NCBI RefSeq assembly: GCF_003058365.1
Contig: NZ_CP028858.1
Coordinates: 620,001-684,000, forward strand
Reading direction: 5' to 3'
From: Halococcoides cellulosivorans
GTDB lineage: Archaea; Halobacteriota; Halobacteria; Halobacteriales; Haloarculaceae
DNA: 64,000 nucleotides
Notes under the pieces: model-generated
What the model saw: only the letters and a program-made list of their open reading frames with translations
Told to the model about the DNA's origin: nothing
The model's database searches: none
In this document: one piece after another, positions 1-64,000 of the stretch
Position numbering within the stretch: the stretch's first letter is position 1
Layout of the letters: every line of letters begins with the position of its first letter
Position numbers and translations under genes: made by a program

Positions 1-649
1 TCGGCCCGGCGGCACAGAGTTCTTTCGTGCGTTCTTTCGAGACGTGCCCGACGCCAGCGAGGCGCATCCGGACGGTCTCCTCTTCGGGAACGGTCCGCGC
101 GTAGAAGTCCATCCGCTTGCGGAGGTCGTCGATCCCGTCGCGGAGTTCCGCGCGGTGGTCGTCGGTGAGGTCTTCGCGAACGCCGCCGGGCGTGTTGATC
201 GCGTAGTGGACGCGATTGCCCGTCAGCGATTCGAGCAGGTCGAGGACGATCTCGCGGTCACGCCAGGCGTACTGCCAGAGCGTCTCGAAGCCGATCTCGT
301 GGCCCGCGACGCCCAGCCAGAGCATGTGGCTGTGAATGCGTTCGAGTTCGCCCACCAGCGATCGCAGGTAGCGCGCTCGCGGCGGCACGTCGAGGTCCGC
401 CAACTCCTCGATCGCGCCGACGAAGGCCGTGGTGTGGCTGTGTGAACAGATGCCACAGATGCGTTCGAGCAGGTAGATGTTCTCGATGTAGCTTTTCGAC
501 AGCGCGGCCTGTTCGATCCCCCGGTGGTTGTGCGACAGCGAGAGGTGCGCGTCGACGATCTCCTCGCCGTCGACGGTCAACTCGAAGCTCGCAGGCTCTT
601 TGAGCGCGGGATGCTGAGGGCCGACCGGCAGGGTGGTCTCCTCGGTCAT
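1..649 (-). CDS. [NiFe]-hydrogenase large subunit / NuoD-like, group 4 (partial, 3' end off the window)
   Basis: Catalytic large subunit of a membrane-bound hydrogenase or complex-I-like oxidoreductase. The N-terminal 216 residues are visible. A GPQHPA motif at residues 9-14 is typical of the NuoD/MbhL family. RICGICSHSH at 63-72 keeps the first Cys pair (C65, C68) that binds nickel in true [NiFe]-hydrogenases and that NuoD of complex I has lost. The C-terminal Cys pair lies outside the window, so a functional NiFe site is only half demonstrated. The ATG overlaps the stop of the upstream NuoC-like gene by 4 bases, so the genes are translationally coupled. Family assignment is firm. Hydrogen as substrate is inferred from the retained cysteines; sulfane-sulfur reductase (Mbs-like) relatives remain possible. 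Confidence 0.85.
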   Translation of the reverse strand, partial: MTEETTLPVGPQHPALKEPASFELTVDGEEIVDAHLSLSHNHRGIEQAALSKSYIENIYLLERICGICSHSHTTAFVGAIEELADLDVPPRARYLRSLVGELERIHSHMLWLGVAGHEIGFETLWQYAWRDREIVLDLLESLTGNRVHYAINTPGGVREDLTDDHRAELRDGIDDLRKRMDFYARTVPEEETVRMRLAGVGHVSKERTKELCAAGP

Positions 650-1071
650 CGCGATTCCTCCCGGAGCGGCGGGCCGCCGTCGTAGTCGTCGGCCAGCAGG
701 AGTGGCTCGGGGTTGGGGTGGCCCTCGACCCGGACGCCGACCATGTCCATCAGTTCGCGCTCGTAGAGGGCGGCGCCGGGCACAAGATCGGTGATCGTCG
801 GGATCGACCCGTCGTATGCGACCGTGGCTTCGAGCGTGACCAGACGGTCCGCGCCGGGCCCGCGCGCGAGGAAGTGATAGTACACCCCGATGGCCTCGCC
901 CTCGTCGACGCCGGTGATCGCCGTCAGGTGCTCGACGCCCGCCGCCTGGAGGGCCTCGACGACGCGCTCGATCCGGTCGGCGTCGACGGCGACGCGCAGG
1001 CGGTCCTCCTCGACGACGCGACCGATCGCGTCGCCGGCCTCCTCGCGGAGTTCAGTCTCCAGCGACGACAT
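646..1071 (-). CDS. NuoC/MbhK-like 30 kDa subunit
   Basis: 141-residue soluble subunit of the same complex, homologous to the 30 kDa subunit (NuoC) that docks the large and small subunits. The family signature is visible near residues 100-125, where an ERELMDMVGVRVEGHPN stretch corresponds to the conserved (Y/E)RE..DmfGi.f.gHP block. The gene overlaps the 3' end of the small-subunit gene by 20 bases and its stop overlaps the large-subunit ATG by 4 bases. It is shorter than typical NuoC, as is usual for Ech/Mbh-type enzymes. Confidence 0.85.
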   Translation of the reverse strand: MSSLETELREEAGDAIGRVVEEDRLRVAVDADRIERVVEALQAAGVEHLTAITGVDEGEAIGVYYHFLARGPGADRLVTLEATVAYDGSIPTITDLVPGAALYERELMDMVGVRVEGHPNPEPLLLADDYDGGPPLREESR

Positions 1072-1555
1072 TGCTCCCCTCCGGATCGTCCGCGAACAGT
1101 TCGGTCGCGCGGGCGTCGATCTCGGCGGCCTGGCCCTCTCGTCCGCCCGCTTCGAGCGCGGTGACGATGCCGTCGATCAGCGCCTCGGGGCTGATCGGAC
1201 AGCCCGGGACGTACGCGTCGACGGGGACGACCTCGTCGACGCCGCCGGCGCAGTTATAACAGTCCCGGAAGACGCCGCCCGAGGAGGCACACGACCCCGC
1301 GGCGACGACGAGTTTCGGCTCGGGCATCTGTGCGTACACCCGCTCCAGGCGGGGGCGCATCTGTTCGGTCACGGGCCCCGTCGCCACGAGCACGTCGGCG
1401 TGGCGCGGCGAGCCCTGTTGTTTGATCCCCAGTCGTTCGACGTCGTACCGGGGCATCAGTGCGTCCAGCGTCTCGATATCACAGCCGTTGCAACTCCCGC
1501 AGTTCAGATGCAGGATCCACGGCGATTCCCGTCGTGCCCAGTCGATGAGTCCCAT
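1052..1555 (-). CDS. [NiFe]-hydrogenase small subunit / NuoB-like (MbhJ/EchC type)
   Basis: 167-residue small subunit carrying the proximal [4Fe-4S] cluster. The motif CGSCNGCDIE (Cys19, Cys22, Cys25) is the form found in energy-converting hydrogenases; complex-I NuoB has the paired CC form instead. Further conserved cysteines lie in AAGSCASSGG and VPGCP, consistent with four cluster ligands. The ATG lies 2 bases after the stop of the upstream membrane subunit gene. Together with the large subunit this is the strongest evidence that the module is a group-4 hydrogenase and not NADH dehydrogenase. Confidence 0.88.
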   Translation of the reverse strand: MGLIDWARRESPWILHLNCGSCNGCDIETLDALMPRYDVERLGIKQQGSPRHADVLVATGPVTEQMRPRLERVYAQMPEPKLVVAAGSCASSGGVFRDCYNCAGGVDEVVPVDAYVPGCPISPEALIDGIVTALEAGGREGQAAEIDARATELFADDPEGSNVVAGD

Positions 1556-1557
1556 GG

Positions 1558-1902
1558 TTAGTGTGGTGTCGTCGATCGTACGGTTCGGCCCAGCGCCGCC
1601 ATCGCGATGCCCAGGATGGCCGCGACCGGCAGGCCGACGATCAGGCCCGCCAGATCGAGCGGCGCAGTCGCGAGCAACAGGACGGCGACGTGGACGATCG
1701 TAAAGCCGATGCCGAGATGGTACAGCCGGTATCGCGGCGCACTCGCTTCGGGCGGGGCCTCACCGCTGGCGTAGGCCTCGCGGTGGAGGCCAGTGCCCCC
1801 GCGATCGTCGGCTATCACCTTTCCCACATAATTTATAATGCCACTAATCGCGAGGAAGACGGCGAATGCGACCGGTGGAGCGAGTAGAGCGGACCCCGAC
1901 AT
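1558..1902 (-). CDS. NuoA/MbhI-like small membrane subunit
   Basis: 114-residue membrane protein with three hydrophobic segments (about residues 6-25, 61-80 and 85-105). The hydrophilic loop between helices 1 and 2 contains YASGE, resembling the Y-x-C/S-GE loop of NuoA (ND3), so I read it as the NuoA-related anchor subunit. It is the first gene of the operon. The ATG lies 2 bases downstream of an inverted repeat and about 25-30 bases from a TATA-like CTTTAGG on the minus strand, so the transcript is probably leaderless or nearly so. Its small size makes the subfamily call the least certain of the four. Confidence 0.65.
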   Translation of the reverse strand: MSGSALLAPPVAFAVFLAISGIINYVGKVIADDRGGTGLHREAYASGEAPPEASAPRYRLYHLGIGFTIVHVAVLLLATAPLDLAGLIVGLPVAAILGIAMAALGRTVRSTTPH

Positions 1903-1904
1903 AT

Positions 1905-1937
1905 CCTACCGGTGGTAGGTACCCACCCATCCTAAAG
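1905..1937 (-). promoter_or_regulatory. Promoter/operator of the hydrogenase-like operon
   Basis: The plus strand shows CCTACC-GGT-GGTAGG at 1905-1919, a perfect 6+6 inverted repeat with a 3-base centre. It sits between the minus-strand TATA-like CTTTAGG (about 1931-1937) and the ATG at 1902. A palindrome in that position would block transcription initiation if bound. The regulator is unknown. Confidence 0.45.
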
Positions 1938-2068
1938 CTTGCCTCGATTATCAGGGTGTTGTGACGGTCGAAGGCAGCGATCGGGCGGCGACGAGTGGTC
2001 GGTCCGGTCCGGAATGTGCCCGCCCAGTCGATCGAAGGCGAGAAGGCGGGTCGTCGGGCCAGACTCAG

Positions 2069-3052
2069 TCACAGGCGCGCCCGAACAGTGACGTAGCGGC
2101 CGTCGGTTTCGATCGTGAGGTCCGACGGCGAGTGCCACGTCCTCGGGACGGCCCGTTGTTCGTTGATGAACATCTCGATCGTTCCGCGATGGGGAGGGTC
2201 GGTGTCCTCGAACCGCAAGACTGCGTGTCCATCCCGATCCTGCTCTGGCTGGATCGCGGTCGCGACCGCCTCTACCCCGGGAAACCCATCTTCGACGTCC
2301 TGGAGCGCACCATTTGGTCCCGTGGCAACGCGAGCGTACATCCTGGGCCCGTCGACACGTCCGACGACGTCGGCCAGTCGATCCGAGGTGGCGCGGTACC
2401 GTGGCCCGTTGCCAGTTCCCGCGTCGATGATGCCCTCGACGATGGCGCGGTTCTGCTCGCGGTCGCGAGTGGCCGCCGCCACGACGCGACGGTCGGCAAG
2501 TGCAAAGACACCCGGCGTCTCCGCGCTCTCGACGCCGAAGAGGAGCGTATGGCCCCGATACTCCTCGGTGTCGAACTCGACTTCCTCGCGCCAGGCGTCC
2601 AGAATCGTCGTCCGATCGTACGCGCCCTGGAGTATGGTAAAGGTCCGTTTGTCCCCCGGACCGGGCGTCCGTGCGCTCACGACCCACTCGGTGTCGGCGG
2701 CGTCCGCCCACTGTTCGTGAGTATACATGGCCGACTCCACGACGTCGTTTCGGTCGGCCGCTCGAAGCGCCGGGATGTCGTACCAGTGGACGGGATAGGC
2801 CCCCGCGTCTGGAAAGGCGACGTCTCCCGCTGGCATCCAGTCCATCGGATCCGCCGATCCGATCGCTGTCGTCGTCTCGGTCGCCGGGCCGGCCCCGCCC
2901 TCGCTCGTTCCGTTCGTTGCGTTCGTGGCGGTCGTGCCTGGAGAGGCGCCCTCGGAGTCGACGAGCGACAGACAGCCGCTCACCCCGCCAGTCACCAGCG
3001 TCGCCAGCGTTCCACCGGCCGCTTCGAGTACGTGTCGTCGATCGGAAGTCAC
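2069..3052 (-). CDS. Secreted Tat-type lipoprotein of unknown function
   Basis: Not a family I recognise. With a GTG start at 3052 the N-terminus reads DRRH followed by a hydrophobic stretch and a lipobox ending VSGC near residue 26, the layout of a haloarchaeal Tat lipoprotein anchored outside the membrane. A Thr/Gly/Ala-rich linker of about 40 residues follows, then a globular domain of about 260 residues without obvious catalytic motifs. The reading frame is open farther upstream, but those residues are Arg/Pro-rich and unlike a signal sequence, so the later GTG was chosen. It lies downstream of the pilin genes on the same strand, about 220 bases apart, so co-transcription is uncertain. 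Confidence 0.6.
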   Translation of the reverse strand: MTSDRRHVLEAAGGTLATLVTGGVSGCLSLVDSEGASPGTTATNATNGTSEGGAGPATETTTAIGSADPMDWMPAGDVAFPDAGAYPVHWYDIPALRAADRNDVVESAMYTHEQWADAADTEWVVSARTPGPGDKRTFTILQGAYDRTTILDAWREEVEFDTEEYRGHTLLFGVESAETPGVFALADRRVVAAATRDREQNRAIVEGIIDAGTGNGPRYRATSDRLADVVGRVDGPRMYARVATGPNGALQDVEDGFPGVEAVATAIQPEQDRDGHAVLRFEDTDPPHRGTIEMFINEQRAVPRTWHSPSDLTIETDGRYVTVRARL

Positions 3053-3223
3053 GGTCGGTCCCTGACAGGCGAACGTCGTGAACGTGTCGATCCGCCGGTG
3101 GGATCGAACAGCGGGCCCCGAGGGCGTCGGCCCAGACCGTCTGGTCGTCCGAACGGCCGTGATCGCGGGCCACAGTGGGTCGCGCGCTGGGGCTGATCGA
3201 CGACTCACGAACGAAGAGCGCCA

Positions 3224-3242
3224 CCGCCCCGCGACGGGGCGG
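3224..3242 (-). terminator. GC-rich hairpin after the pilin genes
   Basis: CCGCCCCG-CGA-CGGGGCGG is a perfect 8-base-pair stem with a 3-base loop, 30 bases past the last pilin stop codon on the minus strand. There is no clear T-run, so a terminator role is tentative; an RNA-stabilising hairpin is the alternative. Confidence 0.3.
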
Positions 3243-3271
3243 CGGTCGAAAAGCGGGTGGAGGGGTGTGCG

Positions 3272-3760
3272 TCAGCGGGGCCCACGCCAGACGGCGAGCG
3301 TCGCACTCGCCTCGCCGCCAGGGCCGTGCCACAGCAGGCGAACGGTGTCGGTGTCGTCGACATCGTCCAGCGTCGCCTGATCGCCCGCAGAGACGGTCGC
3401 GCCGCTTGCGACATCAGAGTGGTCGATCCAGTCGGCCTCCGTGCCGTCTGGTTGCACGATCGTGAGTTCGTCTTCGGGGATCGGTGAGCCGCTGGCGTGG
3501 GTGATCGTCAGGGTGTCCGCGTCCGCGTCGTACTCGGTGGTGAACGACACTTTCGGCGTCGGTTCGCCGAGCCGATCGCCCATCCCGAGCGCGAACGTCG
3601 CGAGGACCGCCGCGAGGATCACCGTGATGGCGATCATCAGGATGACCCCGATGACCGGGCTGACCGCGTCGTCGTCCGCACCGATCGCATTGAACGACTC
3701 GATCAGTCCGGCCGGTCGGTCGACGATCGCACTCGATTCATCGGCGTCTCGATCAGTCAT
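3272..3760 (-). CDS. Type IV pilin-like protein
   Basis: 162-residue archaeal pilin-like protein. A charged leader ends in DDDAVSPVIGVILMIAIT (about residues 28-45), the class of N-terminus recognised by the archaeal prepilin peptidase family and annotated as Pilin_N. The hydrophobic helix VSPVIGVILM onward polymerises as the filament core. The remaining 110 residues are an acidic beta-rich head. Its leader is unusually long (about 30 residues). It follows a second pilin gene with a 3-base gap and is probably co-transcribed with it. Confidence 0.85.
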   Translation of the reverse strand: MTDRDADESSAIVDRPAGLIESFNAIGADDDAVSPVIGVILMIAITVILAAVLATFALGMGDRLGEPTPKVSFTTEYDADADTLTITHASGSPIPEDELTIVQPDGTEADWIDHSDVASGATVSAGDQATLDDVDDTDTVRLLWHGPGGEASATLAVWRGPR

Positions 3761-3763
3761 GGC

Positions 3764-4210
3764 TCAGGCGTGTGGGCCGGTCCAACTCGCGTAGACCACG
3801 GTGCGATCGCTGTCGGGCGACGTCCAGACCAGTCTGAGGTGGTCGGTCGCGCCGACGTCCGGGACGGTGTAGGTGTCGCCGGGCGAAACCGTGCCCGAAT
3901 CGCGCCAGACCGTCTCGACCGCCGTCGTGCCGTCACCCGACGTTCCGCGCACGACCAGTCGGTCGCCGGGGACCGCCTCGCCGCCGGTGTGGGTGATCGT
4001 CACCGCACCGCTACTCGTCGGGTCGCCGTCCCAGTCGATGTCGAAACTGGCCTCGGGCCCGAGCGTCACGCTGTCTGCGGTCGCGTCCGTCGTCGAGAGG
4101 ACGAACGTCGCGCCCGCAAGCGCGACCACGAGCGTGAGTGCGACCGCGAAGATCACGCCGATCACGGGGCTGGCCGCGCGTGCGTCCTCGAAGGGGGGTG
4201 GAATGTGCAT
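3764..4210 (-). CDS. Type IV pilin-like protein (divergent)
   Basis: 148-residue pilin-like protein with leader MHIPPPFEDARA followed by ASPVIGVIFAVALTLVVALAG. The SPVIGVI core matches its neighbours, but the hydrophobic helix and head domain are more divergent. The head contains an ITHTGG-type stretch aligned with ITHASG and ITHSSG in the flanking pilins, so the three are paralogues. Middle gene of the cluster. Confidence 0.82.
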   Translation of the reverse strand: MHIPPPFEDARAASPVIGVIFAVALTLVVALAGATFVLSTTDATADSVTLGPEASFDIDWDGDPTSSGAVTITHTGGEAVPGDRLVVRGTSGDGTTAVETVWRDSGTVSPGDTYTVPDVGATDHLRLVWTSPDSDRTVVYASWTGPHA

Positions 4211-4247
4211 GGTGGAGAACGGGCGAAACGCCCGGAATTCAGGGGAG

Positions 4248-4694
4248 TTAGCTCGTGCCGTCGAACGTCGTCATCGTCGCGGAACTGTCGCCCTCACCAG
4301 ACCGCCAGACGACGCGGACTGTTTGAGTCAGGTCGACAGGAGTGCTATCGATGTTAGTAACGCCATCTTCCAGGGTAATGCTGGACCCAGCGTTGACGTC
4401 TCCACTCGATCCTACCGTTTCCCACGTTGCCTCGTTTCCATCGTTGATGATGTACAGTTCGCTTGCCGAGATCGAGTCACCACTACTGTGGGTAATCGTC
4501 AGGTTGTCGTTGGTCCCCGAGGTGTCGAGATCCGTGTTGAAACTCGCCTGGGGCGAGGTGGTCTGAAGCTGGTCTCCGAGTCCGAGGACGAACGTCGCGA
4601 TGACCGCGGCCAGAATCACCGTGATGGCCACCATCAGGATGACCCCGATGACCGGGCTCACCGCGTCGTCGTCCGCGCGTAGTTCTGTAAACAT
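4248..4694 (-). CDS. Type IV pilin-like protein
   Basis: 148-residue pilin-like protein with a short leader (MFTELRADDDAVSPVIGVIL) and a near-identical hydrophobic helix to the 3272-3760 protein, then an acidic beta-rich head. The ATG at 4694 gives the short leader expected of the family, so it was preferred over an in-frame GTG farther upstream. It is the first gene of the cluster. Upstream on the minus strand, TTATTAGG near 4772-4779 is a plausible TATA element. Base composition of the head region is slightly less GC-rich than its neighbours. Confidence 0.85.
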   Translation of the reverse strand: MFTELRADDDAVSPVIGVILMVAITVILAAVIATFVLGLGDQLQTTSPQASFNTDLDTSGTNDNLTITHSSGDSISASELYIINDGNEATWETVGSSGDVNAGSSITLEDGVTNIDSTPVDLTQTVRVVWRSGEGDSSATMTTFDGTS

Positions 4695-5102
4695 GGTTGG
4701 GGTGGGACACCCACGCCGAGCGGGACGGCCCCGACTGGGGTGGGTGCTCACTCCAGACCCATGTTAGATAACCTAATAAGCGCTCGCACGCAGTATCAGT
4801 CGAAAGAATTGGGCGATTGCCCTCCCGAAGAAATCGGGTATAGAGCTCCTTACAGTCGCTTCAGGCGGAGAAATTCCTCGAACAGCTTTGATTCAACGAT
4901 CGATAGCGAGTGGAACGATCCGTTTTCGTTATCGATAGCTAGATTCTCACCCAGATAAGCAGCGGCTACGAACGGTGGGGCGGGCGAATTCGACGCGATG
5001 GCGATTTTGGGGTGGTCGTGGGGTGTGCTATCAGGGGTTCGGGGACCGGGTGCTCGCGCGCGGTGGGGGATCGGGTTCGGGACGGTGGCAGGGCGGTGGC
5101 GG
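4695..5102. other. Intergenic region, pilin promoter side; otherwise no gene recognised
   Basis: About 400 bases of visibly lower GC than the surroundings. It contains the putative minus-strand pilin promoter near 4770-4785. Open frames here encode no recognisable domains and depend on the low-complexity repeat that follows, so none is called. Confidence 0.5.
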
Positions 5103-5166
5103 TGCGGAGCGGCGGCGGTGCGGAGCGGCGGCGGGGCGGAGCGGCGGCGGGGCGGAGCGGCGGCGG
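5103..5166. repeat. 16-base GC-rich tandem repeat, four copies
   Basis: Four contiguous copies of (T/G)GCGGAGCGGCGGCGG, units beginning at 5103, 5119, 5135 and 5151, differing only at the first base. Flanking bases continue as GGCGGTGGC imperfect repeats. The plus strand is strongly purine/G-rich here, so G-quadruplex or slipped-strand structures are possible. No coding role is evident. Confidence 0.85.
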
Positions 5167-5419
5167 TGGCGGCGGAACGGTGGCAGAGCGGGCGAGAGAT
5201 CGAGAAAGTGCCCCCGAGCCCCGAGTGTGGGTGTCGAACGCCCGATCGTGCCCGAACTGCCGACCGGCGCGACCTGCCCCAGGGCACAGCGCCGCCATAG
5301 AACAGCGTCGGCTAAGGTAGATTAGAATAGGGTATTTTGAACTACCCTATAGTTCACGACCGTACTGGCGTTTCGGGAGCGGGATCGGTCGGGCGGCCCT
5401 CCGCAGGTCTGGAACTGGG

Positions 5420-5542
5420 ATGGCAATCGTCCGCCTGGTGTGGGTTCTTGGCGGCGGCTGGTGGGCCACGGCGTCCTGACCACGCTCGCGGGGCTGGCCT
5501 CGATCGACGGTCCCGATCGCCATCTGGATGGACGACCGCGTC
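5420..5542 (+). pseudogene. Relic of a YccF-family gene (internal deletion)
   Basis: The DNA from about 5425 matches the intact YccF gene at 8142-8507 closely, for example CGTCCGCCTGGTGTGG and GGCTGGTGGGCCAC followed by TCCTGACCACGCTCGCG. The match then jumps to the end of the second YccF repeat (ATCTGGATG-ACGACCGCGT). The two internal repeats have been collapsed into one, and frames are broken. It is probably a decayed duplicate. It sits directly upstream of the vapBC operator. Confidence 0.75.
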
Positions 5543-5578
5543 TCGAACCGGTCTGGACCGGCGGCGCAACACTCATAG

Positions 5579-5600
5579 GCCATATATCCCAATATATGGC
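5579..5600 (+). promoter_or_regulatory. Palindromic operator immediately before vapB
   Basis: GCCATATAT-CCCA-ATATATGGC is a perfect 9+9 inverted repeat with a 4-base centre. It ends at the base before the vapB ATG and includes TATA-like sequence. Toxin-antitoxin operons are typically autorepressed by the antitoxin binding such a palindrome over the promoter/start. That role is inferred from position. Confidence 0.65.
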
Positions 5601-5840
5601 ATGGTCAAGACCATCCGTGTCTCCGAGGAGTATCACGAGTGGCTGAGCGCCCACAAACACGGCGACGAGACCATGGAGGAGACGCTTCGCCGGATGACAC
5701 GCGGCCCGTCTCCGAACGACGTCGCTGGGCTCCTGACCGACGACGAAGCGACGGCAGCCAAAGCAGCGGTCGAGGACCTCCGTGGTCGTGATCGCGACCG
5801 GTTCGAGGACGCCCGGAGTGCCGTCGAGAGCGACGAATGA
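5601..5840 (+). CDS. VapB-like antitoxin
   Basis: 79-residue acidic protein beginning MVKTIRVSEEYHEWLSAHK, the short beta-strand plus helix arrangement of haloarchaeal VapB-type antitoxins, with a charged Glu/Asp/Arg-rich C-terminal half that would wrap the toxin. Its stop codon overlaps the toxin ATG by 4 bases. The ATG at 5601 was chosen because it directly follows the palindromic operator. The toxin downstream is frameshifted, so this may now be an orphan antitoxin. Confidence 0.75.
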   Translation: MVKTIRVSEEYHEWLSAHKHGDETMEETLRRMTRGPSPNDVAGLLTDDEATAAKAAVEDLRGRDRDRFEDARSAVESDE

Positions 5841-6228
5841 TTATCGATTCCTCGTATTTGTTCGACCTGATGGCGGAGGATCCAGACGCGTTCGCGACGG
5901 GCGCGGAACTGGTCGAGAACGGAGAGATGCAGTGGTTGCCGACGCCGGTAGCGAGGCGTACTACGGCGTCGCCACGGCCCGGAGTTCGACGACCGAAGCG
6001 GAGGTCCGGAATCGACTCCTCGGCTATCCGCGGATCGACGTCGACGACGAAATCGCACGGACGGCAGGCGAACTCCTCGCGAACGCTGACGATCGGGCTG
6101 GATCGAGCTCTGGCGTCGGATCGAACGACGCGTACATCGCCGCGATGGCTGTCGTCCTCGACGATGCGGTCCTGACGGCCAACGTCGAAGACTTCGACGC
6201 ACTCGGTGTCCCGGTCGAGACCTACTAA
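5837..6228 (+). pseudogene. VapC-like PIN-domain toxin, frameshifted
   Basis: The N-terminal frame reads MIIDSSYLFDLMAED, with the first catalytic Asp of PIN ribonucleases at residue 4. After WLPTPV (about nt 5950) the PIN sequence continues in another frame as SEAYYGVATARS and later NDAYIAAMAVVL and LTANVEDFDALGV, carrying the distal acidic residues. All conserved blocks survive, so a single small indel near 5945-5955 broke the gene recently. Unshifted it would be about 130 residues, normal for VapC. A sequencing error or programmed frameshift cannot be excluded from sequence alone. Confidence 0.8.
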
Positions 6229-6526
6229 ACGTGCGTTCGCCGGCAGCGTGTGGACTGCTGGCGACCGATGCGAACGTCGCCGGCGTCCGACTGCGTAGCG
6301 ATCGTCCCGCCGAACCTGGATTCGAGACTCTCGACAGACACGACGGACGGTCACCAGCCTCGGTCGCACTCCACGTCGTCGGCGCAGCGTTCGCGCGGCG
6401 AAAATTGAGAGCGAGGGACCGGGAGCGACGGGTCCCGAGCGCCCGACGCGCTGGGCGCGAGTCGTTCGTCTCCCTCCAGCGTCCCGCCGTCGCGTCCGGC
6501 CGGCAAAGATGATACGTCGAAGTATG
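6229..6526. other. Intergenic, no gene recognised
   Basis: About 300 bases between the broken toxin and the palindrome ahead of the ATPase gene. The open frames here show no recognisable domain and have Arg/Ala-rich composition typical of antisense or non-coding GC-rich DNA. Confidence 0.5.
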
Positions 6527-6562
6527 ATATTCTGAAGTACGATTATTCAGAATATTTTTATC
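6527..6562 (+). promoter_or_regulatory. Palindromic operator and TATA region of the ATPase gene
   Basis: ATATTCTGAA (6527-6536) and TTCAGAATAT (6546-6555) form a perfect 10-base inverted repeat around a 9-base AT-rich centre. The right arm overlaps the TATA-like ATTTTTA (about 6554-6560), about 25 bases before the ATG. Binding there should compete with TBP/TFB, so repression is the likely outcome. The DNA is AT-rich compared with everything around it. Confidence 0.6.
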
Positions 6563-6584
6563 GTGTCGCCACGTCTGATCGTCC

Positions 6585-7985
6585 ATGACCGAGTTCGTGA
6601 ACCGAACCGAGGAACTCGACCGGTTACGAGACTGCTTCGAGTCCGACGACGCCGAACTCGTCGTCGTCTACGGTCGTCGCCGGTTGGGGAAGACTCGTCT
6701 CGTCAAGCAGGCCCTCAGAGAGTACGACGAGACCGTCTTCTACCAGGCCCGGCAGAAAACCCGGACCCTCCAGATCGAGCAGTTCGTCGAGACGGCCGCC
6801 GAGACGGTGCCCGGGATCGAACGGATCAGACAGGATTGGGAGCCACTCATCGAGTATCTGGCCGAGCAGGACGCGATCGTCGTCCTCGACGAGTTCCCGT
6901 ACCTGATCGAACAGGACGAGAGTCTCCCGTCCGTGTTGCAGGCACTGTTCGATCACGAATTCGCGGCGTCGAGTGGCACCATCGTCCTCGTGGGGTCGTC
7001 GATCAGCATGATGGAGGAGGCGACGCTGCTGGGGGACAGTCCACTCTATGGCCGGTCCTCGCTGAAACTCGACGTTCGACAGCTCCCCTTCGACGCGGCC
7101 GTCGAATTCCTCCCCGAGGACGCGACACCAGACGACTCGGTTCGGGCCTGGAGCGTCTTCGGTGGCGTGCCCTACTATCTCGAAGAACTCGACCCGACGG
7201 CGTCACTCGGTGAGAACATCCATCACACTGCGCTCGCACGGCACGGCTCCCTGCACAGCGAACCGGAATACGTCCTCCGGATGGAACTCCAGGAACCGAC
7301 GCGGTACTTCTCGATCCTCGAAGCGATCGCCGGCGGGGCGACCGGGCGCAACGACATCGCCGGTGCGACCGGGATCGAGTACAACCAGCTCTCGACGTAT
7401 CTCGATCGACTGACGCGCTTGCGACTGATCGAGCGGCGCGTCCCGGTCACCGAGCGTCCCGAGCGCTCGAAACGGAGTCAGTACCGGATTCGAGACCCCT
7501 ATTTCCGGTTCTGGTTTCGGTTTCTGTACGGCAGTCAGGACCGCTACGCCGAGTACGGGGCGGGGGCCTACGACCGTCTGATCGAGCCCGCAATGGGCGA
7601 TTTCGTCGCGCCGGCGTTCGAGGAGTTGTGCTGTCGGGCGCTGTGGACGTTGTACGACGAGTATCCCGTCGTGAACGTCGGCCAGTGGTGGTATCAGGAC
7701 CACGAAATCGATGTCGTCGGATTGACCGACGAGGGCGTGCTCGTCGCGGGCGAGTGCAAATACCAGTCCTCGCCAGCCGACTTCAGCGCGCTGTCGTCAC
7801 TGGAACGTCACGTCGAGGAACTCCGCTGGACGCCCGACGGCGGGGGAGACCGAACCTGTGAGTATGCACTGTTCTCGCGGAGTGGCTTTTCGGACTCCCT
7901 CCGAGACGCGGCCGCCGATCGATCCGATCTCCGACTGTTCTCGCTGGCGGACGTGGTCGAGACCCTGACTGCAGACCGGTCGTGA
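6585..7985 (+). CDS. Archaeal STAND/AAA-type ATPase with DUF234 nuclease-like C-terminus
   Basis: 466-residue protein of the archaeal ATPase family often found in mobile regions. The N-terminus FVNRTEELDRL is the family's entry motif. The P-loop is GRRRLGKTRL (about residues 30-39) and Walker B is AIVVLDEFPYL (about 105). A winged-helix stretch (TGRNDIAGATGIEYNQLSTYL, about 250-270) is followed by a DUF234 domain whose HEIDVVGL and GECKY blocks (about 375 and 390) carry the Asp and Glu-x-Lys of a PD-(D/E)XK fold. Known members are poorly characterised; roles in defence, transposition or signalling have been proposed. It lies next to a toxin-antitoxin pair, consistent with an accessory patch. 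The ATG is set by the promoter spacing. Confidence 0.82.
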   Translation: MTEFVNRTEELDRLRDCFESDDAELVVVYGRRRLGKTRLVKQALREYDETVFYQARQKTRTLQIEQFVETAAETVPGIERIRQDWEPLIEYLAEQDAIVVLDEFPYLIEQDESLPSVLQALFDHEFAASSGTIVLVGSSISMMEEATLLGDSPLYGRSSLKLDVRQLPFDAAVEFLPEDATPDDSVRAWSVFGGVPYYLEELDPTASLGENIHHTALARHGSLHSEPEYVLRMELQEPTRYFSILEAIAGGATGRNDIAGATGIEYNQLSTYLDRLTRLRLIERRVPVTERPERSKRSQYRIRDPYFRFWFRFLYGSQDRYAEYGAGAYDRLIEPAMGDFVAPAFEELCCRALWTLYDEYPVVNVGQWWYQDHEIDVVGLTDEGVLVAGECKYQSSPADFSALSSLERHVEELRWTPDGGGDRTCEYALFSRSGFSDSLRDAAADRSDLRLFSLADVVETLTADRS

Positions 7986-8141
7986 GAGTCGATTGGCCGG
8001 GACGGCCCCTGACGCTCGCTCACGGCACTTTCCCGCGGCCGAGGCACGCTCGACGGACCAGTAGGGTCGAGTCCCGCGGCACGTGGCCCAGAGAGGCCCC
8101 GGAGCCCGGGCGTTTATCGGCCCTGCGACCCTCCCGACGGT

Positions 8142-8507
8142 ATGGAACAGGAGTCACCGATCGTCCGCCTGGTGTGGTTTCTCGTCGTCGGCTGGTGGGC
8201 CACCGGGGTCCTGACCACGCTCGCGTGGCTGGCCTCGATCACCATCGTCGGCCTCCCGCTGGGGATCAAACTAATCAACCTCGTCCCGCGCGTGGTCTCG
8301 CTCAAGCGTCGCGCGGAGATCGACGGCGAGCGCACGTCTCAACACGGGCTGTTCGTCCGCGCAGTCTGGTTCGTGGCGATCGGCTGGTGGGCCAGCGGGC
8401 TCTGGCTCTCGGTCGCGTACGCGTTCGCGGTGTCAGTGATCGGCCTCCCGGTCGCGATCTGGATGTACGACCGCGTGCCGTGGGTCCTCAGTCTGTACCG
8501 GTACTGA
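8142..8507 (+). CDS. YccF-family (DUF307) membrane protein
   Basis: 121-residue integral membrane protein containing two tandem YccF motifs: LVWFLVVGWWATG (about residues 8-20) with GLPLGI, then AVWFVAIGWWASG (about 69-81) with GLPVAIW. Each precedes a pair of hydrophobic segments. The function of YccF proteins is not established. A TATA-like GTTTATCG lies about 25 bases before the ATG, implying a leaderless transcript. A collapsed relic of the same gene lies at 5420-5542. Confidence 0.85.
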   Translation: MEQESPIVRLVWFLVVGWWATGVLTTLAWLASITIVGLPLGIKLINLVPRVVSLKRRAEIDGERTSQHGLFVRAVWFVAIGWWASGLWLSVAYAFAVSVIGLPVAIWMYDRVPWVLSLYRY

Positions 8508-8644
8508 CCGACGACGGTCGGCCCGAACGAGCGCGAATCGAACCGGAAAAGAAATCCTTTAACGAGTTCACCCGAACCGTCCGATGAACTTTCGATGTCG
8601 CCGCCACCTACCGTTCCGACCGACCAGCCGGGGGTGAGGGGGTC

Positions 8645-9655
8645 GTGACGAATCGGTTGCTCGTGCCGGTCTCCGACTCGGGCACGTTGCGGCAGACGGT
8701 CGCGCACGCCGTCGAGACCGCCGTCGAGGCGGAACCGGTCGACGAGAGCGCGGCGACGATCCACTTCGTCGTCGCACTGTCGCGGGCCCAGCCAGTCGAC
8801 GCCGACGAGCCACCGGGCGAGTTGCTCGACCGCGTCGCGGTCTGGGCCGCCGAGGACCGCGGCGACGCCGACCTCTCGATCGAGACCGCACTGATCGGCT
8901 CCGCGGAGTACCTGTTCAGCCCCGACGACTACGCCGACGTGCTGGCCGAGTACGCCGCCGACGCGGGGCTCGATCACGCGATCTTCGATCCGGGCTACAA
9001 CCCGTTCGGCACCGCACCCTTGCTCCCGCCGCTGGAACGTGAACTCGAACGACGAGCGATCGTCGCGGAGACCGCGCCCGTCCAGCGCGACCGTCGATTC
9101 CCGTCGCTGGTCGAACGCGGGACCGTGTTCCAGGCGCTCGCACTCGGCGCGGTCGCGTTCGGCTTCTATCTCCTCCTCGCGGGCTCGGTCGCCCCGTTCG
9201 AACTCGTCACGGGCGCGATCACCGCGAGTGTCGTCGCGACGGCGCTGTGGGGCGTCTCGCTGACGGCCCCGGTCAGGCCCGGCCGCGACGTCGTCCGTGT
9301 GGCTCGGCTCCTGGTCTACGTGCCCTATCTGCTGGCCCAGATCGCCGTCGCGAACCTCCAGATCGCGTACGTCGTCCTCCATCCCGACCTGCCGATCGAC
9401 CCCGAGATGGTCGAGTTCGACGCCGCGGTCTGGTCGCCGCTGGCGGCGACGACGCTCGCGAACAGCATCACGCTCACGCCGGGCACGCTGACCGTCGACG
9501 TCTCGCGACGGACGTTCACCGTCCACACGCTGACGACGACCGCTCGCGACGACCTGTTCGACGGTGGCCTCGAACGTGCCGTCCGGTTCGTCTTCTACGG
9601 CCGGTCGGCCGCCCGCGGCGCGGGGCCCGCCGAACGCGAGGAGGTCCAGGAATGA
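8645..9655 (+). CDS. mrpE: Mrp antiporter subunit E with N-terminal Usp-like domain
   Basis: First gene of a nine-gene Mrp (multisubunit cation/proton antiporter) operon whose junctions are nearly all 4-base ATGA/GTGA overlaps. Residues 1 to about 145 are soluble and resemble a universal-stress-protein fold (start TNRLLVPVSDSGTLRQ). From about 157 a typical MrpE/MnhE domain follows with two to three membrane helices and a C-terminal domain containing VVLHPDLPIDPEMVEF and SITLTPGTLTVDV. Bacterial MrpE has only the second part (about 160 residues), so this is a domain fusion. The GTG start follows a GGTGAGGGG purine run. MrpE is structural and required for antiport in characterised systems. Confidence 0.85.
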   Translation: MTNRLLVPVSDSGTLRQTVAHAVETAVEAEPVDESAATIHFVVALSRAQPVDADEPPGELLDRVAVWAAEDRGDADLSIETALIGSAEYLFSPDDYADVLAEYAADAGLDHAIFDPGYNPFGTAPLLPPLERELERRAIVAETAPVQRDRRFPSLVERGTVFQALALGAVAFGFYLLLAGSVAPFELVTGAITASVVATALWGVSLTAPVRPGRDVVRVARLLVYVPYLLAQIAVANLQIAYVVLHPDLPIDPEMVEFDAAVWSPLAATTLANSITLTPGTLTVDVSRRTFTVHTLTTTARDDLFDGGLERAVRFVFYGRSAARGAGPAEREEVQE

Positions 9656-9921
9656 TCGCGCAGATCCTGCTCGGGACCGCCGCGGCCTTCCTGGTCGTCT
9701 CGCTGGCGGGCGTCTACCGCATCGTCACCGGGCCGACCGCGCCCGATCGCGTCATCGCGATCAACCTCGTCGGGTCGAACGTCGTCATCGTCATCGCCGC
9801 GATCGCTGCCGCGATCGGTGAACCGGGCGCACTCGACATCGCGCTGGTGTACGCGCTGCTCAACTTCGTGTTGAGCATCGCCATCTCGAAGTTCGCGGTC
9901 GAACGGGGGGGATTCCTGTGA
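9652..9921 (+). CDS. mrpF: Mrp antiporter subunit F
   Basis: 89-residue membrane protein with three predicted helices, matching the size and pattern of MrpF/MnhF, including YRIVTGPTAPDRVIAIN after the first helix, the family's conserved GPt.pDRv block. It starts on the ATG that overlaps the mrpE stop by 4 bases; a longer upstream frame is open only by chance. Downstream it overlaps mrpG by 4 bases. Confidence 0.9.
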   Translation: MIAQILLGTAAAFLVVSLAGVYRIVTGPTAPDRVIAINLVGSNVVIVIAAIAAAIGEPGALDIALVYALLNFVLSIAISKFAVERGGFL

Positions 9922-10229
9922 CGCCCCGCGAGATCGCCGTCCTTCTCCTGGCCGCCGGGGGCGTCTTTTTCGCCGTCGTCGCCGCCATCGGCCTGTTGCG
10001 CTTCCCGGACGTCTATACGCGCGCCCACAGCGCCTCGAAAAGCGACACGCTCGGCGCCGTCCTCACACTCGCGGCGGTCGCGCTCGCGTTCGACGCCGGC
10101 CTCGCCCGCGTGAAGACCGTCCTGCTCGTCGTGTTCATGTTCCTCACCAACCCGACGGCCGCCCACGCCATCGCGCGCGCGGCGGCCGATCGCGGGATCG
10201 AACCCTGGACCACGGAGGACGACGAATGA
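9918..10229 (+). CDS. mrpG: Mrp antiporter subunit G
   Basis: 103-residue, three-helix subunit. The conserved MrpG block GLLRFPDVYTRAHSASKSDT is present at about residues 26-45. GTG start inside the mrpF stop codon and 4-base overlap with the next gene. MrpG is one of the small hydrophobic subunits of the antiporter and has an equivalent in membrane-bound hydrogenases (MbhC). Confidence 0.92.
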   Translation: MTPREIAVLLLAAGGVFFAVVAAIGLLRFPDVYTRAHSASKSDTLGAVLTLAAVALAFDAGLARVKTVLLVVFMFLTNPTAAHAIARAAADRGIEPWTTEDDE

Positions 10230-10753
10230 TCGAACTCGCACTCATCGCCGTGTTGCTCGCGACCGCGCTCGCGACCGCGCTCTTGCGGGACGTCCTCGCC
10301 GCGATCGTCGCTTTCAGCGCCTACAGCCTGGCGATCGCGGTCGTCTGGGTCCTCCTCCGCGCGCCCGACGTGGGACTGACCGAGGCCGCCGTCGGGGCCG
10401 GCGTCGTGACCGTCCTCTTCTTGCTCGCGATCGAGGGGACCGTCCGGGCCGACGCCGAGCGAACGCTCGCCCGGATCGACTGGCCCGCCCTCGGCGTCGC
10501 GCTCGCGCTCGTGGCCGTCCTCGCGCCGACGGTGCTCGCACTCCCGCCGGTCGGCGCGGCCGACACGGCGGTCGCCGCCGGTGACGTCACGACCCACTAC
10601 GTCGAGAACGCCTACGACGACACCGGCGTCGAGAACGTCGTCACCGCCGTGCTCGCGGGCTACCGTGGGTTCGACACGCTCGGTGAGGTGACCGTCGTCT
10701 TCGCCGCCGGGATCGGACTGCTGGTCGTGCTCGGTCGGGAGGGATTCGCGTGA
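10226..10753 (+). CDS. DUF4040/MbhD-MbhE-like Mrp subunit
   Basis: 175-residue membrane protein whose first 75 residues carry the DUF4040 signature (RDVLAAIVAFSAYSLAIAV and APDVGLTEAAVGAG). This region lies at the C-terminus of MrpA in bacteria and is MbhD in archaeal membrane-bound hydrogenases. Residues 90-175 resemble MbhE, ending in a helix preceded by TLGEVTVVFAAGIG. Archaeal Mrp clusters commonly carry this as a separate gene because MrpA is split, as here. Confidence 0.85.
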   Translation: MIELALIAVLLATALATALLRDVLAAIVAFSAYSLAIAVVWVLLRAPDVGLTEAAVGAGVVTVLFLLAIEGTVRADAERTLARIDWPALGVALALVAVLAPTVLALPPVGAADTAVAAGDVTTHYVENAYDDTGVENVVTAVLAGYRGFDTLGEVTVVFAAGIGLLVVLGREGFA

Positions 10754-11199
10754 GCGACGCCGACGACCGCTCGCCGTACGTCGAGAGCCCGATCATCATG
10801 ACGACCGTCCGGGTGATCGCGCCGTTCGTGTTCACCCTCGGGTTGTTCGTCATGTTCCACGGCGCGGACTCCTCGGGCGGTGGCTTCCAGGGTGGAGTCA
10901 TCGTCGCGACGGTCGTGATCATGCTCGGCATCGCGTTCGGCATCGACGTGACTCGCGAGTGGATCGGTGACACCGCCCTGGGCGCACTCGCCGTTCTCGG
11001 CGTCGCGGCCTTCCTCGCGGCGGGGCTGGGCGCGCTCGTCTTCGGCGGGCGCTTCCTGGAGTTCGGGGTCTACCCGATCGGGCACGCGACGACCTACGGC
11101 ATCGAGTTCGTCGAACTCGGGATCGGCGTCACCGTCGCGGGCGTCGTCTCGGGGCTGTTTTTCGCGATCGAAGCCGCCGCCGACGGAGGGACTCAATGA
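10750..11199 (+). CDS. mrpB: Mrp antiporter subunit B
   Basis: 149-residue four-helix subunit. The family hallmark HGADSSGGGFQGG occurs at about residues 37-49, just before helix 2. GTG start within the stop of the preceding gene. MrpB is required for antiport and corresponds to MbhF of the hydrogenase-coupled complex. Confidence 0.92.
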   Translation: MSDADDRSPYVESPIIMTTVRVIAPFVFTLGLFVMFHGADSSGGGFQGGVIVATVVIMLGIAFGIDVTREWIGDTALGALAVLGVAAFLAAGLGALVFGGRFLEFGVYPIGHATTYGIEFVELGIGVTVAGVVSGLFFAIEAAADGGTQ

Positions 11200-11552
11200 T
11201 CGAAGCCGTCCTCGAACGGAGTTACTACGTCGTCGTGCTCGCGCTGGCGGGCATCGGCGCGTACATGACGATCGGTGATCGCCATCTCGTGAAGAAAGTC
11301 ATCGGGCTGAACGTCTTCCAGACCGCGATCTTCCTGTTTTTCATCGCGGCGGCGTTCGTCGACGGCGGCAGTCCGCCGCTGCTCTCGGCGCCCGCCCCCT
11401 ACGTCAGCCCGCTGCCCCACGTCCTGATTCTCACCGCCATCGTCGTCGGCGTGAGTCTCACGGCGGTCGCGCTCGGGTTGATCGTCAGAATCTACAATCG
11501 CTACGGGACGATGCACGAGGACACCCTCCGGGAGTTGATGGCCGATGACTGA
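11196..11552 (+). CDS. mrpC: Mrp antiporter subunit C (NuoK-like)
   Basis: 118-residue three-helix protein homologous to NuoK and MrpC. KKVIGLNVFQTAIFLFFIAA places the conserved helix-2 block, and PLPHVLILTAIVVGVSLTAVAL matches the NuoK helix-3 region with LTAIVVG. It overlaps mrpB by 4 bases and the first mrpD-like gene by 8 bases. Confidence 0.92.
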   Translation: MIEAVLERSYYVVVLALAGIGAYMTIGDRHLVKKVIGLNVFQTAIFLFFIAAAFVDGGSPPLLSAPAPYVSPLPHVLILTAIVVGVSLTAVALGLIVRIYNRYGTMHEDTLRELMADD

Positions 11553-12993
11553 CCTGCCCGCGCTCGTCGTCGCCGTGCCCCTCCTCGGTGCCGTTCTCAC
11601 CGCCGCGGCGGGACTGATCCGCTCGCGCACGGGGTGGCCGATCGCGCTCCTGACCGCGCTCGTCCAGACCGTCGCCGCACTCGCACTCGCGCGCCTGACG
11701 CTGGACGGTCCGGTCCGGTACGTCGTCGGCGGCTACACCGCGCCCTACGGCATCGAACTCGTCGTCGATCTGCTCGGGGCGTCGATGGTCGTCCTGATCG
11801 CCGTCGTCACGCTCGGCGTCGTCGCCGTCGCGCGATCGCTCGGCCCCCGCTCGAACACGTTTTTCGCGACCGTCCTCCTCCTGGTCGTCGGGCTGACGGG
11901 GATGAGCGTCACCGGCGACGTGTTCAACCTCTACGTCTTTTTGGAGATCACCGGGCTCTCGGCGTACGCACTGGTCGCCGCGGGCGAGGAGGGTCGCTCG
12001 GCGGTCGCAGCACTCAAATACCTGATCGTCGGGACCGTCGGGGCCTCACTCTATCTCCTCGGGATCGGCTACGCCTACGTCGCGACGGGGACGCTCAACA
12101 TGGCTCACCTCGCCGACGAACTCGCGGTGATCGGGTACGACGCGACGCTCGTCCAGGCCGCGTTCGGGTTGATGGTCGTCGGCCTGTTCGTCAAGGTCGC
12201 GGTGTTCCCGATCCACACCTGGCAGCCGACCGCCTACGCCGGCGCGCCCGACACCGTGAGCGCGCTCATCTCGGCGCTGGTCTCGACGGTCGCGGCGTAC
12301 GCGCTGATCCGGATCGTCTTCACCGTGTTCACCGTCGAGTTTCTGGTCACGAATCCCGCCGCACGCGCGGTCTTGCTCGCGGCCAGCGCGGCGAGCATCG
12401 TCGCGGGGAGCGTCCTCGCGGTCCGCCAGACCGAGATCAAGCGCCTGCTCGCGTACTCGTCGGTCTCCCAGTACGGCCTCGTCGTCGGTGCGATCGCCGT
12501 CGCGACGCCGACCGCGCTCACCGGCGCGGCGATCCACCTCGTCGGCCACGCGGTCATGAAAGGCGCGCTCTTTCTGGTCGCCGGCCTGATCGCGACCGCG
12601 ACGGGCGTCCGCCGGATCGACGACCTCGACGGCCTCGTCGATCGCACACCGGTCGGCGCGGCGACGTTCGGCGTGCTCGCGCTCGCGATGGTGGGCGTCC
12701 CGCCCGCCATCGGCTTCGTCGGCAAGTGGTTCGTCGCGCTCGGTGCGATCGAGGGCGGGGCGTGGGGCCTGGCGGTCGTCATCTTCGCGAGCACGCTGTT
12801 GACACTCGCCTACTTCCTCCGGGCGCTCGAACGCGTCTTCGTCCGTGACGCGCCCAGCAAAGAACGCGACCCCGTCCCGTGGGTCCACCGGGTCACCGTC
12901 GTCGTCGCGGCCGTCGCCGTGATCGCACTCACACTGGGGGCCGTCGAGTACGCCGCCCTCATCGAACCGACGATCGGGAGGCTCCTGGCATGA
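11545..12993 (+). CDS. mrpD: Mrp antiporter subunit D (first of three NuoL/M/N-like subunits)
   Basis: 482-residue proton- or cation-translocating subunit of the complex-I antiporter superfamily, about 14 helices. Characteristic features are the Glu in VFLEITGLSAYALVA (about residue 133), the Lys in GLFVKVAVFPIHTWQP (about 218), and the second-half Lys/His block KRLLAYSSVSQYG with HLVGHAVMKGALF. These charged residues form the conduction path in structurally known relatives. It follows mrpC and precedes two further homologues, so the complex carries three pumping subunits. Confidence 0.9.
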   Translation: MTDLPALVVAVPLLGAVLTAAAGLIRSRTGWPIALLTALVQTVAALALARLTLDGPVRYVVGGYTAPYGIELVVDLLGASMVVLIAVVTLGVVAVARSLGPRSNTFFATVLLLVVGLTGMSVTGDVFNLYVFLEITGLSAYALVAAGEEGRSAVAALKYLIVGTVGASLYLLGIGYAYVATGTLNMAHLADELAVIGYDATLVQAAFGLMVVGLFVKVAVFPIHTWQPTAYAGAPDTVSALISALVSTVAAYALIRIVFTVFTVEFLVTNPAARAVLLAASAASIVAGSVLAVRQTEIKRLLAYSSVSQYGLVVGAIAVATPTALTGAAIHLVGHAVMKGALFLVAGLIATATGVRRIDDLDGLVDRTPVGAATFGVLALAMVGVPPAIGFVGKWFVALGAIEGGAWGLAVVIFASTLLTLAYFLRALERVFVRDAPSKERDPVPWVHRVTVVVAAVAVIALTLGAVEYAALIEPTIGRLLA

Positions 12994-14666
12994 TCGAACT
13001 CAGACCGCTGCTCGCCGTCCTCGTCCCGCTGATCGCCGTCGTACCGATCCTCGCGAGTCGCCGCCGCCCGAACGTCCGGGAGGCCTGGACGCTCGGCACC
13101 GCCGTCACGACGTTCGGCGTCGTCGCGAGCATGGTCCCGGGCGTGCTCGCCGGCCAGATCTACGTCACCTCGCTGGGCGCGGTCGTTCCCGGGGTCGACT
13201 TTGCGCTCCGGGCGGACGCGCTGGGCGTCCTGTTCGCGGCGCTCGCGAGTCTGCTCTGGATCGCGACCAGCCTTTACAGCATCGGCTACATGCGTGGGCT
13301 GGACGAACACAGTCAGACACGGTATTTCGCGGCGTTCGCGGGCAGTATCGCCGCCGCGATGGGCGTCGCGTTCGCGGCGAACCTGCTCGTTCTGTTCGTG
13401 TTCTACGAACTGCTGACCGTCGCGACCTACCCGCTGGTCGTCCACGACGAGACCGAGGAAGCGCGCGCGGCCGGCCGGAAGTATCTCGCCTACACCTTCG
13501 GCGGCGGTGTCGCCGTGCTCGCGGGGACGATCCTCGTCTCCTCGCTCGCCGGGACGGTCGCCTTTACCCCGGGCGGGATCGACGGCCTGGGCGGGGACCC
13601 GGTGCTCGCGCGGGCCGCGTTCACCCTCCTCGCGGCGGGCTTCGGCGTGAAGGCCGCGCTGATGCCCGTCCACTCCTGGCTGCCCGACGCGATGGTCGCG
13701 CCGACGCCCGTCTCGGGACTGCTCCACGCCGTCGCGGTCGTCAAAAGCGGCGTGTTCGGCATCTCGCGGGTCGTCCTCGACGTGTTCGGCCCCGAGACCG
13801 TCCGCGACCTCGGGATGGGGCTGCCGCTCGCGGCCGTCGCGGCGATCACGCTGGTGACCGCGAGCGTGATCGCGCTCCGCCAGGACAACCTCAAACGCCG
13901 GTTGGCGTACTCGACGATCAGCCAGCTCTCGTACATCGTGCTCGGCCTGGGCGTGCTCGGACCGGCGGCGCTGGCGGGTGGCCTGCTCCACATCCCCGCG
14001 CACGCGTTCATGAAGCTCACGCTGTTTTTCTGTGCCGGCGCGATCCACGTCGAGACCCACACCGACGACATCAGCCAGATGGCGGGCATCGGCAAACGCA
14101 TGCCGGGAACGATGGCGGCGTTCGGCGTCGCCGCGCTCGGCATGGCGGGCATCCCGCTGCTCGCGGGCTTCGTCAGCAAGTGGTATCTCATGATCGGGAC
14201 GCTCGACGCCGGGCATCTCGTGTTCACGGGCGCGCTCGTGCTGTCGGGCGTGCTCAACGTCGCGTACTTCTGGCCGATCGTCTACCGGGCCTTTTTCGAG
14301 TCCGCAGAATCGAGCGACGCGACGCCGCTGCTCGAACACGCGCTGGGCGGCCGGTTCGCGACCGACGGCGGAACGACGGGCACGGCCGACGGAGGTCACG
14401 AACACCACGACGACGGCGACGACCACGACGATCACCACGTTGACGGTGAAGATAGCGACGACCACGACGCCGACGCCCACCACGGCGGCCCGCCCGCCGG
14501 TGGGTGGCAGCGCTATTCCCCGCGTGAGGAGACGACGTGGTTCATGCTCGGGCCGATCCTCGCGGTCGCGGCCGGCGCGGTCGTCCTCGGGATCGCACCG
14601 GGCCACGCCGTCTTCCTCGAGTTGGTCCGTGCAGTCGTCACTGCGGTCACGGGGGGATGGCTGTGA
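12990..14666 (+). CDS. MrpA/NuoL-like subunit with a His/Asp-rich loop (second antiporter-type subunit)
   Basis: 558-residue member of the same superfamily. MPVHSWLPDAMVAPTPVSGL (about 225-244) is closer to the MrpA/NuoL/MbhH branch than to MrpD. KRRLAYSTISQLSYIVLG and HIPAHAFMKLTLFF give the conserved Lys and His of the second half. Between the last predicted helices, residues about 468-502 form an extremely His/Asp-rich hydrophilic loop (GGHEHHDDGDDHDDHH and more), not a normal part of this family. The ATG overlapping the previous stop by 4 bases was chosen; upstream in-frame sequence lies inside mrpD. Confidence 0.88.
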   Translation: MIELRPLLAVLVPLIAVVPILASRRRPNVREAWTLGTAVTTFGVVASMVPGVLAGQIYVTSLGAVVPGVDFALRADALGVLFAALASLLWIATSLYSIGYMRGLDEHSQTRYFAAFAGSIAAAMGVAFAANLLVLFVFYELLTVATYPLVVHDETEEARAAGRKYLAYTFGGGVAVLAGTILVSSLAGTVAFTPGGIDGLGGDPVLARAAFTLLAAGFGVKAALMPVHSWLPDAMVAPTPVSGLLHAVAVVKSGVFGISRVVLDVFGPETVRDLGMGLPLAAVAAITLVTASVIALRQDNLKRRLAYSTISQLSYIVLGLGVLGPAALAGGLLHIPAHAFMKLTLFFCAGAIHVETHTDDISQMAGIGKRMPGTMAAFGVAALGMAGIPLLAGFVSKWYLMIGTLDAGHLVFTGALVLSGVLNVAYFWPIVYRAFFESAESSDATPLLEHALGGRFATDGGTTGTADGGHEHHDDGDDHDDHHVDGEDSDDHDADAHHGGPPAGGWQRYSPREETTWFMLGPILAVAAGAVVLGIAPGHAVFLELVRAVVTAVTGGWL

Positions 14667-16438
14667 TCGAACTCCTCCCGCCCGCGGTGGTCGTGCTCGC
14701 GGCCGCGCTCGTCGTCCCCTGGCTTCCGCGTCGGTCGGCTCACGCCGTCGGCGTGATCGCTGCGCTCGCGGTGACGCTCTGGGCCTGGGTCGTCCCGACG
14801 GGCGTCCACCTCGAAACGACGTTTTTGGGCTTCGAGGCCGTGTTCGTCTACGTCGATGCGGTCTCGCGGCTGATGGGACTGATCTTCGGGTTCATCGCCG
14901 CCGTCGCCGTCATCTACTCGTCTGCCACCGACGCCGGATCGCGCCAGACCGGGTTCGCGCTGGCGTACGTCGGCACCAGCCTCGGCGCGGTGTTCGCGGG
15001 CGACTGGCTCACGATGCTCTTCTTCTGGGAGTTGATGGCGATCACGAGCACGCTGCTCGTCTGGGACGACGGCGGGCGGGCGGTCCGGGCGGGATTCCGG
15101 TACGCCCTGCTCCACGGCCTCGGCGGCAGTCTGTTCATGGCTGCGATCGTCGCCCACTACGTCGAGGCTGGCACGTTCCTGTTCGGGGCAACCGGCGGGC
15201 CCATCGCTGGCATCACGCCGGGCTTGCCCGCGGCGCTCGCGGCGCTGGGCATCGGCGTCAACGTCGGCTTTATCGGCCTGCACGCCTGGCTGCCCGACAC
15301 CTACCCGCGCCCGCACGTCGCGGCGAGCGTGTTCCTCTGTGTGTTCACCACGAAGACCGGCGTCTACGGCATGCTCCGGGCGTTCCCCGAGGGCCAGGTC
15401 TGGATCGCGTACATGGGCGGGGTGATGGCCGTCTTCGGCGCGAGCATGGCGCTGTTGCAAAACGACATGCGCCGCCTGCTCAGCTATCACATCCAGTCCC
15501 AGGTGGGCTACATGGTCGCCGGCGTCGGCATCGGGACCGCGCTCGCCCAGGCCGGCGCGATGGCCCACGTGTTCAATAACATCCTCTACAAGGGCCTCCT
15601 GTTCATGACTGCGGGTGTAATCGTCTATCACACCGGGCGCGAGCACCTCAAGAAACTCGGTGGCCTCGCTCGCGAGATGCCCGTGACGGCCGTCGCGTTC
15701 GCGATCGCCGCGCTCTCGATCGCGGGCTTTCCGGGCTTCAACGGCTTCGTCAGCAAGGGCATCGTCATCGCAGGCAGTCACTACGACTTTTCGGGGGTCG
15801 CCGCCATCGAGGCGCTCGCCGTCGGCGACCGCACGACCCTGGAGTGGCTCTTGCTGATCGGTGGCGTCGGAACCTTCCTCTCCTTCATCAAGTTCGGTTA
15901 CTACGCCTTCCTCCACGGCGAGTACGACGGGTCGGTCACGCCAGCGACGCCCCTCCAGCGCGTCGCGATGATCGCGGTCGCCGCGCTGTGTGTGTTCTTC
16001 GGCGTCGTCGACGGCGCGCTGTTCACGCTGCTGCCCGTCGACGTGACGAGCGACGCGGTCTCGCACGTCTACGAGACCTACACGACGAGCCACATCGTCG
16101 AGGGCCTCGCGCTCGCGGCGATCGGTCTCGTGGGCTTTATCGTCCTCAAACGCCCGCTCGAACGGATCGGTGGGCAGGTCCCCGACGTGGATCGACTGTA
16201 CAATCCCGCGCTGTTCTACGGGACGCGCGCGGTCGTCGTCGGCGTGACCGAACTGTACGCCGCGGTCGATCGGGCGGTCGTCACGGGCGGACGGGTCGGC
16301 ACGCGCCTCGTCGTCCGGCCCGACGCCGTCATCGCCGACCGAACGAATCGCGAGATCGACCTCGAAGCGGGGATCGGTGCGAGCGTCGCGCTCGTCACGG
16401 TCGTGCTCGCGGGCGTCCTCCTCGCGCTGTTCTTATAA
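14663..16438 (+). CDS. MrpD/MbhH-like subunit (third antiporter-type subunit)
   Basis: 591-residue antiporter-type subunit. Key blocks are MLFFWELMAITSTLLVW (Glu near residue 115), IGLHAWLPDTYPRPHVAASV (about 205-225) with TTKTGVYG, and RRLLSYHIQSQVGYMVAG plus HVFNNILYKGLLFM. The C-terminal 100 residues form a lateral extension with a final helix, as in MbhH/NuoL-like proteins. I chose the GTG at 14663 because it gives the same 4-base GTGA overlap and MIEL-like start seen at neighbouring genes; an ATG at 14657 is the alternative. It ends the operon and overlaps convergent coaBC by 6 bases. Confidence 0.86.
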   Translation: MIELLPPAVVVLAAALVVPWLPRRSAHAVGVIAALAVTLWAWVVPTGVHLETTFLGFEAVFVYVDAVSRLMGLIFGFIAAVAVIYSSATDAGSRQTGFALAYVGTSLGAVFAGDWLTMLFFWELMAITSTLLVWDDGGRAVRAGFRYALLHGLGGSLFMAAIVAHYVEAGTFLFGATGGPIAGITPGLPAALAALGIGVNVGFIGLHAWLPDTYPRPHVAASVFLCVFTTKTGVYGMLRAFPEGQVWIAYMGGVMAVFGASMALLQNDMRRLLSYHIQSQVGYMVAGVGIGTALAQAGAMAHVFNNILYKGLLFMTAGVIVYHTGREHLKKLGGLAREMPVTAVAFAIAALSIAGFPGFNGFVSKGIVIAGSHYDFSGVAAIEALAVGDRTTLEWLLLIGGVGTFLSFIKFGYYAFLHGEYDGSVTPATPLQRVAMIAVAALCVFFGVVDGALFTLLPVDVTSDAVSHVYETYTTSHIVEGLALAAIGLVGFIVLKRPLERIGGQVPDVDRLYNPALFYGTRAVVVGVTELYAAVDRAVVTGGRVGTRLVVRPDAVIADRTNREIDLEAGIGASVALVTVVLAGVLLALFL

Positions 16439-17587
16439 CTCCTCGACCAGGCGCTCGGCAATCGCCCTCCCCAGCACGGCTTTCGACCCCACAATCGAGA
16501 CCGCGTCGTCGCGATCGACCAGGAGTGCGTCGGTCGTCGCACCGCCCGCGGCGTCGGCGGCGTTCGCGACGACGAACGCGCATCCGACGCGGTCGATCTG
16601 GTCGCGCGCGGCCGCGATCAGGGCGGCCTCGTCGGCCGAGTCTTCGAGTTTGAACCCGACGATCGGCAGGCCTGGGTTGGCCTCGCGAACGCCGTCGAGC
16701 ACCTTCGGCGTCGGTTCGAGATCGAGCGTGAGATCGCTTTGCCCCGACGGGATCTTGCCGTCGTGGGTCGCGACGGTGTAATCTGCGATCGCCGCCGCGG
16801 AGACGAACGCGTCGGCGTCCGCGCACGCCTCCAGGGCGGCGTCGTGCATCTCCGCCGCACTCTCGACGGTGACTGACTCGACCAGGGGAACGTCGGGCCC
16901 GTCGTGGAGCAGGGTCACGTTCGCCCCGCGGACGGCACAGGCGCGGGCGACTTCGCGGCCGGTCCGACCGCTCGACCGGTTCGAGAGCGTCCGGATCTGA
17001 TCGATCGACTCGATGGTCGCGCCCGACGTGACGACGATCCGCTGGCCCGCGAGCGGTCGGTCGCCAGCGGCCCGGGCGGTCGCGGCGACGATCGCGTCTT
17101 CGGTCGCGATCTTGGCCTTTTCTTCCTCGAATCTGGGCTGGACGAGATCGACACCCCACGCGTCGAGCGTGTCCAGGGCGGCCTCGACGCCCGGGTGGTC
17201 GTACATCGGGCGGTGCATCGCGGGCGCGATCACGACCGGGGTGCCCGCGCCGAGTGCGGTCGTCGCGACGGTCGTGACCGGCGTGTCGTCGATCGCAGCG
17301 GCGATCTTTCCGACCGTGTTCGCCGTCGCGGGCGCGATCACGAAGACGTCGCCCCAGGGATCCTCACCGAAGAAGTGGACGTGTTCGACCGCGCCACCGA
17401 TCTCCGTGACGGTCTCCTGGCCCGTCGCGAAATCGAGCGCCCACGGGTGGACGATGTCGGTCGCCGCCGGCGTGGTGACCGCCCGGACCGCGGCCCCGCG
17501 ACGGCGCAACTCGTGAGCGAGTTCGACGGTTGTGACCGCCGCGATCGATCCCGTGACGCCGAGGACGACGTTGACCCCGTCGAGCAT
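16433..17587 (-). CDS. coaBC: Bifunctional phosphopantothenoylcysteine decarboxylase / phosphopantothenate-cysteine ligase
   Basis: 384-residue coenzyme A biosynthesis enzyme. The N-terminal flavoprotein half (CoaC) begins VVLGVTGSIAAVTTVELAHELRR and includes APAMHRPMYDHP (about 131-142), related to the conserved PAMN loop but with His in place of Asn. The C-terminal half (CoaB) starts near 185 with VVTSGATIESIDQIRTLSNRSSGRTG, the ligase dinucleotide-binding start, and includes VSAAAIADYT. The catalytic Asn substitution in the decarboxylase loop is worth noting but I cannot judge its effect. ATG at 17587 was chosen because the family begins with this beta strand; the upstream extension is Arg/Pro-rich. 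Confidence 0.88.
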   Translation of the reverse strand: MLDGVNVVLGVTGSIAAVTTVELAHELRRRGAAVRAVTTPAATDIVHPWALDFATGQETVTEIGGAVEHVHFFGEDPWGDVFVIAPATANTVGKIAAAIDDTPVTTVATTALGAGTPVVIAPAMHRPMYDHPGVEAALDTLDAWGVDLVQPRFEEEKAKIATEDAIVAATARAAGDRPLAGQRIVVTSGATIESIDQIRTLSNRSSGRTGREVARACAVRGANVTLLHDGPDVPLVESVTVESAAEMHDAALEACADADAFVSAAAIADYTVATHDGKIPSGQSDLTLDLEPTPKVLDGVREANPGLPIVGFKLEDSADEAALIAAARDQIDRVGCAFVVANAADAAGGATTDALLVDRDDAVSIVGSKAVLGRAIAERLVEEL

Positions 17588-17685
17588 TGCCCGGCCTTCG
17601 ACCCCGGGCACAAAAAACCACGCGTCGACCGGACGATCGCTGGGGGCACGGTCGATCGCCGGCAACCGGATTCGATTGGGACAGG

Positions 17686-17708
17686 GTTAAACATTAGACG
17701 TCTCTAAT
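17686..17708 (+). promoter_or_regulatory. Promoter and inverted-repeat operator of the DtxR-type operon
   Basis: A TATA-like TTAAACAT begins about 30 bases before the ATG. Overlapping its downstream side is ATTAGA-CGTC-TCTAAT (17693-17708), a 6+6 inverted repeat that also contains the palindrome AGACGTCT. It fills the gap between TATA box and start, the classic site for a repressor, and the adjacent gene is itself a DtxR-family regulator, so autoregulation is likely. Confidence 0.6.
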
Positions 17709-17715
17709 CCCGCCA

Positions 17716-18396
17716 ATGCCCAGCGAGACGATCGAAGACTACCTCAAGGCGATCTATCACCTCCAGCGGACCGAGGGGCCACCGGTCTCGACGTCGGCAG
17801 TCGCGGATCGACTGGACGTGACGCCGCCGACGGCGACGAGCATGCTGAAGAAACTCGCCGCGGAGGGGCTGCTCGACCGCGAGGAGTTCGCGGGCGTCGA
17901 GGTGACCGACGCGGGCGAGGCGATCGCCCTCGAAGTGATCCGCCATCACCGCCTCATCGAGCGATTCCTCGCGGACGAACTCGATTACGACTGGACCGCC
18001 GTCCACGACGAGGCCGACGCGCTCGAACACCACATCAGCGAACAGTTCGAGGACCGCCTGGCCGAGGCGCTGGGCGACCCCGCTCACGACCCCCACGGCG
18101 ATCCGATCCCGACCGCCGAGTTGGACCCCATCGGCCCGGAGCGATCGCGCCCCCTGGTCGGTGTCGACCCCGGGACGCACGCCCAGATCGCCCGTGTCGC
18201 AGACCGTGACGCGGACCAACTCGAATACCTGGCCGAGCGCGGGATCGAGCCCGGCTGTCTGATCACGGTTCTGGCGCATACCCCGATCGACACCGTCGCC
18301 ATCGACGGGCCGGCGGGACGGGTCGAGATTCCAGTGGGGATCGCGGAGTCGATCCGCGTCCACGCCGAGGCCGACCCGGAGGCCGTCCACGGATGA
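17716..18396 (+). CDS. DtxR/MntR-family metal-dependent transcriptional regulator
   Basis: 226-residue regulator. Residues 1-60 are a winged helix (ETIEDYLKAIYHLQRTEG then VADRLDVTPPTATSMLKKL, the recognition helix). Residues 65-135 form the metal-binding dimerisation domain with EVIRHHRLIERFLADEL and a HH/E-rich set of ligands, including the conserved H-E-A-D-x-L-E-H block (HDEADALEHHISE). A FeoA/SH3-like C-terminal domain follows from about 155. The transcript appears leaderless. The stop overlaps the exporter gene by 4 bases, implying that the regulator controls manganese (or iron) export. Confidence 0.88.
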   Translation: MPSETIEDYLKAIYHLQRTEGPPVSTSAVADRLDVTPPTATSMLKKLAAEGLLDREEFAGVEVTDAGEAIALEVIRHHRLIERFLADELDYDWTAVHDEADALEHHISEQFEDRLAEALGDPAHDPHGDPIPTAELDPIGPERSRPLVGVDPGTHAQIARVADRDADQLEYLAERGIEPGCLITVLAHTPIDTVAIDGPAGRVEIPVGIAESIRVHAEADPEAVHG

Positions 18397-19136
18397 GCGA
18401 GTGGTTCACGATCCTCGTGACGGCCTGGGGCCTGCAACTCGCGGTCTTGCCCGGCGAGAAAGTCCAGTTCATCATCGCCGCGCTCTCGACGCGCTATTCG
18501 CCATGGATCGTCGTCGGCGCTGCCGCCGCGGCGTTCGGGGGCTGGACGGCCATCGAACTGCTGGTCGGTGAGGCGCTGGTGACCGTCCTCCCCGAAGTCG
18601 TCCTCGACACCATCACCGCCGGCCTCTTTCTCCTCTTTGGCGCAATGCTCTGGCACTCGGCCCCCGCGAAAGGCAGTGCGGGACGCTCCGTCGAGACCGC
18701 CGAGACCGACGCGGAGACGGCGGCCGACGAGACCGACGGGGGCGTCCTCGAACTCGACGAGCGACTGAACGTCTCGATTCTGGGCTGGACGGTCCCCGAT
18801 CGATTCGGGGCCTTCCTCCCGATCTTCGCGCTGATGGCCGTCGGTGAGTTCGGCGACAAGACCCAGTTGGTGACGATCGGGCTGGCGGCCCAGTACGGGG
18901 CGCACCCGGCGATCTGGGCGGGCGAGATGTTCGCGATCATCCCGGTGAGTATCGCGAACGCGCTGTTTTTCCACCGCTTCGCCCACCTCGTCGACATGCG
19001 AAAAGCCCACGCGGTGGCGGCGGCCATCTTCGTGTTCTTCGGGCTGGACACGATCCTCGCGATCACTGTCGGGGTATCGGTCTGGGAGCAGTTCGTCACG
19101 CTGGGCGGGACCGCCGTCTCGGAGGTGCTCGGATGA
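18393..19136 (+). CDS. UPF0016/TMEM165-type divalent cation (manganese) exporter
   Basis: 247-residue membrane protein with two related halves of three helices. The signature E-x-G-D-K-T appears as VGEFGDKTQLVTIGLA in the second half (about residue 150). The first half has the degenerate LPGEKVQFIIAALS (about 19-32), lacking the Asp of the canonical motif. Relatives such as yeast Gdt1 and bacterial MneA move Mn2+ or Ca2+. An acidic linker of about 40 residues (ETAETDAETAADETD) separates the halves. Coupled by 4-base overlaps to the DtxR-type regulator upstream and a small acidic protein downstream. Confidence 0.82.
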   Translation: MSEWFTILVTAWGLQLAVLPGEKVQFIIAALSTRYSPWIVVGAAAAAFGGWTAIELLVGEALVTVLPEVVLDTITAGLFLLFGAMLWHSAPAKGSAGRSVETAETDAETAADETDGGVLELDERLNVSILGWTVPDRFGAFLPIFALMAVGEFGDKTQLVTIGLAAQYGAHPAIWAGEMFAIIPVSIANALFFHRFAHLVDMRKAHAVAAAIFVFFGLDTILAITVGVSVWEQFVTLGGTAVSEVLG

Positions 19137-19342
19137 CCGACGGCGCGTCCAGCGTCGACCCCTCCGACCTGGACGTCCGAACCGTCACTGCCGACCAGGA
19201 CGGCCGCGTCGACATCGGCAGCGAGTACGCGGGACGGACGGTCACCGTCGCGGTGCTCGATCCCGCGGCGGCCGTCGAGGACGGGGCCGACGACGCTCCC
19301 GACTCGATCGAGTCGGCCTGGAGTCAAGCCTGCGAGGAGTGA
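19133..19342 (+). CDS. Small acidic protein, third gene of the metal operon
   Basis: 69-residue protein, strongly acidic, whose middle reads TADQDGRVDIGSEYAGRTVTVAVLD, a compact beta-hairpin pattern reminiscent of AbrB-like or FeoA-like small domains but too short to assign. It begins on the ATG overlapping the exporter stop by 4 bases, so it is very probably expressed with the regulator and exporter. No function assigned. Confidence 0.6.
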   Translation: MTDGASSVDPSDLDVRTVTADQDGRVDIGSEYAGRTVTVAVLDPAAAVEDGADDAPDSIESAWSQACEE

Positions 19343-19367
19343 GGCGAGTGGGCCGGAGCGACCCGGG

Positions 19368-20591
19368 TCAGGACCGGATGGCCTCGACCGGGTCCGCTGT
19401 CGCCGCTCGCCAGGCGGGGTAGAGTCCGCTGATCACGCTCGCGACCGTCCCGAACGCAAACGCCGCGACGAGAAAGCGCACGTTGCGCCACTGGAAGACG
19501 AGCGTCGGGTCCTCGAAGAGGACCTGATACAAAATCGCGCCCAGCGCGGTCGCGATCACGACGCCCGCCGCGCCACCGAGCACGCCGAGCAGCGTCGCTT
19601 CGGTCAGGATCATGCGCAACACCTCGAAGCGGGTGACGCCGACCGCCCGGAGGATGCCGATCTCGCCGCGGCGCTCGATCGTGCTCATCAGGAGGACGTT
19701 CAGGATGCTCACGCTCGCGACGAACAGCGAGATCGACCCGATCCCCATCAAGATGACGTTGATGACGTTGAAGAAGTTCCCCGTCCGCTGGCCCAGATCG
19801 CTCTGGGACTGGATCCGAAGCATCTCGCGATCGGCATTGAACGTCGCGTTGACCTGACCGGCGAGCGCCTGGGCCGCGTCGCCGTCTTCGGCGACGATCA
19901 CCACCTCGTCGTACCCCCGCCGATCGATCGGCCCCGAGAGGACGACCTCGCTGTGTCGCGTGCCGAACCCGTCGCTGGTGGTCAGCGCGTGGACGCGCAC
20001 GGAGCGATCGCCAACGGTCACCAGATCGCCCACCTCGACGCCCAGATCGGCCGCGAGACGCTCGTGGAGGAGCGCGCCCGAATGGAACGGCTCCGGGATC
20101 GACCCCTGGCTGACGTTGTACAGCACGTCGGGCCGGTCGACGACCTCGACGGACACGTCGCGGCGCTCGGTGCGCGTCGACAGTGCCATCCGATCACCTT
20201 TGATCGGGACGACCGTCGCGTTCGAGGCGACGAGGGCGATGCGTTCGATCTGGGCGGGCCCCAGACGGCGGTCGACCGGTGGCCCACCACCGCCGACCCG
20301 GACCGGCCGACCGGCGCGGTCCTCCATCACGCGCTCTGGGGGCCGTCGACCGTCGGTGGGCCGCCGCGTGTCGCGCTCGACGAACTCCGGGCCGGGCGTG
20401 ATCTCGACGCGATCGGCCAGCCCCTGGAACTGCTGGGTCGCACCGTACTGCAGGGCCGTCCCCGCGATGCCCAGGCCCGCGATGGCGACGACGCCGATGA
20501 GGATGCCCAGCGCCGCGAGCACCGTCCGGACACGATTCCGCCAGAGGTTGCCCCACGCCATCCGGACGCTCGGGAGTCGGCCGCCGATCAT
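19368..20591 (-). CDS. MacB/FtsX-family ABC transporter permease
   Basis: 407-residue permease. The N-terminal helix follows SVRMAWGNLWRNRVRTVLAAL, the typical MacB entry. A large extracytoplasmic domain spans about 50-270, and three helices close the protein, with IERRGEIGILRAVGVTRFEV (FtsX signature) at about 310-330 and the ending YPAWRAATADPVEAIRS characteristic of the family. Start chosen at the ATG that overlaps the ATPase stop by 4 bases. With the ATPase and secreted partner it should export a lipoprotein or peptide, or act mechanically across the membrane. Confidence 0.9.
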   Translation of the reverse strand: MIGGRLPSVRMAWGNLWRNRVRTVLAALGILIGVVAIAGLGIAGTALQYGATQQFQGLADRVEITPGPEFVERDTRRPTDGRRPPERVMEDRAGRPVRVGGGGPPVDRRLGPAQIERIALVASNATVVPIKGDRMALSTRTERRDVSVEVVDRPDVLYNVSQGSIPEPFHSGALLHERLAADLGVEVGDLVTVGDRSVRVHALTTSDGFGTRHSEVVLSGPIDRRGYDEVVIVAEDGDAAQALAGQVNATFNADREMLRIQSQSDLGQRTGNFFNVINVILMGIGSISLFVASVSILNVLLMSTIERRGEIGILRAVGVTRFEVLRMILTEATLLGVLGGAAGVVIATALGAILYQVLFEDPTLVFQWRNVRFLVAAFAFGTVASVISGLYPAWRAATADPVEAIRS

Positions 20592-21250
20592 ACGTGCCCT
20601 CCGTCGAGCAGTTCGACCGTGCGATCGGCGTACTCGGTGACGATCTCGTCGTGAGTGACGACGACGGTCGCGACGTCCTCCTCGGCCTGGAGCCGATCCA
20701 ACTCGTCGAGGATCGTCCGACTGGTATCCTGATCCAGATTGCCCGTCGGCTCGTCGGCCAAGAGGAGATCGGGGTCGTTGACGAGTGCGCGAGCGATCGC
20801 GACGCGCTGTTTTTGCCCACCCGAGAGCTCCGAGGGGCGATGGTCCAGCCGATCGCCCAACCCCACGCGATCGAGCAGTTCGCGCGCCCGCTGTTCGCGA
20901 TCGGTCGAGCGGTCCCACATCGTGGGCACGACGACGTTGTCGACGGCGTCGAACATCGGCAGGAGGTGGTGATCCTGGAAGACGAAGCCCAGGCGATCCC
21001 GGCGCACGGCGGTCCGCTCGCCGGTGCCCGCGTCGGTCAGATCGCGATCGTCGAGGTGGATCGTCCCCTCGGTCGGCGTATCGAGCAGGCCGACGAGATT
21101 GAGCAGCGTGGACTTGCCCGACCCCGAGGGGCCGATCACCGCGACCGTCTCGCCGGTCGACACGCTCAACGAGACGTTCGAGAGTGCCTCGACGGCGGTC
21201 TCACCCGCTCCGTACCGTCGGGTGACGGTGTCGACCTCCAGGAGACTCAT
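20588..21250 (-). CDS. ABC transporter ATP-binding protein (MacB/LolD type)
   Basis: 220-residue ATPase with Walker [14 protein letters not shown] (about 40-52), Q-loop [10 protein letters not shown], signature [15 protein letters not shown] and Walker [13 protein letters not shown] followed by the switch VTHD. The GNLD ending of Walker B is typical of the LolD/MacB/FtsE branch. ATG at 21250 overlaps the stop of the upstream secreted-protein gene by 4 bases, preferred over an in-frame start 4 codons earlier. Confidence 0.93.
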
Positions 21251-22500
21251 CGTCGCGACCAAACGAGATAGCCGCCCCCGCCGACGGCGAGCAGGCCGAT
21301 CAGCGGGACGGCGATCGAGAGGATCGCGCCCAGGGGCAACCCGCCGCGCTGGGGTCGCTCGACGCGGTCCGGACCGGAGACGCGATCGGACCCATCGACG
21401 CCGGCCCCGCGGTTCGGCACCCCTCGCTCACCTCCATCGACCGGCGGGCCGCCCCCACCGCTCACGTCGACGGTGAACGTCGTCTCCCGACGCTGGCCGT
21501 CGGTAATGTACTCCGCGACGACCGGCACCTCGCTCGGTGGCTCACCCTCGACGCTGCCGACGAGTTCGAACGTCTCGAACGTGCTCGCGTTGATCGTCCC
21601 GACGAAGTACTCACCGGAGCCCTCGCGTGGGGTGACCTGCTCGGTGTCCTCGATCGACAGCAGCACCGACCGGACCGACTCGCCACCGACGTTGGCGGCG
21701 TTGCCCTCGATCGTGACGAGGTTCCCCGAGGAGGTCCGGAGTTCGGTGAGTTCGATGGCACCGGCCAGCCCCGTCGCGTCGCTCTGATTGCCGGCCTCGA
21801 CGGTGATCGTCCGGGTAGTCGTCCGATAGACGCCATCGACCCGATAGCTCAGGTCGGCCGTCAACTCGTAGCTCCCGGGGTCCGGAAAGCTGGCTTCGAA
21901 GGTGAACGTCTCGTCGGTCCGGGCCGGAATCGACGCGGTGACGCGTCGCGGGCTGTCGATGTCGGCGTCACCCGAGAGACCGAGTTCGACGGTCGAAATC
22001 GCGGTGTCGGCCCCGTTCGCGACGCCGACCTCGACGGTCGTCGTCGATCCGGCGACCGGATCGGGATCTGGCATCGAGAGCAACACGTCGCCCGTCTCGC
22101 GGACGTCGAGGACGGTCGTCGACGTCGTGGAGTGGATCTCCCCGTCGAGTTTCCCGACGGCTTTCATCCGAAGACGCATCGATCCGGGGTCGTCGGGCGT
22201 GACCGTCAGCGTCACCGGCACCGTCTCGCCGGGCGCGACCGACCCCGGATCGCGGACGCGGTCGAGGTCCGTCCCCTCGGCGCCGCGAACGTAGACGTCG
22301 GTCAGATCGAGCGACCCACTCGCGTTCGCCGGCACGGCCACGTCGACGGTCAGCGTGACGGTCTCGCCGGCGATGGGGGCCTCGGGCGCGGGGCTCACGT
22401 CGGTGATGTCGATCGGATCCGCGGTCGCGGCCCCCGTCGGGACGGCGAGCAGCGATCCGATCACCGCGACGGCGACCAGCGCGGCCAGGCCTCGCCTCAC
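21247..22500 (-). CDS. Secreted, C-terminally anchored CARDB-like protein of the ABC operon
   Basis: 417-residue surface protein. A signal peptide (RRGLAALVAVAVIGSLLAVP) is followed by several beta-sandwich repeats of CARDB/NPCBM-associated type, each with an ETVTLTVDVAVPAN-like strand pattern, then a Gly/Pro-rich linker and a C-terminal helix (LGAILSIAVPLIGLLAVGG) ending in Arg-Arg. The GTG at 22500 follows GGAGG by 8 bases and gives a clean signal peptide; a GTG at 22557 is the alternative, and a TATA-like AGTATATTA near 22603 is compatible with either. First gene of the three-gene ABC operon, so it probably acts as the extracellular partner of the MacB-like permease. Confidence 0.78.
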   Translation of the reverse strand: MRRGLAALVAVAVIGSLLAVPTGAATADPIDITDVSPAPEAPIAGETVTLTVDVAVPANASGSLDLTDVYVRGAEGTDLDRVRDPGSVAPGETVPVTLTVTPDDPGSMRLRMKAVGKLDGEIHSTTSTTVLDVRETGDVLLSMPDPDPVAGSTTTVEVGVANGADTAISTVELGLSGDADIDSPRRVTASIPARTDETFTFEASFPDPGSYELTADLSYRVDGVYRTTTRTITVEAGNQSDATGLAGAIELTELRTSSGNLVTIEGNAANVGGESVRSVLLSIEDTEQVTPREGSGEYFVGTINASTFETFELVGSVEGEPPSEVPVVAEYITDGQRRETTFTVDVSGGGGPPVDGGERGVPNRGAGVDGSDRVSGPDRVERPQRGGLPLGAILSIAVPLIGLLAVGGGGYLVWSRR

Positions 22501-22676
22501 GCGTGATCCCTCCGGGGTATCCAATCGGTTCCGGGCCCGTGCGATTCCACTCCCCACCGATCGAGACGAACGCGCATCAGTCGAATCGTATCGGTCGCTC
22601 GTAATATACTTCGTGGTCGTTCAATCGGGCGTTTGATCGACCCGAGGAGGCGACGATCGGGCCGCGACGGCCGCGC

Positions 22677-23837
22677 TCACCCGAGATCGAACTGCTCGGC
22701 GGCGGTCGCCATGTCCTTGTCGCCCCGACCGCTGCAGTTGACGATCAGCGAATCGTGATCGCTGGCGAGTTCTTTCGCGCGGGCGAACGCGTGGGCGGTC
22801 TCCAGTGCGGGGATGATCCCTTCGTGTTCGCTGACCTCGCGGAACGCGGCGAGCGCGGCGTCGTCGGTGACGCCCGTGTACTCGACGCGGCCGTCCTCGC
22901 GGAACATCGCGTGCTCGGGGCCGACACCCGGGTAATCGAGGCCCGCAGAGACCGAGTGGACCTCGGTGTCGTCGTCGATGACACGGGTGTGCATGCCGTG
23001 GAGGTCGTCGTCGTGGCCGTCGGCAAGCGGTGCGGCATGTGCGTCCGAGTCGGCGCCTTTCCCGCCGCCTTCCGCGCCGTACAGGGCCACGTCGTCGTCG
23101 CGGAACGCGTCGAACAGGCCGAGCGCGTTCGACCCGCCGCCGACGCAGGCGACACACGCGTCGGGCAACTGGCCCTCCCGGGAGAGGAACTGCTCGCGGG
23201 CCTCCTTGCCGATGACCGACTGGAACTCCCGGACCATCCGGGGGAACGGGTCGGGCCCGACGACCGACCCGACGAGGTAGTGGGTCGTGTCGACGTTCGC
23301 GGCGAAATCCTCCAGGGCGGCGTCGACGGCGTCGGCCAGCCCCTGATTGCCCCGCTCGACCTCGACGACGTCCGCGCCCATCAGGCGCATCCGGAAGACG
23401 TTCATCCGCTGGCGCGCGACGTCTTTCGCGCCCATGAACACCTCGGTGTCCAGATCGAGCATGGCGCCGACCATCGCCGTGGCGGTGCCGTGCTGGCCCG
23501 CACCCGTCTCAGCGATCAGGCGCTCTCGGCCCGAACGCTTCGCGAGCAGGCCCTGCCCGAGCGTGTTGTTGATCTTGTGCGCGCCGCCGTGGAGCAGGTC
23601 CTCGCGCTTGAGATAGACGTCGGTCCCCCAGGCCTCCGAGAGGCGGTTCGCGTAGTACAGCGACGTCGGCCGGCCGGCGTAGTCTTCGAGGTAATCGCGA
23701 AACTCCGCCTGGAACGACGGCGAGAGCGCGACCTCCTCAAAGGCCGCCGCGAGTTCTGCCAGCGGTTCTTCCAGCGGTTCGGGCACGCGTCGCCCCCCGT
23801 AGCGACCGAACGTGCCGGGATCGGAATCCTCGGACAT
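22677..23837 (-). CDS. trpB: Tryptophan synthase beta chain
   Basis: 386-residue PLP enzyme making tryptophan from indole and serine. FGRYGGRRVPEPL opens the fold. The PLP lysine is K88 in GGAHKINNTLGQ, and the phosphate loop is CVGGGSNALGLF. AETGAGQHGTATA carries the catalytic region, and NCSGRGDKD lies near the C-terminus. Length and motifs match the TrpB1 branch. No trpA is adjacent, although the two are usually neighbours. A minus-strand TATA-like AGACATATTT lies 24 bases before the ATG at 23837, supporting that start and a leaderless mRNA. Confidence 0.92.
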   Translation of the reverse strand: MSEDSDPGTFGRYGGRRVPEPLEEPLAELAAAFEEVALSPSFQAEFRDYLEDYAGRPTSLYYANRLSEAWGTDVYLKREDLLHGGAHKINNTLGQGLLAKRSGRERLIAETGAGQHGTATAMVGAMLDLDTEVFMGAKDVARQRMNVFRMRLMGADVVEVERGNQGLADAVDAALEDFAANVDTTHYLVGSVVGPDPFPRMVREFQSVIGKEAREQFLSREGQLPDACVACVGGGSNALGLFDAFRDDDVALYGAEGGGKGADSDAHAAPLADGHDDDLHGMHTRVIDDDTEVHSVSAGLDYPGVGPEHAMFREDGRVEYTGVTDDAALAAFREVSEHEGIIPALETAHAFARAKELASDHDSLIVNCSGRGDKDMATAAEQFDLG

Positions 23838-23860
23838 CGCAGTTCCTACCAGGTACTGGC

Positions 23861-23927
23861 AAATATGTCTGACTTTTCCGTCGGGCCCGGGCGGTCGAAA
23901 CTCGACCGTCGAACTCCACATATTTAG
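23861..23927. promoter_or_regulatory. Divergent promoters of trpB and pspA
   Basis: Minus-strand TATA-like AGACATATTT (23861-23870) serves trpB and plus-strand ACATATTTAG (23918-23927) serves pspA. Each lies about 24 bases before its ATG. Both transcripts are therefore predicted to be leaderless, as is common in haloarchaea. Confidence 0.6.
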
Positions 23928-23950
23928 TACGGGCATCCCCAGAATGGAAC

Positions 23951-24787
23951 ATGGGCGTCCTCTCGCGAGCGGCATACATCGTCAAATCGAAGCTCAACGC
24001 CGTGTTGAACCGGGCCGAAGACCCCTCGGAAACACTCGATTACTCCTACGAGCAGATGCGAAACGAACTCCAGGACGTCAAACAGGGCATCGCGGACCTG
24101 ACGACCCAGAAAAAGCGCCTGGAGATTCAGAAACGTCGGCTCGAAGACAACGTCGAGAAACACAACGAGCAGGCCCGACAGGCCGTCGAACAGGGCCGGG
24201 AGGACCTCGCAGAGCGAGCTCTCGAAAAGAAAAAGCAGAAGATGACACAGATCGAGGAGCTCCAGACCCAGGTCGACGACCTCCAGGCCAAACAGGACAA
24301 CCTCGTCGAGCAGAAAAACACGCTCCAGCAGCGCATCGAGCAGTTCCGCACGAAAAAGGAGACGCTCAAGGCGCGCCACGAGGCCGCCGAGGCGTCAGCG
24401 ACGGTCTCGGAGGCCGTCACCGGTGCGAGCGAGGAGTTCGAAGACGTCAACCGCGCGATCGAACGCGCCGAAGAAGAGACCCAGGACATGGAGGCCCGCG
24501 CACAGGCCATGGACGAACTCCAGGAGAGTGGCGCGCTCGAAGACCAGCTTTCCGATAAATCGTCGCTCGAACGGGAACTCGACCAGACGACGACCGACAC
24601 CGAGATCGAGTCCGAACTGGAGACGATCAGAGAGGAAGTCGGCGTCGAGACCGACGACGCCACCGTCGAGACGGAGACGGCCGACACCAGCGCGTCCGGC
24701 GATTCAAGCGAGTCGGGCGAGTTGGACACCGGCACCTCGATCGAGGACATCGAGGCCCAACTCGACGACTCCGAGCGCTCGAACTGA
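23951..24787 (+). CDS. pspA: PspA/IM30 (ESCRT-III-like) membrane-stress protein
   Basis: 278-residue almost wholly helical protein. MGVLSRAAYIVKSKLNAVLNRAEDP matches the amphipathic N-terminus of the PspA/Vipp1 family. Long charged coiled coils (about 30-215) follow, and then an acidic, Ser/Thr-rich tail ending DIEAQLDDSERSN. Family members coat damaged membranes and maintain ion gradients. In haloarchaea PspA-like proteins are linked to salt stress. Its start is fixed by the TATA spacing. Confidence 0.9.
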   Translation: MGVLSRAAYIVKSKLNAVLNRAEDPSETLDYSYEQMRNELQDVKQGIADLTTQKKRLEIQKRRLEDNVEKHNEQARQAVEQGREDLAERALEKKKQKMTQIEELQTQVDDLQAKQDNLVEQKNTLQQRIEQFRTKKETLKARHEAAEASATVSEAVTGASEEFEDVNRAIERAEEETQDMEARAQAMDELQESGALEDQLSDKSSLERELDQTTTDTEIESELETIREEVGVETDDATVETETADTSASGDSSESGELDTGTSIEDIEAQLDDSERSN

Positions 24788-24882
24788 GCGGGGCGTGAGC
24801 GGCCGACCGCTCGCGAATCCGGACCGTGAGTGACTGGTACGCGCCAGCGACCTTTTGAGGCTCTCGCCCGTAGTTCGGCGGC

Positions 24883-26016
24883 ATGATCGCGCCCACGCCG
24901 GCCCGACTGGCGGTGGTCGGCGTGATCGTGCTCGCGTTGGTCGTGATCGCCCCGACGCCGGCGGCCGCCGAGACGGTCGTCGTCGACGGGAGCGGGGACG
25001 GCGATCACCGGACGATCGGGGCGGCGCTGGCGAACGCCTCGAACGACACGACCGTTCGCGTGCGCGAAGGGGTCTACACCGAATCGGTTCGAATCGACGA
25101 GTCGGTCGCGATCACCGCCGCGGGAAGCGTGACGCTTCGGGGCGACTATTCCGGTGCCGGCATCACGATCGTCGAGGACGCCGCGCCGACGATCACGGGG
25201 ATCGACGTCAAGCAGTTCCGGGTCGGCGTCGACGCCCGCGAGACGACCGGGGACTGGGTGGTGACCGGTGTCTCGACCGACCGGGTCCACGTCGCCGTCG
25301 ACGCGCGGCGGTCGACCGGCGACTGGCGGGTCGGCGGCACACGACTCACCGCCGCGAGTGCGGGCGTCACCGCCGACGGCGCGAGCGGCAACTGGACGGT
25401 CGACGGCGTCGCGATCCGGGCGGACTGGGCGGTGACGGCCCGCCAGACCGGGGGCGACTGGTCGGTCGCGTCGGCCCGCCTGCACGCCGACGGCGGGATC
25501 GTCGCCCCCGAGTCCCGGGGCGACTGGCTGGTCCGAAACCTCACGATGGCGAGCAACGGCGGCGTCGGGATCGACGCCCAGGGGTCGACCGGCGACTGGC
25601 GGGCCGACGATCTTACGATTCGGTGGGCGACGATCGCCGTCGACGCCGACCGCTCGACTGGCGACTGGGCGATCAGTGACGCGGTCTTCGGCCGGATCGC
25701 CTACGCCGGCGAGGCGGCGACGCTGGTCCGGGCGACGGACGCGCGTGGGGCGTGGCGGATCTCCGACAGCGCTTTCGAGGACCCCCGTGGGTACGGCATC
25801 GACGCCCGCGGGGCGAGCGGCGGCGTCGCCCAGAACAACTGGTGGGGCGGACCGCTCGGAGCGACCGGCGACCAGTGTGTCGGCGCGGTCGACTGTTCGG
25901 CGCCACAGCGACGCCCACCCGACGGCGTCCCACGCCGGTGGCTCGTCGGGATCGGCGCCGTGATCGCCGTGCCCGTCGTCGGTGGACTCTGGCTCCGCCG
26001 CCGAATCCGACGGTGA
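24883..26016 (+). CDS. Surface-anchored right-handed beta-helix protein with TGDW repeats
   Basis: 377-residue secreted protein. A signal peptide (about 1-28) is followed by a parallel beta-helix beginning DGDHRTIGAALANASNDTTVRVREGVYTES, the pectate-lyase-like opening. Eight coils of 23-25 residues each carry a (T/S)G(D/N)W or related motif at the same position (about residues 118, 142, 166, 189, 208, 233, 256), predicting a stacked Trp/Asp ladder on one face. It ends with NNWWGGPLGA, common in haloarchaeal beta-helix proteins, and a C-terminal helix plus Arg-rich anchor. No catalytic residues are evident, so adhesion or glycan binding is a guess. Confidence 0.78.
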   Translation: MIAPTPARLAVVGVIVLALVVIAPTPAAAETVVVDGSGDGDHRTIGAALANASNDTTVRVREGVYTESVRIDESVAITAAGSVTLRGDYSGAGITIVEDAAPTITGIDVKQFRVGVDARETTGDWVVTGVSTDRVHVAVDARRSTGDWRVGGTRLTAASAGVTADGASGNWTVDGVAIRADWAVTARQTGGDWSVASARLHADGGIVAPESRGDWLVRNLTMASNGGVGIDAQGSTGDWRADDLTIRWATIAVDADRSTGDWAISDAVFGRIAYAGEAATLVRATDARGAWRISDSAFEDPRGYGIDARGASGGVAQNNWWGGPLGATGDQCVGAVDCSAPQRRPPDGVPRRWLVGIGAVIAVPVVGGLWLRRRIRR

Positions 26017-26075
26017 CACTTGACTGGGCCAGACGATCGTCAAGAAAGATAGCGAATAGCTCAAAACGTCTCGCA

Positions 26076-26103
26076 CTGTTCGGGCGTATTTCTGCCCGAA
26101 TAG
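26076..26103. promoter_or_regulatory. Inverted repeat upstream of gltB
   Basis: TTCGGGC (26079-26085) and GCCCGAA (26094-26100) form a perfect 7-base stem around an 8-base AT-rich loop, extendable by 3 pairs with one G-T. It lies 60 bases after the beta-helix gene and about 75 bases before the gltB TATA box. It could terminate the former or regulate the latter. Confidence 0.35.
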
Positions 26104-26174
26104 GCCCATACGTTGCGACGAGGGCACCACACGGTCGAAACAGGATTCACGCAGTATCCGCGCCCTTCACCGTC

Positions 26175-26182
26175 GCTTTAGA
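26175..26182 (+). promoter_or_regulatory. TATA-like element of gltB
   Basis: GCTTTAGA centred 24-30 bases before the gltB ATG. Spacing predicts transcription starting at or next to the start codon. Confidence 0.45.
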
Positions 26183-26205
26183 CCTGTATCGCCCCTGTCT
26201 ATCCA

Positions 26206-29200
26206 ATGCACGACAGCGAGTCGCATCCGAACCCGACTGGGGGGTTACCCCAGAAATCGAACTGTGGCGTGGGGGCGCTGGTCGACCTGGAGGGCGGCCC
26301 CTCCCACGACACCATCACGGACGCCCTGGAGTTGCTCGAAAACCTCGACCACCGCGGTGCGCGCGGCGCGGACCCGAACACCGGCGACGGGGCGGGCATT
26401 CTCATCCAGACACCGCACGCGTTTTTCGACGCCGTCTTCGACGATCTCCCGGACCCAGACGCCTACGGCGTCGGTCAGTTCTTCTTCCCGCGTGACGCCG
26501 ATCACGCACCCATCGAGGAAATCGTCGAGAAGACGGCCGCGGCGGACGGCTACGAGGTGCTGGAATGGCGCGATGTCCCCACCGAAAACGACGACCTGGG
26601 GCCGGCGGCCCGTGAAACCGAGCCTGCGGTCCGCCAGGCCGTCGTCGTGCCGACCACAGAGCGCGACCCCGCGGACATCGACGCGGATCTCTACGTCCTC
26701 CGGGAGCGCATCGAGAGTGCGGTCGCCACCGACGACCCGGTGGGCGCCGACCGATTTTATATCTGCTCGCTCGATCGCCGGACGATCGTCTACAAGGGGT
26801 TGTTGACCAACGCCCAGGTCCGCTCCTATTACCCCGATCTGCGCGACGAGCGCGTCGAATCCGAACTCGCACTCGTCCACTCGCGGTTCTCGACGAACAC
26901 GCTCGGCGCGTGGCATCTCGCTCACCCGTACCGCAACGTCATCCACAACGGCGAGATCAACACGCTGCGCGGGAATCGCAACTGGATGGCCGCCCGTGAG
27001 GCCGATCTGGCGAGCGACCGGATCGATATCGACGCGGTCACGCCCGTCGCGCCCGACGGGACGAGCGACACCGCCTCGATCGACGCGACGCTCGAACTGC
27101 TCGTCGAGGGCGGGCGCTCGATCCCCCACGCGTTGCGCATGCTCATCCCCGAGGCCTGGGAGGGCGCCGATCACATGGACGAGCGCCGGCAGTCCTTTTA
27201 CCAGTATCACTCGACGATCAACGAGCCCTGGGACGGCCCCGCACTGGTGGTCTACACCGACGGCACCGACGTGGGCGCGATCCTCGACCGGAACGGCCTC
27301 CGGCCCGCCCGCTACGTCGAGACCTCGGACGGCCGCGTGGTGATGGCCAGCGAGCGCGGCGTCCTCGATCTGGGGGCCGACGAGATCGACCGGACCGACC
27401 GCCTCGAACCGGGCGAACTGTTTTTCGTCGACGGTGAGGCGGGCCGACTGGTCCCCGACGACGAGGTGTTCGACCGTCTCGCCGACGCGAAATACGCCGA
27501 GTGGCTCGCAGACAACGAACGTGGTCTCGCGGATCTGGACGGCGCTCCGATCGATGGGCCGTTCACCGAGGACCTCCCCGCGAGTCAGCAGGCCTTCGGC
27601 TACACGCTCGATCACGTCGAGCGCCTGCTCGAACCGATGGCCAGCGACGGCAAAGACCCGATCGGCGCGATGGGCAACGACACGCCGCTCTCGGTGCTCT
27701 CGAACCGCAACAAGACGCTGTTTTCGTATTTCAAACAACTGTTCGCACAGGTGTCGAACCCGCCGATCGACTACATCCGCGAGGACACCGTCACCGCGCT
27801 CGATCAGCATCTCGGTCGCCAGCGCAACCTGCTCGACGAGTCGCCCGAACACTGCCGGCAGTTGCGTCTCGACAGCCCCGTGTTGACCCGCGAGGAGGGC
27901 GCACGGATCGAGCACGCCGACGAATTCGGCGCGACGACGATCGACACGACCTTCGACCCCGAGCAGTCCCTGGAGGACGCCGTCGAGGACGTTCGGGCGG
28001 CGGCCGTCGACGCCATCGAGTCCGGCGCGGAGGTGCTCTATCTCACCGATCGGGCAGCGGGCCCCGACCGCCTGGCCATCCCGAGTCTGCTCGCCGTCGC
28101 CGGCGTCCACCACCACCTCGTCCGCGAGGGCCTGCGCACCCACGCGGGGATCGTCGTCGAGAGCGGCCAGCCCGTCGCCGTCCATCACTTCGCGACGCTG
28201 GTCGGCTACGGCGCGGAAGCGATCGTGCCGACGCTGGCCTACGAGTCCATCGAGGACCTCGTCCGTGACGGTATCGTCGAGCACGAAGAACGCGCGGCAC
28301 TCGACCGGTATCGCGGCGCGATCGAGGACGGCCTCCAGAAGGTGATGGCGAAGATGGGCATCTCGACGCTGGAGAGCTACGTCGGCGCACAGATCTTCGA
28401 GGCCGTCGGCCTCGACAGCGCGTTCGTCGCGGAGTACTTCGAGGGGACGACCGCCCGGACCGAGGGGATCACGATCGACGACCTGGAGAGCGATCTGCGC
28501 GAGCGCCACGAGGAGGCCTACGACACCGAGATTCCCGGCAACCTCGACCTCGACCAGGGCGGAGAGTTCTACTGGCGACGCGACGGCGAGTTCCACCAGT
28601 GGAACCCCAACACGATCGGCGCGCTCCAGCGCGCGACCAACCACGACGATCCGGAGGCGTACGACGAGTTCGCCCGCCGGATCAACGACCAGAACGAACA
28701 GCTTCAGACGCTGCGCGGCCTGCTGGAGTTCCAGACCGACGAGCGCGAGTCGATCCCGATCGAAGAGGTTCAGCCGGTCGAGGAGATCACGCAGCGGTTT
28801 TTCAGCTCCTCGATGTCGTTTGGCTCGATCAGCCCGGAGGCTCACGAGACGCTGGCCGAAGGGATGAACCGCGTCGGCGGGTTCGCCTCGACGGGCGAGG
28901 GTGGCGAACCGACCGAGCGGTTCGGCACGGAACGCGAGTGTGCGGACAAACAGGTCGCCTCCGGCCGGTTCGGTGTCACGGCGAACTATCTCGCCAACGC
29001 CGAGCACATCGAGATCAAGATGGCTCAGGGCTCCAAGCCCGGCGAAGGCGGGCACCTCCCCGGCGAGAAGGTCAACGACCTCATCGCCGAAACCCGCTCG
29101 ACGACGCCGGGCGTCCCGCTGATCAGCCCGCCACCACATCACGACATCTACTCCATCGAAGACCTCGCGCAGTTGATCCACGACCTCAAATGCTCGAACT

Positions 29201-30720
29201 CCGAGGCGGACGTCCACGTCAAACTCGTCAGCGAGGCGGGCGTGGGGATCATCGCGGCGGGCGTCGCGAAAGCCAACGCAGACGCCGTGCTCATCAGCGG
29301 GCATTCGGGCGGGACGGGAGCCTCCCCGAAGACCTCGATCAAAAACGCCGGCCTGCCCTGGGAGTTGGGCATCGCGGAGGCCAACAGCGTCCTGCTGGAC
29401 AACGACCTCCGGTCGCGCATTCGCGTCCGGGTCGACGGCGGGATGAAGACGGGGCGTGACGTCGCCATCGCGGCCGCACTCGGCGCCGAGGAGTACGGGT
29501 TCGGGACCGCACCGCTGATCACGTGTGGCTGTGTCATGCTGCGGAAATGCCACTGTAACACCTGTTCGGTCGGCGTCGCGACCCAGGACCCCGAACTCCG
29601 GGACAAGTTCCCCGGCGACCCCGCGTTCGTCGCCCGATACATGCGCTTTATCGCCCAGGAAGTCCGGGAGATTCTGGCCGATCTGGGCGTCGAGAGCGTC
29701 GACGAGTTGATCGGGCGGACCGACCTGCTCGCCCAGAAGGCCGTCGATCACGACCGGGCAGACGGGATGGACCTGTCGGGACTGCTCGACCGGCCGGACA
29801 GTGAGGACGACCCCTACAAGACCCGCGAACAGAACCACAGCCTCGACGAGAAGTTCGATCACACCCTGATCGAGCAGGCCCGACCCGCCATCGAGGACGG
29901 CGAGTCGGTGCGCATCCACGAACGCATCGGCAACGAAGACCGCACCGTCGGGACGATGCTCAGCCACGCGGTCGCCGCCGCTCACGGAGAGGAGGGCCTG
30001 CCCGAGGATGCGATCCACCTCGATCTGACGGGGACTGGCGGCCAGTCGCTGGGCGCGTTCCTCGCAGCGGGCATCACGCTGGATCTCACCGGCGACGCCA
30101 ACGACTACGCCGGCAAGGGCCTCTCCGGTGGCCGACTCGTCGTGCGCACACCCGACGACGCCAACTACGAGGCCCACCAGAACGTGGTCACGGGCAACGT
30201 CGCGCTGTACGGGGCAACCGACGGCGAGGCCTACTTCAACGGCGTCGCCGGCGAGCGGTTTGCCGTCCGCAATTCGGGCGTGAAGACCGTCGTCGAGGGC
30301 GTCGGTGATCACGGCTGTGAGTACATGACCGGCGGGATCGCCGTCGTCCTCGGTGAGACGGGCAAGAACTTCGGCGCAGGCATGTCCGGCGGCGAGGCCT
30401 ACGTCTACGACGAATCTGGCGATTTCGAGGAGCGTGTCAACACTGAGATGGTCCACACCGAACCGCTCGACGATCGCGACCGGCGGATGGTCAAGCGTCT
30501 GATCGAAAATCACGTCCAGTACACCAAGAGTGATCGCGGCCAGGAGATCCTCGACCAGTGGGACGACCTCGCCCACCGGTTCGTGAAGGTGATGCCCGAC
30601 GCGTACGCCTCGGTCATCCAGGATCGACTGGCCGAGGGCGAAGACATCCGGATCGACCCGCCCGTTCCCTCGCCCGGGATCACCCCGACGACCGACCAGC
30701 CCACGGGAGGTGACGACTGA
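26206..30720 (+). CDS. gltB: Glutamate synthase large subunit
   Basis: 1504-residue enzyme that transfers glutamine amide nitrogen to 2-oxoglutarate. The N-terminal Ntn-type glutaminase nucleophile is Cys20 (KSNCGVG) after a 19-residue propeptide. NHRG/ARGADPNTGDGAG and the NGEINTLRGN loop follow. The central FMN-binding synthase domain has SFGSISPEAHETLAEGMNR, MAQGSKPGEGGHLPGEK and GHSGGTGASP. A CxxxxxCxxxxC 3Fe-4S cluster lies in CVMLRKCHCNTC (about 1107-1118), and the C-terminal GXGXG domain follows. Length matches bacterial-type GltB. Its stop shares bases with the gltD ATG (TGATG), so both subunits are co-translated. Confidence 0.96.
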   Translation: MHDSESHPNPTGGLPQKSNCGVGALVDLEGGPSHDTITDALELLENLDHRGARGADPNTGDGAGILIQTPHAFFDAVFDDLPDPDAYGVGQFFFPRDADHAPIEEIVEKTAAADGYEVLEWRDVPTENDDLGPAARETEPAVRQAVVVPTTERDPADIDADLYVLRERIESAVATDDPVGADRFYICSLDRRTIVYKGLLTNAQVRSYYPDLRDERVESELALVHSRFSTNTLGAWHLAHPYRNVIHNGEINTLRGNRNWMAAREADLASDRIDIDAVTPVAPDGTSDTASIDATLELLVEGGRSIPHALRMLIPEAWEGADHMDERRQSFYQYHSTINEPWDGPALVVYTDGTDVGAILDRNGLRPARYVETSDGRVVMASERGVLDLGADEIDRTDRLEPGELFFVDGEAGRLVPDDEVFDRLADAKYAEWLADNERGLADLDGAPIDGPFTEDLPASQQAFGYTLDHVERLLEPMASDGKDPIGAMGNDTPLSVLSNRNKTLFSYFKQLFAQVSNPPIDYIREDTVTALDQHLGRQRNLLDESPEHCRQLRLDSPVLTREEGARIEHADEFGATTIDTTFDPEQSLEDAVEDVRAAAVDAIESGAEVLYLTDRAAGPDRLAIPSLLAVAGVHHHLVREGLRTHAGIVVESGQPVAVHHFATLVGYGAEAIVPTLAYESIEDLVRDGIVEHEERAALDRYRGAIEDGLQKVMAKMGISTLESYVGAQIFEAVGLDSAFVAEYFEGTTARTEGITIDDLESDLRERHEEAYDTEIPGNLDLDQGGEFYWRRDGEFHQWNPNTIGALQRATNHDDPEAYDEFARRINDQNEQLQTLRGLLEFQTDERESIPIEEVQPVEEITQRFFSSSMSFGSISPEAHETLAEGMNRVGGFASTGEGGEPTERFGTERECADKQVASGRFGVTANYLANAEHIEIKMAQGSKPGEGGHLPGEKVNDLIAETRSTTPGVPLISPPPHHDIYSIEDLAQLIHDLKCSNSEADVHVKLVSEAGVGIIAAGVAKANADAVLISGHSGGTGASPKTSIKNAGLPWELGIAEANSVLLDNDLRSRIRVRVDGGMKTGRDVAIAAALGAEEYGFGTAPLITCGCVMLRKCHCNTCSVGVATQDPELRDKFPGDPAFVARYMRFIAQEVREILADLGVESVDELIGRTDLLAQKAVDHDRADGMDLSGLLDRPDSEDDPYKTREQNHSLDEKFDHTLIEQARPAIEDGESVRIHERIGNEDRTVGTMLSHAVAAAHGEEGLPEDAIHLDLTGTGGQSLGAFLAAGITLDLTGDANDYAGKGLSGGRLVVRTPDDANYEAHQNVVTGNVALYGATDGEAYFNGVAGERFAVRNSGVKTVVEGVGDHGCEYMTGGIAVVLGETGKNFGAGMSGGEAYVYDESGDFEERVNTEMVHTEPLDDRDRRMVKRLIENHVQYTKSDRGQEILDQWDDLAHRFVKVMPDAYASVIQDRLAEGEDIRIDPPVPSPGITPTTDQPTGGDD

Positions 30721-32198
30721 TGGCCGAACGCCACCCCGGTGGCTACCGCGTCCACGGTCGCGTGCCGATCGGCAAGCGCGACCCCGAGGAGCGCACCGGC
30801 GATTACGACGAGGTCTGGGCCCCCGAGTGGGACGAAGCCCACCTCAAAGAGCAGGGCGAGCGGTGTATGGACTGTGGGACGCCGACCTGCATGGGCGGCT
30901 GTCCGATCGGGAACATCATCCCCGACTGGAACGATCTCGTGCATCGTGACGACTGGAAGCGCGCCTTAGAGCGCCTCCATGCGACCAACAACTTCCCGGA
31001 GTTCACGGGGTACAACTGCCCCGCGCCGTGTGAGAACTCCTGTACGCTCGCGAAAAACGACGACCCCGTCACGATCAAGTCGATCGAGCGGGCGATCGTC
31101 GATCGGGGCTGGGAAGAGGGCTGGATCGAACCCGAGCCCCCCGACGCGCGCACCGACCACGAGGTCGCCGTCGTCGGATCGGGGCCCGCCGGCCTCTCGG
31201 CCGCCCAGCAACTCAACCGGGCGGGCCACCACGTGACGGTCTTCGAGCGCGACGACGAGATCGGCGGCCTGATGCGATACGGCATTCCCGACGCGAAGTT
31301 CGCGAAAGGGCGCATCGACCGTCGGGTCGAGCAGTTGCGCGCGGAGGGCATCAGCTTCGAGCCCTCGACGGAGATCGGGACGGACCTCCCGGCGACTGAC
31401 CTCGACGAACAGTTCGACGCCTCGTGTATCGCCGTCGGCGCCCAGGACCCGTTCGATCTCGACCTCCAGGGCCGTGAGTTGGAGGGCGTCCACGTCGCGA
31501 TGGACTACCTGACGCGGGCGAACCGCGCGGTCGCGGACAAGCCCGTCGACGACCCGATCGACGCCGACGGGAAGAGCGTCGTCGTGCTCGGCGGCGGCGA
31601 CACCGGCGCGGACTGCTGTGCGACCGCCCACCGACAGGGTGCCGAGCAGGTCGTCCAGATCGAACTGTTGCCGCGCCCGGCCGACGAGCGGCCCCCGGAC
31701 AACCCCTGGCCCGAACAGCCCCAGACCTACCGCAAGACCTACGCCGTCGAGGAGGGGGCCGCCCAGGAGTTCAGCGTCGACACGAAGGCCTTCGAAGACA
31801 CGAACGGCGACGGTCGCGTCGACCAGTTGCGGGCCGACCGCGTCGAGTGGGAGACCGACGCGTCGGGCGATCACGAGAAACTCGTCATCGAACCCGACCT
31901 GACGATCGCCGCCGACCTCGTCATCATCGCCGTCGGCTTTTCGGGGCCCCAGACCGGGCCGTTCGATGCGCTCGACCTCGAAACGTCGGGCCAGGGCACG
32001 TTCGTCGTCGACGACGACATGATGACCTCCGTCGACGGCGTTTTCGCCGCGGGTGACGCCGTCTCGGGCCCGTCACTGATCGTCTGGGCGATCGGCAGCG
32101 GCCGGGACGCCGCTCGTCAGATCGATCAGTATCTCACCGGCGACAGCGACCTGCCGGCGAGTTTAGAGACGCCGAACGATCCGCTGGTCTCCCGCTGA
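30720..32198 (+). CDS. gltD: Glutamate synthase small subunit (NADPH-dependent oxidoreductase)
   Basis: 492-residue flavoprotein that feeds electrons to GltB. Two N-terminal 4Fe-4S clusters use CMDCGTPTCMGGCPIGN (about 45-61) and YNCPAPCENSCTL (about 98-110). The FAD site is VVGSGPAGLSAAQQL (about 150) and the pyridine-nucleotide site VVLGGGDTGADC (about 283). A final AGDAVSGPSLIVWAI block is typical of the family. The 1-base stop/start overlap with gltB indicates one operon. Confidence 0.95.
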   Translation: MAERHPGGYRVHGRVPIGKRDPEERTGDYDEVWAPEWDEAHLKEQGERCMDCGTPTCMGGCPIGNIIPDWNDLVHRDDWKRALERLHATNNFPEFTGYNCPAPCENSCTLAKNDDPVTIKSIERAIVDRGWEEGWIEPEPPDARTDHEVAVVGSGPAGLSAAQQLNRAGHHVTVFERDDEIGGLMRYGIPDAKFAKGRIDRRVEQLRAEGISFEPSTEIGTDLPATDLDEQFDASCIAVGAQDPFDLDLQGRELEGVHVAMDYLTRANRAVADKPVDDPIDADGKSVVVLGGGDTGADCCATAHRQGAEQVVQIELLPRPADERPPDNPWPEQPQTYRKTYAVEEGAAQEFSVDTKAFEDTNGDGRVDQLRADRVEWETDASGDHEKLVIEPDLTIAADLVIIAVGFSGPQTGPFDALDLETSGQGTFVVDDDMMTSVDGVFAAGDAVSGPSLIVWAIGSGRDAARQIDQYLTGDSDLPASLETPNDPLVSR

Positions 32199-32210
32199 AA
32201 AAACGCCGTT

Positions 32211-34172
32211 TCAGACCATCTCGAACAGCGCGAGGACGTCTTGCATGTCGAGCGTGCCGTCGCCCGCGAAGTCGTAGAATTCGACGTTCTCCTGGGCGTC
32301 CGAGGCGTCCGTGTTCTGGAACAGCCGATTCACGTCCGGGAAGTTGACCGTGCCGTCACCCGAGAGGTCCTCGTACAGGCCGTCGCCGTCCGGATCGGTC
32401 GCCCCCGCGGGCCAGGTCGGGCTGTCGGGCGTCGGCTCAGGCGTCGTCGTCTCCGGTGTCGTCGGCACGGGATCCACACTCCAGGGCCGAGAGGACACCT
32501 GCGGGACGGTCAGTTCGCGGACCATCGACCAGGCGTAGCCGTTCTCGAAGCGCGGTGTCGCATCGTCGGTGTACCAGTTGGCCTCCCAGAGGATCCCGTC
32601 GTGCGTGGCTCGATCGCCGCCCTCGAACGCCGTCCCGTACTCCCAGGCGGGCGCGTCGACCGTTCGGGGCCCCTCGGTCCGAACCGTCGCAGTGATCGCG
32701 TCACCGGCTGTCCCGTCGGATCCGACGGGGGCGACTGAGACGTCGTACTCGGAGCCACCCTGGAGGCCTCCGCGCTCCACACTCGGATCGTCGACCGCCG
32801 TCGTCTCCGCACCGATGGTCACGCGGTACTCACTGGCGGCGGGCACCGTACTCCAGTGGAGGTCGATCGAGTCGCCGGTCGTCACGGCGTCGAGCGCGGT
32901 CGGTGCGTGCAGCGTGTCCGCCCCCGATCGGCCGAACCCCGGGCTCTTGCGATCGGTCGCGTCGGCGTACGCTCCGAGTTGGTCGCCCGATTCGCACCGG
33001 TAGACCTGGAAGCCGTCGTGGTCGTGCATGTCGGGCACGACGATCTGCCAGATCGTCGCCGCGTCGACGTCGTAGGCGTCCGCGACACGGTACCACTCGT
33101 CGAGATAGTCGTTGCGCTCGTCGACCTGGGCGGGCGGCGAGTCACACTGCGCCCCGGACCGACCGGAGACGTTGACGTTGAACTCACCCATGTACACCGG
33201 CTTGTCGAGCACCTCGTGAGCGGTGTGGACGTGTTCGCGGATCCACGTGCTGCAGTAGTCTTTGGGAATGTTCCAGTGATACGGGTACATGTGGAAGCTG
33301 GCCAGGTCGATGCCGTCGACGGCATGATGGCGCTCGAAGTCCTGGCCCGTCCAGTCGCTGTAGTACCACCCGGTGCGATCCTCCCGCGTGTAAAAGCCCT
33401 CGGTCCCCGACGAGACGAGGTGATTCGGATCGAGCTCCTTGACGAACGCCGCCATCTCTCCGAGCCAGTCTTCGAGGATCTGGGCGCGCTGTTCGCCACC
33501 CGGATCATTCCCCTCACCGAAGGCGTCGCCCTCGATGCGTGGCTCGTTACACAGCTCCCAGGACATGATCGCTGGCTCCTCGCGGTACTCGACGCCCGTC
33601 ACGGAGTTCGTCCGGGTGAGCAGGTCCTCGACGTGCCACTTGTAGAGGTCTTTGACGTCCTCGTTGTCGAAGAAGTCGCCGTGGACCTCCGCGCCGTCGA
33701 CCCAGTCGACGTACTGAGCGATGCCGCCGTTGTGATCCCAGTTGTCCGCGAGGACGAGATTCAGCCGGATGCCGTGGCGCTTCGCGCTGTCGATGACGTA
33801 ATCGAGCATCTCCAGGGCGGCGGGGTCGTGAGTGTAGGGCTCGGGAATGTAACACGCCCCGTCCTCGGCGCCGCCCTCACAGGCCGCGAACGTCCGGACC
33901 ATGTCGATGTTCATCTCCTCGAACATCGCGAACAGCGAGTCCACCCGGTCGGGCGTCCCCCGGAACGAGTCGGTGATCCAGAAGTTGTTCGCGCCGTGCA
34001 GCGACACTTCCGACCCGTCGACGAGCAGGTCCGCCCCGTCCCGACGGACGAACGACCCCTCCGCAGCACTGGCGCTGCTCGCCGTCCCGATCAGGCCGGC
34101 GGCGGCCCCCACGCCCACAGTCTTCAGAAACTGTCGGCGCGTCCCCTCGTACGTTCGGTCTCGATGGACCAT
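32211..34172 (-). CDS. Secreted GH5 endo-beta-mannanase with FN3, CBM5/12-like and dockerin-like domains
   Basis: 653-residue extracellular hydrolase. A Tat signal (TRRQFLKTVGVGAAAG) leads into a GH5 catalytic domain (about 36-395). Its motifs, MSWELCNEPR (acid/base Glu), FHMYPYHW and PVYMGEFNV (nucleophile Glu), fit subfamily 7 mannanases. An FN3-like domain (about 400-495), a CBM5/12-like module (WEYGTAFEGGDRATHDGILW, about 500-545), a Thr/Pro linker and two calcium-loop repeats (DLSGDGTVNFPDVNRLF and DFAGDGTLDMQDVLALF) follow, the form of a type I dockerin. Degrades mannan-type hemicellulose outside the cell. Convergent with gltD, 12 bases apart. Cellulase activity is the main alternative. 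Confidence 0.88.
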   Translation of the reverse strand: MVHRDRTYEGTRRQFLKTVGVGAAAGLIGTASSASAAEGSFVRRDGADLLVDGSEVSLHGANNFWITDSFRGTPDRVDSLFAMFEEMNIDMVRTFAACEGGAEDGACYIPEPYTHDPAALEMLDYVIDSAKRHGIRLNLVLADNWDHNGGIAQYVDWVDGAEVHGDFFDNEDVKDLYKWHVEDLLTRTNSVTGVEYREEPAIMSWELCNEPRIEGDAFGEGNDPGGEQRAQILEDWLGEMAAFVKELDPNHLVSSGTEGFYTREDRTGWYYSDWTGQDFERHHAVDGIDLASFHMYPYHWNIPKDYCSTWIREHVHTAHEVLDKPVYMGEFNVNVSGRSGAQCDSPPAQVDERNDYLDEWYRVADAYDVDAATIWQIVVPDMHDHDGFQVYRCESGDQLGAYADATDRKSPGFGRSGADTLHAPTALDAVTTGDSIDLHWSTVPAASEYRVTIGAETTAVDDPSVERGGLQGGSEYDVSVAPVGSDGTAGDAITATVRTEGPRTVDAPAWEYGTAFEGGDRATHDGILWEANWYTDDATPRFENGYAWSMVRELTVPQVSSRPWSVDPVPTTPETTTPEPTPDSPTWPAGATDPDGDGLYEDLSGDGTVNFPDVNRLFQNTDASDAQENVEFYDFAGDGTLDMQDVLALFEMV

Positions 34173-34202
34173 AACAGGTTAATTTGACGCTCTGACTCCT
34201 TA

Positions 34203-34223
34203 AAATATCACCGTTAGAACGGT
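34203..34223 (-). promoter_or_regulatory. Promoter and palindrome upstream of the mannanase gene
   Basis: Minus-strand ATATTTTAAGG (about 34203-34210 region) is a good TATA element roughly 30 bases before the ATG. Directly upstream, CCGTT-AG-AACGG (34212-34223) is a 5+5 inverted repeat in the BRE/activator position. Substrate-responsive control would be reasonable but is not shown. Confidence 0.4.
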
Positions 34224-34293
34224 TTTCCGATATCAAAGAGAGTCCCGGCCAGCCTCCGGTGCGTCGATGTCCGTGCGACGATCGTCCGGTCGG

Positions 34294-36111
34294 TCAGTAA
34301 CTCCGCGTCGAGGGCTCGTAGGTCCCCTCGTGGCCCTCCAGGTTCGCCGGCGAGTAGTAGATCTCGGGATCGCCGTCGCGATAGGCGAGCATGGTGTGGC
34401 GCAGCCAGTTCGCGTCGTCGCGCTCCTGGAACTCTTTGCGCCAGTGCGCGCCACGGAACTCCTCGCGGGCGAGCGCGCCGACGGTGATCGCCTCCGCGAG
34501 GTCGATGATGTTCTGGGTTTCGAGCGTGTGGATCAGATCGGTGTTGAACGTCCCCGACGGGTCGGAGACCGCGACATCCTCGTAGCGCTCGCGAGCGACG
34601 CGGAGGTCGTCGAGTGCGTCTTCGAGGGCGGACGCCTCCCTGAACACGTTGACGTTGTCGGTCATCGTCGTCTGGACGGACTGACGGACCGTCGCGTGAT
34701 CGATGCCGTCGCGCTCGATGAGGTCGGTCACGCGTTCGCGTTCGGCCGCGACCGCCCGATCGAGTGATCCGGCGGGGTCGGCCCGCCCGCCGTCGGTCGC
34801 GGGCTCGCGATCGATCGACGCCGGCCCGATGGTGGCGTCGAGAGCGCTGTCGGCCGACCGCGCGGCCGGTCCGGTCGGGATCTTGGCCGCCTCGGGCGGG
34901 TCGCCCGCCGCCGACTGGCCCGCTCGCGCGCCGAAGACCAGCAGTTCGGGCAACGCGTTCCCGCCGAGGCGGTTCGCACCGTGCAAGGAGACACACGCAC
35001 ACTCGCCGGCGGCGTACAGCCCCTCGATACAGGTCGCGCCGTTCTCGTCGGTCTCGACCCCGCCCATCGCGTAGTGCTGGCCGGGCTTGACCGGCATCGG
35101 ATCTTCGAGCGCGTCGACGCCCTCGAAGTCCTCTGCGAGGTGGATCATGTTCTCCAGGCGATCACGCACGCGCTCCTCACCGAGGTGGCGCATGTCGAGA
35201 TGGACGTACTCGTCCTCGATGCCCCGGCCCGCGTTGATCTCGGTGAGTTCCGCCCGCGAGACCACGTCCCGGGAGGCGAGTTCGCCGTCGTTGAGCGCGT
35301 AACCGTGTTCGAACATGAACCGCTCGCCCTCCGAATTGTACAGGATGCCGCCCTCGCCGCGCACCCCTTCGGTGATCAACACGCCCGTCGAGGGGAGTGT
35401 CGTCGGGTGGAACTGGATCATCTCCATGTCTTCGAGCGGGACGCCCGCCCGGTAGGCCATCGCCGCGCCGTCGCCGGTGTTCGCGACGGCGTTCGTGGTG
35501 TGCTCGTAGACCTGTCCGAGCCCACCGGTCGCGAGCACGACACCCTCGGTCGCGCGGAACCCCGAGATCTCGCCAGTGCTCAGTTCGTAGCCCACGACAC
35601 CCTCACAGGTCCGCTCACTCGGATCGCTTTCGTCGGTGACCGCCAGGCGGGTGACGAACCACTCGTCGTACACCTCGATCCCGCGTTTGAGTGCCTGCTC
35701 GTACATCGTATGCAGCAGGTGATGGCCCGTCTCCGCGCCCGCGTACGTCGTCCGCGGGAAGGAGAGGCCGCCAAAGGGCCGCTGGGAGACCCGGCCGTCC
35801 TCGTCCCGGGAGAAGGGCATCCCCCAGTGTTCGAGTTGGATGACCTCCCTGGGCGCGTCTTTCGCGAACGTGTCGACCGCGGGCGCGTCCGCGAGATAGT
35901 CCGCGCCTTTCATCGTGTCGTAGGCGTGGTCGTCCCAGGAGTCGTCGTCGCGCAGCGCGGCGTTGATCCCGCCTTCCGCCGCCCCCGTATGACTCCGCAC
36001 CGGGTGGAGTTTGGTGACGATCGCCACGTCCGCGCCGGCCTCGTGGGCCGCGATGGCCGCGCGCAGGCCTGCCCCGCCGGCCCCGACGACGACCACCTCG
36101 TGCTCGTACAT
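34294..36111 (-). CDS. sdhA: Succinate dehydrogenase / fumarate reductase flavoprotein subunit
   Basis: 605-residue flavoprotein. The FAD fold starts VVVVGAGGAGLRAAI. The covalent-flavin His is H41 in RSHTGAAEGGIN. GMPFSRDEDGRVSQRPFGG, LITEGVRGEGGIL (catalytic Arg) and GQHYAMGG (active-site His) are all present, and the C-terminal helical domain is complete. It oxidises succinate or reduces fumarate only with an iron-sulfur partner and membrane anchor, and none of sdhB, C or D is adjacent. The ATG at 36111 follows the family's usual N-terminus; upstream in-frame sequence is not SdhA-like. Confidence 0.92.
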   Translation of the reverse strand: MYEHEVVVVGAGGAGLRAAIAAHEAGADVAIVTKLHPVRSHTGAAEGGINAALRDDDSWDDHAYDTMKGADYLADAPAVDTFAKDAPREVIQLEHWGMPFSRDEDGRVSQRPFGGLSFPRTTYAGAETGHHLLHTMYEQALKRGIEVYDEWFVTRLAVTDESDPSERTCEGVVGYELSTGEISGFRATEGVVLATGGLGQVYEHTTNAVANTGDGAAMAYRAGVPLEDMEMIQFHPTTLPSTGVLITEGVRGEGGILYNSEGERFMFEHGYALNDGELASRDVVSRAELTEINAGRGIEDEYVHLDMRHLGEERVRDRLENMIHLAEDFEGVDALEDPMPVKPGQHYAMGGVETDENGATCIEGLYAAGECACVSLHGANRLGGNALPELLVFGARAGQSAAGDPPEAAKIPTGPAARSADSALDATIGPASIDREPATDGGRADPAGSLDRAVAAERERVTDLIERDGIDHATVRQSVQTTMTDNVNVFREASALEDALDDLRVARERYEDVAVSDPSGTFNTDLIHTLETQNIIDLAEAITVGALAREEFRGAHWRKEFQERDDANWLRHTMLAYRDGDPEIYYSPANLEGHEGTYEPSTRSY

Positions 36112-36271
36112 GGGTGAGAGCGTCGGGCGAGCGCCCCAAAGGCCTACCGGTCGGTGCGGTCTCGTCCGGTGTTGGAGCGAGCGCGGCGAGCATCGCGGAC
36201 GACCGATCGCTCGGTCAGTAGCGACCACCGGCGATGACCACACACTAATACCCGACTCGCCAAACGCGCGT

Positions 36272-37294
36272 ATGCCCGACCTCGGCAAGGCCGACAGCGC
36301 GTTTTTCGATCAGTTCATCTACCCGCACCTCGGGGCCGACCGCGACGAGGTTCGCGTCGAACCCGCCCACGGCGTCGACTTCGGCGCGGTCGAGATCGGC
36401 GGGCAGATGCTCGCGATAGCGACCGACCCCGTCTCGATCAACCCGGGTCTGGGTCTCGAACGCGCGGGGTGGCTCGCGCTCCACATCCTCCTCAGCGACG
36501 TCGCGGTCTCGGGGCTCGATCCCGCCTACCTGAGTATCGACCTCAACCTGCCCCCCGAAATCGAGAACGACACGTTCGAGGCGGTCTGGTCGGTGATGGA
36601 CCGCGAGGCCCGCAAATTCGGCGTCCAGGTCGTCACCGGCCACACCGCGCGGTATCAGGGCTGTAACTATCCGATGGTCGGCGGCGGCACCGCGATGGCC
36701 GTCGGGGATCCCGAGGATCTGGTCCGGCCCGACGGCGCGCGCCCGGGCGATAGCGTGATCGTCACCAAAGGCCCCGCCGTCGAAGCGGTGGGCGTGCTCT
36801 CGGTGCTCTTTGCCGACCAGGTGGTCGAGGACCTCTCCGAAGCGGACCTTGCGGCGGCCCAGGATCGGTTCTACGACTCCAGCCCCGTCGAAGACGCCAT
36901 CGTCGCCGCGAATTCGGGGCCGATGACGGCGATGCACGACGCGACCGAGGGCGGCGTCATCGGTGGGTTCCACGAGATGGCCCGGGCGGCGGGCGTCCAG
37001 TTCGAGATCGAACGGGACGCGATCCCCGTCCTCGACGGCATCCGGCCCGCCTGCGAGGCGTTCGGCATCGACCCCTGGATCTCGATCAGCGAGGGGACGC
37101 TGCTGGGGACCGTCGATCAGAGCGGCGTCGACGCCGTCCTCGGCGCGCTCGCGGACGCCGGCGTTCCCGCCGCGGAGGTGGGCGTCGTCAGCGAGGGCTC
37201 CGGGCTGATCGTCGACGGCGAGCGGGTCGACCACCCTGGAGCGGACCCGTACTGGCAGGCGCTCGAAGAGTGTGCCGCCCGCGCGGAGGATTGA
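36272..37294 (+). CDS. AIR synthase/HypE-superfamily protein
   Basis: 340-residue member of the PurM/HypE/SelD ATP-binding superfamily: N-terminal IATDPVSINPGLGLERAGWLALHILLSDVAVSG (metal-ATP Asp and dimer region) and C-terminal domain with MHDATEGGVIGGFHEMARAAG. HypE proteins of this fold make the cyanide ligand for [NiFe]-hydrogenase and end in a Cys (PRIC-like motif). This one ends CAARAED, so it cannot use a C-terminal cysteine. It may be a HypE-like paralogue of unknown substrate. A TATA-like ACTAATAC about 24 bases before the ATG supports the start. Divergent from sdhA. Confidence 0.78.
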   Translation: MPDLGKADSAFFDQFIYPHLGADRDEVRVEPAHGVDFGAVEIGGQMLAIATDPVSINPGLGLERAGWLALHILLSDVAVSGLDPAYLSIDLNLPPEIENDTFEAVWSVMDREARKFGVQVVTGHTARYQGCNYPMVGGGTAMAVGDPEDLVRPDGARPGDSVIVTKGPAVEAVGVLSVLFADQVVEDLSEADLAAAQDRFYDSSPVEDAIVAANSGPMTAMHDATEGGVIGGFHEMARAAGVQFEIERDAIPVLDGIRPACEAFGIDPWISISEGTLLGTVDQSGVDAVLGALADAGVPAAEVGVVSEGSGLIVDGERVDHPGADPYWQALEECAARAED

Positions 37295-37367
37295 ACGGCC
37301 CGGTGTTCGATCGCTCGATACTGTCTGACCCGTCGACTCCGGGGACCCACCGCAGGGCCGACGCGCC

Positions 37368-37517
37368 CTACTTCTCCAGGCCGATCGTGCGATCGGACCG
37401 GATCCAGGCGGAGGACGGGCTGTCGCGGTCGTAGATGACCGTATCGCCGTCCTCGGTTTCGACGGAGACCAGATTCTCTTCCTCGGTTTTCGTACTCTGT
37501 GGCGTGCGTTTGTCCAT
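37368..37517 (-). CDS. 49-residue haloarchaeal microprotein
   Basis: Short frame encoding MDKRTPQSTKTEEENLVSVE then TEDGDTVIYDRDSPSSAW and IRSD before the end. The (D/N)xxxxAWIxSD pattern recurs in small haloarchaeal proteins of unknown function, which is why I call it despite its size. Its composition (acidic, low Arg) is proteome-like and unlike shadow frames. No partner is adjacent. Confidence 0.6.
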   Translation of the reverse strand: MDKRTPQSTKTEEENLVSVETEDGDTVIYDRDSPSSAWIRSDRTIGLEK

Positions 37518-37696
37518 GCTTTCCCCCCACGCCCCCCAGGCGTGGTAATTTCACGTATGGCCCTGAAGGTGAAAAGTCCCGCGGAGACCTGCATGAACGA
37601 AAATGAGTGTTTCGGTACGGGCGACTCGGTCACCCCAGATCGGCGCTCCACGACCGGACGGCCAGATTCATGCCCGACGGCCTCTGACCGGCGCCC

Positions 37697-38893
37697 ATGT
37701 CCATCGAACCGGATCCAGCCGATCGGCCGGTGACGCTCACGATCGCAGGGAGTGACTCGGGTGGTGGGGCCGGCATCCAGGCCGACCTGAAGACCATGGA
37801 GGCCGTCGGGGCGTTCGCCACCTCGGCAATCACGAACGTGACCGCCCAGAACACCACCGGCGTCGACGGCGTCCACCCGGTCCCGACCGACGCGATTCGC
37901 GAGCAGATCGCCGCCGTGCGCGAGGACTTCGACGTTCGGGCGGTCAAGACCGGGATGCTCGGGACCGACGCAGTGATCGAGACCGTCCGCGCGGCGGCCG
38001 GCGACTGTGACCCGCTGGTCGTCGACCCGGTGATGATCGCCGCCTCGGGCGACCGCCTGCTCGACGAGGAGGCCGAAGATGCCTACGAAGGACTGATCGG
38101 TGCGGCGACGCTCGTCACGCCAAATTGCGAGGAGGCACACGTTTTGACCGGCGTCGAGGTGACCGACGACGCGAGTGCCGAGCGGGCGGGCGCGGCGTTG
38201 CGAGCGATGGGGGCGGACGCCGCCCTGATCACCGGCGGGCACCGTGGTGGTGAGACCGTCCGTGACGTGCTGGTGACCGCCGAGGGAGTCGAGACGATCG
38301 TCCACCCGCGGGTGACCACCGACGCTACTCACGGCTCTGGCTGTTCGATCAGCAGCGCGATCGCCGCGCGCCTGGCCCAGGGCGCATCGCTCGATCGGGC
38401 CGTCCGCGACGGTGTCGAACTCCTCGCCCGCGCGGTGCGCTACCACCACTCGGGCGGCGCTGGCCCGGGCGCAGTCCATCACCTCGCGGCGCTGCGCAAC
38501 CAGGCCGAACGATCGGGAACCGTCGAGTCCGCGGCCGGGTTGTACGGGCGCGTGGCCGACCGGGCGAGCGCGGCGCTGGTCGCGACGCCGTTCGCGAACG
38601 ATCAGGACGATATCGTCGCAGTTGGAGCGGGCGGCCCTCTCACCGATCCCGCGGCTGCAATCCTGCTGGGATTGCGCGACCGCGCGCCCGGCCTCGCGGC
38701 AGCGGTGCGCGTGCCCGACGCGAGCGGCGACTGGCCGTCGATCGATCCCGACCGGTCTGCGAGCGACCGACGCGACGCCGCGCGGTCGATCGTCGACGAA
38801 TCGGGCCAACCGGACGTCCTCGCGCTCGACGAGGACGCGCTCGTCGTCGGGCCCGATCCGGCCGCGGTGATCGATCGGTTGGACGCTATCTGA
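37697..38893 (+). CDS. thiD: Phosphomethylpyrimidine kinase ThiD with a divergent ThiN-like C-terminal domain
   Basis: 398-residue thiamine biosynthesis enzyme. The ThiD kinase domain (about 12-265) has [33 protein letters not shown] and [14 protein letters not shown] (anion hole). Residues about 275-398 align loosely with ThiN ([27 protein letters not shown]), the thiamine-phosphate synthase half of archaeal ThiDN fusions, but they are shorter and lack much of the usual sequence. The kinase call is firm; activity of the second domain is doubtful. No riboswitch-like conserved elements were found in the 180-base upstream gap. Confidence 0.87.
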
Positions 38894-38908
38894 GCGCTCG
38901 CGTCGACG

Positions 38909-40852
38909 CTATTTGAAGACTCGCGCGACGATCAGCACCACGAGGACAGCCACGAGCGGGCCTGCTGCGGGCCCGTCGGCGCTCGTCGCGGGGTCGGTGA
39001 TCGTGACGGTCGCGGTCGTATTCCCGACCCGAACGGTGTGCTCGCCGGCGGTCGCGTTGGGGACCTCGACCGAGACGGTCCGGTTCGCACCAGGGGCGAT
39101 CGCGACCCGTTCCTCGAGGATGACCGCGTCGCCCCACTCGATCGAGAGGGGCCCGCTCGTCGGCACGGTCGCGTTGCCCCCCAGGGCGGCCGTCACCGTG
39201 ACCGGGTGATCCTCCGAAACCGTGACGTCGAGCACCTGGATCGGCGGATCGAGAACGTGGAGGTCGATCACGCTGTCGCCGGCGAACAGCGCGAGCCGAC
39301 CGGTCCGATCCGGGGTCACGCTGACCTCCTGGGTCGCGCTCTCGCCGGGGTCGAGCGTGCCCGTCAGGCGATTCACCGTCCGATCGCCCAGGCGAACCGG
39401 AACGTCGTAGTCGCCCGTCGTGTCACCGCCGTTCCGGACGCGATAGGTGAGCGTGACGGACTCGTTGACGCCGAGAAGCGCCGTCTCTCGCGGGTCGGCC
39501 GACGCCGTCCGTGTCGACCCCTCGATCACCACTGCCGTGGCTGGGGTCACCGAGAATCGCGGGCCAGACGCACCGAAGGCCGCCCGATGCTCGCTGGCCG
39601 ACCATATCGAGAGTCCGCCGGTCGACTCGACGTCGGTCCGAGTTCGCGCCGCCACGCTGTCGTTGCTGGCGGCTACGATCGCGGCGTAGAGATCGGCAGC
39701 CGTGAGAGGACCGTCCTGGCGGTTGAGCACACTCCAGACGCGAAGGAACGTACTCCCGTCGCTCGCCAGGCGGATTCGACGATCGGTCTGGCCGACCGCG
39801 AGCGACCCCTTGCGGTAGGGCGCAGCGTCGTGCCAGGTCCCCGGATCGGAGAGGATTACGTCGTCGTACGTGTCTCGGGTGCCCGGCGCGAGAGTGGCCT
39901 GGAAGGTCTCGAAACTCCCGTCGCGCTGGAGGCCCAGCAGGGCGGCGTAGTAGGTGGCCATCGCCTCGGTCGTCCAGGCCGTCTCGGTGGTGGTCTCGAA
40001 GTCCTGGCGCGCGTGGACGTACTCGTGATACCACGTACTGCCGGCCCCGAGCGATCGATCGGCCTGCACCCAGAAGTCCGCGGGCCCGACCTGGAGGCCG
40101 GCGACGCCCCAGTCGACGGTCGTCGGGGCGGCGACCGCGAGGATGCGGTCGTCGCGCGCCCCGACCTGGAGTTCGCGACTCGCGAATTCGAGCGCGTCGA
40201 GGGTCTCGTCGGGATCGACCGCCGGATCGACGCCCGCGGGCCGGACGTAGACGATCCGCTCGCCGTCGACCGTCCGGGTCGTCGTCTCGTGGTCACCGAG
40301 GAACACCATCGACGACCCCGTGACGCCCGGCCCGTCGGTCGTGGAGGTACGCTCGAAGCCCAGGTCGCCGCGGGCGGTCCACCGGACCGACGTCGAGGGG
40401 CGCGTGAACAGTGCCCAGTCGCCCGTATCGGCGAAGATCAGGCCCGATCCCGTCGGGGCGGCCGCCGCCTGGCGTTCGGTCCCGGTCTCGTTGACTGCCA
40501 GTCGAAGCGTCAGTCGCGGTCGGTCGGTCTCGCCGTCCCAGACGAACCGGTCGCCCTCGCGTGTGAACCCCTCCGTCTCGATCGCCGACGCCGACTCGGG
40601 TGGTGCGATCGAGAGTTCGGTCAGCGGGTCGGGCGTCGAGTAGAGTAGGTCTACCTCGACGGTCCCTGGATCCGAGGGCGTCAGTCGGTACGTCGCCGTC
40701 TCGGTCACCGGGTCGGCCGCGACGGCGACCCCACTCGTGGCGATCAGCGCGACCGCGAGCAGCGCGGTCAGGGCGACGCCACGGCGGGCGCGACCGCTGG
40801 GCCCTCGTTCACTCACTGCCCCTGGTTCGAGAGTCGCGTCCTTCAGCGTCAC
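38909..40852 (-). CDS. Membrane-anchored extracellular gluzincin-type metalloprotease
   Basis: 647-residue surface protein. A signal helix (about 25-46) is followed by a beta-rich domain, then a zinc protease core: HEYVH at 276-280 gives the HExxH motif and TTEAMATYYA supplies a downstream Glu ligand at 296. The spacing resembles M1/M61-like gluzincins. From about 420 there are two CARDB-like beta domains (ESVTLTYRVRNGGDTTGDYDV and similar) and a C-terminal helix ending VLIVARVFK, anchoring it to the membrane. Substrate unknown. Divergent from the Orc1/Cdc6 gene. Confidence 0.75.
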   Translation of the reverse strand: MTLKDATLEPGAVSERGPSGRARRGVALTALLAVALIATSGVAVAADPVTETATYRLTPSDPGTVEVDLLYSTPDPLTELSIAPPESASAIETEGFTREGDRFVWDGETDRPRLTLRLAVNETGTERQAAAAPTGSGLIFADTGDWALFTRPSTSVRWTARGDLGFERTSTTDGPGVTGSSMVFLGDHETTTRTVDGERIVYVRPAGVDPAVDPDETLDALEFASRELQVGARDDRILAVAAPTTVDWGVAGLQVGPADFWVQADRSLGAGSTWYHEYVHARQDFETTTETAWTTEAMATYYAALLGLQRDGSFETFQATLAPGTRDTYDDVILSDPGTWHDAAPYRKGSLAVGQTDRRIRLASDGSTFLRVWSVLNRQDGPLTAADLYAAIVAASNDSVAARTRTDVESTGGLSIWSASEHRAAFGASGPRFSVTPATAVVIEGSTRTASADPRETALLGVNESVTLTYRVRNGGDTTGDYDVPVRLGDRTVNRLTGTLDPGESATQEVSVTPDRTGRLALFAGDSVIDLHVLDPPIQVLDVTVSEDHPVTVTAALGGNATVPTSGPLSIEWGDAVILEERVAIAPGANRTVSVEVPNATAGEHTVRVGNTTATVTITDPATSADGPAAGPLVAVLVVLIVARVFK

Positions 40853-40892
40853 GGCGCCGTTCTCAGGACTGATCGCCCGGCGATCGCGCTAG

Positions 40893-40899
40893 CATTAAG
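40893..40899 (+). promoter_or_regulatory. TATA-like element of the Orc1/Cdc6 gene
   Basis: CATTAAG lies 26 bases before the ATG at 40925, predicting a leaderless transcript. It supports that ATG over an in-frame GTG at 40904, which lies too close to the element. Confidence 0.5.
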
Positions 40900-40924
40900 A
40901 CGCGTGCGAACCGACAGGACAACG

Positions 40925-42046
40925 ATGACCGAGGACGGGGACATGCTGGGCTGGGACGAGTCGGTCTTTCGTGACGAGCACGTCCTGGAGATCGATTACG
41001 TCCCCGAGACGTTCCACCACCGCGACAGCCAGATGGAGTCGCTGAAGTACGCACTCCGGCCCGCCGTGCGTGGCTCGCGACCGCTGAACGTCATCGCGCG
41101 GGGCCCGCCGGGAACTGGCAAGACCACCGCCGTCCAGAAGCTGTTCGGTGAGTTGCGCGCCGAGACCGACGTCCTGGTCGCCCGCGTCAACTGCCAGGTC
41201 GACGCGACGCGGTATGCCGTCTTCTCCAGCCTGTTCGAGGCCGTCTTCGACTACGAACCGCCCGCGAGCGGGATCTCCTTTCGGGAGTTGTTCGAGCAGA
41301 TCACCGACCACCTCGTCGAAGAGGACGCCGTGCTCGCGGTCGCGCTCGACGACGTGAACTATCTGGCCTACGAAAACGAGATCTCGGAGACGCTGTACTC
41401 GCTGTTGCGCGCCCACGAGTCCCAGACGGGCGCGCGCATCGGCGTCATCGTCATCTCCTCCGATACCGACCTCGAACTGCTGGACGCCGTCGACGAGCGC
41501 GTCCAGAGCGTGTTCCGCCCCGAAGAGGTCTTCTTCCCGCCGTACGACCAGCCCGAAATCGTCGACATCCTCGACGAGCGCGTCGAGCGTGGGTTCCAGC
41601 CAGACGCCGTCGGCCCGACGGTCCTCGACCGGGTCGCGGAACTCACCGCCGACCACGACGGCGACCTCCGGATGGGGATCGACCTCCTTCGGCGGGCCGG
41701 GCTGAACGCCGAGATGGCGGGCCGGCGCACGGTCGCGAGCGAGGACGTGGACGCCGCCTACGAGACCGCCAAGCACGTTCAGCTCTCCCGGGACGTCAAC
41801 GCGCTCAGCGACACCGAGCGCGACCTGCTCGGCGTGATCGCCAGCGAGGGCGGTGGGCACGCCGGCGACGTCTTCGAGGCGTTCAACGACCAAACCGGGC
41901 TCGCCTATACCCGGTACGCCGAGGTGTTGAACAAACTCGAACGGGTCGGCTTGATCGACACGCAGTATACGAGCGTCGAGGGCCGCGGGCGCACCCGGAT
42001 GATCGAGTTGGCCTACGACGCCGACGCCGTCGCAGAGCGGTTGTAG
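40925..42046 (+). CDS. Orc1/Cdc6-type replication initiator
   Basis: 373-residue AAA+ protein of the archaeal origin-recognition family. Walker A GPPGTGKTT (about 60-68), Walker B VALDDVNYL (about 138; the usual DE is DD), sensor regions, arginine-finger area LRMGIDLLRRAG, and a C-terminal winged helix (about 295-373, ending with AYTRYAEVLNKLERVGLI). The 50-72 base upstream gap has no long AT-rich stretch or repeated origin-recognition boxes, so no origin is called here. Many haloarchaea carry several orc genes that lack an adjacent origin. Confidence 0.88.
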   Translation: MTEDGDMLGWDESVFRDEHVLEIDYVPETFHHRDSQMESLKYALRPAVRGSRPLNVIARGPPGTGKTTAVQKLFGELRAETDVLVARVNCQVDATRYAVFSSLFEAVFDYEPPASGISFRELFEQITDHLVEEDAVLAVALDDVNYLAYENEISETLYSLLRAHESQTGARIGVIVISSDTDLELLDAVDERVQSVFRPEEVFFPPYDQPEIVDILDERVERGFQPDAVGPTVLDRVAELTADHDGDLRMGIDLLRRAGLNAEMAGRRTVASEDVDAAYETAKHVQLSRDVNALSDTERDLLGVIASEGGGHAGDVFEAFNDQTGLAYTRYAEVLNKLERVGLIDTQYTSVEGRGRTRMIELAYDADAVAERL

Positions 42047-42128
42047 GACAGATCGACAGATAGTTTCTCGGCTGTCTCTCCCGCCGGCCCCGTGACCAGG
42101 CCAACCGTTCGAGATGGCCCTGGCAGTA

Positions 42129-45100
42129 TCACTCCGCGAGCGCTTCGTGGACCTTCTGAATCGGATGTGGCGGCTCGCTGCCCAGGAAGCTATCGAGTTG
42201 CCCACGACACGACGCCCCCGAGGCGACGGTGACCTCGCCAGGGGAGTCGCGAATCTGATCCATCAATAGCGACCCGATCGCACGGCTCAGCGAGTAGTGT
42301 TCGGCCTCGTAGCCGAAACTCCCGGCCATGCCACAACAGGTGCTGTCGAGGTTGTCCACCTCGTAGCCCGCGGTGCGCATCACGCTCGCGGCGTGGTGGG
42401 CGCGACTCGTGGATTTCTGGTGGCAGTGGCCGTGGTAGGTGATCGACTCCGCGGGCGCGTCGAAGGCGATCCCCGTATCCAGGTCGTTGACGTCGAGGTA
42501 CTCCAGGACGCCGTAGGTGTTGGCGGCGACGCGTTCGACGTCGTCGCCCGAGAGCGCGTCGAGGTAGTCGGTCTGGAACATGACGGCCTCGCTGGGTTCG
42601 ACGACGACCACATCGTTGCCCTCTGCGACCCGCGGGGCGAGCACGTCGACGTTGTGGCGGGCGTGCTCGGCGACCTTGTCGAGAAATCCCTTCGAGTGGG
42701 CGGCCCGGCCCGAGTCTTTCACGTCGGAGGGCACCTCGACGTGGACGCCGGCGGCGTTGAGCACACGCACGGCGGCCTTTCCGGCCTCGGGGTGGTTGTA
42801 GTTGGTGTACGTATCGGGGAAGACCAGGGCCCGATGCTCGGCGTCCGGCCCGACTGGCTGGTCGTAGCTCGCGAACCAGTCGACGAACGTCTCGCGGTGG
42901 AAGGTCGGGAACGATCGCTCGCGAGCGACCCCGAGGACTTTCTCGGCGATCAGGCCCGTCCCCGGGAGTTCCTGCGCCCAGTTCGAGACGGGTGCGGTGA
43001 GACTCGCGATCGGGAACAGGCGATCGACGTTGGCGAACACCCGATCGCGCAGCGATGGCCCGTCGCGCTCGTGGTGTTCGTGTTTGACTTCGGCTTTCAG
43101 CTTCGCGAGATCGACCTCGCTCGGGCAGTCTTTCGCACAGCCCTTACAGCCGATACAGAGATCGAGGACTTCGTCGAGGAACTCCTCGCTGGTGGGATCG
43201 GCGGGCAGATCGCCGCTCATCGCCTGCCGGAGCATGTTCGCCCGGCCCCGCGTCGCCGTGATCTCCTCTTCGGTCGCGCGGAAGGTCGGACACATCACGC
43301 CGCCCGTGGTCTCCTGGGGGCCACGACAGCCACCACAGCCGTGACAGAGTTCGACCATGCCCTGCATGCCGTTCTCGTTGTCCCATTCGAGCGTCGGCTC
43401 CAGCCCGAGATCGAACTCGTAGTCCGGATCGAACCGGAGGTGCTCGGTCATGTCGTGGTCGCCACAGACGTTGCCCGGGTTGAGCAGCCAGTCGGGGTCG
43501 AACGCCGTCTTCAACCCCTGGAAGGTGTCCCAGAGGTCGTCACCGTACAGCTTCCGGTTAAAGGGCGTCCGGGCGCGGCCGTCGCCGTGCTCGCCGGAGA
43601 CACTGCCGCCGTACTCGACGACGAGATCGGTCGCGCGCTCGGCGATTTCCTCGAACTGGGCGAGCCCCTCGGTGGTCTTCGTGTTCACCAGCGGGCGGAT
43701 GTGCAGACAGCCCGGGCCGGCGTGGGCGTAGAAGGCCGCGAACGTGCCGACGTCCTCCAGGAGATCCTGGAAGTCGGCGACGTACTCGGGGAGGTTCTCG
43801 GGCGGGACGGCGGTGTCCTCGATGAAACTCGCGTGTTTGGCGTCGGTCGTCCGCCCGAGGAGGATTGGATTCCCGCTCTTGCGGAGCTTCCAGAACCGCG
43901 AGCGTTCGTCGTCGCCGTGGGCCTCCTGGGCGTCGAACGCGTTGATCGCGGCGTCGGTCGTCGTCCGATCCGCACTCGGCTCCAGTTCGCTCGTGCCATC
44001 GTCCAGCCGATCGGCAATCAGGTCCGCGACCTTCTGGCGACCCTCGTCGTCGGTGTCGGCGTAGAACTCGACGAGCAGCATTGCGCCCGTCCCCTCGGGG
44101 ACGATCGCGTCGACCAGCGGCCCGAACTCCTCGGTGTCGCCCGCGAGATCGAGCAGCGTGTCGTCGAGCACCTCGACCGCCGAGGGGTCGTGCTCCAAGA
44201 TCGGCGCGACGTCTTCCATCGCGGCGATCAGATCGGGATAGGCCAGCAGCGCGAGTGATTTCGTCTCCGGGACGGGTTCGAGGCTGACCTCCGCTTCGGT
44301 GATCGTCGCGAGCGTCCCCTCGCTGCCCGCGAGCAAGCGTGCGAGGTTGACCGTCCCCGTCTCCGCCTCTTCGATCAGCCGATCGAGATTGTACCCCGAA
44401 ACGTTGCGTTTCAGGTCGGGGAACCGCTCTTCGACGAGATCGCTGTCCTCGTCGATAATCCGGGCGACCTCGGCGTAGATCTGCGCTTCCAGATCGCCAT
44501 CGGGATCGCCGTCCTCGCGGAGCCGGTCGACGTCCACCTCGCCGAACTCCGTGACGGTGCCGTCCGCGAGGACGACCTCACACGATTCGACGTAGGCGTC
44601 GGTCTTGCCGTACTTCAGCGAGTGCGACCCCGTGGAGTTGTTCCCGATCGCGCCCGCGACGGCGCTCTTGTCGCCGTAGGCGGGGTCGGGCGCGAACTTC
44701 AGGCCCTCGGAAGCGAACTCGGCGTTCATGTCGCCGATGTAGGTCCCGGCCTGGACGCGGGCGGTCTGGCCCTCCGGGTCGGTGCTGAGCACGTCGTCCA
44801 TGTAGCGCGTGAAATCCAGGACGACGGCCTCGTTGACGGTCTGGCCGGCGAGACTCGTGCCGCCGCCACGCGGGAGCACGGGAATCTCGCGTTCGGCACA
44901 GTACCGCTGGATCGAGGCCACGTCGTCGGTCGTGCGCGGGAAGACGACCCCGACGGGCATGACCTCGTAGGCGCTGGCGTCGGTGGCGTACAACTGCCGC
45001 GAGTACTCGTCGAACCGGACGTCGCCTTCGATTCGATCCGTGAGGTCTGCGACCAGCCCCGGTCGGTGGACCGCTCCACCCTGATAGTCGTACTCGGCGC

Positions 45101-45158
45101 GGGTGTCGAGCGTCGGTTCCCCCGGGACCGACGGCCCGACACGATCCTTCGTTCCCAT
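42129..45158 (-). CDS. FAD/Fe-S D-lactate (or glycolate) dehydrogenase, GlcD-GlcF-like fusion
   Basis: 1009-residue peripheral membrane oxidase. The N-terminal FAD-binding domain has PVLPRGGGTSLAGQTVN and IGNNSTGSHSLKYGKTD. A FAD-oxidase C-terminal domain follows (to about 560, with GSVSGEHGDGRARTPF). Two Fe-S motifs come next, CHGCGGCRGPQETTGGVMCP and CIGCKGCAKDCP, and then CCG-type ligands GHCHQKS and STCCGMAGSFGYE. This layout is that of haloarchaeal and bacterial Dld fusions that oxidise D-lactate and pass electrons to the quinone pool. ATG at 45158 was preferred because residues before it resemble no family start. Confidence 0.88.
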   Translation of the reverse strand: MGTKDRVGPSVPGEPTLDTRAEYDYQGGAVHRPGLVADLTDRIEGDVRFDEYSRQLYATDASAYEVMPVGVVFPRTTDDVASIQRYCAEREIPVLPRGGGTSLAGQTVNEAVVLDFTRYMDDVLSTDPEGQTARVQAGTYIGDMNAEFASEGLKFAPDPAYGDKSAVAGAIGNNSTGSHSLKYGKTDAYVESCEVVLADGTVTEFGEVDVDRLREDGDPDGDLEAQIYAEVARIIDEDSDLVEERFPDLKRNVSGYNLDRLIEEAETGTVNLARLLAGSEGTLATITEAEVSLEPVPETKSLALLAYPDLIAAMEDVAPILEHDPSAVEVLDDTLLDLAGDTEEFGPLVDAIVPEGTGAMLLVEFYADTDDEGRQKVADLIADRLDDGTSELEPSADRTTTDAAINAFDAQEAHGDDERSRFWKLRKSGNPILLGRTTDAKHASFIEDTAVPPENLPEYVADFQDLLEDVGTFAAFYAHAGPGCLHIRPLVNTKTTEGLAQFEEIAERATDLVVEYGGSVSGEHGDGRARTPFNRKLYGDDLWDTFQGLKTAFDPDWLLNPGNVCGDHDMTEHLRFDPDYEFDLGLEPTLEWDNENGMQGMVELCHGCGGCRGPQETTGGVMCPTFRATEEEITATRGRANMLRQAMSGDLPADPTSEEFLDEVLDLCIGCKGCAKDCPSEVDLAKLKAEVKHEHHERDGPSLRDRVFANVDRLFPIASLTAPVSNWAQELPGTGLIAEKVLGVARERSFPTFHRETFVDWFASYDQPVGPDAEHRALVFPDTYTNYNHPEAGKAAVRVLNAAGVHVEVPSDVKDSGRAAHSKGFLDKVAEHARHNVDVLAPRVAEGNDVVVVEPSEAVMFQTDYLDALSGDDVERVAANTYGVLEYLDVNDLDTGIAFDAPAESITYHGHCHQKSTSRAHHAASVMRTAGYEVDNLDSTCCGMAGSFGYEAEHYSLSRAIGSLLMDQIRDSPGEVTVASGASCRGQLDSFLGSEPPHPIQKVHEALAE

Positions 45159-45239
45159 GAGACTGGACAACACCGGTAGCGTGATGAATCTCACGTTCTC
45201 GTGGACTGGGCCGCCGACTGGGCGTGGAGACCGACGGCC

Positions 45240-45971
45240 TCAGGGGACGAACGTGAACAGTGCGATCAGTCCGATCGGGATCCCGAGGACCGTCGCCGCC
45301 CAACCTCCCGAGATGTCGGCGTCACGGGCGAGCCCTCGCGTGAGCACCGCCCACTGCCAGGCGAGCACGACCAGCGAGACGAGTCCCAGTGGCCCACGGA
45401 GCGGTTCGAGGACCGTCCGATAGGTTTCGATCGCCGCCTCGGGGTGGTCCGGTGAGACCGTCACCCCGCTCAGGACGTACCAGAGCGCGCCGAGAGCGAC
45501 CGCGAGCCGGACGAACTCGCCCAGCGACACCCACCCGGCCAGTGCAGCACTGCCACCGCCGGAGGGGTCACCGCCCGCGAGTCGCCCGCCCGCAAACACG
45601 ACGATCGTTCCCAGACCCCACAGCAGGGGCGGGCCAGCGAGGGCGAACGGAACGTACCCGCCGACGGCCTCGTTCGCGATCACCTGCGGGTCGCGATCGA
45701 TCGTCTCGGGGGCATCACAGTCCCAGACGTCCCCGGCCGAGGCGCTGTCGCCGTCACAGACCCACTCCGGCGGGTGCTCGGGATTGTCGACGGGGACCGG
45801 ACCGTCGATGGTCCCTGCGATCGCTGCGCCGATCGCGACTACACTGGCCGCGGTCACGATCGAGAGCACGCCCACGAGCACGACCGCGACCCAGAGCAGT
45901 TCCTCGGGGCGGTCTGCGCCGACCAGTCGCCACGGTTCGAGAACCCACCCGACGACCTCGCTGCGATCCAT
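45240..45971 (-). CDS. Yip1-like integral membrane protein
   Basis: 243-residue protein with about five hydrophobic segments. The pattern (soluble WVLEPWRLV start, helix 1 near 27-52, an acidic extracellular loop with two Cys at about 72 and 84, then four helices) resembles haloarchaeal Yip1-family proteins. Loop cysteines (VCDGD and WDCDA) could form a disulfide. Role unknown. Confidence 0.55.
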   Translation of the reverse strand: MDRSEVVGWVLEPWRLVGADRPEELLWVAVVLVGVLSIVTAASVVAIGAAIAGTIDGPVPVDNPEHPPEWVCDGDSASAGDVWDCDAPETIDRDPQVIANEAVGGYVPFALAGPPLLWGLGTIVVFAGGRLAGGDPSGGGSAALAGWVSLGEFVRLAVALGALWYVLSGVTVSPDHPEAAIETYRTVLEPLRGPLGLVSLVVLAWQWAVLTRGLARDADISGGWAATVLGIPIGLIALFTFVP

Positions 45972-46019
45972 ACGACACCGACGGGCGAGCGGCGAAAAAT
46001 GTCCGTCGATACGACGGTC

Positions 46020-46259
46020 TCAGTCGACCGCGACCCGTTCCGCGACCTCCAGCAGGCCGAGCCAGGAGTTCGCCCCCGCCCGGAGCGCGACGGGATCGGT
46101 CGCCTCGATCGAGATTTCGAGCGTCGCACCGTCGCGGTCGAGGATCGCCGCCGTGCGATCGGCGTCGATCGCGTCGATTTCGGGGGCGAGCGCACGCTCG
46201 ACGCGTCGCGCGCGGTCGGCGTCGTCGTACTCCACCCGGACGACGGCAGAATCGGTCAC
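46020..46259 (-). CDS. KEOPS complex subunit Pcc1
   Basis: 79-residue protein with the compact alpha/beta fold of Pcc1: two strands around DGATLEISIEATDPVALRAGANSWLGLLEVAERV, which matches the conserved A-x-D-xx-ALRA-xx-N-S block. KEOPS makes the universal tRNA modification t6A; Pcc1 is the dimerisation subunit. It lies 25 bases downstream of rpoP in a small information-processing cluster (eL43, RpoP, Pcc1), an arrangement common in archaea. Confidence 0.88.
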   Translation of the reverse strand: MTDSAVVRVEYDDADRARRVERALAPEIDAIDADRTAAILDRDGATLEISIEATDPVALRAGANSWLGLLEVAERVAVD

Positions 46260-46284
46260 GTCACTCCCTCGTTCGGTCGATTCG

Positions 46285-46419
46285 CTATTCCACGTCGACT
46301 TCTTTCACGTCGGGCGCGCGCTCTTTCAGGAGGATGCGATGCCCGCAGTACGGACACCGGACGCCGCCGTACGAGTCGAGTTCCACGTCGCGCTTACAGC
46401 GCGAACACTTGTAGGACAT
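46285..46419 (-). CDS. rpoP: RNA polymerase subunit P (Rpo12)
   Basis: 44-residue zinc-ribbon protein [19 protein letters not shown] then [17 protein letters not shown]. The CxxC and CPYC pairs bind zinc, and CGHRILLK is the invariant signature of RpoP/RPB12. Normal family length. It sits between eL43 and Pcc1. Confidence 0.95.
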
Positions 46420-46445
46420 GAGTAGACTGATCGGGGCCGGACAGT

Positions 46446-46718
46446 TCAATCCTCGTCTTCGCCAAGCGCCGCACGGATCGACCGCCCGACGGTCTTCCCG
46501 GCAGGGGTCTCGGGGCGATACGCACCGCCGGTAAAGCGGTGCCCACAGGCGTCACACTCCCAGATCCCGGTGCCAGCGCGACCGACGCGCTCGTCACCGC
46601 AGTCGGGGCACTCGTGATCGGCGTTCATCTCGGATTCGATCTCGTCGACCCGCCGGCGCGCGACCCGGCCGTACCGGGCTCCGAACCGGCCCGCGCTCCC
46701 GGAGCTTGCGTTCGCCAT
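46446..46718 (-). CDS. rpl37ae: Ribosomal protein eL43 (L37Ae)
   Basis: 90-residue large-subunit protein. [22 protein letters not shown] is the conserved basic N-terminus; CPDCG and [13 protein letters not shown] supply the zinc-binding pairs. The ATG at 46718 gives the standard length; three codons upstream is another in-frame Met. First gene of the eL43-rpoP-pcc1 group, divergent from the neighbouring nuclease-like gene. Confidence 0.95.
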
Positions 46719-46833
46719 AGTATCCATCGGTCGGCCGAGCGGGCCTAAAAACCTGTTGAGTCGAGCGCGGCCGGGGATAGCCGACCGCGGCGCTCGCCCG
46801 AGCGCTTTTCGCACCCGACCCCCAACGCCGGGC

Positions 46834-47856
46834 GTGGACGCCGATTCGGAGTTCGAGTTCGAACTCGCGGTCTGCCGGTGGGCCGAGCGGTCCTGGGACG
46901 CCGACGGGCCGGTCCTCGTCGGTCGCCAGGTCGGCACCCGCCACCGCCGGTTCGACACCGTGATCGTCGAGTGCGATCGTGAGGGCCTGCGCCGGCGCGC
47001 GCTGTTCGGCCCCGACCGGATCGACGACGACCTGCTCGACGTGATCCCGCACGCGCCCGCCGAGTGGGCGTGGTACCAGGACGCACTCCCCGATCCGGGC
47101 TATCCCTGGCGGTACGTCCGCGAGACGATTCATCGCGCGGACGACCGGGGGATCCTCGACGTGCGCAAGCGCGGGAATCGCCTCCAGATTCGCCGTCGCT
47201 GGCGGTACCCCGACTGGGTCGCACGCATCGTCGCGATCGAGAACAAACCCGATCTGGATGCGAGCGCCGCGGATCGTCTGGCCGCACAACTCGAATTCGA
47301 CGTCGCGCTCGCGCTCGCCGACGAGGTCTGGGTCGCGACCGAGCGGGCGGGCGAGCGCGTCCCGCGCGCGCTCCTGGAGGATTTCCCCGTCGAAGCTGGC
47401 GTGCTCGTCGTCGAACGACGGCCGGACGCCGCGGTCGAGACCGTCTGGCAGCCCCGCACGCTGACCGATCGCCGCCCGGGCATTCGGATTCTCGACCGCG
47501 GTGGCGACCGCCACGCGACCCGCTTCGAGTACGCCGATGCCGACTGGACGGCGCGTCGCCGCCAGGTGATCGCCGAGCGGGTGTACGAGCGTGGCTGGCG
47601 GTCGTATCTCGACGGCCTCCGACCCGACTGTCGAAACTTCGAGTGTGTCTCTGTCGAGCGTGGCGTCGGCCCGCACTGTGACGCCTACGATCGGACGCCG
47701 ACACCGAGTCAGTGTCGCGGCGCGTGTCCCGAGTTCACGCCCGAACCCCCGACCTGGCGCACGCGAGACTGGCCCATCGACGGCGGGCCGGGGCGTGGCG
47801 TCCGGCGCGTGCTCGACGCCCAGCGCCGCCGCGAGCGACCCGGCCTGGAGGAGTGA
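46834..47856 (+). CDS. DUF5787-type protein, candidate Fe-S PD-(D/E)XK nuclease
   Basis: 340-residue haloarchaeal protein. The middle contains [10 protein letters not shown] (E136-N-K138) after a hydrophobic strand and then [22 protein letters not shown], the E-x-K plus Q-x-xD pattern of RecB/Cas4-like nucleases. One Cys lies near the N-terminus (C14, AVCRW) and a cluster lies near the C-terminus (C266, C271, C282, C294, C298). The same one-plus-three-or-more arrangement holds a 4Fe-4S cluster in Cas4 and AddB. The nuclease idea is my inference from this pattern; the family is annotated only as unknown. GTG start chosen by coding-like composition. Confidence 0.65.
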
Positions 47857-47943
47857 GGACAGCCTCGGCGAACGCGGTCGTCGTACCGACCGCGACGACG
47901 GAGCCAGACCTTTTGGGACCGCCGCGAAAACGTCCGCCATCAG

Positions 47944-49191
47944 ATGGTCGAAGCACTCATCGTCGTCGGACTAGCCGTCGCCGTCTTCGTCGGGTTCAAC
48001 ATCGGGGGCTCCTCGACGGGCGTCGCGTTCGGCCCGTCGGTCGGGAGTCAGATCGTTCGGAAGACGACCGCCGCGGCGCTCTTTACGGCCTTCGCGTTCG
48101 TCGGCGCGTGGACGGTCGGACGGAACGTCATCACCACGATGAGCAGCGAAATCGTCGACAAAGCAGCGTTCACGCCGACGGCGAGCGTCGGTGTCCTCCT
48201 CTTTACCGGGCTGGCACTGCTGATCTCGAATCTCTACGGCGTCCCCGCCTCGACGTCGATGACCGCCGTCGGCGCGATCGTCGGCCTGGGACTCGCGACC
48301 GGGACGCTCAAAGCCGCGGAGATGTTCACGATCCTCTCGGCGTGGATCGTCGCCCCGCTGATCGCGCTGGCCATCGGGGCGGTCGTCGGCCGGTATCTCT
48401 ACCCGTATCTCGACGCGCTGTTCGCGTTCGGGCGGCTGAGCGACCCGATCGTCGGCATCGATCGCTCGGGGACGATCCCACGGCCCAGGATCTCGGCGGA
48501 CGTCCCACCGCGTGACCTGCTAGGATCGCTGCTGGTCGTCGCGATCGGCTGTTATATGGGCTTCAGCGCGGGCACGTCGAACGCCGCGAACGCGGTCGCG
48601 CCGCTGGTCGGCAACGGCGCGCTCAACGAGGGACCCCTCATCCTGCTGGCGGTCGGGGCGATCGGCCTCGGTGGGTTCACCATCGCGCGCCGAACGCTCG
48701 CGACGATCGGCAACGACATCACTGACCTCCCGATCCTCGCGGCGCTCGTGGTCTCGACGGTGGGTGCGACGATCATCACCGTGCTCTCCTGGCAGGGGAT
48801 TCCCGCCAGCCTCGCCGTGAGCACGACCAGTTGTATCATCGGCCTGGGCTGGGGGCGGTCGAGTCGCGTCCAGACGCTGACCGAACTCGCGTCGCCGGCG
48901 GAACCGGGGCCCGGCCCCTCGATCGGCGCGCTCGCCGATCCGCCGACCGACGATCCGGAGACCCCCGCGAGTCCGACGGTCGGAGAATTGGCCGACGATG
49001 GGATCCCCGATCCACACGAACTGCGCGTCCCCGCCGCGGACGTGACCCCGATCGGTGAGCCACCCGCGGCAGCGCGTTCCGCCGAGAGCCTGTTCGATCC
49101 CGCGGCGACCGCGCGGATCGTCACGCTCTGGATTCTCTCGCCCGTCCTCGCGGTCGTCTCGTCGTATCTGCTCTTCGCGCTGGTGCTGTAG
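47944..49191 (+). CDS. PiT-family inorganic phosphate transporter
   Basis: 415-residue permease with two repeats of the PiT signature: GFNIGGSSTGVAFGPSVGSQ (about 18-37) and GFSAGTSNAANAVAPLVGNG (about 204-223). About ten helices and an acidic, Pro-rich hydrophilic loop (about 315-385) precede the last one. The first signature is degenerate compared with GxNDxANAxG. Moves phosphate with H+ or Na+, or as a metal-phosphate complex. Confidence 0.88.
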   Translation: MVEALIVVGLAVAVFVGFNIGGSSTGVAFGPSVGSQIVRKTTAAALFTAFAFVGAWTVGRNVITTMSSEIVDKAAFTPTASVGVLLFTGLALLISNLYGVPASTSMTAVGAIVGLGLATGTLKAAEMFTILSAWIVAPLIALAIGAVVGRYLYPYLDALFAFGRLSDPIVGIDRSGTIPRPRISADVPPRDLLGSLLVVAIGCYMGFSAGTSNAANAVAPLVGNGALNEGPLILLAVGAIGLGGFTIARRTLATIGNDITDLPILAALVVSTVGATIITVLSWQGIPASLAVSTTSCIIGLGWGRSSRVQTLTELASPAEPGPGPSIGALADPPTDDPETPASPTVGELADDGIPDPHELRVPAADVTPIGEPPAAARSAESLFDPAATARIVTLWILSPVLAVVSSYLLFALVL

Positions 49192-49216
49192 CGGACGACC
49201 GGCACATCGCAACCGG

Positions 49217-49699
49217 TCACTCCTCGCGGATCTCGATCTCCAGGGTCGCGGGATCGATCGCCAGGCCGAACGTCGGGACGAGGCGACGCTCGCGACGCGC
49301 CAGGCCACGACTCTCCAGGCGGTGTAATGCAGAGCGCACCTCGTCGACGGACGGATCGCGCCCCGCCTCCCGAACGGCTTGCAGCGTCGCGACCACACTC
49401 TGGGTGCGCTCGTCGGGCCCGGGGAGCGCCTCGATCACCGCGGCTTCGAACGCACTCACCTCGACGGCGCGTTCGTCGCTCTCGGCGAGTCGCCCGGCGT
49501 CGCGCAATCGCTCGCGGGCGGCCGCAGTCGCGCGGATCATCGAGTCCTCGTCACGATAGTAGTACTCCGAGAGGTCACCTTCGAGCGTGGCATGCACCTC
49601 GCTCCCGCCCGCGAGTTCCCAGCGATCGGCCAGTTCGGCGTTCTTCGTGGGTTCGAGGGCGACCAGGTCCTCGATCCGGTCGAGCGCGTCGTCGCTCAT
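49217..49699 (-). CDS. Winged-helix-like haloarchaeal protein (DUF5797 type)
   Basis: 160-residue acidic protein starting MSDDALDRIEDLVALEPTKNAELADRWELAGGSEVHATLE. The helix-turn pattern at 14-35 and the LHRLESRGLARRERRLVPTFGL block near 130-150 look like two winged-helix parts, so a DNA-binding or regulatory role is plausible. I recall similar sequences annotated as DUF5797. ATG at 49699 chosen over an upstream GTG that abuts the next gene. Confidence 0.6.
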   Translation of the reverse strand: MSDDALDRIEDLVALEPTKNAELADRWELAGGSEVHATLEGDLSEYYYRDEDSMIRATAAARERLRDAGRLAESDERAVEVSAFEAAVIEALPGPDERTQSVVATLQAVREAGRDPSVDEVRSALHRLESRGLARRERRLVPTFGLAIDPATLEIEIREE

Positions 49700-49726
49700 C
49701 GTCGCATAGCTCTGAGAGCCGGCCAC

Positions 49727-50233
49727 CTACGCGTTCCGGTCGGCGGTGATCGCGGCGATTCGGTCGGCGACCGCGTCCCAGTGGCTGCCCCGCCAGAAGA
49801 ACTGGCTGCAGTCCGGACACCGCCAGACGGGCCGTTCGTCCAGGTCCGGAACGCCGTCGGGCGTCGGCCCCGATTCGACGCGTTCGAGCACGCCGTTACA
49901 CGCACTGCAGCGCCTCGGTACGTCGGGCAGCCCCAGGTCCAGCCCGCGGGCGGCGAGCTGGGAGAGTTGGGCGTCGGTGTCGGTCGCGGAGAGTGTGACC
50001 GCCCCGTCGCCCGCGCCGAGATCGCGATCGCGGGTGAGTAGCGCTCGCCCCTCGTCGTCGGCCAGCGCGCGGAGCGCGTCGTCGGCCTCGATCCCGCGAT
50101 CGAGTGCGTACGCGGTGTCGTACCCACACATCCGCAGGATCGTCGCGAGCGAGCCACACATCACGTCGACCAGAAACGGGCCGTCGAGGGCGTCGTTCGG
50201 AGTTTCGGCGTCGTCGCCTCGATGCTCGTCCAT
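49727..50233 (-). CDS. Mut7-C-type PIN ribonuclease domain protein with zinc ribbon
   Basis: 168-residue protein. FLVDVMCGSLATILRMCGYDTAYA (about 20-43) with RALLTRDRDLGA (about 63-74) is the Mut7-C (DUF82) core of the PIN superfamily, carrying acidic catalytic residues. A zinc ribbon follows with CSACNGVLE and CPDCSQFFWRGSHWDA, both diagnostic. Predicted RNA endonuclease or exonuclease of unknown target. Confidence 0.85.
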   Translation of the reverse strand: MDEHRGDDAETPNDALDGPFLVDVMCGSLATILRMCGYDTAYALDRGIEADDALRALADDEGRALLTRDRDLGAGDGAVTLSATDTDAQLSQLAARGLDLGLPDVPRRCSACNGVLERVESGPTPDGVPDLDERPVWRCPDCSQFFWRGSHWDAVADRIAAITADRNA

Positions 50234-50242
50234 GGCGACGAC

Positions 50243-51970
50243 TCACGCATCCAGGACAGTCTCGACCGACTGGGCGTTCAGGACGTCGTCCGCCTCGGCC
50301 CAGCCCCGACGAGCGGTGTGGACGCCGTAGCGCACGAGATCCAGCGCGCTCGGGCGGTGGGCGTCGGTGTTGACGACGATCTGGGCCCCCGCTTCGAGCA
50401 CGGTCCGGACCGCGCGCCCGCCCAGGTCGAGACGGCGTGGGTTGGCGTTGACCTCCAGGGCGGTGTCGTGCTCGGCGGCGACCTGGCCCAGACGGTCGAG
50501 ATCGAGACCCAGGCCCTCCCGACCCAGGCGATAGGCGCCGGTCGGGTGGCCGATCACGTCGACGTGAGGGTGCTCGGCAGCGGCGACCAACCGATCGGTG
50601 CCCGGCCCCGAGAGGTCGTGGTGGGGCGAGGCGACGACGACGTCGAGACTCGCCAGCAGGTCGTCGTCGATCCCGATCGTCCCGTCGGGCGCGATGTTCG
50701 CCTCGACGCCCGCGAGCAGTCGGATGTCGACGGTATCGTCGAGTTCTCGAATCCGATCGCGGTGGGCGCGCAGTTCGTCGTCAGAGAGGCCGACGCCGCC
50801 GACGATCCCCGGCCCGGCGGCGTGGTCGGCAATGCCTAGATAGTCCAGTCCGCGCTCGGCGGCGGCCCGGGCCATCTCCTCGATGGTCGCATCGCCGTCG
50901 GAGGCGTCGGTGTGGACGTGGAGATCACCCCGCAGATCGCCCGCGTCGATCAGATCGGGCAGTTCGCCGTCCGCAGCGGCGGCGATCTCACCGCGGCCCT
51001 CGCGGAGTTCCGGTTCGATCGGCGGCAGATCGAGCGCGTCGTAGATCGCCGCCTCGTGCTCCCCGGCGATGCGCTCGCCCGCGCGCTGGTCGTCGTCTTC
51101 GACCCCCGGGACGTCGAACAGCCCGAACTCGTTGAGCTTCCAGTCCCGATCGATCGCGCGCTGGCGCAAGTCGACGTTGTGATCGCGACTCCCGGTGAAA
51201 TACTGGGTCGCCGCACCGAACTCCCCGGGCGCGACCACGCGCAGATCGATCCGGACGCCACCGCTCTCGATCGCGGCCTTCTGATCGCCGGCCTCGATCG
51301 TCCGATCGGCCTCTGGCCAGTCGGTAAACGCCTCGACGATCGCCGCGCCCGACCCGCTCGCGACGAGCACGTCGACGTCGCCGACGGTGGGTTTCCACCG
51401 CCGGATCGACCCCGCCAGCGAGACCTCGTCGCTGTCCTCGTGAACAGCGAGATACTCACGAATCGCTTCGGCCCGGGGGCGGGCGCGGTCGAGACGCTCG
51501 CGCTCGCTCGCCCGGCGGGCGGTCTCGATGCCTGCGGCGATGTTCGCCTCGCTGGTCGGGCCGAACCCGTCGACGGTCTGGATCTCGCCGGCCTCTGCCG
51601 CGGCGTCCAGATCGTCGAGCGTCTCGATGCCGAGCGCGTCGTACAGTTGCCCGACGGTCTTCGGGCCGACGCCCTCGACGCGGGTGAGCGCGACGATATC
51701 GGCGGGCAACTCGTCTCGAAGGTCCTCCAGTTCGTCGATCGCGCCCGTCTCGACGAACTCGACGATCTTCGCCGCGATGGCGTCGCCGACGCGGTCGATC
51801 TCGCCGACGGCGTCTGTGCCCTCGCGAGCGAGGGCGTCGACCGATTCGGGGTGGGTGCGGACGTTCTCGGCGGCCCGGCGGTACGCCCGGGGTTTGTACT
51901 CGACCTCCAGAGCCTCCAGGCGGTCCGCGAACTCCTCCAGACGGTCCGCGACGGCGTCGTTGGTCGTCAT
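50243..51970 (-). CDS. polX: DNA polymerase/3'-5' exonuclease PolX
   Basis: 575-residue family X repair polymerase. N-terminal HhH region (NDAVADRLEEFADRLEALE to about 145) includes VEGVGPKTVGQLYDALGI. The nucleotidyltransferase motif SLAGSIRRWKPTVGDVDVLV (about 185-204) carries the two Asp of the polymerase site. A C-terminal PHP domain from about 340 has DLHVHTDASDG, GIADHA, VVASPHHDL and NTDAHRPS, all phosphoesterase metal ligands. Gap-filling base-excision repair with proofreading. It overlaps the next upstream gene by 4 bases. Confidence 0.93.
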   Translation of the reverse strand: MTTNDAVADRLEEFADRLEALEVEYKPRAYRRAAENVRTHPESVDALAREGTDAVGEIDRVGDAIAAKIVEFVETGAIDELEDLRDELPADIVALTRVEGVGPKTVGQLYDALGIETLDDLDAAAEAGEIQTVDGFGPTSEANIAAGIETARRASERERLDRARPRAEAIREYLAVHEDSDEVSLAGSIRRWKPTVGDVDVLVASGSGAAIVEAFTDWPEADRTIEAGDQKAAIESGGVRIDLRVVAPGEFGAATQYFTGSRDHNVDLRQRAIDRDWKLNEFGLFDVPGVEDDDQRAGERIAGEHEAAIYDALDLPPIEPELREGRGEIAAAADGELPDLIDAGDLRGDLHVHTDASDGDATIEEMARAAAERGLDYLGIADHAAGPGIVGGVGLSDDELRAHRDRIRELDDTVDIRLLAGVEANIAPDGTIGIDDDLLASLDVVVASPHHDLSGPGTDRLVAAAEHPHVDVIGHPTGAYRLGREGLGLDLDRLGQVAAEHDTALEVNANPRRLDLGGRAVRTVLEAGAQIVVNTDAHRPSALDLVRYGVHTARRGWAEADDVLNAQSVETVLDA

Positions 51971-52377
51971 CGCGCCCTCCCGTCGGCGTCCTCGTCGCCC
52001 CGGACCCGCTTCACGAACGACCGCCAGCGCTTGCGATCGGCCTGTTCGGCGGCCGTCGCCGCCGCTTCGATGTCGCTCTCGACGTCGAGGTGGGCCAGCG
52101 CCCGGTCGAGGCCGGCGATCCGGTCGGCGTACCGCTCGGCGGTCTCGTGGTCGACACGGTCCTCGACGATCGCCTCGCGGAGTCGGGTCCGCTCGCGGCG
52201 CACCCGCGTCCGGAGGTCGGTGCGGCGGTCGGCGTCGAGGTGCTCCGCTCGGCGGACGAGATCGGCCAGCGGGAGCGTCTCACCGTCGATCTCGATCGAT
52301 TCGGGGACCGTCGCGCCGACGCTCGCGCCCTCGCGGTCGATCCGGTCGAGCAACGCCCGGCGCTCCTGCTCGCGCAT
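51967..52377 (-). CDS. Haloarchaeal helical protein (DUF5788 type)
   Basis: 136-residue highly charged helical protein (MREQERRALLDRIDREGASVG start, basic C-terminus KRWRSFVKRVRGDED). Translationally coupled to polX through a 4-base overlap, hinting at a DNA-repair link. Similar sequences are annotated, as far as I recall, as DUF5788. No catalytic motif seen. Confidence 0.65.
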   Translation of the reverse strand: MREQERRALLDRIDREGASVGATVPESIEIDGETLPLADLVRRAEHLDADRRTDLRTRVRRERTRLREAIVEDRVDHETAERYADRIAGLDRALAHLDVESDIEAAATAAEQADRKRWRSFVKRVRGDEDADGRAR

Positions 52378-52478
52378 GGCAGAGCGAGGGGCGGCCACGA
52401 CCAAAAAGCCACGCTCGCGGTGACCACACGGCGGCGTATCCACAACCCCTTTTGTGCCTGACCGCCCAGGACCCACCA

Positions 52479-53366
52479 ATGGCACTGTGTGACGAGTGTG
52501 GAGCCGAGGAGAACATGCCCTACCAGTGTCGCCACTGCGGAGGGACGTTCTGTGCGAGCCACCGGCTCCCAGAGGCCCACGACTGCCCCGGCCTGGAGGA
52601 CTGGGGCGACCCCGGCGGCGTCTTCGACAGCGGGTTCGACGACTCGGTGACCGAGACCGACCAGAGCCTGCTCGACCGGATCGGTCTCTCGGCGGGCCCG
52701 GGTGGTCCACTGGCCTATTTCCGAGGGAACATGACGTACGTGTTCCTGGCGCTGATGTGGATAACGTTCGTCCTGGAGTTTCTCGTGCCGTTCCCGATGG
52801 GCGGTCCGACCTGGGGGGCGATCTTCACCATCTCGGAGGCCCACCCGCTGTACGTCTGGACCTGGGTCACCTCGATTTTCGCTCACGGCGGGTTCAATCA
52901 CATTCTCGGCAACAGCATCGTGATCTTCTTTTTCGGCCGGATTACCGAGCGGTACATCGGCTCGCGAGACTTCACACTCCTCTTTCTCGGCAGTGGGATC
53001 CTCGCCGGCCTCGGCCAGATGGCGATCTTTTTCGTCCAGCCTGGCGACCCCGGTGCGGCACTCGGCGCGAGCGGCGCGGCGCTCGCGATCATGGGTGTGC
53101 TGACGATCCTGAACCCGAGTCTGCGCGTCTATCTGTACTTCATCGTGCCGATCCCGCTGTGGGTCATCACGATCTTCTACGCCGGGATCAGCGTCACGGG
53201 CGTCCTCAGTGGGATGGGGAACGGCGTCGCGGACGGCGCGCACCTCGTCGGCCTGGTGATCGGCCTGCTGTATGGACTCTACGTCCGCGATCGGGTCTCG
53301 CTCCCGGGTGAGCTCCAGCTCGGCGGCGGTGGTGGGCCCGGGCGACGCCGCGGCGGCGGGTTCTGA
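52479..53366 (+). CDS. Rhomboid intramembrane protease with N-terminal AN1-type zinc finger
   Basis: 295-residue protein. The AN1-like zinc finger CDECGAEENMPYQCRHCGG then FCASHRLPEAHDCPG spans 4-38. Rhomboid helices begin near 85. HGGFNHILGNS (about 137-147) supplies the oxyanion His/Asn, GASGAALAI (about 198) the nucleophile Ser in GxSG, and DGAHLVGLVIG (about 252) the catalytic His. Cleaves transmembrane substrates. AN1-rhomboid fusions are frequent in haloarchaea. Its stop overlaps the endonuclease V ATG by 1 base. Confidence 0.9.
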   Translation: MALCDECGAEENMPYQCRHCGGTFCASHRLPEAHDCPGLEDWGDPGGVFDSGFDDSVTETDQSLLDRIGLSAGPGGPLAYFRGNMTYVFLALMWITFVLEFLVPFPMGGPTWGAIFTISEAHPLYVWTWVTSIFAHGGFNHILGNSIVIFFFGRITERYIGSRDFTLLFLGSGILAGLGQMAIFFVQPGDPGAALGASGAALAIMGVLTILNPSLRVYLYFIVPIPLWVITIFYAGISVTGVLSGMGNGVADGAHLVGLVIGLLYGLYVRDRVSLPGELQLGGGGGPGRRRGGGF

Positions 53367-54109
53367 TGGGCGCGCCCGCCTGGCCCGACGCCGACGCCGA
53401 CCACGAGGATCTCCTCGCGATCCAACACCGAGTCGCTGAACGGGCAGTCTTCGAGGATGCGGGTGCTCCCACGCCGACAGCGGTCGAACGGGCGGTCCAC
53501 GGCGGTCGGAACTCGCCGGTCGTCGTCGGCGTCGATCAGGCCTTCGACGGTGACGACGCCGTCAGCGCCGCGGTCGCGATGGCCGACGGGCGCGTGATTG
53601 AGCGGGCGACCGCCGAGCGGGAGACGACGATTCCGTACATTCCGGGGCTGTTGAGCTTTCGGGAGGGGCCTGCAGTCGAAGCCGCGATCGAGGCGCTGAC
53701 TGTCGAGCCCGATCTCCTCCTGATCGACGGCAGCGGGCGGATCCACTACCGCCAGGCGGGCCTGGCGACACACATCGGCGTGGCCGTCGAGACGCCCGCG
53801 GTCGGCGTCGCGAAGGCCCTGCTCTGTGGCCGCCCGCGGGAATCGCTCGCCGGTCGCCGCCCCGCGGGCGTCCAGATCCCGATCGAGGCCGACGACGAGG
53901 TGACCGCCCCCGAGGGGACGATCGTCGGCCACGCGGTCCAGACCCGGCAGTTCGATTCGCCGCGAGCGATCAACCCCGTCTTCGTGAGCCCGGGCCACCG
54001 CGTCGGCCACCGGCGGGCCGCCCGGATCGGGCTCGCGGCGTGTGACGGGTACAAACTCCCCGAGCCGATTCGACTCGCCGACCACGCCGCGGGACGGGCC
54101 ACCGAGTGA
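53366..54109 (+). CDS. nfi: Endonuclease V
   Basis: 247-residue deoxyinosine-repair nuclease. GVDQAFDGDDAVSAAVAM (first catalytic Asp, about 54), IPYIPGLLSFREGP (recognition wedge, conserved PYIPG) and LIDGSGRIHYRQAGLATHIGV (second Asp, about 121) are clear. It incises DNA at deaminated adenine. TGATG overlap with the rhomboid gene indicates co-transcription without an obvious functional link. Confidence 0.9.
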   Translation: MGAPAWPDADADHEDLLAIQHRVAERAVFEDAGAPTPTAVERAVHGGRNSPVVVGVDQAFDGDDAVSAAVAMADGRVIERATAERETTIPYIPGLLSFREGPAVEAAIEALTVEPDLLLIDGSGRIHYRQAGLATHIGVAVETPAVGVAKALLCGRPRESLAGRRPAGVQIPIEADDEVTAPEGTIVGHAVQTRQFDSPRAINPVFVSPGHRVGHRRAARIGLAACDGYKLPEPIRLADHAAGRATE

Positions 54110-54194
54110 GGACCGAGCGCGGGCGATCGTACCCGACCGGAGCGATCCCACCGCCGACCGGGACCATTAGGTGGGCCCCGCCCGGCCTCGCGAT

Positions 54195-55016
54195 ATGGCG
54201 ACCGTACTCATCACGGGAGCGTCCTCGGGGATCGGAGCCGCGACCGCCCGACGCTTTCTCGCGGCTGGCTGGGACGTGATTGCGACGGCGCGCGATCCAG
54301 ACGACTGTGCGGACCTCGCAGAGCGAGGGGCTCAGACCGCACGACTCGACGTGACGGAGCCACGCACGATCGAGCGGACGGTCGACGACATCGACACCCT
54401 CGACTGTGTCGTCAACAACGCCGGTGTCGGCCAGTTCGGGCCCGTCGAGGACGTGCCGGCGGACGCGCTGCACGACCAGTTCGACGTGAACGTCTACGGC
54501 CCGCATCGCGTCGCCCGGGCGGCCCTGCCCGCCCTCGCCGAATCGAACGGGCGGATCGTCACCGTCTCCTCGATCGCCGCACGATTCGGCGCGCCAGGCA
54601 TGGGCGCGTACTGTGCGTCGAAGGCCGCGATCGAGCGGCTCTCCGATGCGATGCGTGCGGAACTGCGCCCACACGGCGTCGAGGTCGTCTTGATCCAACC
54701 GGGGCCCGTCGAGACCGAATTCGCCGACCGCGCCGACGCCTCGCGAGCGAACCTTGAACGAAGCGGGCGGTACAATCGCGTCTATCAGATGCAAGACGAC
54801 CGCCGATCGCTCGAATACGACAGCACGTTTGGGGTCGAACCCGACCGCGTGGCGAGTGCGATCACCGACGCCGCGACGGTGTCGGACCCGCCGGCACGCG
54901 TTCGGGTCGGTCCGCTCGCGACGCTCTCACGGCTGATCGAGTGGTTGCCCGCGCGCTGGCAGGATCGGGCGTTCGATCTGGCGGTCGGCGGCCTCGATCG
55001 GATTCCGGGGACCTGA
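54195..55016 (+). CDS. Short-chain dehydrogenase/reductase
   Basis: 273-residue classical SDR. NAD(P) site ITGASSGIGAATARRFL (about 6-22), NNAGVGQFG (about 76-84), catalytic Ser in IVTVSSIAARFG and YCASK (Tyr/Lys) near 145. RPHGVEVVLIQPGPVETEF is typical of the 17-beta-HSD-like branch. Substrate unknown. The ATG at 54195 begins eight codons after an upstream in-frame Met and matches the family start. Confidence 0.88.
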   Translation: MATVLITGASSGIGAATARRFLAAGWDVIATARDPDDCADLAERGAQTARLDVTEPRTIERTVDDIDTLDCVVNNAGVGQFGPVEDVPADALHDQFDVNVYGPHRVARAALPALAESNGRIVTVSSIAARFGAPGMGAYCASKAAIERLSDAMRAELRPHGVEVVLIQPGPVETEFADRADASRANLERSGRYNRVYQMQDDRRSLEYDSTFGVEPDRVASAITDAATVSDPPARVRVGPLATLSRLIEWLPARWQDRAFDLAVGGLDRIPGT

Positions 55017-55039
55017 GCCACGGGGCCCGAACCGGCAGG

Positions 55040-55318
55040 TCAGGCCGTCGCGTTCTCGATGGCGTCCTCGATGGCGGACGCGAGGTCCTCGGCCTGCGTG
55101 ACGCCGATGAACCGATCGACGATTTCCTCGTCAGTCTCGACGATCAGCGTCGGGAGCGACCGCACCTGATACTCGTTGGCACGGTCCTGTGCTTCGTCGA
55201 CGTCGATCCGTTCGACCGCGAGGTCCGCGTATTCGGATTCGAGGTCCTCGACGATCGGTTCTTGGGTCTTACACGGCCCACACCAGTCGGCGTAGAAATC
55301 CAGGAGTCGAACCGTCAT
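55040..55318 (-). CDS. Thioredoxin family protein
   Basis: 92-residue thioredoxin with active site WCGPC (C13, C16), the conserved cis-Pro in SLPTLIVE (about 58) and usual beta-alpha pattern (LLDFYADWCGPCK start, GVTQAEDLASAIEDAI end). Slightly shorter than E. coli thioredoxin at the N-terminus. General disulfide reductase. Upstream in-frame sequence includes the tRNA/repeat region and is not part of it. Confidence 0.9.
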   Translation of the reverse strand: MTVRLLDFYADWCGPCKTQEPIVEDLESEYADLAVERIDVDEAQDRANEYQVRSLPTLIVETDEEIVDRFIGVTQAEDLASAIEDAIENATA

Positions 55319-55452
55319 GTGCCGCCACGGTTCGCCCACTGTCTCAATAAGGGTTTCCACTCCGGCGGTGGCCCCGCCACCGCTCGATTCGACTCGTGTC
55401 CGGTCTCCCGAATCGAAACGGATAAACGGGCCGTCGGGTAATCTCGGACCAA

Positions 55453-55537
55453 GCCGAGGTAGCCTAGCCTGGCCAAGGCGCCTGCTTCGAGAGCAGGTCT
55501 CCTCACGGACTCGGGAGTTCAAATCTCCCCCTCGGCG
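55453..55537 (+). tRNA. tRNA-Ser (anticodon CGA)
   Basis: Folds as an 85-base class II tRNA. Acceptor GCCGAGG (55453-55459) pairs with CCTCGGC (55530-55536), discriminator G at 55537. Anticodon arm CCTGC-TTCGAGA-GCAGG gives anticodon CGA (codon UCG). A long variable arm follows, as expected for Ser, then T-stem GGGAG/CTCCC around loop TTCAAAT. No CCA is encoded and no intron is seen. Confidence 0.95.
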
Positions 55538-55775
55538 TTTTGTCGAGATTTGAGCCCAGGAAGACACAGCCCGCGCAGCGAACGGAGTGAGCAGGACTGT
55601 CTTCCTCCGGTTCAAATCTCCCCCTCGGCGTTTCGTCGAGATTCGAACGAGGGAATCGAGCCCCGCGAGATTCGCGTGGTTCAAATCTCCTCCTCGGCGT
55701 TTTGTCGAGATTCGAACGAGGGAATCGAGCCCCGCGAGATTCGCGTGGTTCAAATCTCCCCCTCGGCGTGTCCCC
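55517..55775 (+). repeat. Array of partial copies of the tRNA-Ser 3' end
   Basis: GTTCAAATCTCCCCCTCGGC, the T-arm and acceptor 3' half of the tRNA, recurs at 55610, 55679 (one C-to-T change) and 55748. Copies B and C are exact 69-base units: the tRNA end, then GTTT(T/C)GTCGAGATT, then a shared segment AACGAGGGAATCGAGCCCC ending GCGAGATTCGCGTG. The segment between the real tRNA and copy B is different and contains an inverted repeat (GGAAGACA at 55559 and TGTCTTCC near 55599). Such duplicated 3' ends are what integrases leave or use as attachment sites. Confidence 0.9.
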
Positions 55776-55874
55776 GGGAGTTCGATGAGACCAGCAGGCA
55801 GAGCCATTCGGTCGGCAGAAATCGATCGCCGTCCAGGGGCATCGGAACGATGAAATGTGGGCTCTCCGAAGCGT

Positions 55875-56783
55875 ATGTCGATGGAGATCGACCGCCGGAC
55901 GGCGATCGTTCTCGTGGTGACCGTCGTCGGCATCGTCGGCCTCGTCCTGGCCGCGGGGACGCTGACCGATCCGGCGACGAGCGAAGGAACCAGCGGCGTA
56001 GGTGGGCTCGACGGTGAGCGCATCGGCTTCCCCTCGGAATCGGGCGAAAGTTCGAACACGGGCCGTTCGCTCGGTGACCCGCCCGCTGCGATCGTGCTCG
56101 CGATCGCGGTGCTCGCGACCCTGGTGCTAGTGTACGCCACGCTCGACGACCCGGACAATTCCATGCGCGCCGCAGTCCTGGTGACCGTCGGCATTATCAG
56201 TGCCATTCTCGTCGCCGCCGCGACATTTCGCGGGTGGGTGGGCCAGCGGCCCGCACCGAACCAGTCGCTCAACCTCTCGATGCTGCGCGGCTCTCTCCCG
56301 GGGGCTCCCGGACCGCCGAGCGGAACCGAGACGACGACGAGCCTGCCGGTCGAACTGTGGGCGATCGTTGGCGGCGTCGGTGTCGTCGCGGTGCTCGTGA
56401 TCGTCGTCCTGAGCAGCGACGACTCGCCCGACGACCCCCAGACGGAACGGACACGACAGAGTGACGCCGACACTGCCGTCGCAGCGGTTCGCGAAGCGGC
56501 CGGTCGGGCGCATGACCGACTCGCGAGTGGGGCTGCGCTGGACAACGCCGTCTATCGGGCCTGGGCGGAGATGGTCGACGCCCTCGACGTGGGTGACCCC
56601 GAGACCACGACGCCACAGGAGTTCGCGACCCACGCCATCGAGGCCGGGATGGATCGGTCGGCCGTCGAGGATCTGACGCTGTTGTTCGACGAGGTCCGGT
56701 ACGGCGACCGACCGGTGACCGACGAGCGCGAACGGCGGGCCCGGGAGACGCTGACCGCGATCGCTGTGGAGGACGACCGATGA
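55875..56783 (+). CDS. DUF4129-domain membrane protein
   Basis: 302-residue protein. An N-terminal helix (about 9-28) is followed by three more hydrophobic segments (about 75-92, 97-116, 160-182), then a cytosolic C-terminal domain in which AVYRAWAEMVDALDVGDPETTTPQEFATHAIEAGM matches the DUF4129 (transglutaminase-associated) pattern. Downstream genes follow with 4-base overlaps. The family usually belongs with DUF58 and MoxR proteins in membrane-associated assembly systems. ATG at 55875 chosen; another Met lies two codons in. Confidence 0.8.
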   Translation: MSMEIDRRTAIVLVVTVVGIVGLVLAAGTLTDPATSEGTSGVGGLDGERIGFPSESGESSNTGRSLGDPPAAIVLAIAVLATLVLVYATLDDPDNSMRAAVLVTVGIISAILVAAATFRGWVGQRPAPNQSLNLSMLRGSLPGAPGPPSGTETTTSLPVELWAIVGGVGVVAVLVIVVLSSDDSPDDPQTERTRQSDADTAVAAVREAAGRAHDRLASGAALDNAVYRAWAEMVDALDVGDPETTTPQEFATHAIEAGMDRSAVEDLTLLFDEVRYGDRPVTDERERRARETLTAIAVEDDR

Positions 56784-58705
56784 GCACCCTGCGATCGGAC
56801 CGGGCTGGCGATCGGTTGGGCGCGGCGACGATCGGAATCGCCGCCGCGATCGGTGTCGGAGCGATCGTCGCCGCTGTGGTCGTCGTCCGCTGGCCCGAGG
56901 CAGTGCCGAACACCCCGGAGACGTACATCTTCGTTTGGGTGGTCGGGATCGCCGCGATCGTCTGGGGAGCCAATCGGCTGCGATCGACGACGCGTGTGGA
57001 CCGATCCGCGGCAGCCCTCCCGGAGGTCGAGGCGCGATCGATCGGAACGGTTCCCGGCGAGCCGGTCGACAGCGTCTTGGAAACGACGTCGCGCGACCCG
57101 TTCCGGCGGCATCGACAGCACTCGGCGGTCCGCAAACGGCTCCGTGACGCTGCCGAGAACGTCCTCGCGACGCGTCCCGACGTGGTCGACGACCCCGAGG
57201 CAGCGCTCGACCGTGGGGCCTGGACCGACGACGACCTCGCCGCCTCGGTGTTCACCGGCGAGGAGATCCCCGACCGACTCGTCGACCGGATCGACCTCCG
57301 GAGCGGCGAGATCGCCGTCCCGTTTGCCGAGCGGGTGGCCCGTGCGGTCGACGCCCTCGGTCGGCTGGCGGGCGTCACGCCGTCCGCCGGGGCAGACCCA
57401 CCGGACGTGGACGACGAGGACCTGCCGGCGGCGGTCGTCAAATCGACGAACCGCTGGCGTGGCGTCGGCGCGTTCGCGCTGATCGCGCTCGGGGTCGGCG
57501 CCATCCTTTCGCGTCCGGGACTGATTCTCGCCGCGGCGGCGATGGCAGGAGTCGCGGGCTACGCCACGCTCTGGGGCGATCCGTCTGTCACCCTCGACGT
57601 CGAGCGGACCATCGAGCCCGAACGGCCCGCGCCCGGCGAGTCCGCGACCGTCACGCTGCGGGTGACCAACGTCGGTGAGTCCTGGCTGCCGGACCTCCGC
57701 ATCGTCGACGGCGTTCGGACTGCGCTGGCCGTCACCGACGGACACGCCCGGCGATCGACGGCGCTCCGGCCCGGCGCGACGACGACACTCACCTACACCG
57801 TCGAGGGGCCACGCGGGCAGGTTCAGTTCGACGATCCAGTCGTCGTCGCCCGCTCGGCCAGCGGGGCGCGCGAGCGTGTCACCCGTCCGGCCGTCGAGGG
57901 ACAGGCAACGATCACCTACGCGTTCGATCGAGATCCCGAGACGCCCGTCTCGCTGCGCGCACACGCCAGTCGGCAGGTCGGTCGACTCCTGACCGACGAC
58001 GCAGGCCCCGGGGTCGAATTCCACTCGGTCCGGGAGTACCAGCCGGGCGATCCACTCCGGCGGATCGACTGGCGGCGGCTGGCTCGGGACGGCGACCTCG
58101 CGACCGTCCAACAGCACGCCGAACGGGCCGCGACGGCGGTCGTCCTGATCGACGCGCGCCAACCGGCGTACGTCACGGCCGACCCGTCGGGCCCTTCGGC
58201 GGTCGACCAGAGCGTCATCGCGGCGGCGGAGCTGATCGACAGCGTCCTCGGGGCCGACCACCGGGTCGGCCTGGCGGCACTCTCGCCCCGGGCGTGTTGG
58301 GTCGAGCCCGCCGGCGGATCGAGTCATCGAGCCCGGACGCTCGACACGCTGGCGAGCAGCGCGGCGTTCGGCCCGACGGCTCCCGAGGCCCCGTTCCTCC
58401 TGGACGCCGGAATCGCGGCGCTCGTCGAGCGCCTGCCCGCCGACGCTCAGGTGATCGCGTTCAGCCCACTCGCTGACGACGCGAGCGTCGAAATCTTTCG
58501 CTCGATCGAGGCGAGTGGCCATCCTGTGACCGTCGTCAGCCCGACCCCGACCGTCGGTGGGTCGCCGGGCCGTCAGCTCGCAGCGATCGAGCGTCACCAG
58601 CGGCTCGCGATCTGTCGACGGGCCGGACTGCGAACCGTCGACTGGGATGGTGACGAACCGCTGCGGATCGCGCTCGAACGGGCCCGTCGGCGGTGGTCGC
58701 GATGA
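56780..58705 (+). CDS. DUF58-domain protein with N-terminal membrane segments
   Basis: 641-residue protein. Helices near 20-45 and 52-67 and again around 230-265 are followed by a beta-sandwich (VTLRVTNVGESWLPDLRI) and the DUF58 signature VREYQPGDPLRRIDWRRLAR (about 416-435). A VWA-like fold with VVLIDARQPAY follows. DUF58 proteins pair with MoxR AAA+ ATPases, but no MoxR gene is next to this one. Overlaps both neighbours by 4 bases. Confidence 0.88.
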   Translation: MSTLRSDRAGDRLGAATIGIAAAIGVGAIVAAVVVVRWPEAVPNTPETYIFVWVVGIAAIVWGANRLRSTTRVDRSAAALPEVEARSIGTVPGEPVDSVLETTSRDPFRRHRQHSAVRKRLRDAAENVLATRPDVVDDPEAALDRGAWTDDDLAASVFTGEEIPDRLVDRIDLRSGEIAVPFAERVARAVDALGRLAGVTPSAGADPPDVDDEDLPAAVVKSTNRWRGVGAFALIALGVGAILSRPGLILAAAAMAGVAGYATLWGDPSVTLDVERTIEPERPAPGESATVTLRVTNVGESWLPDLRIVDGVRTALAVTDGHARRSTALRPGATTTLTYTVEGPRGQVQFDDPVVVARSASGARERVTRPAVEGQATITYAFDRDPETPVSLRAHASRQVGRLLTDDAGPGVEFHSVREYQPGDPLRRIDWRRLARDGDLATVQQHAERAATAVVLIDARQPAYVTADPSGPSAVDQSVIAAAELIDSVLGADHRVGLAALSPRACWVEPAGGSSHRARTLDTLASSAAFGPTAPEAPFLLDAGIAALVERLPADAQVIAFSPLADDASVEIFRSIEASGHPVTVVSPTPTVGGSPGRQLAAIERHQRLAICRRAGLRTVDWDGDEPLRIALERARRRWSR

Positions 58706-59193
58706 GTCTCGACGAGCGCCCGCCACTCGCCGCCGTCGCGCTCGTCACCGCCATCGGAACGGTCGCGACAGTCGCGATGGTCCCATCGGGCACGCCGCTG
58801 CTGGCGGGCGCACTCGGAACGACGCTCGCAGCGGCCGGCGTCGCGCTGGGATCGCGCCGTCTCCTGGCGAGCGGGGCCGTCGCCGTCGGGGCTGGCACCC
58901 TCGCGGCTGGACTGTACGGCCTGGGTGGGATCGGGACCGCGACCGCAGGACTCGGGTGTCTGCTGGTGTGGGACGTGGGCGAGCAGGCGATTTCGGTGAC
59001 GGCCCACGTCGGACGTGGTGGGCGACCGATGGCTGCGATCGGCGTTCACGCCGCCGCCTCGACGGTCGCCGCAGGGGGCGTCCTCGCCGTCGTCACGGGC
59101 CTCGCCAGCCGGACGACGGGGGGCCAGCCGATCGTCGCCCTGGTGCTCGCACTGGTCGGTGGACTGTTCGTCGTGGGATCGCTTCGCCTCTAG
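58702..59193 (+). CDS. Small multi-helix membrane protein of the DUF58 operon
   Basis: 163-residue protein with about six hydrophobic helices and short loops, Ala/Gly/Val-rich. It starts on the ATG overlapping the DUF58 stop and ends the operon. Similar third genes are seen in haloarchaeal DUF4129-DUF58 clusters (annotated as DUF7519 as far as I recall). No function known. Confidence 0.7.
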   Translation: MSLDERPPLAAVALVTAIGTVATVAMVPSGTPLLAGALGTTLAAAGVALGSRRLLASGAVAVGAGTLAAGLYGLGGIGTATAGLGCLLVWDVGEQAISVTAHVGRGGRPMAAIGVHAAASTVAAGGVLAVVTGLASRTTGGQPIVALVLALVGGLFVVGSLRL

Positions 59194-59214
59194 GTCAGGC
59201 CGACGCCACACCGG

Positions 59215-60142
59215 TCATCTGGCCGCCATCGGCTCTCCGCTCCGGTCGAGGTCGAGAATCCGACGGACGGCCTCGCGCTCGCCGTCGGGGATCTGACTCC
59301 ACTCGACGGTGTCGGTGTCGTACAGGAAGGCCCAGACGTTGCAGTCGCCGTCGACGACGTGGTGTTCGAAGTCGTTCGAGAGCACGCGCATGCGCATCTT
59401 GCCCGCGTCGGAGACGTAGAGCAGCCCCTCGCTGTGGTCGGCGGAGTTGCCCGCCTGGGCCTGCAGGACGAAATCGCGCTCGCGTTCGGTCAGGCCCAGC
59501 GCCTCGACGGCGTCGTCACCGATGTCCTGGTGGCGCATCAGGACGCGAATGTCACACTGGTCGTAGATCTCCTTGGCCCGCGGATCGCCCATGAACTCGT
59601 CGACGGTCTGGCTGATGAGTGTCAGGCCACTGCCGTAGTGACGGCTGTGCCGGGCGAACAGGTTGAGCATCTCCAGGGCCTGGTCGTGGCCGAGCATGTA
59701 GTGCGCCTCGTCGATCATCACGACCATGTTCTCGGTCGAGCTTTTCGCGCGCTGGAACAGCCAGTCCAGCACGATGTGCATGATCAACCCCTCGTTCGAC
59801 CCGTCCGCCACCGCCGAGAGGTCGAACTGCACGACGCGGTCGTCGAGTCCGACCGTCGTCTCGCCGTTGAGATTCGACCGCTGACCACCCTCCGTGAAGT
59901 CTTCGAGGCCGAGCAGGACGCTCCTGGCGTAATCAGCGATGCGTTCGGCGTGTTCGGTCTGGTCGAGCGTTTCGGTGTCGATCGTCGTGATCTCTGCCGC
60001 GACCGTCTCCGGCACGTCCAGAAATTCTGCGGGCGGTCGCCCACTGGCCATCTTGTCGAGCACGTCGAGGACGTTCCCGATCGTCGGACTCGGACGGTGA
60101 TGTGTGCTCACGTCTTTCGTGATCCCCTGTTCGAGATACGCG
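59215..60142 (-). pseudogene. C-terminal remnant of a VirB4-like conjugation ATPase
   Basis: About 309 residues of the HerA/VirB4/TraC ATPase superfamily: Walker B MVVMIDEAHYMLGH, the following LFARHSRHYGSGLTLISQTVDEF and the late CDIRVLMRHQ block are present. The P-loop half is absent: haloarchaeal VirB4-like proteins are roughly three times longer and this frame starts mid-domain near YLEQGITKDVSTHHR. Sequence upstream on the same strand is unrelated and belongs to a plus-strand gene fragment, so the 5' part was lost or moved by rearrangement. The 3' end is intact, 21 bases from the DUF58 operon. Confidence 0.8.
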
Positions 60143-60145
60143 AAC

Positions 60146-60544
60146 CGGATCGCCCGTCTCGAAAGCAAGATTGACGGGCTAGCCGAGGGTGGCGGCAGTG
60201 GAACCTCCTACCTCGAAGCCGCCGCCAGCGATGGCGTCAAAAGCGCCATCGGTGGCGCTGCCATGGGGAGTATCCTCGGTCCCGGCGGCACACTCGCCGG
60301 GGCCGCCGGCGGGGCTATCTTCGGCGCTGCGAAAGGCGTCGCTGGCGAGTGGGGCGGAAACGTCGCCTCGCGACTCGGCGATGGCGACTCACTCGTCGGC
60401 GCTGCCAGAGGGGCGACCGGCGACCTCACGTCCGAAGTCAGCTCCGACTGGACCGACTTCGAGATGAGTGAGGGGCTCACCGGGAAGTTGAGTGAGTATG
60501 TCGGGATGGGTGGGGCGGATGACCACAGTAGCAATGATTACTAA
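60146..60544 (+). pseudogene. Orphan C-terminal tail of a TrbL/VirB6-like membrane protein
   Basis: Encodes RIARLESKIDGLAEG and then a Gly/Ala-rich hydrophobic tail (SAIGGAAMGSILGPGG, AGAAGGAIFGAAKGVAGEWGG) ending GGADDHSSNDY. The first 13 residues match RIAKLESKIESLADE in the complete membrane protein downstream (residue 438 on); after that the two tails are unrelated. No start codon fits: the frame is entered from the antisense of the VirB4 remnant. Seven bases after its stop begins the partner gene, the same arrangement as in the intact copy. It may be a silent tail cassette or simple debris. Confidence 0.7.
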
Positions 60545-60551
60545 TCAAATT

Positions 60552-61325
60552 ATGAAAACTGAAATACTTGGAACGAGAGACATTGACATAGGTGTTGAGG
60601 TCATTGACCAACAGGAAGTAAGGCATGTCGTTCAAGTGAGGTGGGATGGCGGGATCGAGAAACATACCGTAGATAAAAATACCTACCCCCACGCCGTCGA
60701 GGACCGCACCCTGGACGAGCAGAAGGTCATGACCCAAACCAGCCACCGCGCGAAACTCGCCGCCCAGCGCGAGTTCCCCGACGCCGACATTCTCGATCCC
60801 GAGTGGGTCCCCGAACAACTCGAACGTGCGATCGAGGCGATTCAGGCCATGCCCGTCGATCGCTTTGCCGCCGAGTTCGGCACCTACTACCGGTACGTCA
60901 CCGCCACCTACGAGGACACTGACGTGCCGGAGGGCAGCGCCGAGGGCATCTACCAGCCCTTCCTCGTCACCGACGACAACGAGATCGAATACGTCCCCAC
61001 GCCCGTCGTCCAGTACGAGGACCTCGCCACCGGCGAGTCCCAGATGACACACCGCGAGTCCCGCTTCGAGGAGTTGGTGGACGAACCGCGCTTCACCAAA
61101 TTCACCGCCACGCTCCCACCGCTTGAGATCGACGACGGAGCCTATGAGTTCCCCGAGGGATTCCAGATCTTCCTCATCGAGCACTTCGGCGCGAAGATTC
61201 GCGATGTCTATCGCCACGTTGGCGAGGACCCACCCGAACCCTACGACGAGGCCGACGGCATCGGCAAGTTCCTCACCGCGGCTGACGACGAGTACTACCG
61301 CGACTTCATCGAGATGATTCAGTAG
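60552..61325 (+). CDS. Partner protein, copy 1 (GVEVID family)
   Basis: 257-residue acidic soluble protein, family not recognised. Residues 1 to about 45 (MKTEILGTRDIDIGVEVID then VRHVVQVRWDGGIEKH) form a compact beta-rich module encoded by visibly AT-rich DNA. The rest (FPDADILDPEWVPEQLER onward) is GC-rich and helical to beta. It is paralogous over the visible length to the gene at 63514, sharing GVEVID, RH-V-V-W-G-IEKH, DILDP and a following YY pair. Immediately downstream of the orphan tail. An immunity or chaperone role for the upstream membrane protein is conceivable but unproven. Confidence 0.75.
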   Translation: MKTEILGTRDIDIGVEVIDQQEVRHVVQVRWDGGIEKHTVDKNTYPHAVEDRTLDEQKVMTQTSHRAKLAAQREFPDADILDPEWVPEQLERAIEAIQAMPVDRFAAEFGTYYRYVTATYEDTDVPEGSAEGIYQPFLVTDDNEIEYVPTPVVQYEDLATGESQMTHRESRFEELVDEPRFTKFTATLPPLEIDDGAYEFPEGFQIFLIEHFGAKIRDVYRHVGEDPPEPYDEADGIGKFLTAADDEYYRDFIEMIQ

Positions 61326-61386
61326 CGACGAGGCTGGCTGTGAGTTCTCCAGAGGAATTTTTGTCGCGGGGAGAGTTTCCTGAACC

Positions 61387-63501
61387 GTGAGCGTCGCCGT
61401 CAGCAGTCCCGCGCTCGCCCCATCCCTGAGCCGGGCGTCTTTCCCGTCCATTGATGACCCCTACCGACTGGGCCAGCGCGCGCTCGCCGCCCTGATCCTC
61501 CTCGTCGCCGTCAACCCCTCGCTCACCGGCGGCGGGACCGAATACGGCCTCATGGCCTACGTGCTCATGGCCCACAACGCCGCCATCGACTACATTCTCA
61601 ATCCCGCCGACCTCTTCGATTTCACACTCGTCGATATCAGTGCCATCACCGGTCTCCTCGCCGCTGGGGGTGCCGCTGGCGGGGCCGCCATCGGCCTGGC
61701 CGCACTCTCCGGGGGCACGCTCGCCATCGCCATCATCGGCCTGTTCGTCCTCATCGGCGCCCTCGTCGGTCTCGGCCTCCTCTTCATGTACTTCCTTTTG
61801 ATCTCCCGCCAGATCGTCGTCTACCTCACCATCGCCATTTTGCCGCTCTTGCTCACCTTCTGGGTGTTCGACGTCGGTCCCATGAAGTACGGCAAGAAGC
61901 TCTCCGATAAGCTCTTCAAGGCCACCGGGATGCTCATCCCGCTCGGCCTCATCATTGCCGCACTCTTCCGTCTCGGCGTCGAACTCATCAAGGTCAACAA
62001 CATCGACTTTGGCGTCGCCAACGAGACGTCCGCCAGCGCCGCGGGCGGGGCCGCCCCCGTCGCCACCGACGCCGCCTTCAACTCCAGTTCCGCCTCGATG
62101 GTCACCACCATCCAGCAGATCACCTTCCCCTTCGGCGGGATGCTCGCCATCGCCATGATCGTCACCATGCTCATGCTCGGCGCGCTCTCCACGGCCGGCA
62201 TGGGCGCTGCGGCGAATATGGCCGCCGGGCTGGCCAAGAAGGGCGCTCGTGGGGGCAAGCGGGTCGGCTCGAAGGCCACGAATCGCCTCGGTGGCTCCGA
62301 TAGCGCGCTCATGGGCACGATGGGCGGGTTCGTCCCCGGCATTGGTGAGGGCGACGACGACAGCCAGTCGTTCTCCAGCAACACCGGCATGGACGACTCC
62401 ATCGCAGACGCGCCAGAGCCGGTTGCCGCCGCTGGCGACACCGCCGGCCAGGAGTACGCCGACGTTCCCGACGACGGACAGACTAGCCAGATCGACTCGA
62501 CCGGAACGTCCGACTCGACCGGCACGGCCGACGACGCGGCCGTCGTCGCTGGGACTGAGGCGACCCAGACTGGCGACAGCACCGACGAGCGTGCCAGCAC
62601 TGGTGGGAGCCCAGGGAGTCCGCCACCTGACGACGGCGAGACTGGCGCGAGTGAGGGCACGAGCGACGACGGGCCTTCGACGCGCGACCTCGAACAGCGC
62701 ATCGCAAAACTCGAATCCAAAATCGAGTCGCTGGCCGACGAGAGCACCGCCGCGGCGACCGCACCGGCTGGGCCCGACGAGACGAGCGAGGCCGACGCAG
62801 AGAGTGATGACGGTGAGCCCGACCCGCTGGATGTCGATCCCGAAGAGGCCGACGCCGACGGCCTCGTCCAGTCGGACGAGTACTATCTCGATGCCGCCGA
62901 TGGCGATCGCAAGAAAGCACGCGATCTGAAACGCAAGGATCTCGTCGTCCAGCGCCTGGCCGACGACGGCGATATTCCGATCTCGAAGGAAGTCGCCGAA
63001 GAGAGCATCAAAGACAAGTTTGGTGACTGGTACAACGACGGCATCGAGAAGATAGAAGACGGGACCGTCGGCGATGCACTCTCCGATTCGCGAGTCCTCT
63101 CGACGCTCAGCGTCCCGGCGAGCGAAGTCGCCGGCCCAGTGGCTCGCGTGGGTGGCGAGGCCGTCGGGCAAGTCCTGGGCATTCCTGGAGTCGGTGATGC
63201 CGCCGAGGCCGCGGGTCGTGTCGCGCCGTTCGGCGCAGCCGCGTTGAAGCAAGGTGGCTGGGGCATGGCGGTAGCGGTCGGGCGACGGGGAGCCGCGAAG
63301 GCCCACGACACCGTCGCGTCCGGGTTCGGGACGGCCGTCGAAGTGGGCGGCAACCGGGTCAGGGGTGTCAAACAGCGCCTCAGTCGCGGTGGGTCCGATC
63401 CCGATGGGTCGGATGGGCCAGATGAGTCTGAGGCCAATACCTCAGAGAATCGATTCGAAGGAACCGAAGATGATGAAGACGACTCAACGGGCAGTGAGTA
63501 A
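61387..63501 (+). CDS. TrbL/VirB6-like multi-helix membrane protein with long variable C-terminus
   Basis: 704-residue protein. Residues 1-300 contain about seven hydrophobic segments (including TLAIAIIGLFVLIGALVGLGLLF and FPFGGMLAIAMIVTMLMLGAL, the first written here as one run of short helices), resembling the polytopic core of type IV secretion TrbL/VirB6. An acidic Ser/Thr/Asp-rich linker (about 310-435) follows, then the helix DLEQRIAKLESKIESLADE (about 434-452). A distinct tail (about 500-704) has amphipathic and Gly/Ala-rich stretches. A TATA-like GAATTTTTG about 25 bases before the GTG start suggests its own leaderless transcript. Homology to VirB6 is by topology and context, not by a sharp motif. 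Confidence 0.65.
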   Translation: MSVAVSSPALAPSLSRASFPSIDDPYRLGQRALAALILLVAVNPSLTGGGTEYGLMAYVLMAHNAAIDYILNPADLFDFTLVDISAITGLLAAGGAAGGAAIGLAALSGGTLAIAIIGLFVLIGALVGLGLLFMYFLLISRQIVVYLTIAILPLLLTFWVFDVGPMKYGKKLSDKLFKATGMLIPLGLIIAALFRLGVELIKVNNIDFGVANETSASAAGGAAPVATDAAFNSSSASMVTTIQQITFPFGGMLAIAMIVTMLMLGALSTAGMGAAANMAAGLAKKGARGGKRVGSKATNRLGGSDSALMGTMGGFVPGIGEGDDDSQSFSSNTGMDDSIADAPEPVAAAGDTAGQEYADVPDDGQTSQIDSTGTSDSTGTADDAAVVAGTEATQTGDSTDERASTGGSPGSPPPDDGETGASEGTSDDGPSTRDLEQRIAKLESKIESLADESTAAATAPAGPDETSEADAESDDGEPDPLDVDPEEADADGLVQSDEYYLDAADGDRKKARDLKRKDLVVQRLADDGDIPISKEVAEESIKDKFGDWYNDGIEKIEDGTVGDALSDSRVLSTLSVPASEVAGPVARVGGEAVGQVLGIPGVGDAAEAAGRVAPFGAAALKQGGWGMAVAVGRRGAAKAHDTVASGFGTAVEVGGNRVRGVKQRLSRGGSDPDGSDGPDESEANTSENRFEGTEDDEDDSTGSE

Positions 63502-63513
63502 TTAGTGTTAATT

Positions 63514-64000
63514 ATGGATGGCAGTGTAAATCTCAAAATCCTTGGGAAGGACGACAAGGCAATTGGCGTTGAAGTAATAGACGAACATGACATACGACAT
63601 ATTGTCAATGTGGAATGGAGCGGTGACATAGAAAAGCACAACCACGAAGAAGGGAGTTATCCGACAAAGCCCGCAGACCGATCCGAAGAAGAACAAGCCC
63701 TGATGGGGCAAGTTGAGGCGCTCGCGAAATACTACGCCCACCTGGAGTTCCCGGAGGAGGACATCCTCGATCCGATGTGGGACCCCCAGCACGTCGCTCG
63801 TGGCCTCGACGCACTGCTCGACTACCCGCTCGAGACGTTCAACGAGCAGTTCCGCGAGTACTACGAGGCGATTCGGGACCCACTGTCGCGGATCGACGCC
63901 CCTGCTGACGAGATCCTCGTGGATACGATCCGCGTCCGCAAGACGTTCACGCTGACCGAGGACGACCAGATCGGTGAGGTCGAACCGACGACGATCAACT
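63514..64000 (+). CDS. Partner protein, copy 2 (GVEVID family), partial at the window edge
   Basis: At least 162 residues; continues beyond the window. Starts MDGSVNLKILGKDDKAIGVEV then IRHIVNVEWSGDIEKHN, clearly homologous to copy 1, and later FPEEDILDPMWDPQHVARGL with a YY pair. As in copy 1, the first part is AT-rich and the remainder GC-rich. It starts 12 bases after the stop of the membrane protein gene. Function unknown. Confidence 0.75.
   Translation, partial: MDGSVNLKILGKDDKAIGVEVIDEHDIRHIVNVEWSGDIEKHNHEEGSYPTKPADRSEEEQALMGQVEALAKYYAHLEFPEEDILDPMWDPQHVARGLDALLDYPLETFNEQFREYYEAIRDPLSRIDAPADEILVDTIRVRKTFTLTEDDQIGEVEPTTIN

Follow-up and report, generated by a model that had tools for sequence, protein, structure and literature searches.

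The tRNA-linked repeats (TLRs) of E. coli, among them the RtT repeats of tyrT, were described by Egan and Landy (1978) and Rudd (1999) (PMC8144298). They are located 3′ of tRNA or rRNA genes in one to five copies per locus and end in the 3′ end of the upstream gene, with an identity of 18–19 bp. The function of most TLRs is unknown (PMC8144298). For comparison with the archaeal units presented here, five E. coli tRNA loci besides tyrT were analyzed. At tyrT/tyrV, argQZYV and lysV, where the CCA is encoded, the copies end exactly at the mature end (A76) and start at position 58/59 (A58/A59) after a GAGT motif. An inverted arm of local sequence was found in front of the Tyr TLR (GGGGAAGGAT) and of one Arg TLR (GGGAGGAT), and was weaker or no better than in shuffled sequences for the other arg TLRs and lysV. 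The number of TLR copies varies among strains, including at tyrT.

A comparable layout was found downstream of a serine tRNA gene in the window, i.e., the whole 64-kb stretch of DNA analyzed. The copies of the tRNA end belong to units, which are discrete, gene-free insertions of 49–230 bases. The order of elements is tRNA end, hp1 (a leader or terminator-like hairpin), R'' (an inverted arm complementary to the T-arm), hp2 (the inner hairpin), a G, the second tRNA end and the original flank. For the serine locus, the following features were determined:

55453..55537, + strand: tRNA-Ser(CGA) gene (ARAGORN; Rfam RF00005, 56 bits)
55518-55537: block T54-N73 of tRNA-Ser(CGA), which is duplicated downstream
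55538..55544, + strand: leader TTTTGTC of unit 1, a very short T-rich hp1 segment (sequence)
55545..55556, + strand: inverted arm R'' of unit 1, GAGATTTGAGCC (inverted repeat I2)
55557..55608, + strand: inner hairpin hp2 of unit 1, type A, CAGGAAGACACAG...GACTGTCTTCCTCC (fold)
55611..55630, + strand: copy 1 of tRNA-Ser T54-N73, 0 mismatches
55638..55648, + strand: inverted arm R'' of unit 2, GAGATTCGAAC, complementary to the copy save position 57 (sequence)
55649..55677, + strand: inner hairpin of unit 2, includes CCCCGCGAGATTCGCGTG (sequence; TRF, 69-bp period)
55680..55699, + strand: copy 2 of tRNA-Ser T54-N73, 1 mismatch (CTCCTCC)
55700..55748, + strand: unit 3, a near-identical duplicate of unit 2 (97% identity, spacing 69)
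55749..55768, + strand: copy 3 of tRNA-Ser T54-N73, exact

The original prediction of three additional tRNA-Ser 3′ ends downstream of the gene was confirmed by ARAGORN and sequence comparison, and the positions it gave (55610, 55679 and 55748) are those of G53 in the three copies, each of which is preceded by GG. Its spacing of 69 bases holds for the last two intervals only, since the copies follow at distances of 93, 69 and 69 bases. Likewise, the approximately 14 flanking bases reported to be repeated along with the tRNA end (TTTTGTCGAGATT) follow the tRNA and the first two copies and are missing behind copy 3, where the native 3′ flank presumably resumes at 55769, as judged from the clean insertions at other loci. 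The near-identity claimed for the 69-base units applies to units 2 and 3 (97%), which are a recent tandem duplication, but not to the first unit, whose inner hairpin is different. The leader TTTTGTC opens all three units, and the first bases of the inverted arm are also common to them. In unit 1, R'' is 92% complementary to the T-arm copy GGTTCAAATCTC. The type A inner hairpin of this unit also adjoins Phe, Gly, Leu and Ala tRNAs in the same genome and is present in 25 named Halobacteria contigs. A chance origin of the serine copies is excluded, because by our own arithmetic an exact 20-mer is expected approximately 1e-7 times per 128 kb and because the same layout is found at many other tRNAs.

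The array is flanked by genes for a thioredoxin and a short-chain dehydrogenase on one side and by DUF4129/DUF58 genes on the other. An Rfam search of the window gave only chance matches to known RNA families besides the tRNA itself, and RtT was not matched up to E=5. Elsewhere in the window, a TraG/VirB4-like P-loop ATPase gene (− strand) and a gene for a large membrane protein (+ strand; TrbL-like by eye, no Pfam match) occupy positions 59215-63501, a possible conjugation-type element with no integrase in the window. A GC-rich tandem array with a 16-bp unit (GCGGCGGCGGTGCGGA, 4.8 copies) is located at 5078-5175.

Next, the tRNA loci of the source genome were taken to count the units. Copies were found downstream of 22 of 59 tRNA sequences, with a total of 29 copies, 21 of them exact. 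In three other genomes, units adjoin 14 of 47 (G012), 17 of 45 (G031) and 20 of 43 tRNAs (G024), so that in a haloarchaeal species nearly half of all tRNA genes can have units. No units were present at the 28 tRNAs checked in G138, a nearly complete Halobacteriales genome. A BLAST search with the serine array against its own genome identified four further sites, all adjoining tRNA genes. The copy in each unit fits its nearest upstream tRNA, with Arg, Lys, Ile, Val, Tyr and other tRNAs having their own versions. A generic palindrome pattern matched 17 times in the source genome (reversed control: 0), and all of these sites coincide with tRNA loci. Clusters comprising some twelve additional tRNA genes with low scores were observed in the source genome (G000:C1:2633600-2639300) and in G012 (G012:C1:2778898-2783300). 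They are probably located on a provirus or other foreign element, and no units were seen beside the tRNAs of the former cluster.

In a sample of the phylum, this strict pattern was identified in 55 of 60 Halobacteriales and in none of 236 other Halobacteriota, while the control gave 0 matches everywhere. A scan of named genomes resulted in 25 positive contigs, all from Halobacteria (Halorubrum, Haloarcula, Natronomonas, Halovivax, Halorientalis and others). In nearly all of them the motif lies directly 3′ of the tRNA that is copied; in the exceptions the tRNA is beyond the fetched piece or the copy has diverged. Altogether, 152 units downstream of tRNAs compare with 4 upstream matches in a sample that is enriched for loci fitting the search patterns, so that frequencies are to be taken from the whole genomes. 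No description of the haloarchaeal units was found in the literature searched, which excluded most subscription journals, and they are apparently a so far undescribed archaeal counterpart of the TLRs.

The boundaries of the duplication were determined from 113 first copies. The identity to the tRNA is 0.37 at position 51 and 0.82 at position 52, ranges between 0.96 and 1.0 from 53 to 73 (except position 57 with 0.90) and drops to 0.52 at position 74. The duplicated block thus extends from G53/T54 to N73 (20–21 bp) and ends sharply at the mature tRNA end. Exact copies were found in 115 of 152 distinct units, and an array holds 1–5 copies. As the archaeal copies have no CCA, copying from the mature tRNA was rejected and the template is the gene. 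The copies end at 76 where the CCA is encoded, as in E. coli, and at 73 in its absence; the end of the copy is therefore the end of the gene, which is the boundary that selection for an intact tRNA after insertion into the T-loop would predict.

The inverted arm R'' is complementary to tRNA positions 53–64, with background values from 65 on. At positions 62, 63 and 64, it matches the local tRNA with frequencies of 0.83, 0.67 and 0.45, compared to 0.52, 0.42 and 0.27 for other tRNAs with the same T-loop. Position 57 covaries with the arm (A-T 81, G-C 39, other 24; n=144). Since ungapped complementarity stops at 64, both an inverted copy of the complete tRNA end (53–73, by snap-back) and a t-element or minihelix for tRNase Z were rejected. 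Gapped complementarity at 66–73 with up to 2 mismatches was found in 54 of 144 units, with about 24 expected, a weak excess that is partly due to one Arg lineage. When folded with DNA parameters, the R''-hp2-R' segment has a mean z of −3.8 compared to shuffled sequences, and 85% of the units are below −2. The inner hairpins belong to few families, the commonest being CCTGGAAGTCGCAGC...GACCGTCTTCCTCCGG. The loops in window positions 55538-55768 and in most units are often GAGCGAAGCGAG/GAACGGAGTGAG, i.e., C-GNA-G triloops beside tandem GA. The DNA hairpin d(GCGAAGC) is unusually stable, and such stability would suit a role as single-stranded DNA. A second kind of GC-rich hairpin, with the ends ..GCTCA/CTCGG/CTCAG, was observed at four loci (L152, L157, L005 and L040), where it sits within the tRNA copies at TTCAAA/TCCC and not in the tRNA itself.

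The covariation of the arm with the local tRNA and the folding far above shuffled sequences would also be expected if the units were functional RNAs, transcribed as tRNA trailers and folded into hairpins with a tRNA-like 3′ end, which would serve in processing, as an sRNA or as a decoy, with the copy maintained by selection. T-rich stretches are indeed located 3′ of the tRNA and of the copies, and rrA/B/F, which belong to the TLRs of E. coli, are processed sRNAs that bind Hfq and CsrA in vitro (PMC8144298). However, two close species, most of whose tRNAs are identical, deviate from each other in the presence or number of units at 11 tRNAs, the G138 genome has none at 28 tRNAs, and no Rfam family is matched. 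As the arm ends at 64, there is also no continuous acceptor-T minihelix in most units. A function as RNA is therefore regarded as a distinctly improbable explanation.

The original prediction interpreted the serine copies as a stack of attachment sites from elements with an integrase gene that had repeatedly integrated and been lost. Blocks of identity from the T-loop to the tRNA end are indeed typical of tRNA att sites (PMC8371274), and a 1.5-kb insert between two tRNA-Gly copies was found in Halorientalis marina (L091:2750-4215). It carries genes for a DUF7437/TrmB-like regulator and a weakly PIN-like protein and is the only gene-bearing insert seen between copies. By contrast, no tyrosine recombinase is encoded in the 64-kb window or next to the serine array, and elsewhere such recombinases are not located close to arrays and are equally numerous in pattern-negative genomes. 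The elements that were expected between the copies in related genomes were not found either, since the orthologous serine locus of 29 relatives has no kb-sized insert. Unlike random remnants, the units have a palindromic architecture and hairpin families in common, and they are nearly absent from viral and plasmid collections: none were detected by BLAST in INPHARED phages and PLSDB plasmids, a single IMG/VR contig (L079) has one unit, and with a broad pattern none of the 80 loci listed of 120 IMG/VR stretches was TLR-like. Given the lack of a nearby integrase and of kb inserts at the serine locus, and with one IMG/VR contig as the sole viral or plasmid carrier, scars of mobile elements were rejected as the source; we hold the chance of this interpretation to be slight. 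In haloarchaea, short-spaced repeats of tRNA 3′ ends should thus not, as a rule, be taken for traces of integrated viruses or plasmids. A different kind of insertion was observed in a Natronomonas MAG (L083), where the anticodon region of tRNA-Ser(TGA) on the reverse strand is interrupted by approximately 428 nt encoding a PD-(D/E)XK endonuclease (PDDEXK_5, E=9e-36). This insertion resembles a tRNA intron that carries a homing endonuclease gene.

The assumption that the tRNA 3′ end was duplicated by insertion was borne out. At the orthologous serine locus of the 29 relatives, the copy number ranges between 0 and 4, and many loci differ in their units within two congeneric pairs with mostly identical tRNAs. 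In the close species G024 and G332, filled and empty sites could be aligned at four loci (Asn-GTT, Val-GAC, Val-TAC and Glu-TTC). In the empty site, the native flank follows the tRNA immediately, and the sequence behind the copy in the filled site can be aligned with this flank starting at its first base, with scores of 348, 299, 164 and 323, respectively, compared to 16–67 for the interior of the units. The same clean insertion pattern was found at Arg-TCT in G012/G031. Many other loci that vary between species have decayed or unalignable flanks, and no clean insertion is visible there. In the clean cases, R'' already has tRNA-specific T-stem bases at Asn and Glu and is confined to the T-loop at Val-TAC. 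At Glu-TTC the leader resembles the native flank; the duplicated stretch is therefore longer than 20 bases at this locus, and tandem duplication may account for part of the process.

The original prediction had named simple replication slippage as the better explanation if relatives varied in copy number without ever having an insert. This variation was observed, but it is not decisive, because the units are precise insertions with differing inner hairpins, and slippage or unequal exchange fits only the 69-base pair of units. In a more general form, the replication fork would copy the tRNA end, snap back and resume (template switching by hairpin-driven slippage), for which no dedicated enzyme is needed. 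Besides units 2–3, this would account for the ABAB arrays at Tyr, Leu-TAA and Ser-TGA, which are plain tandem duplications, for the copy of native flank in the Glu-TTC leader and for the inverted arm of local sequence, which is expected from snap-back copying. However, its breakpoints should scatter, whereas in many different tRNAs and species the duplication has the same limits, 53/54 and 73, and random switching has no source for the few recurrent hp2 families common to different tRNAs and genera. Pure slippage was rejected because of these constant boundaries and shared hairpin families, and template switching is considered unlikely as the origin of the units.

In G031, Gly-CCC and Ser-GGA have a 66-base hp2 with 99% identity between the two sites, while arms and copies are local at each of them. 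The orthologous units of G012 and G031 at Ser-GGA and Asp have hp1 and R'' in common but different hp2. One hp2 family was identified at Arg-TCT, Glu-CTC, Glu-TTC, Ser-GGA and Ser-TGA across species. Near-identical inner hairpins at different tRNAs with local arms therefore indicate that the hairpin moves or is exchanged. In addition, distal copies are more decayed than proximal ones in 16 arrays and less decayed in 5 (a modest sign test), as would result from the entry of new units next to the tRNA.

The explanation we favor, with roughly even confidence for and against, is that the units are archaeal TLR-like duplicative hairpin insertions at tRNA T-loops, which are moved by hairpin-dependent recombination. 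A short non-coding DNA would enter the tRNA gene at the T-loop/3′ end, and the tRNA is left intact because its last 20–21 bases (G53/T54-N73) are duplicated. In this DNA recombination, a putative host or trans-acting enzyme would recognize the single-stranded R''-hp2-R' palindrome, somewhat as the integron integrase recognizes attC hairpins, a likeness in working principle only. Arrays would grow by repeated insertion on the tRNA-proximal side and afterwards by unequal exchange, with the 20-bp copies as partners, as for units 2–3 in the window. Evidence against this explanation comes from the tyrosine recombinases, which do not adjoin the arrays and are as numerous in pattern-negative genomes, from the loci with decayed or unalignable flanks and from the leader at Glu-TTC. 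The local R'' may originate from fold-back synthesis, base pairing with the target, tRNA-specific lineages or later selection.

Several known systems have features in common with such insertions. In casposon and CRISPR integration, insertion beside a fixed site duplicates this site and leads to a polarised array with a decayed distal end. The haloarchaeal units resemble this in target duplication and in the polarised array with a decayed distal end, but their inserts are palindromic and have an arm of local tRNA sequence. With tyrosine-integrase att sites in tRNAs (T-loop sublocation) they share the identity block from the T-loop to the 3′ end and the regenerated tRNA; they differ in being gene-free units of 49–230 bp without an integrase, with one hairpin class at many tRNAs. 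Integron attC sites, which have also been reported in archaeal MAGs (PMC9668308), resemble the units in being imperfect palindromes whose outer feet (R''/R') are paired, in having inner arms and in forming polarised tandem arrays. Here, however, there are no gene cassettes and no IntI above the family cut-off, the feet come from the tRNA T-arm, and the site is a tRNA. None of 39 genomes exceeded the TIGR02249 cut-off for IntI, and only matches below the cut-off were found. REP/BIME and the PATEs of Haloquadratum (PMC3119063) are likewise small mobile palindromes without their own transposase. PATEs make no target duplications (PMC3119063), and the unit motif differs from them in that all its sites in the source genome adjoin tRNAs.

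The closest similarity is to the E. coli TLRs, with units directly downstream of the tRNA, 1–5 copies and a 3′-end copy of 20–21 bp. The haloarchaeal copies start at G53/T54 and stop at N73, in contrast to A58/A59 and A76 in E. coli. There is no common inner hairpin sequence and no Rfam match, and the results support a common layout rather than homology. Furthermore, in Halobacteria the proportion of tRNA genes with units reaches about half, and the hairpins reassort between tRNAs. As a more far-reaching and rather doubtful possibility, Halobacteria may have a dedicated single-strand hairpin recombination system with the tRNA T-loop as universal site, in which the inner hairpins would be gene-less cassettes exchanged among tRNAs, the tRNA end would be rebuilt at each insertion, and the same principle would operate in bacteria in the form of the E. 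coli TLRs.

In the tRNA operons of E. coli, the TLRs have remained a puzzle ever since 1978. With an archaeal counterpart that spans a whole class and provides many natural insertions, clean empty sites and reassorting hairpins, their origin can be tested by comparative analysis, and Haloferax, Haloarcula and Halorubrum offer tractable hosts in which the machinery can be searched for. If a dedicated recombinase is indeed involved, it would represent a new and harmless route for the insertion of DNA at tRNA genes.
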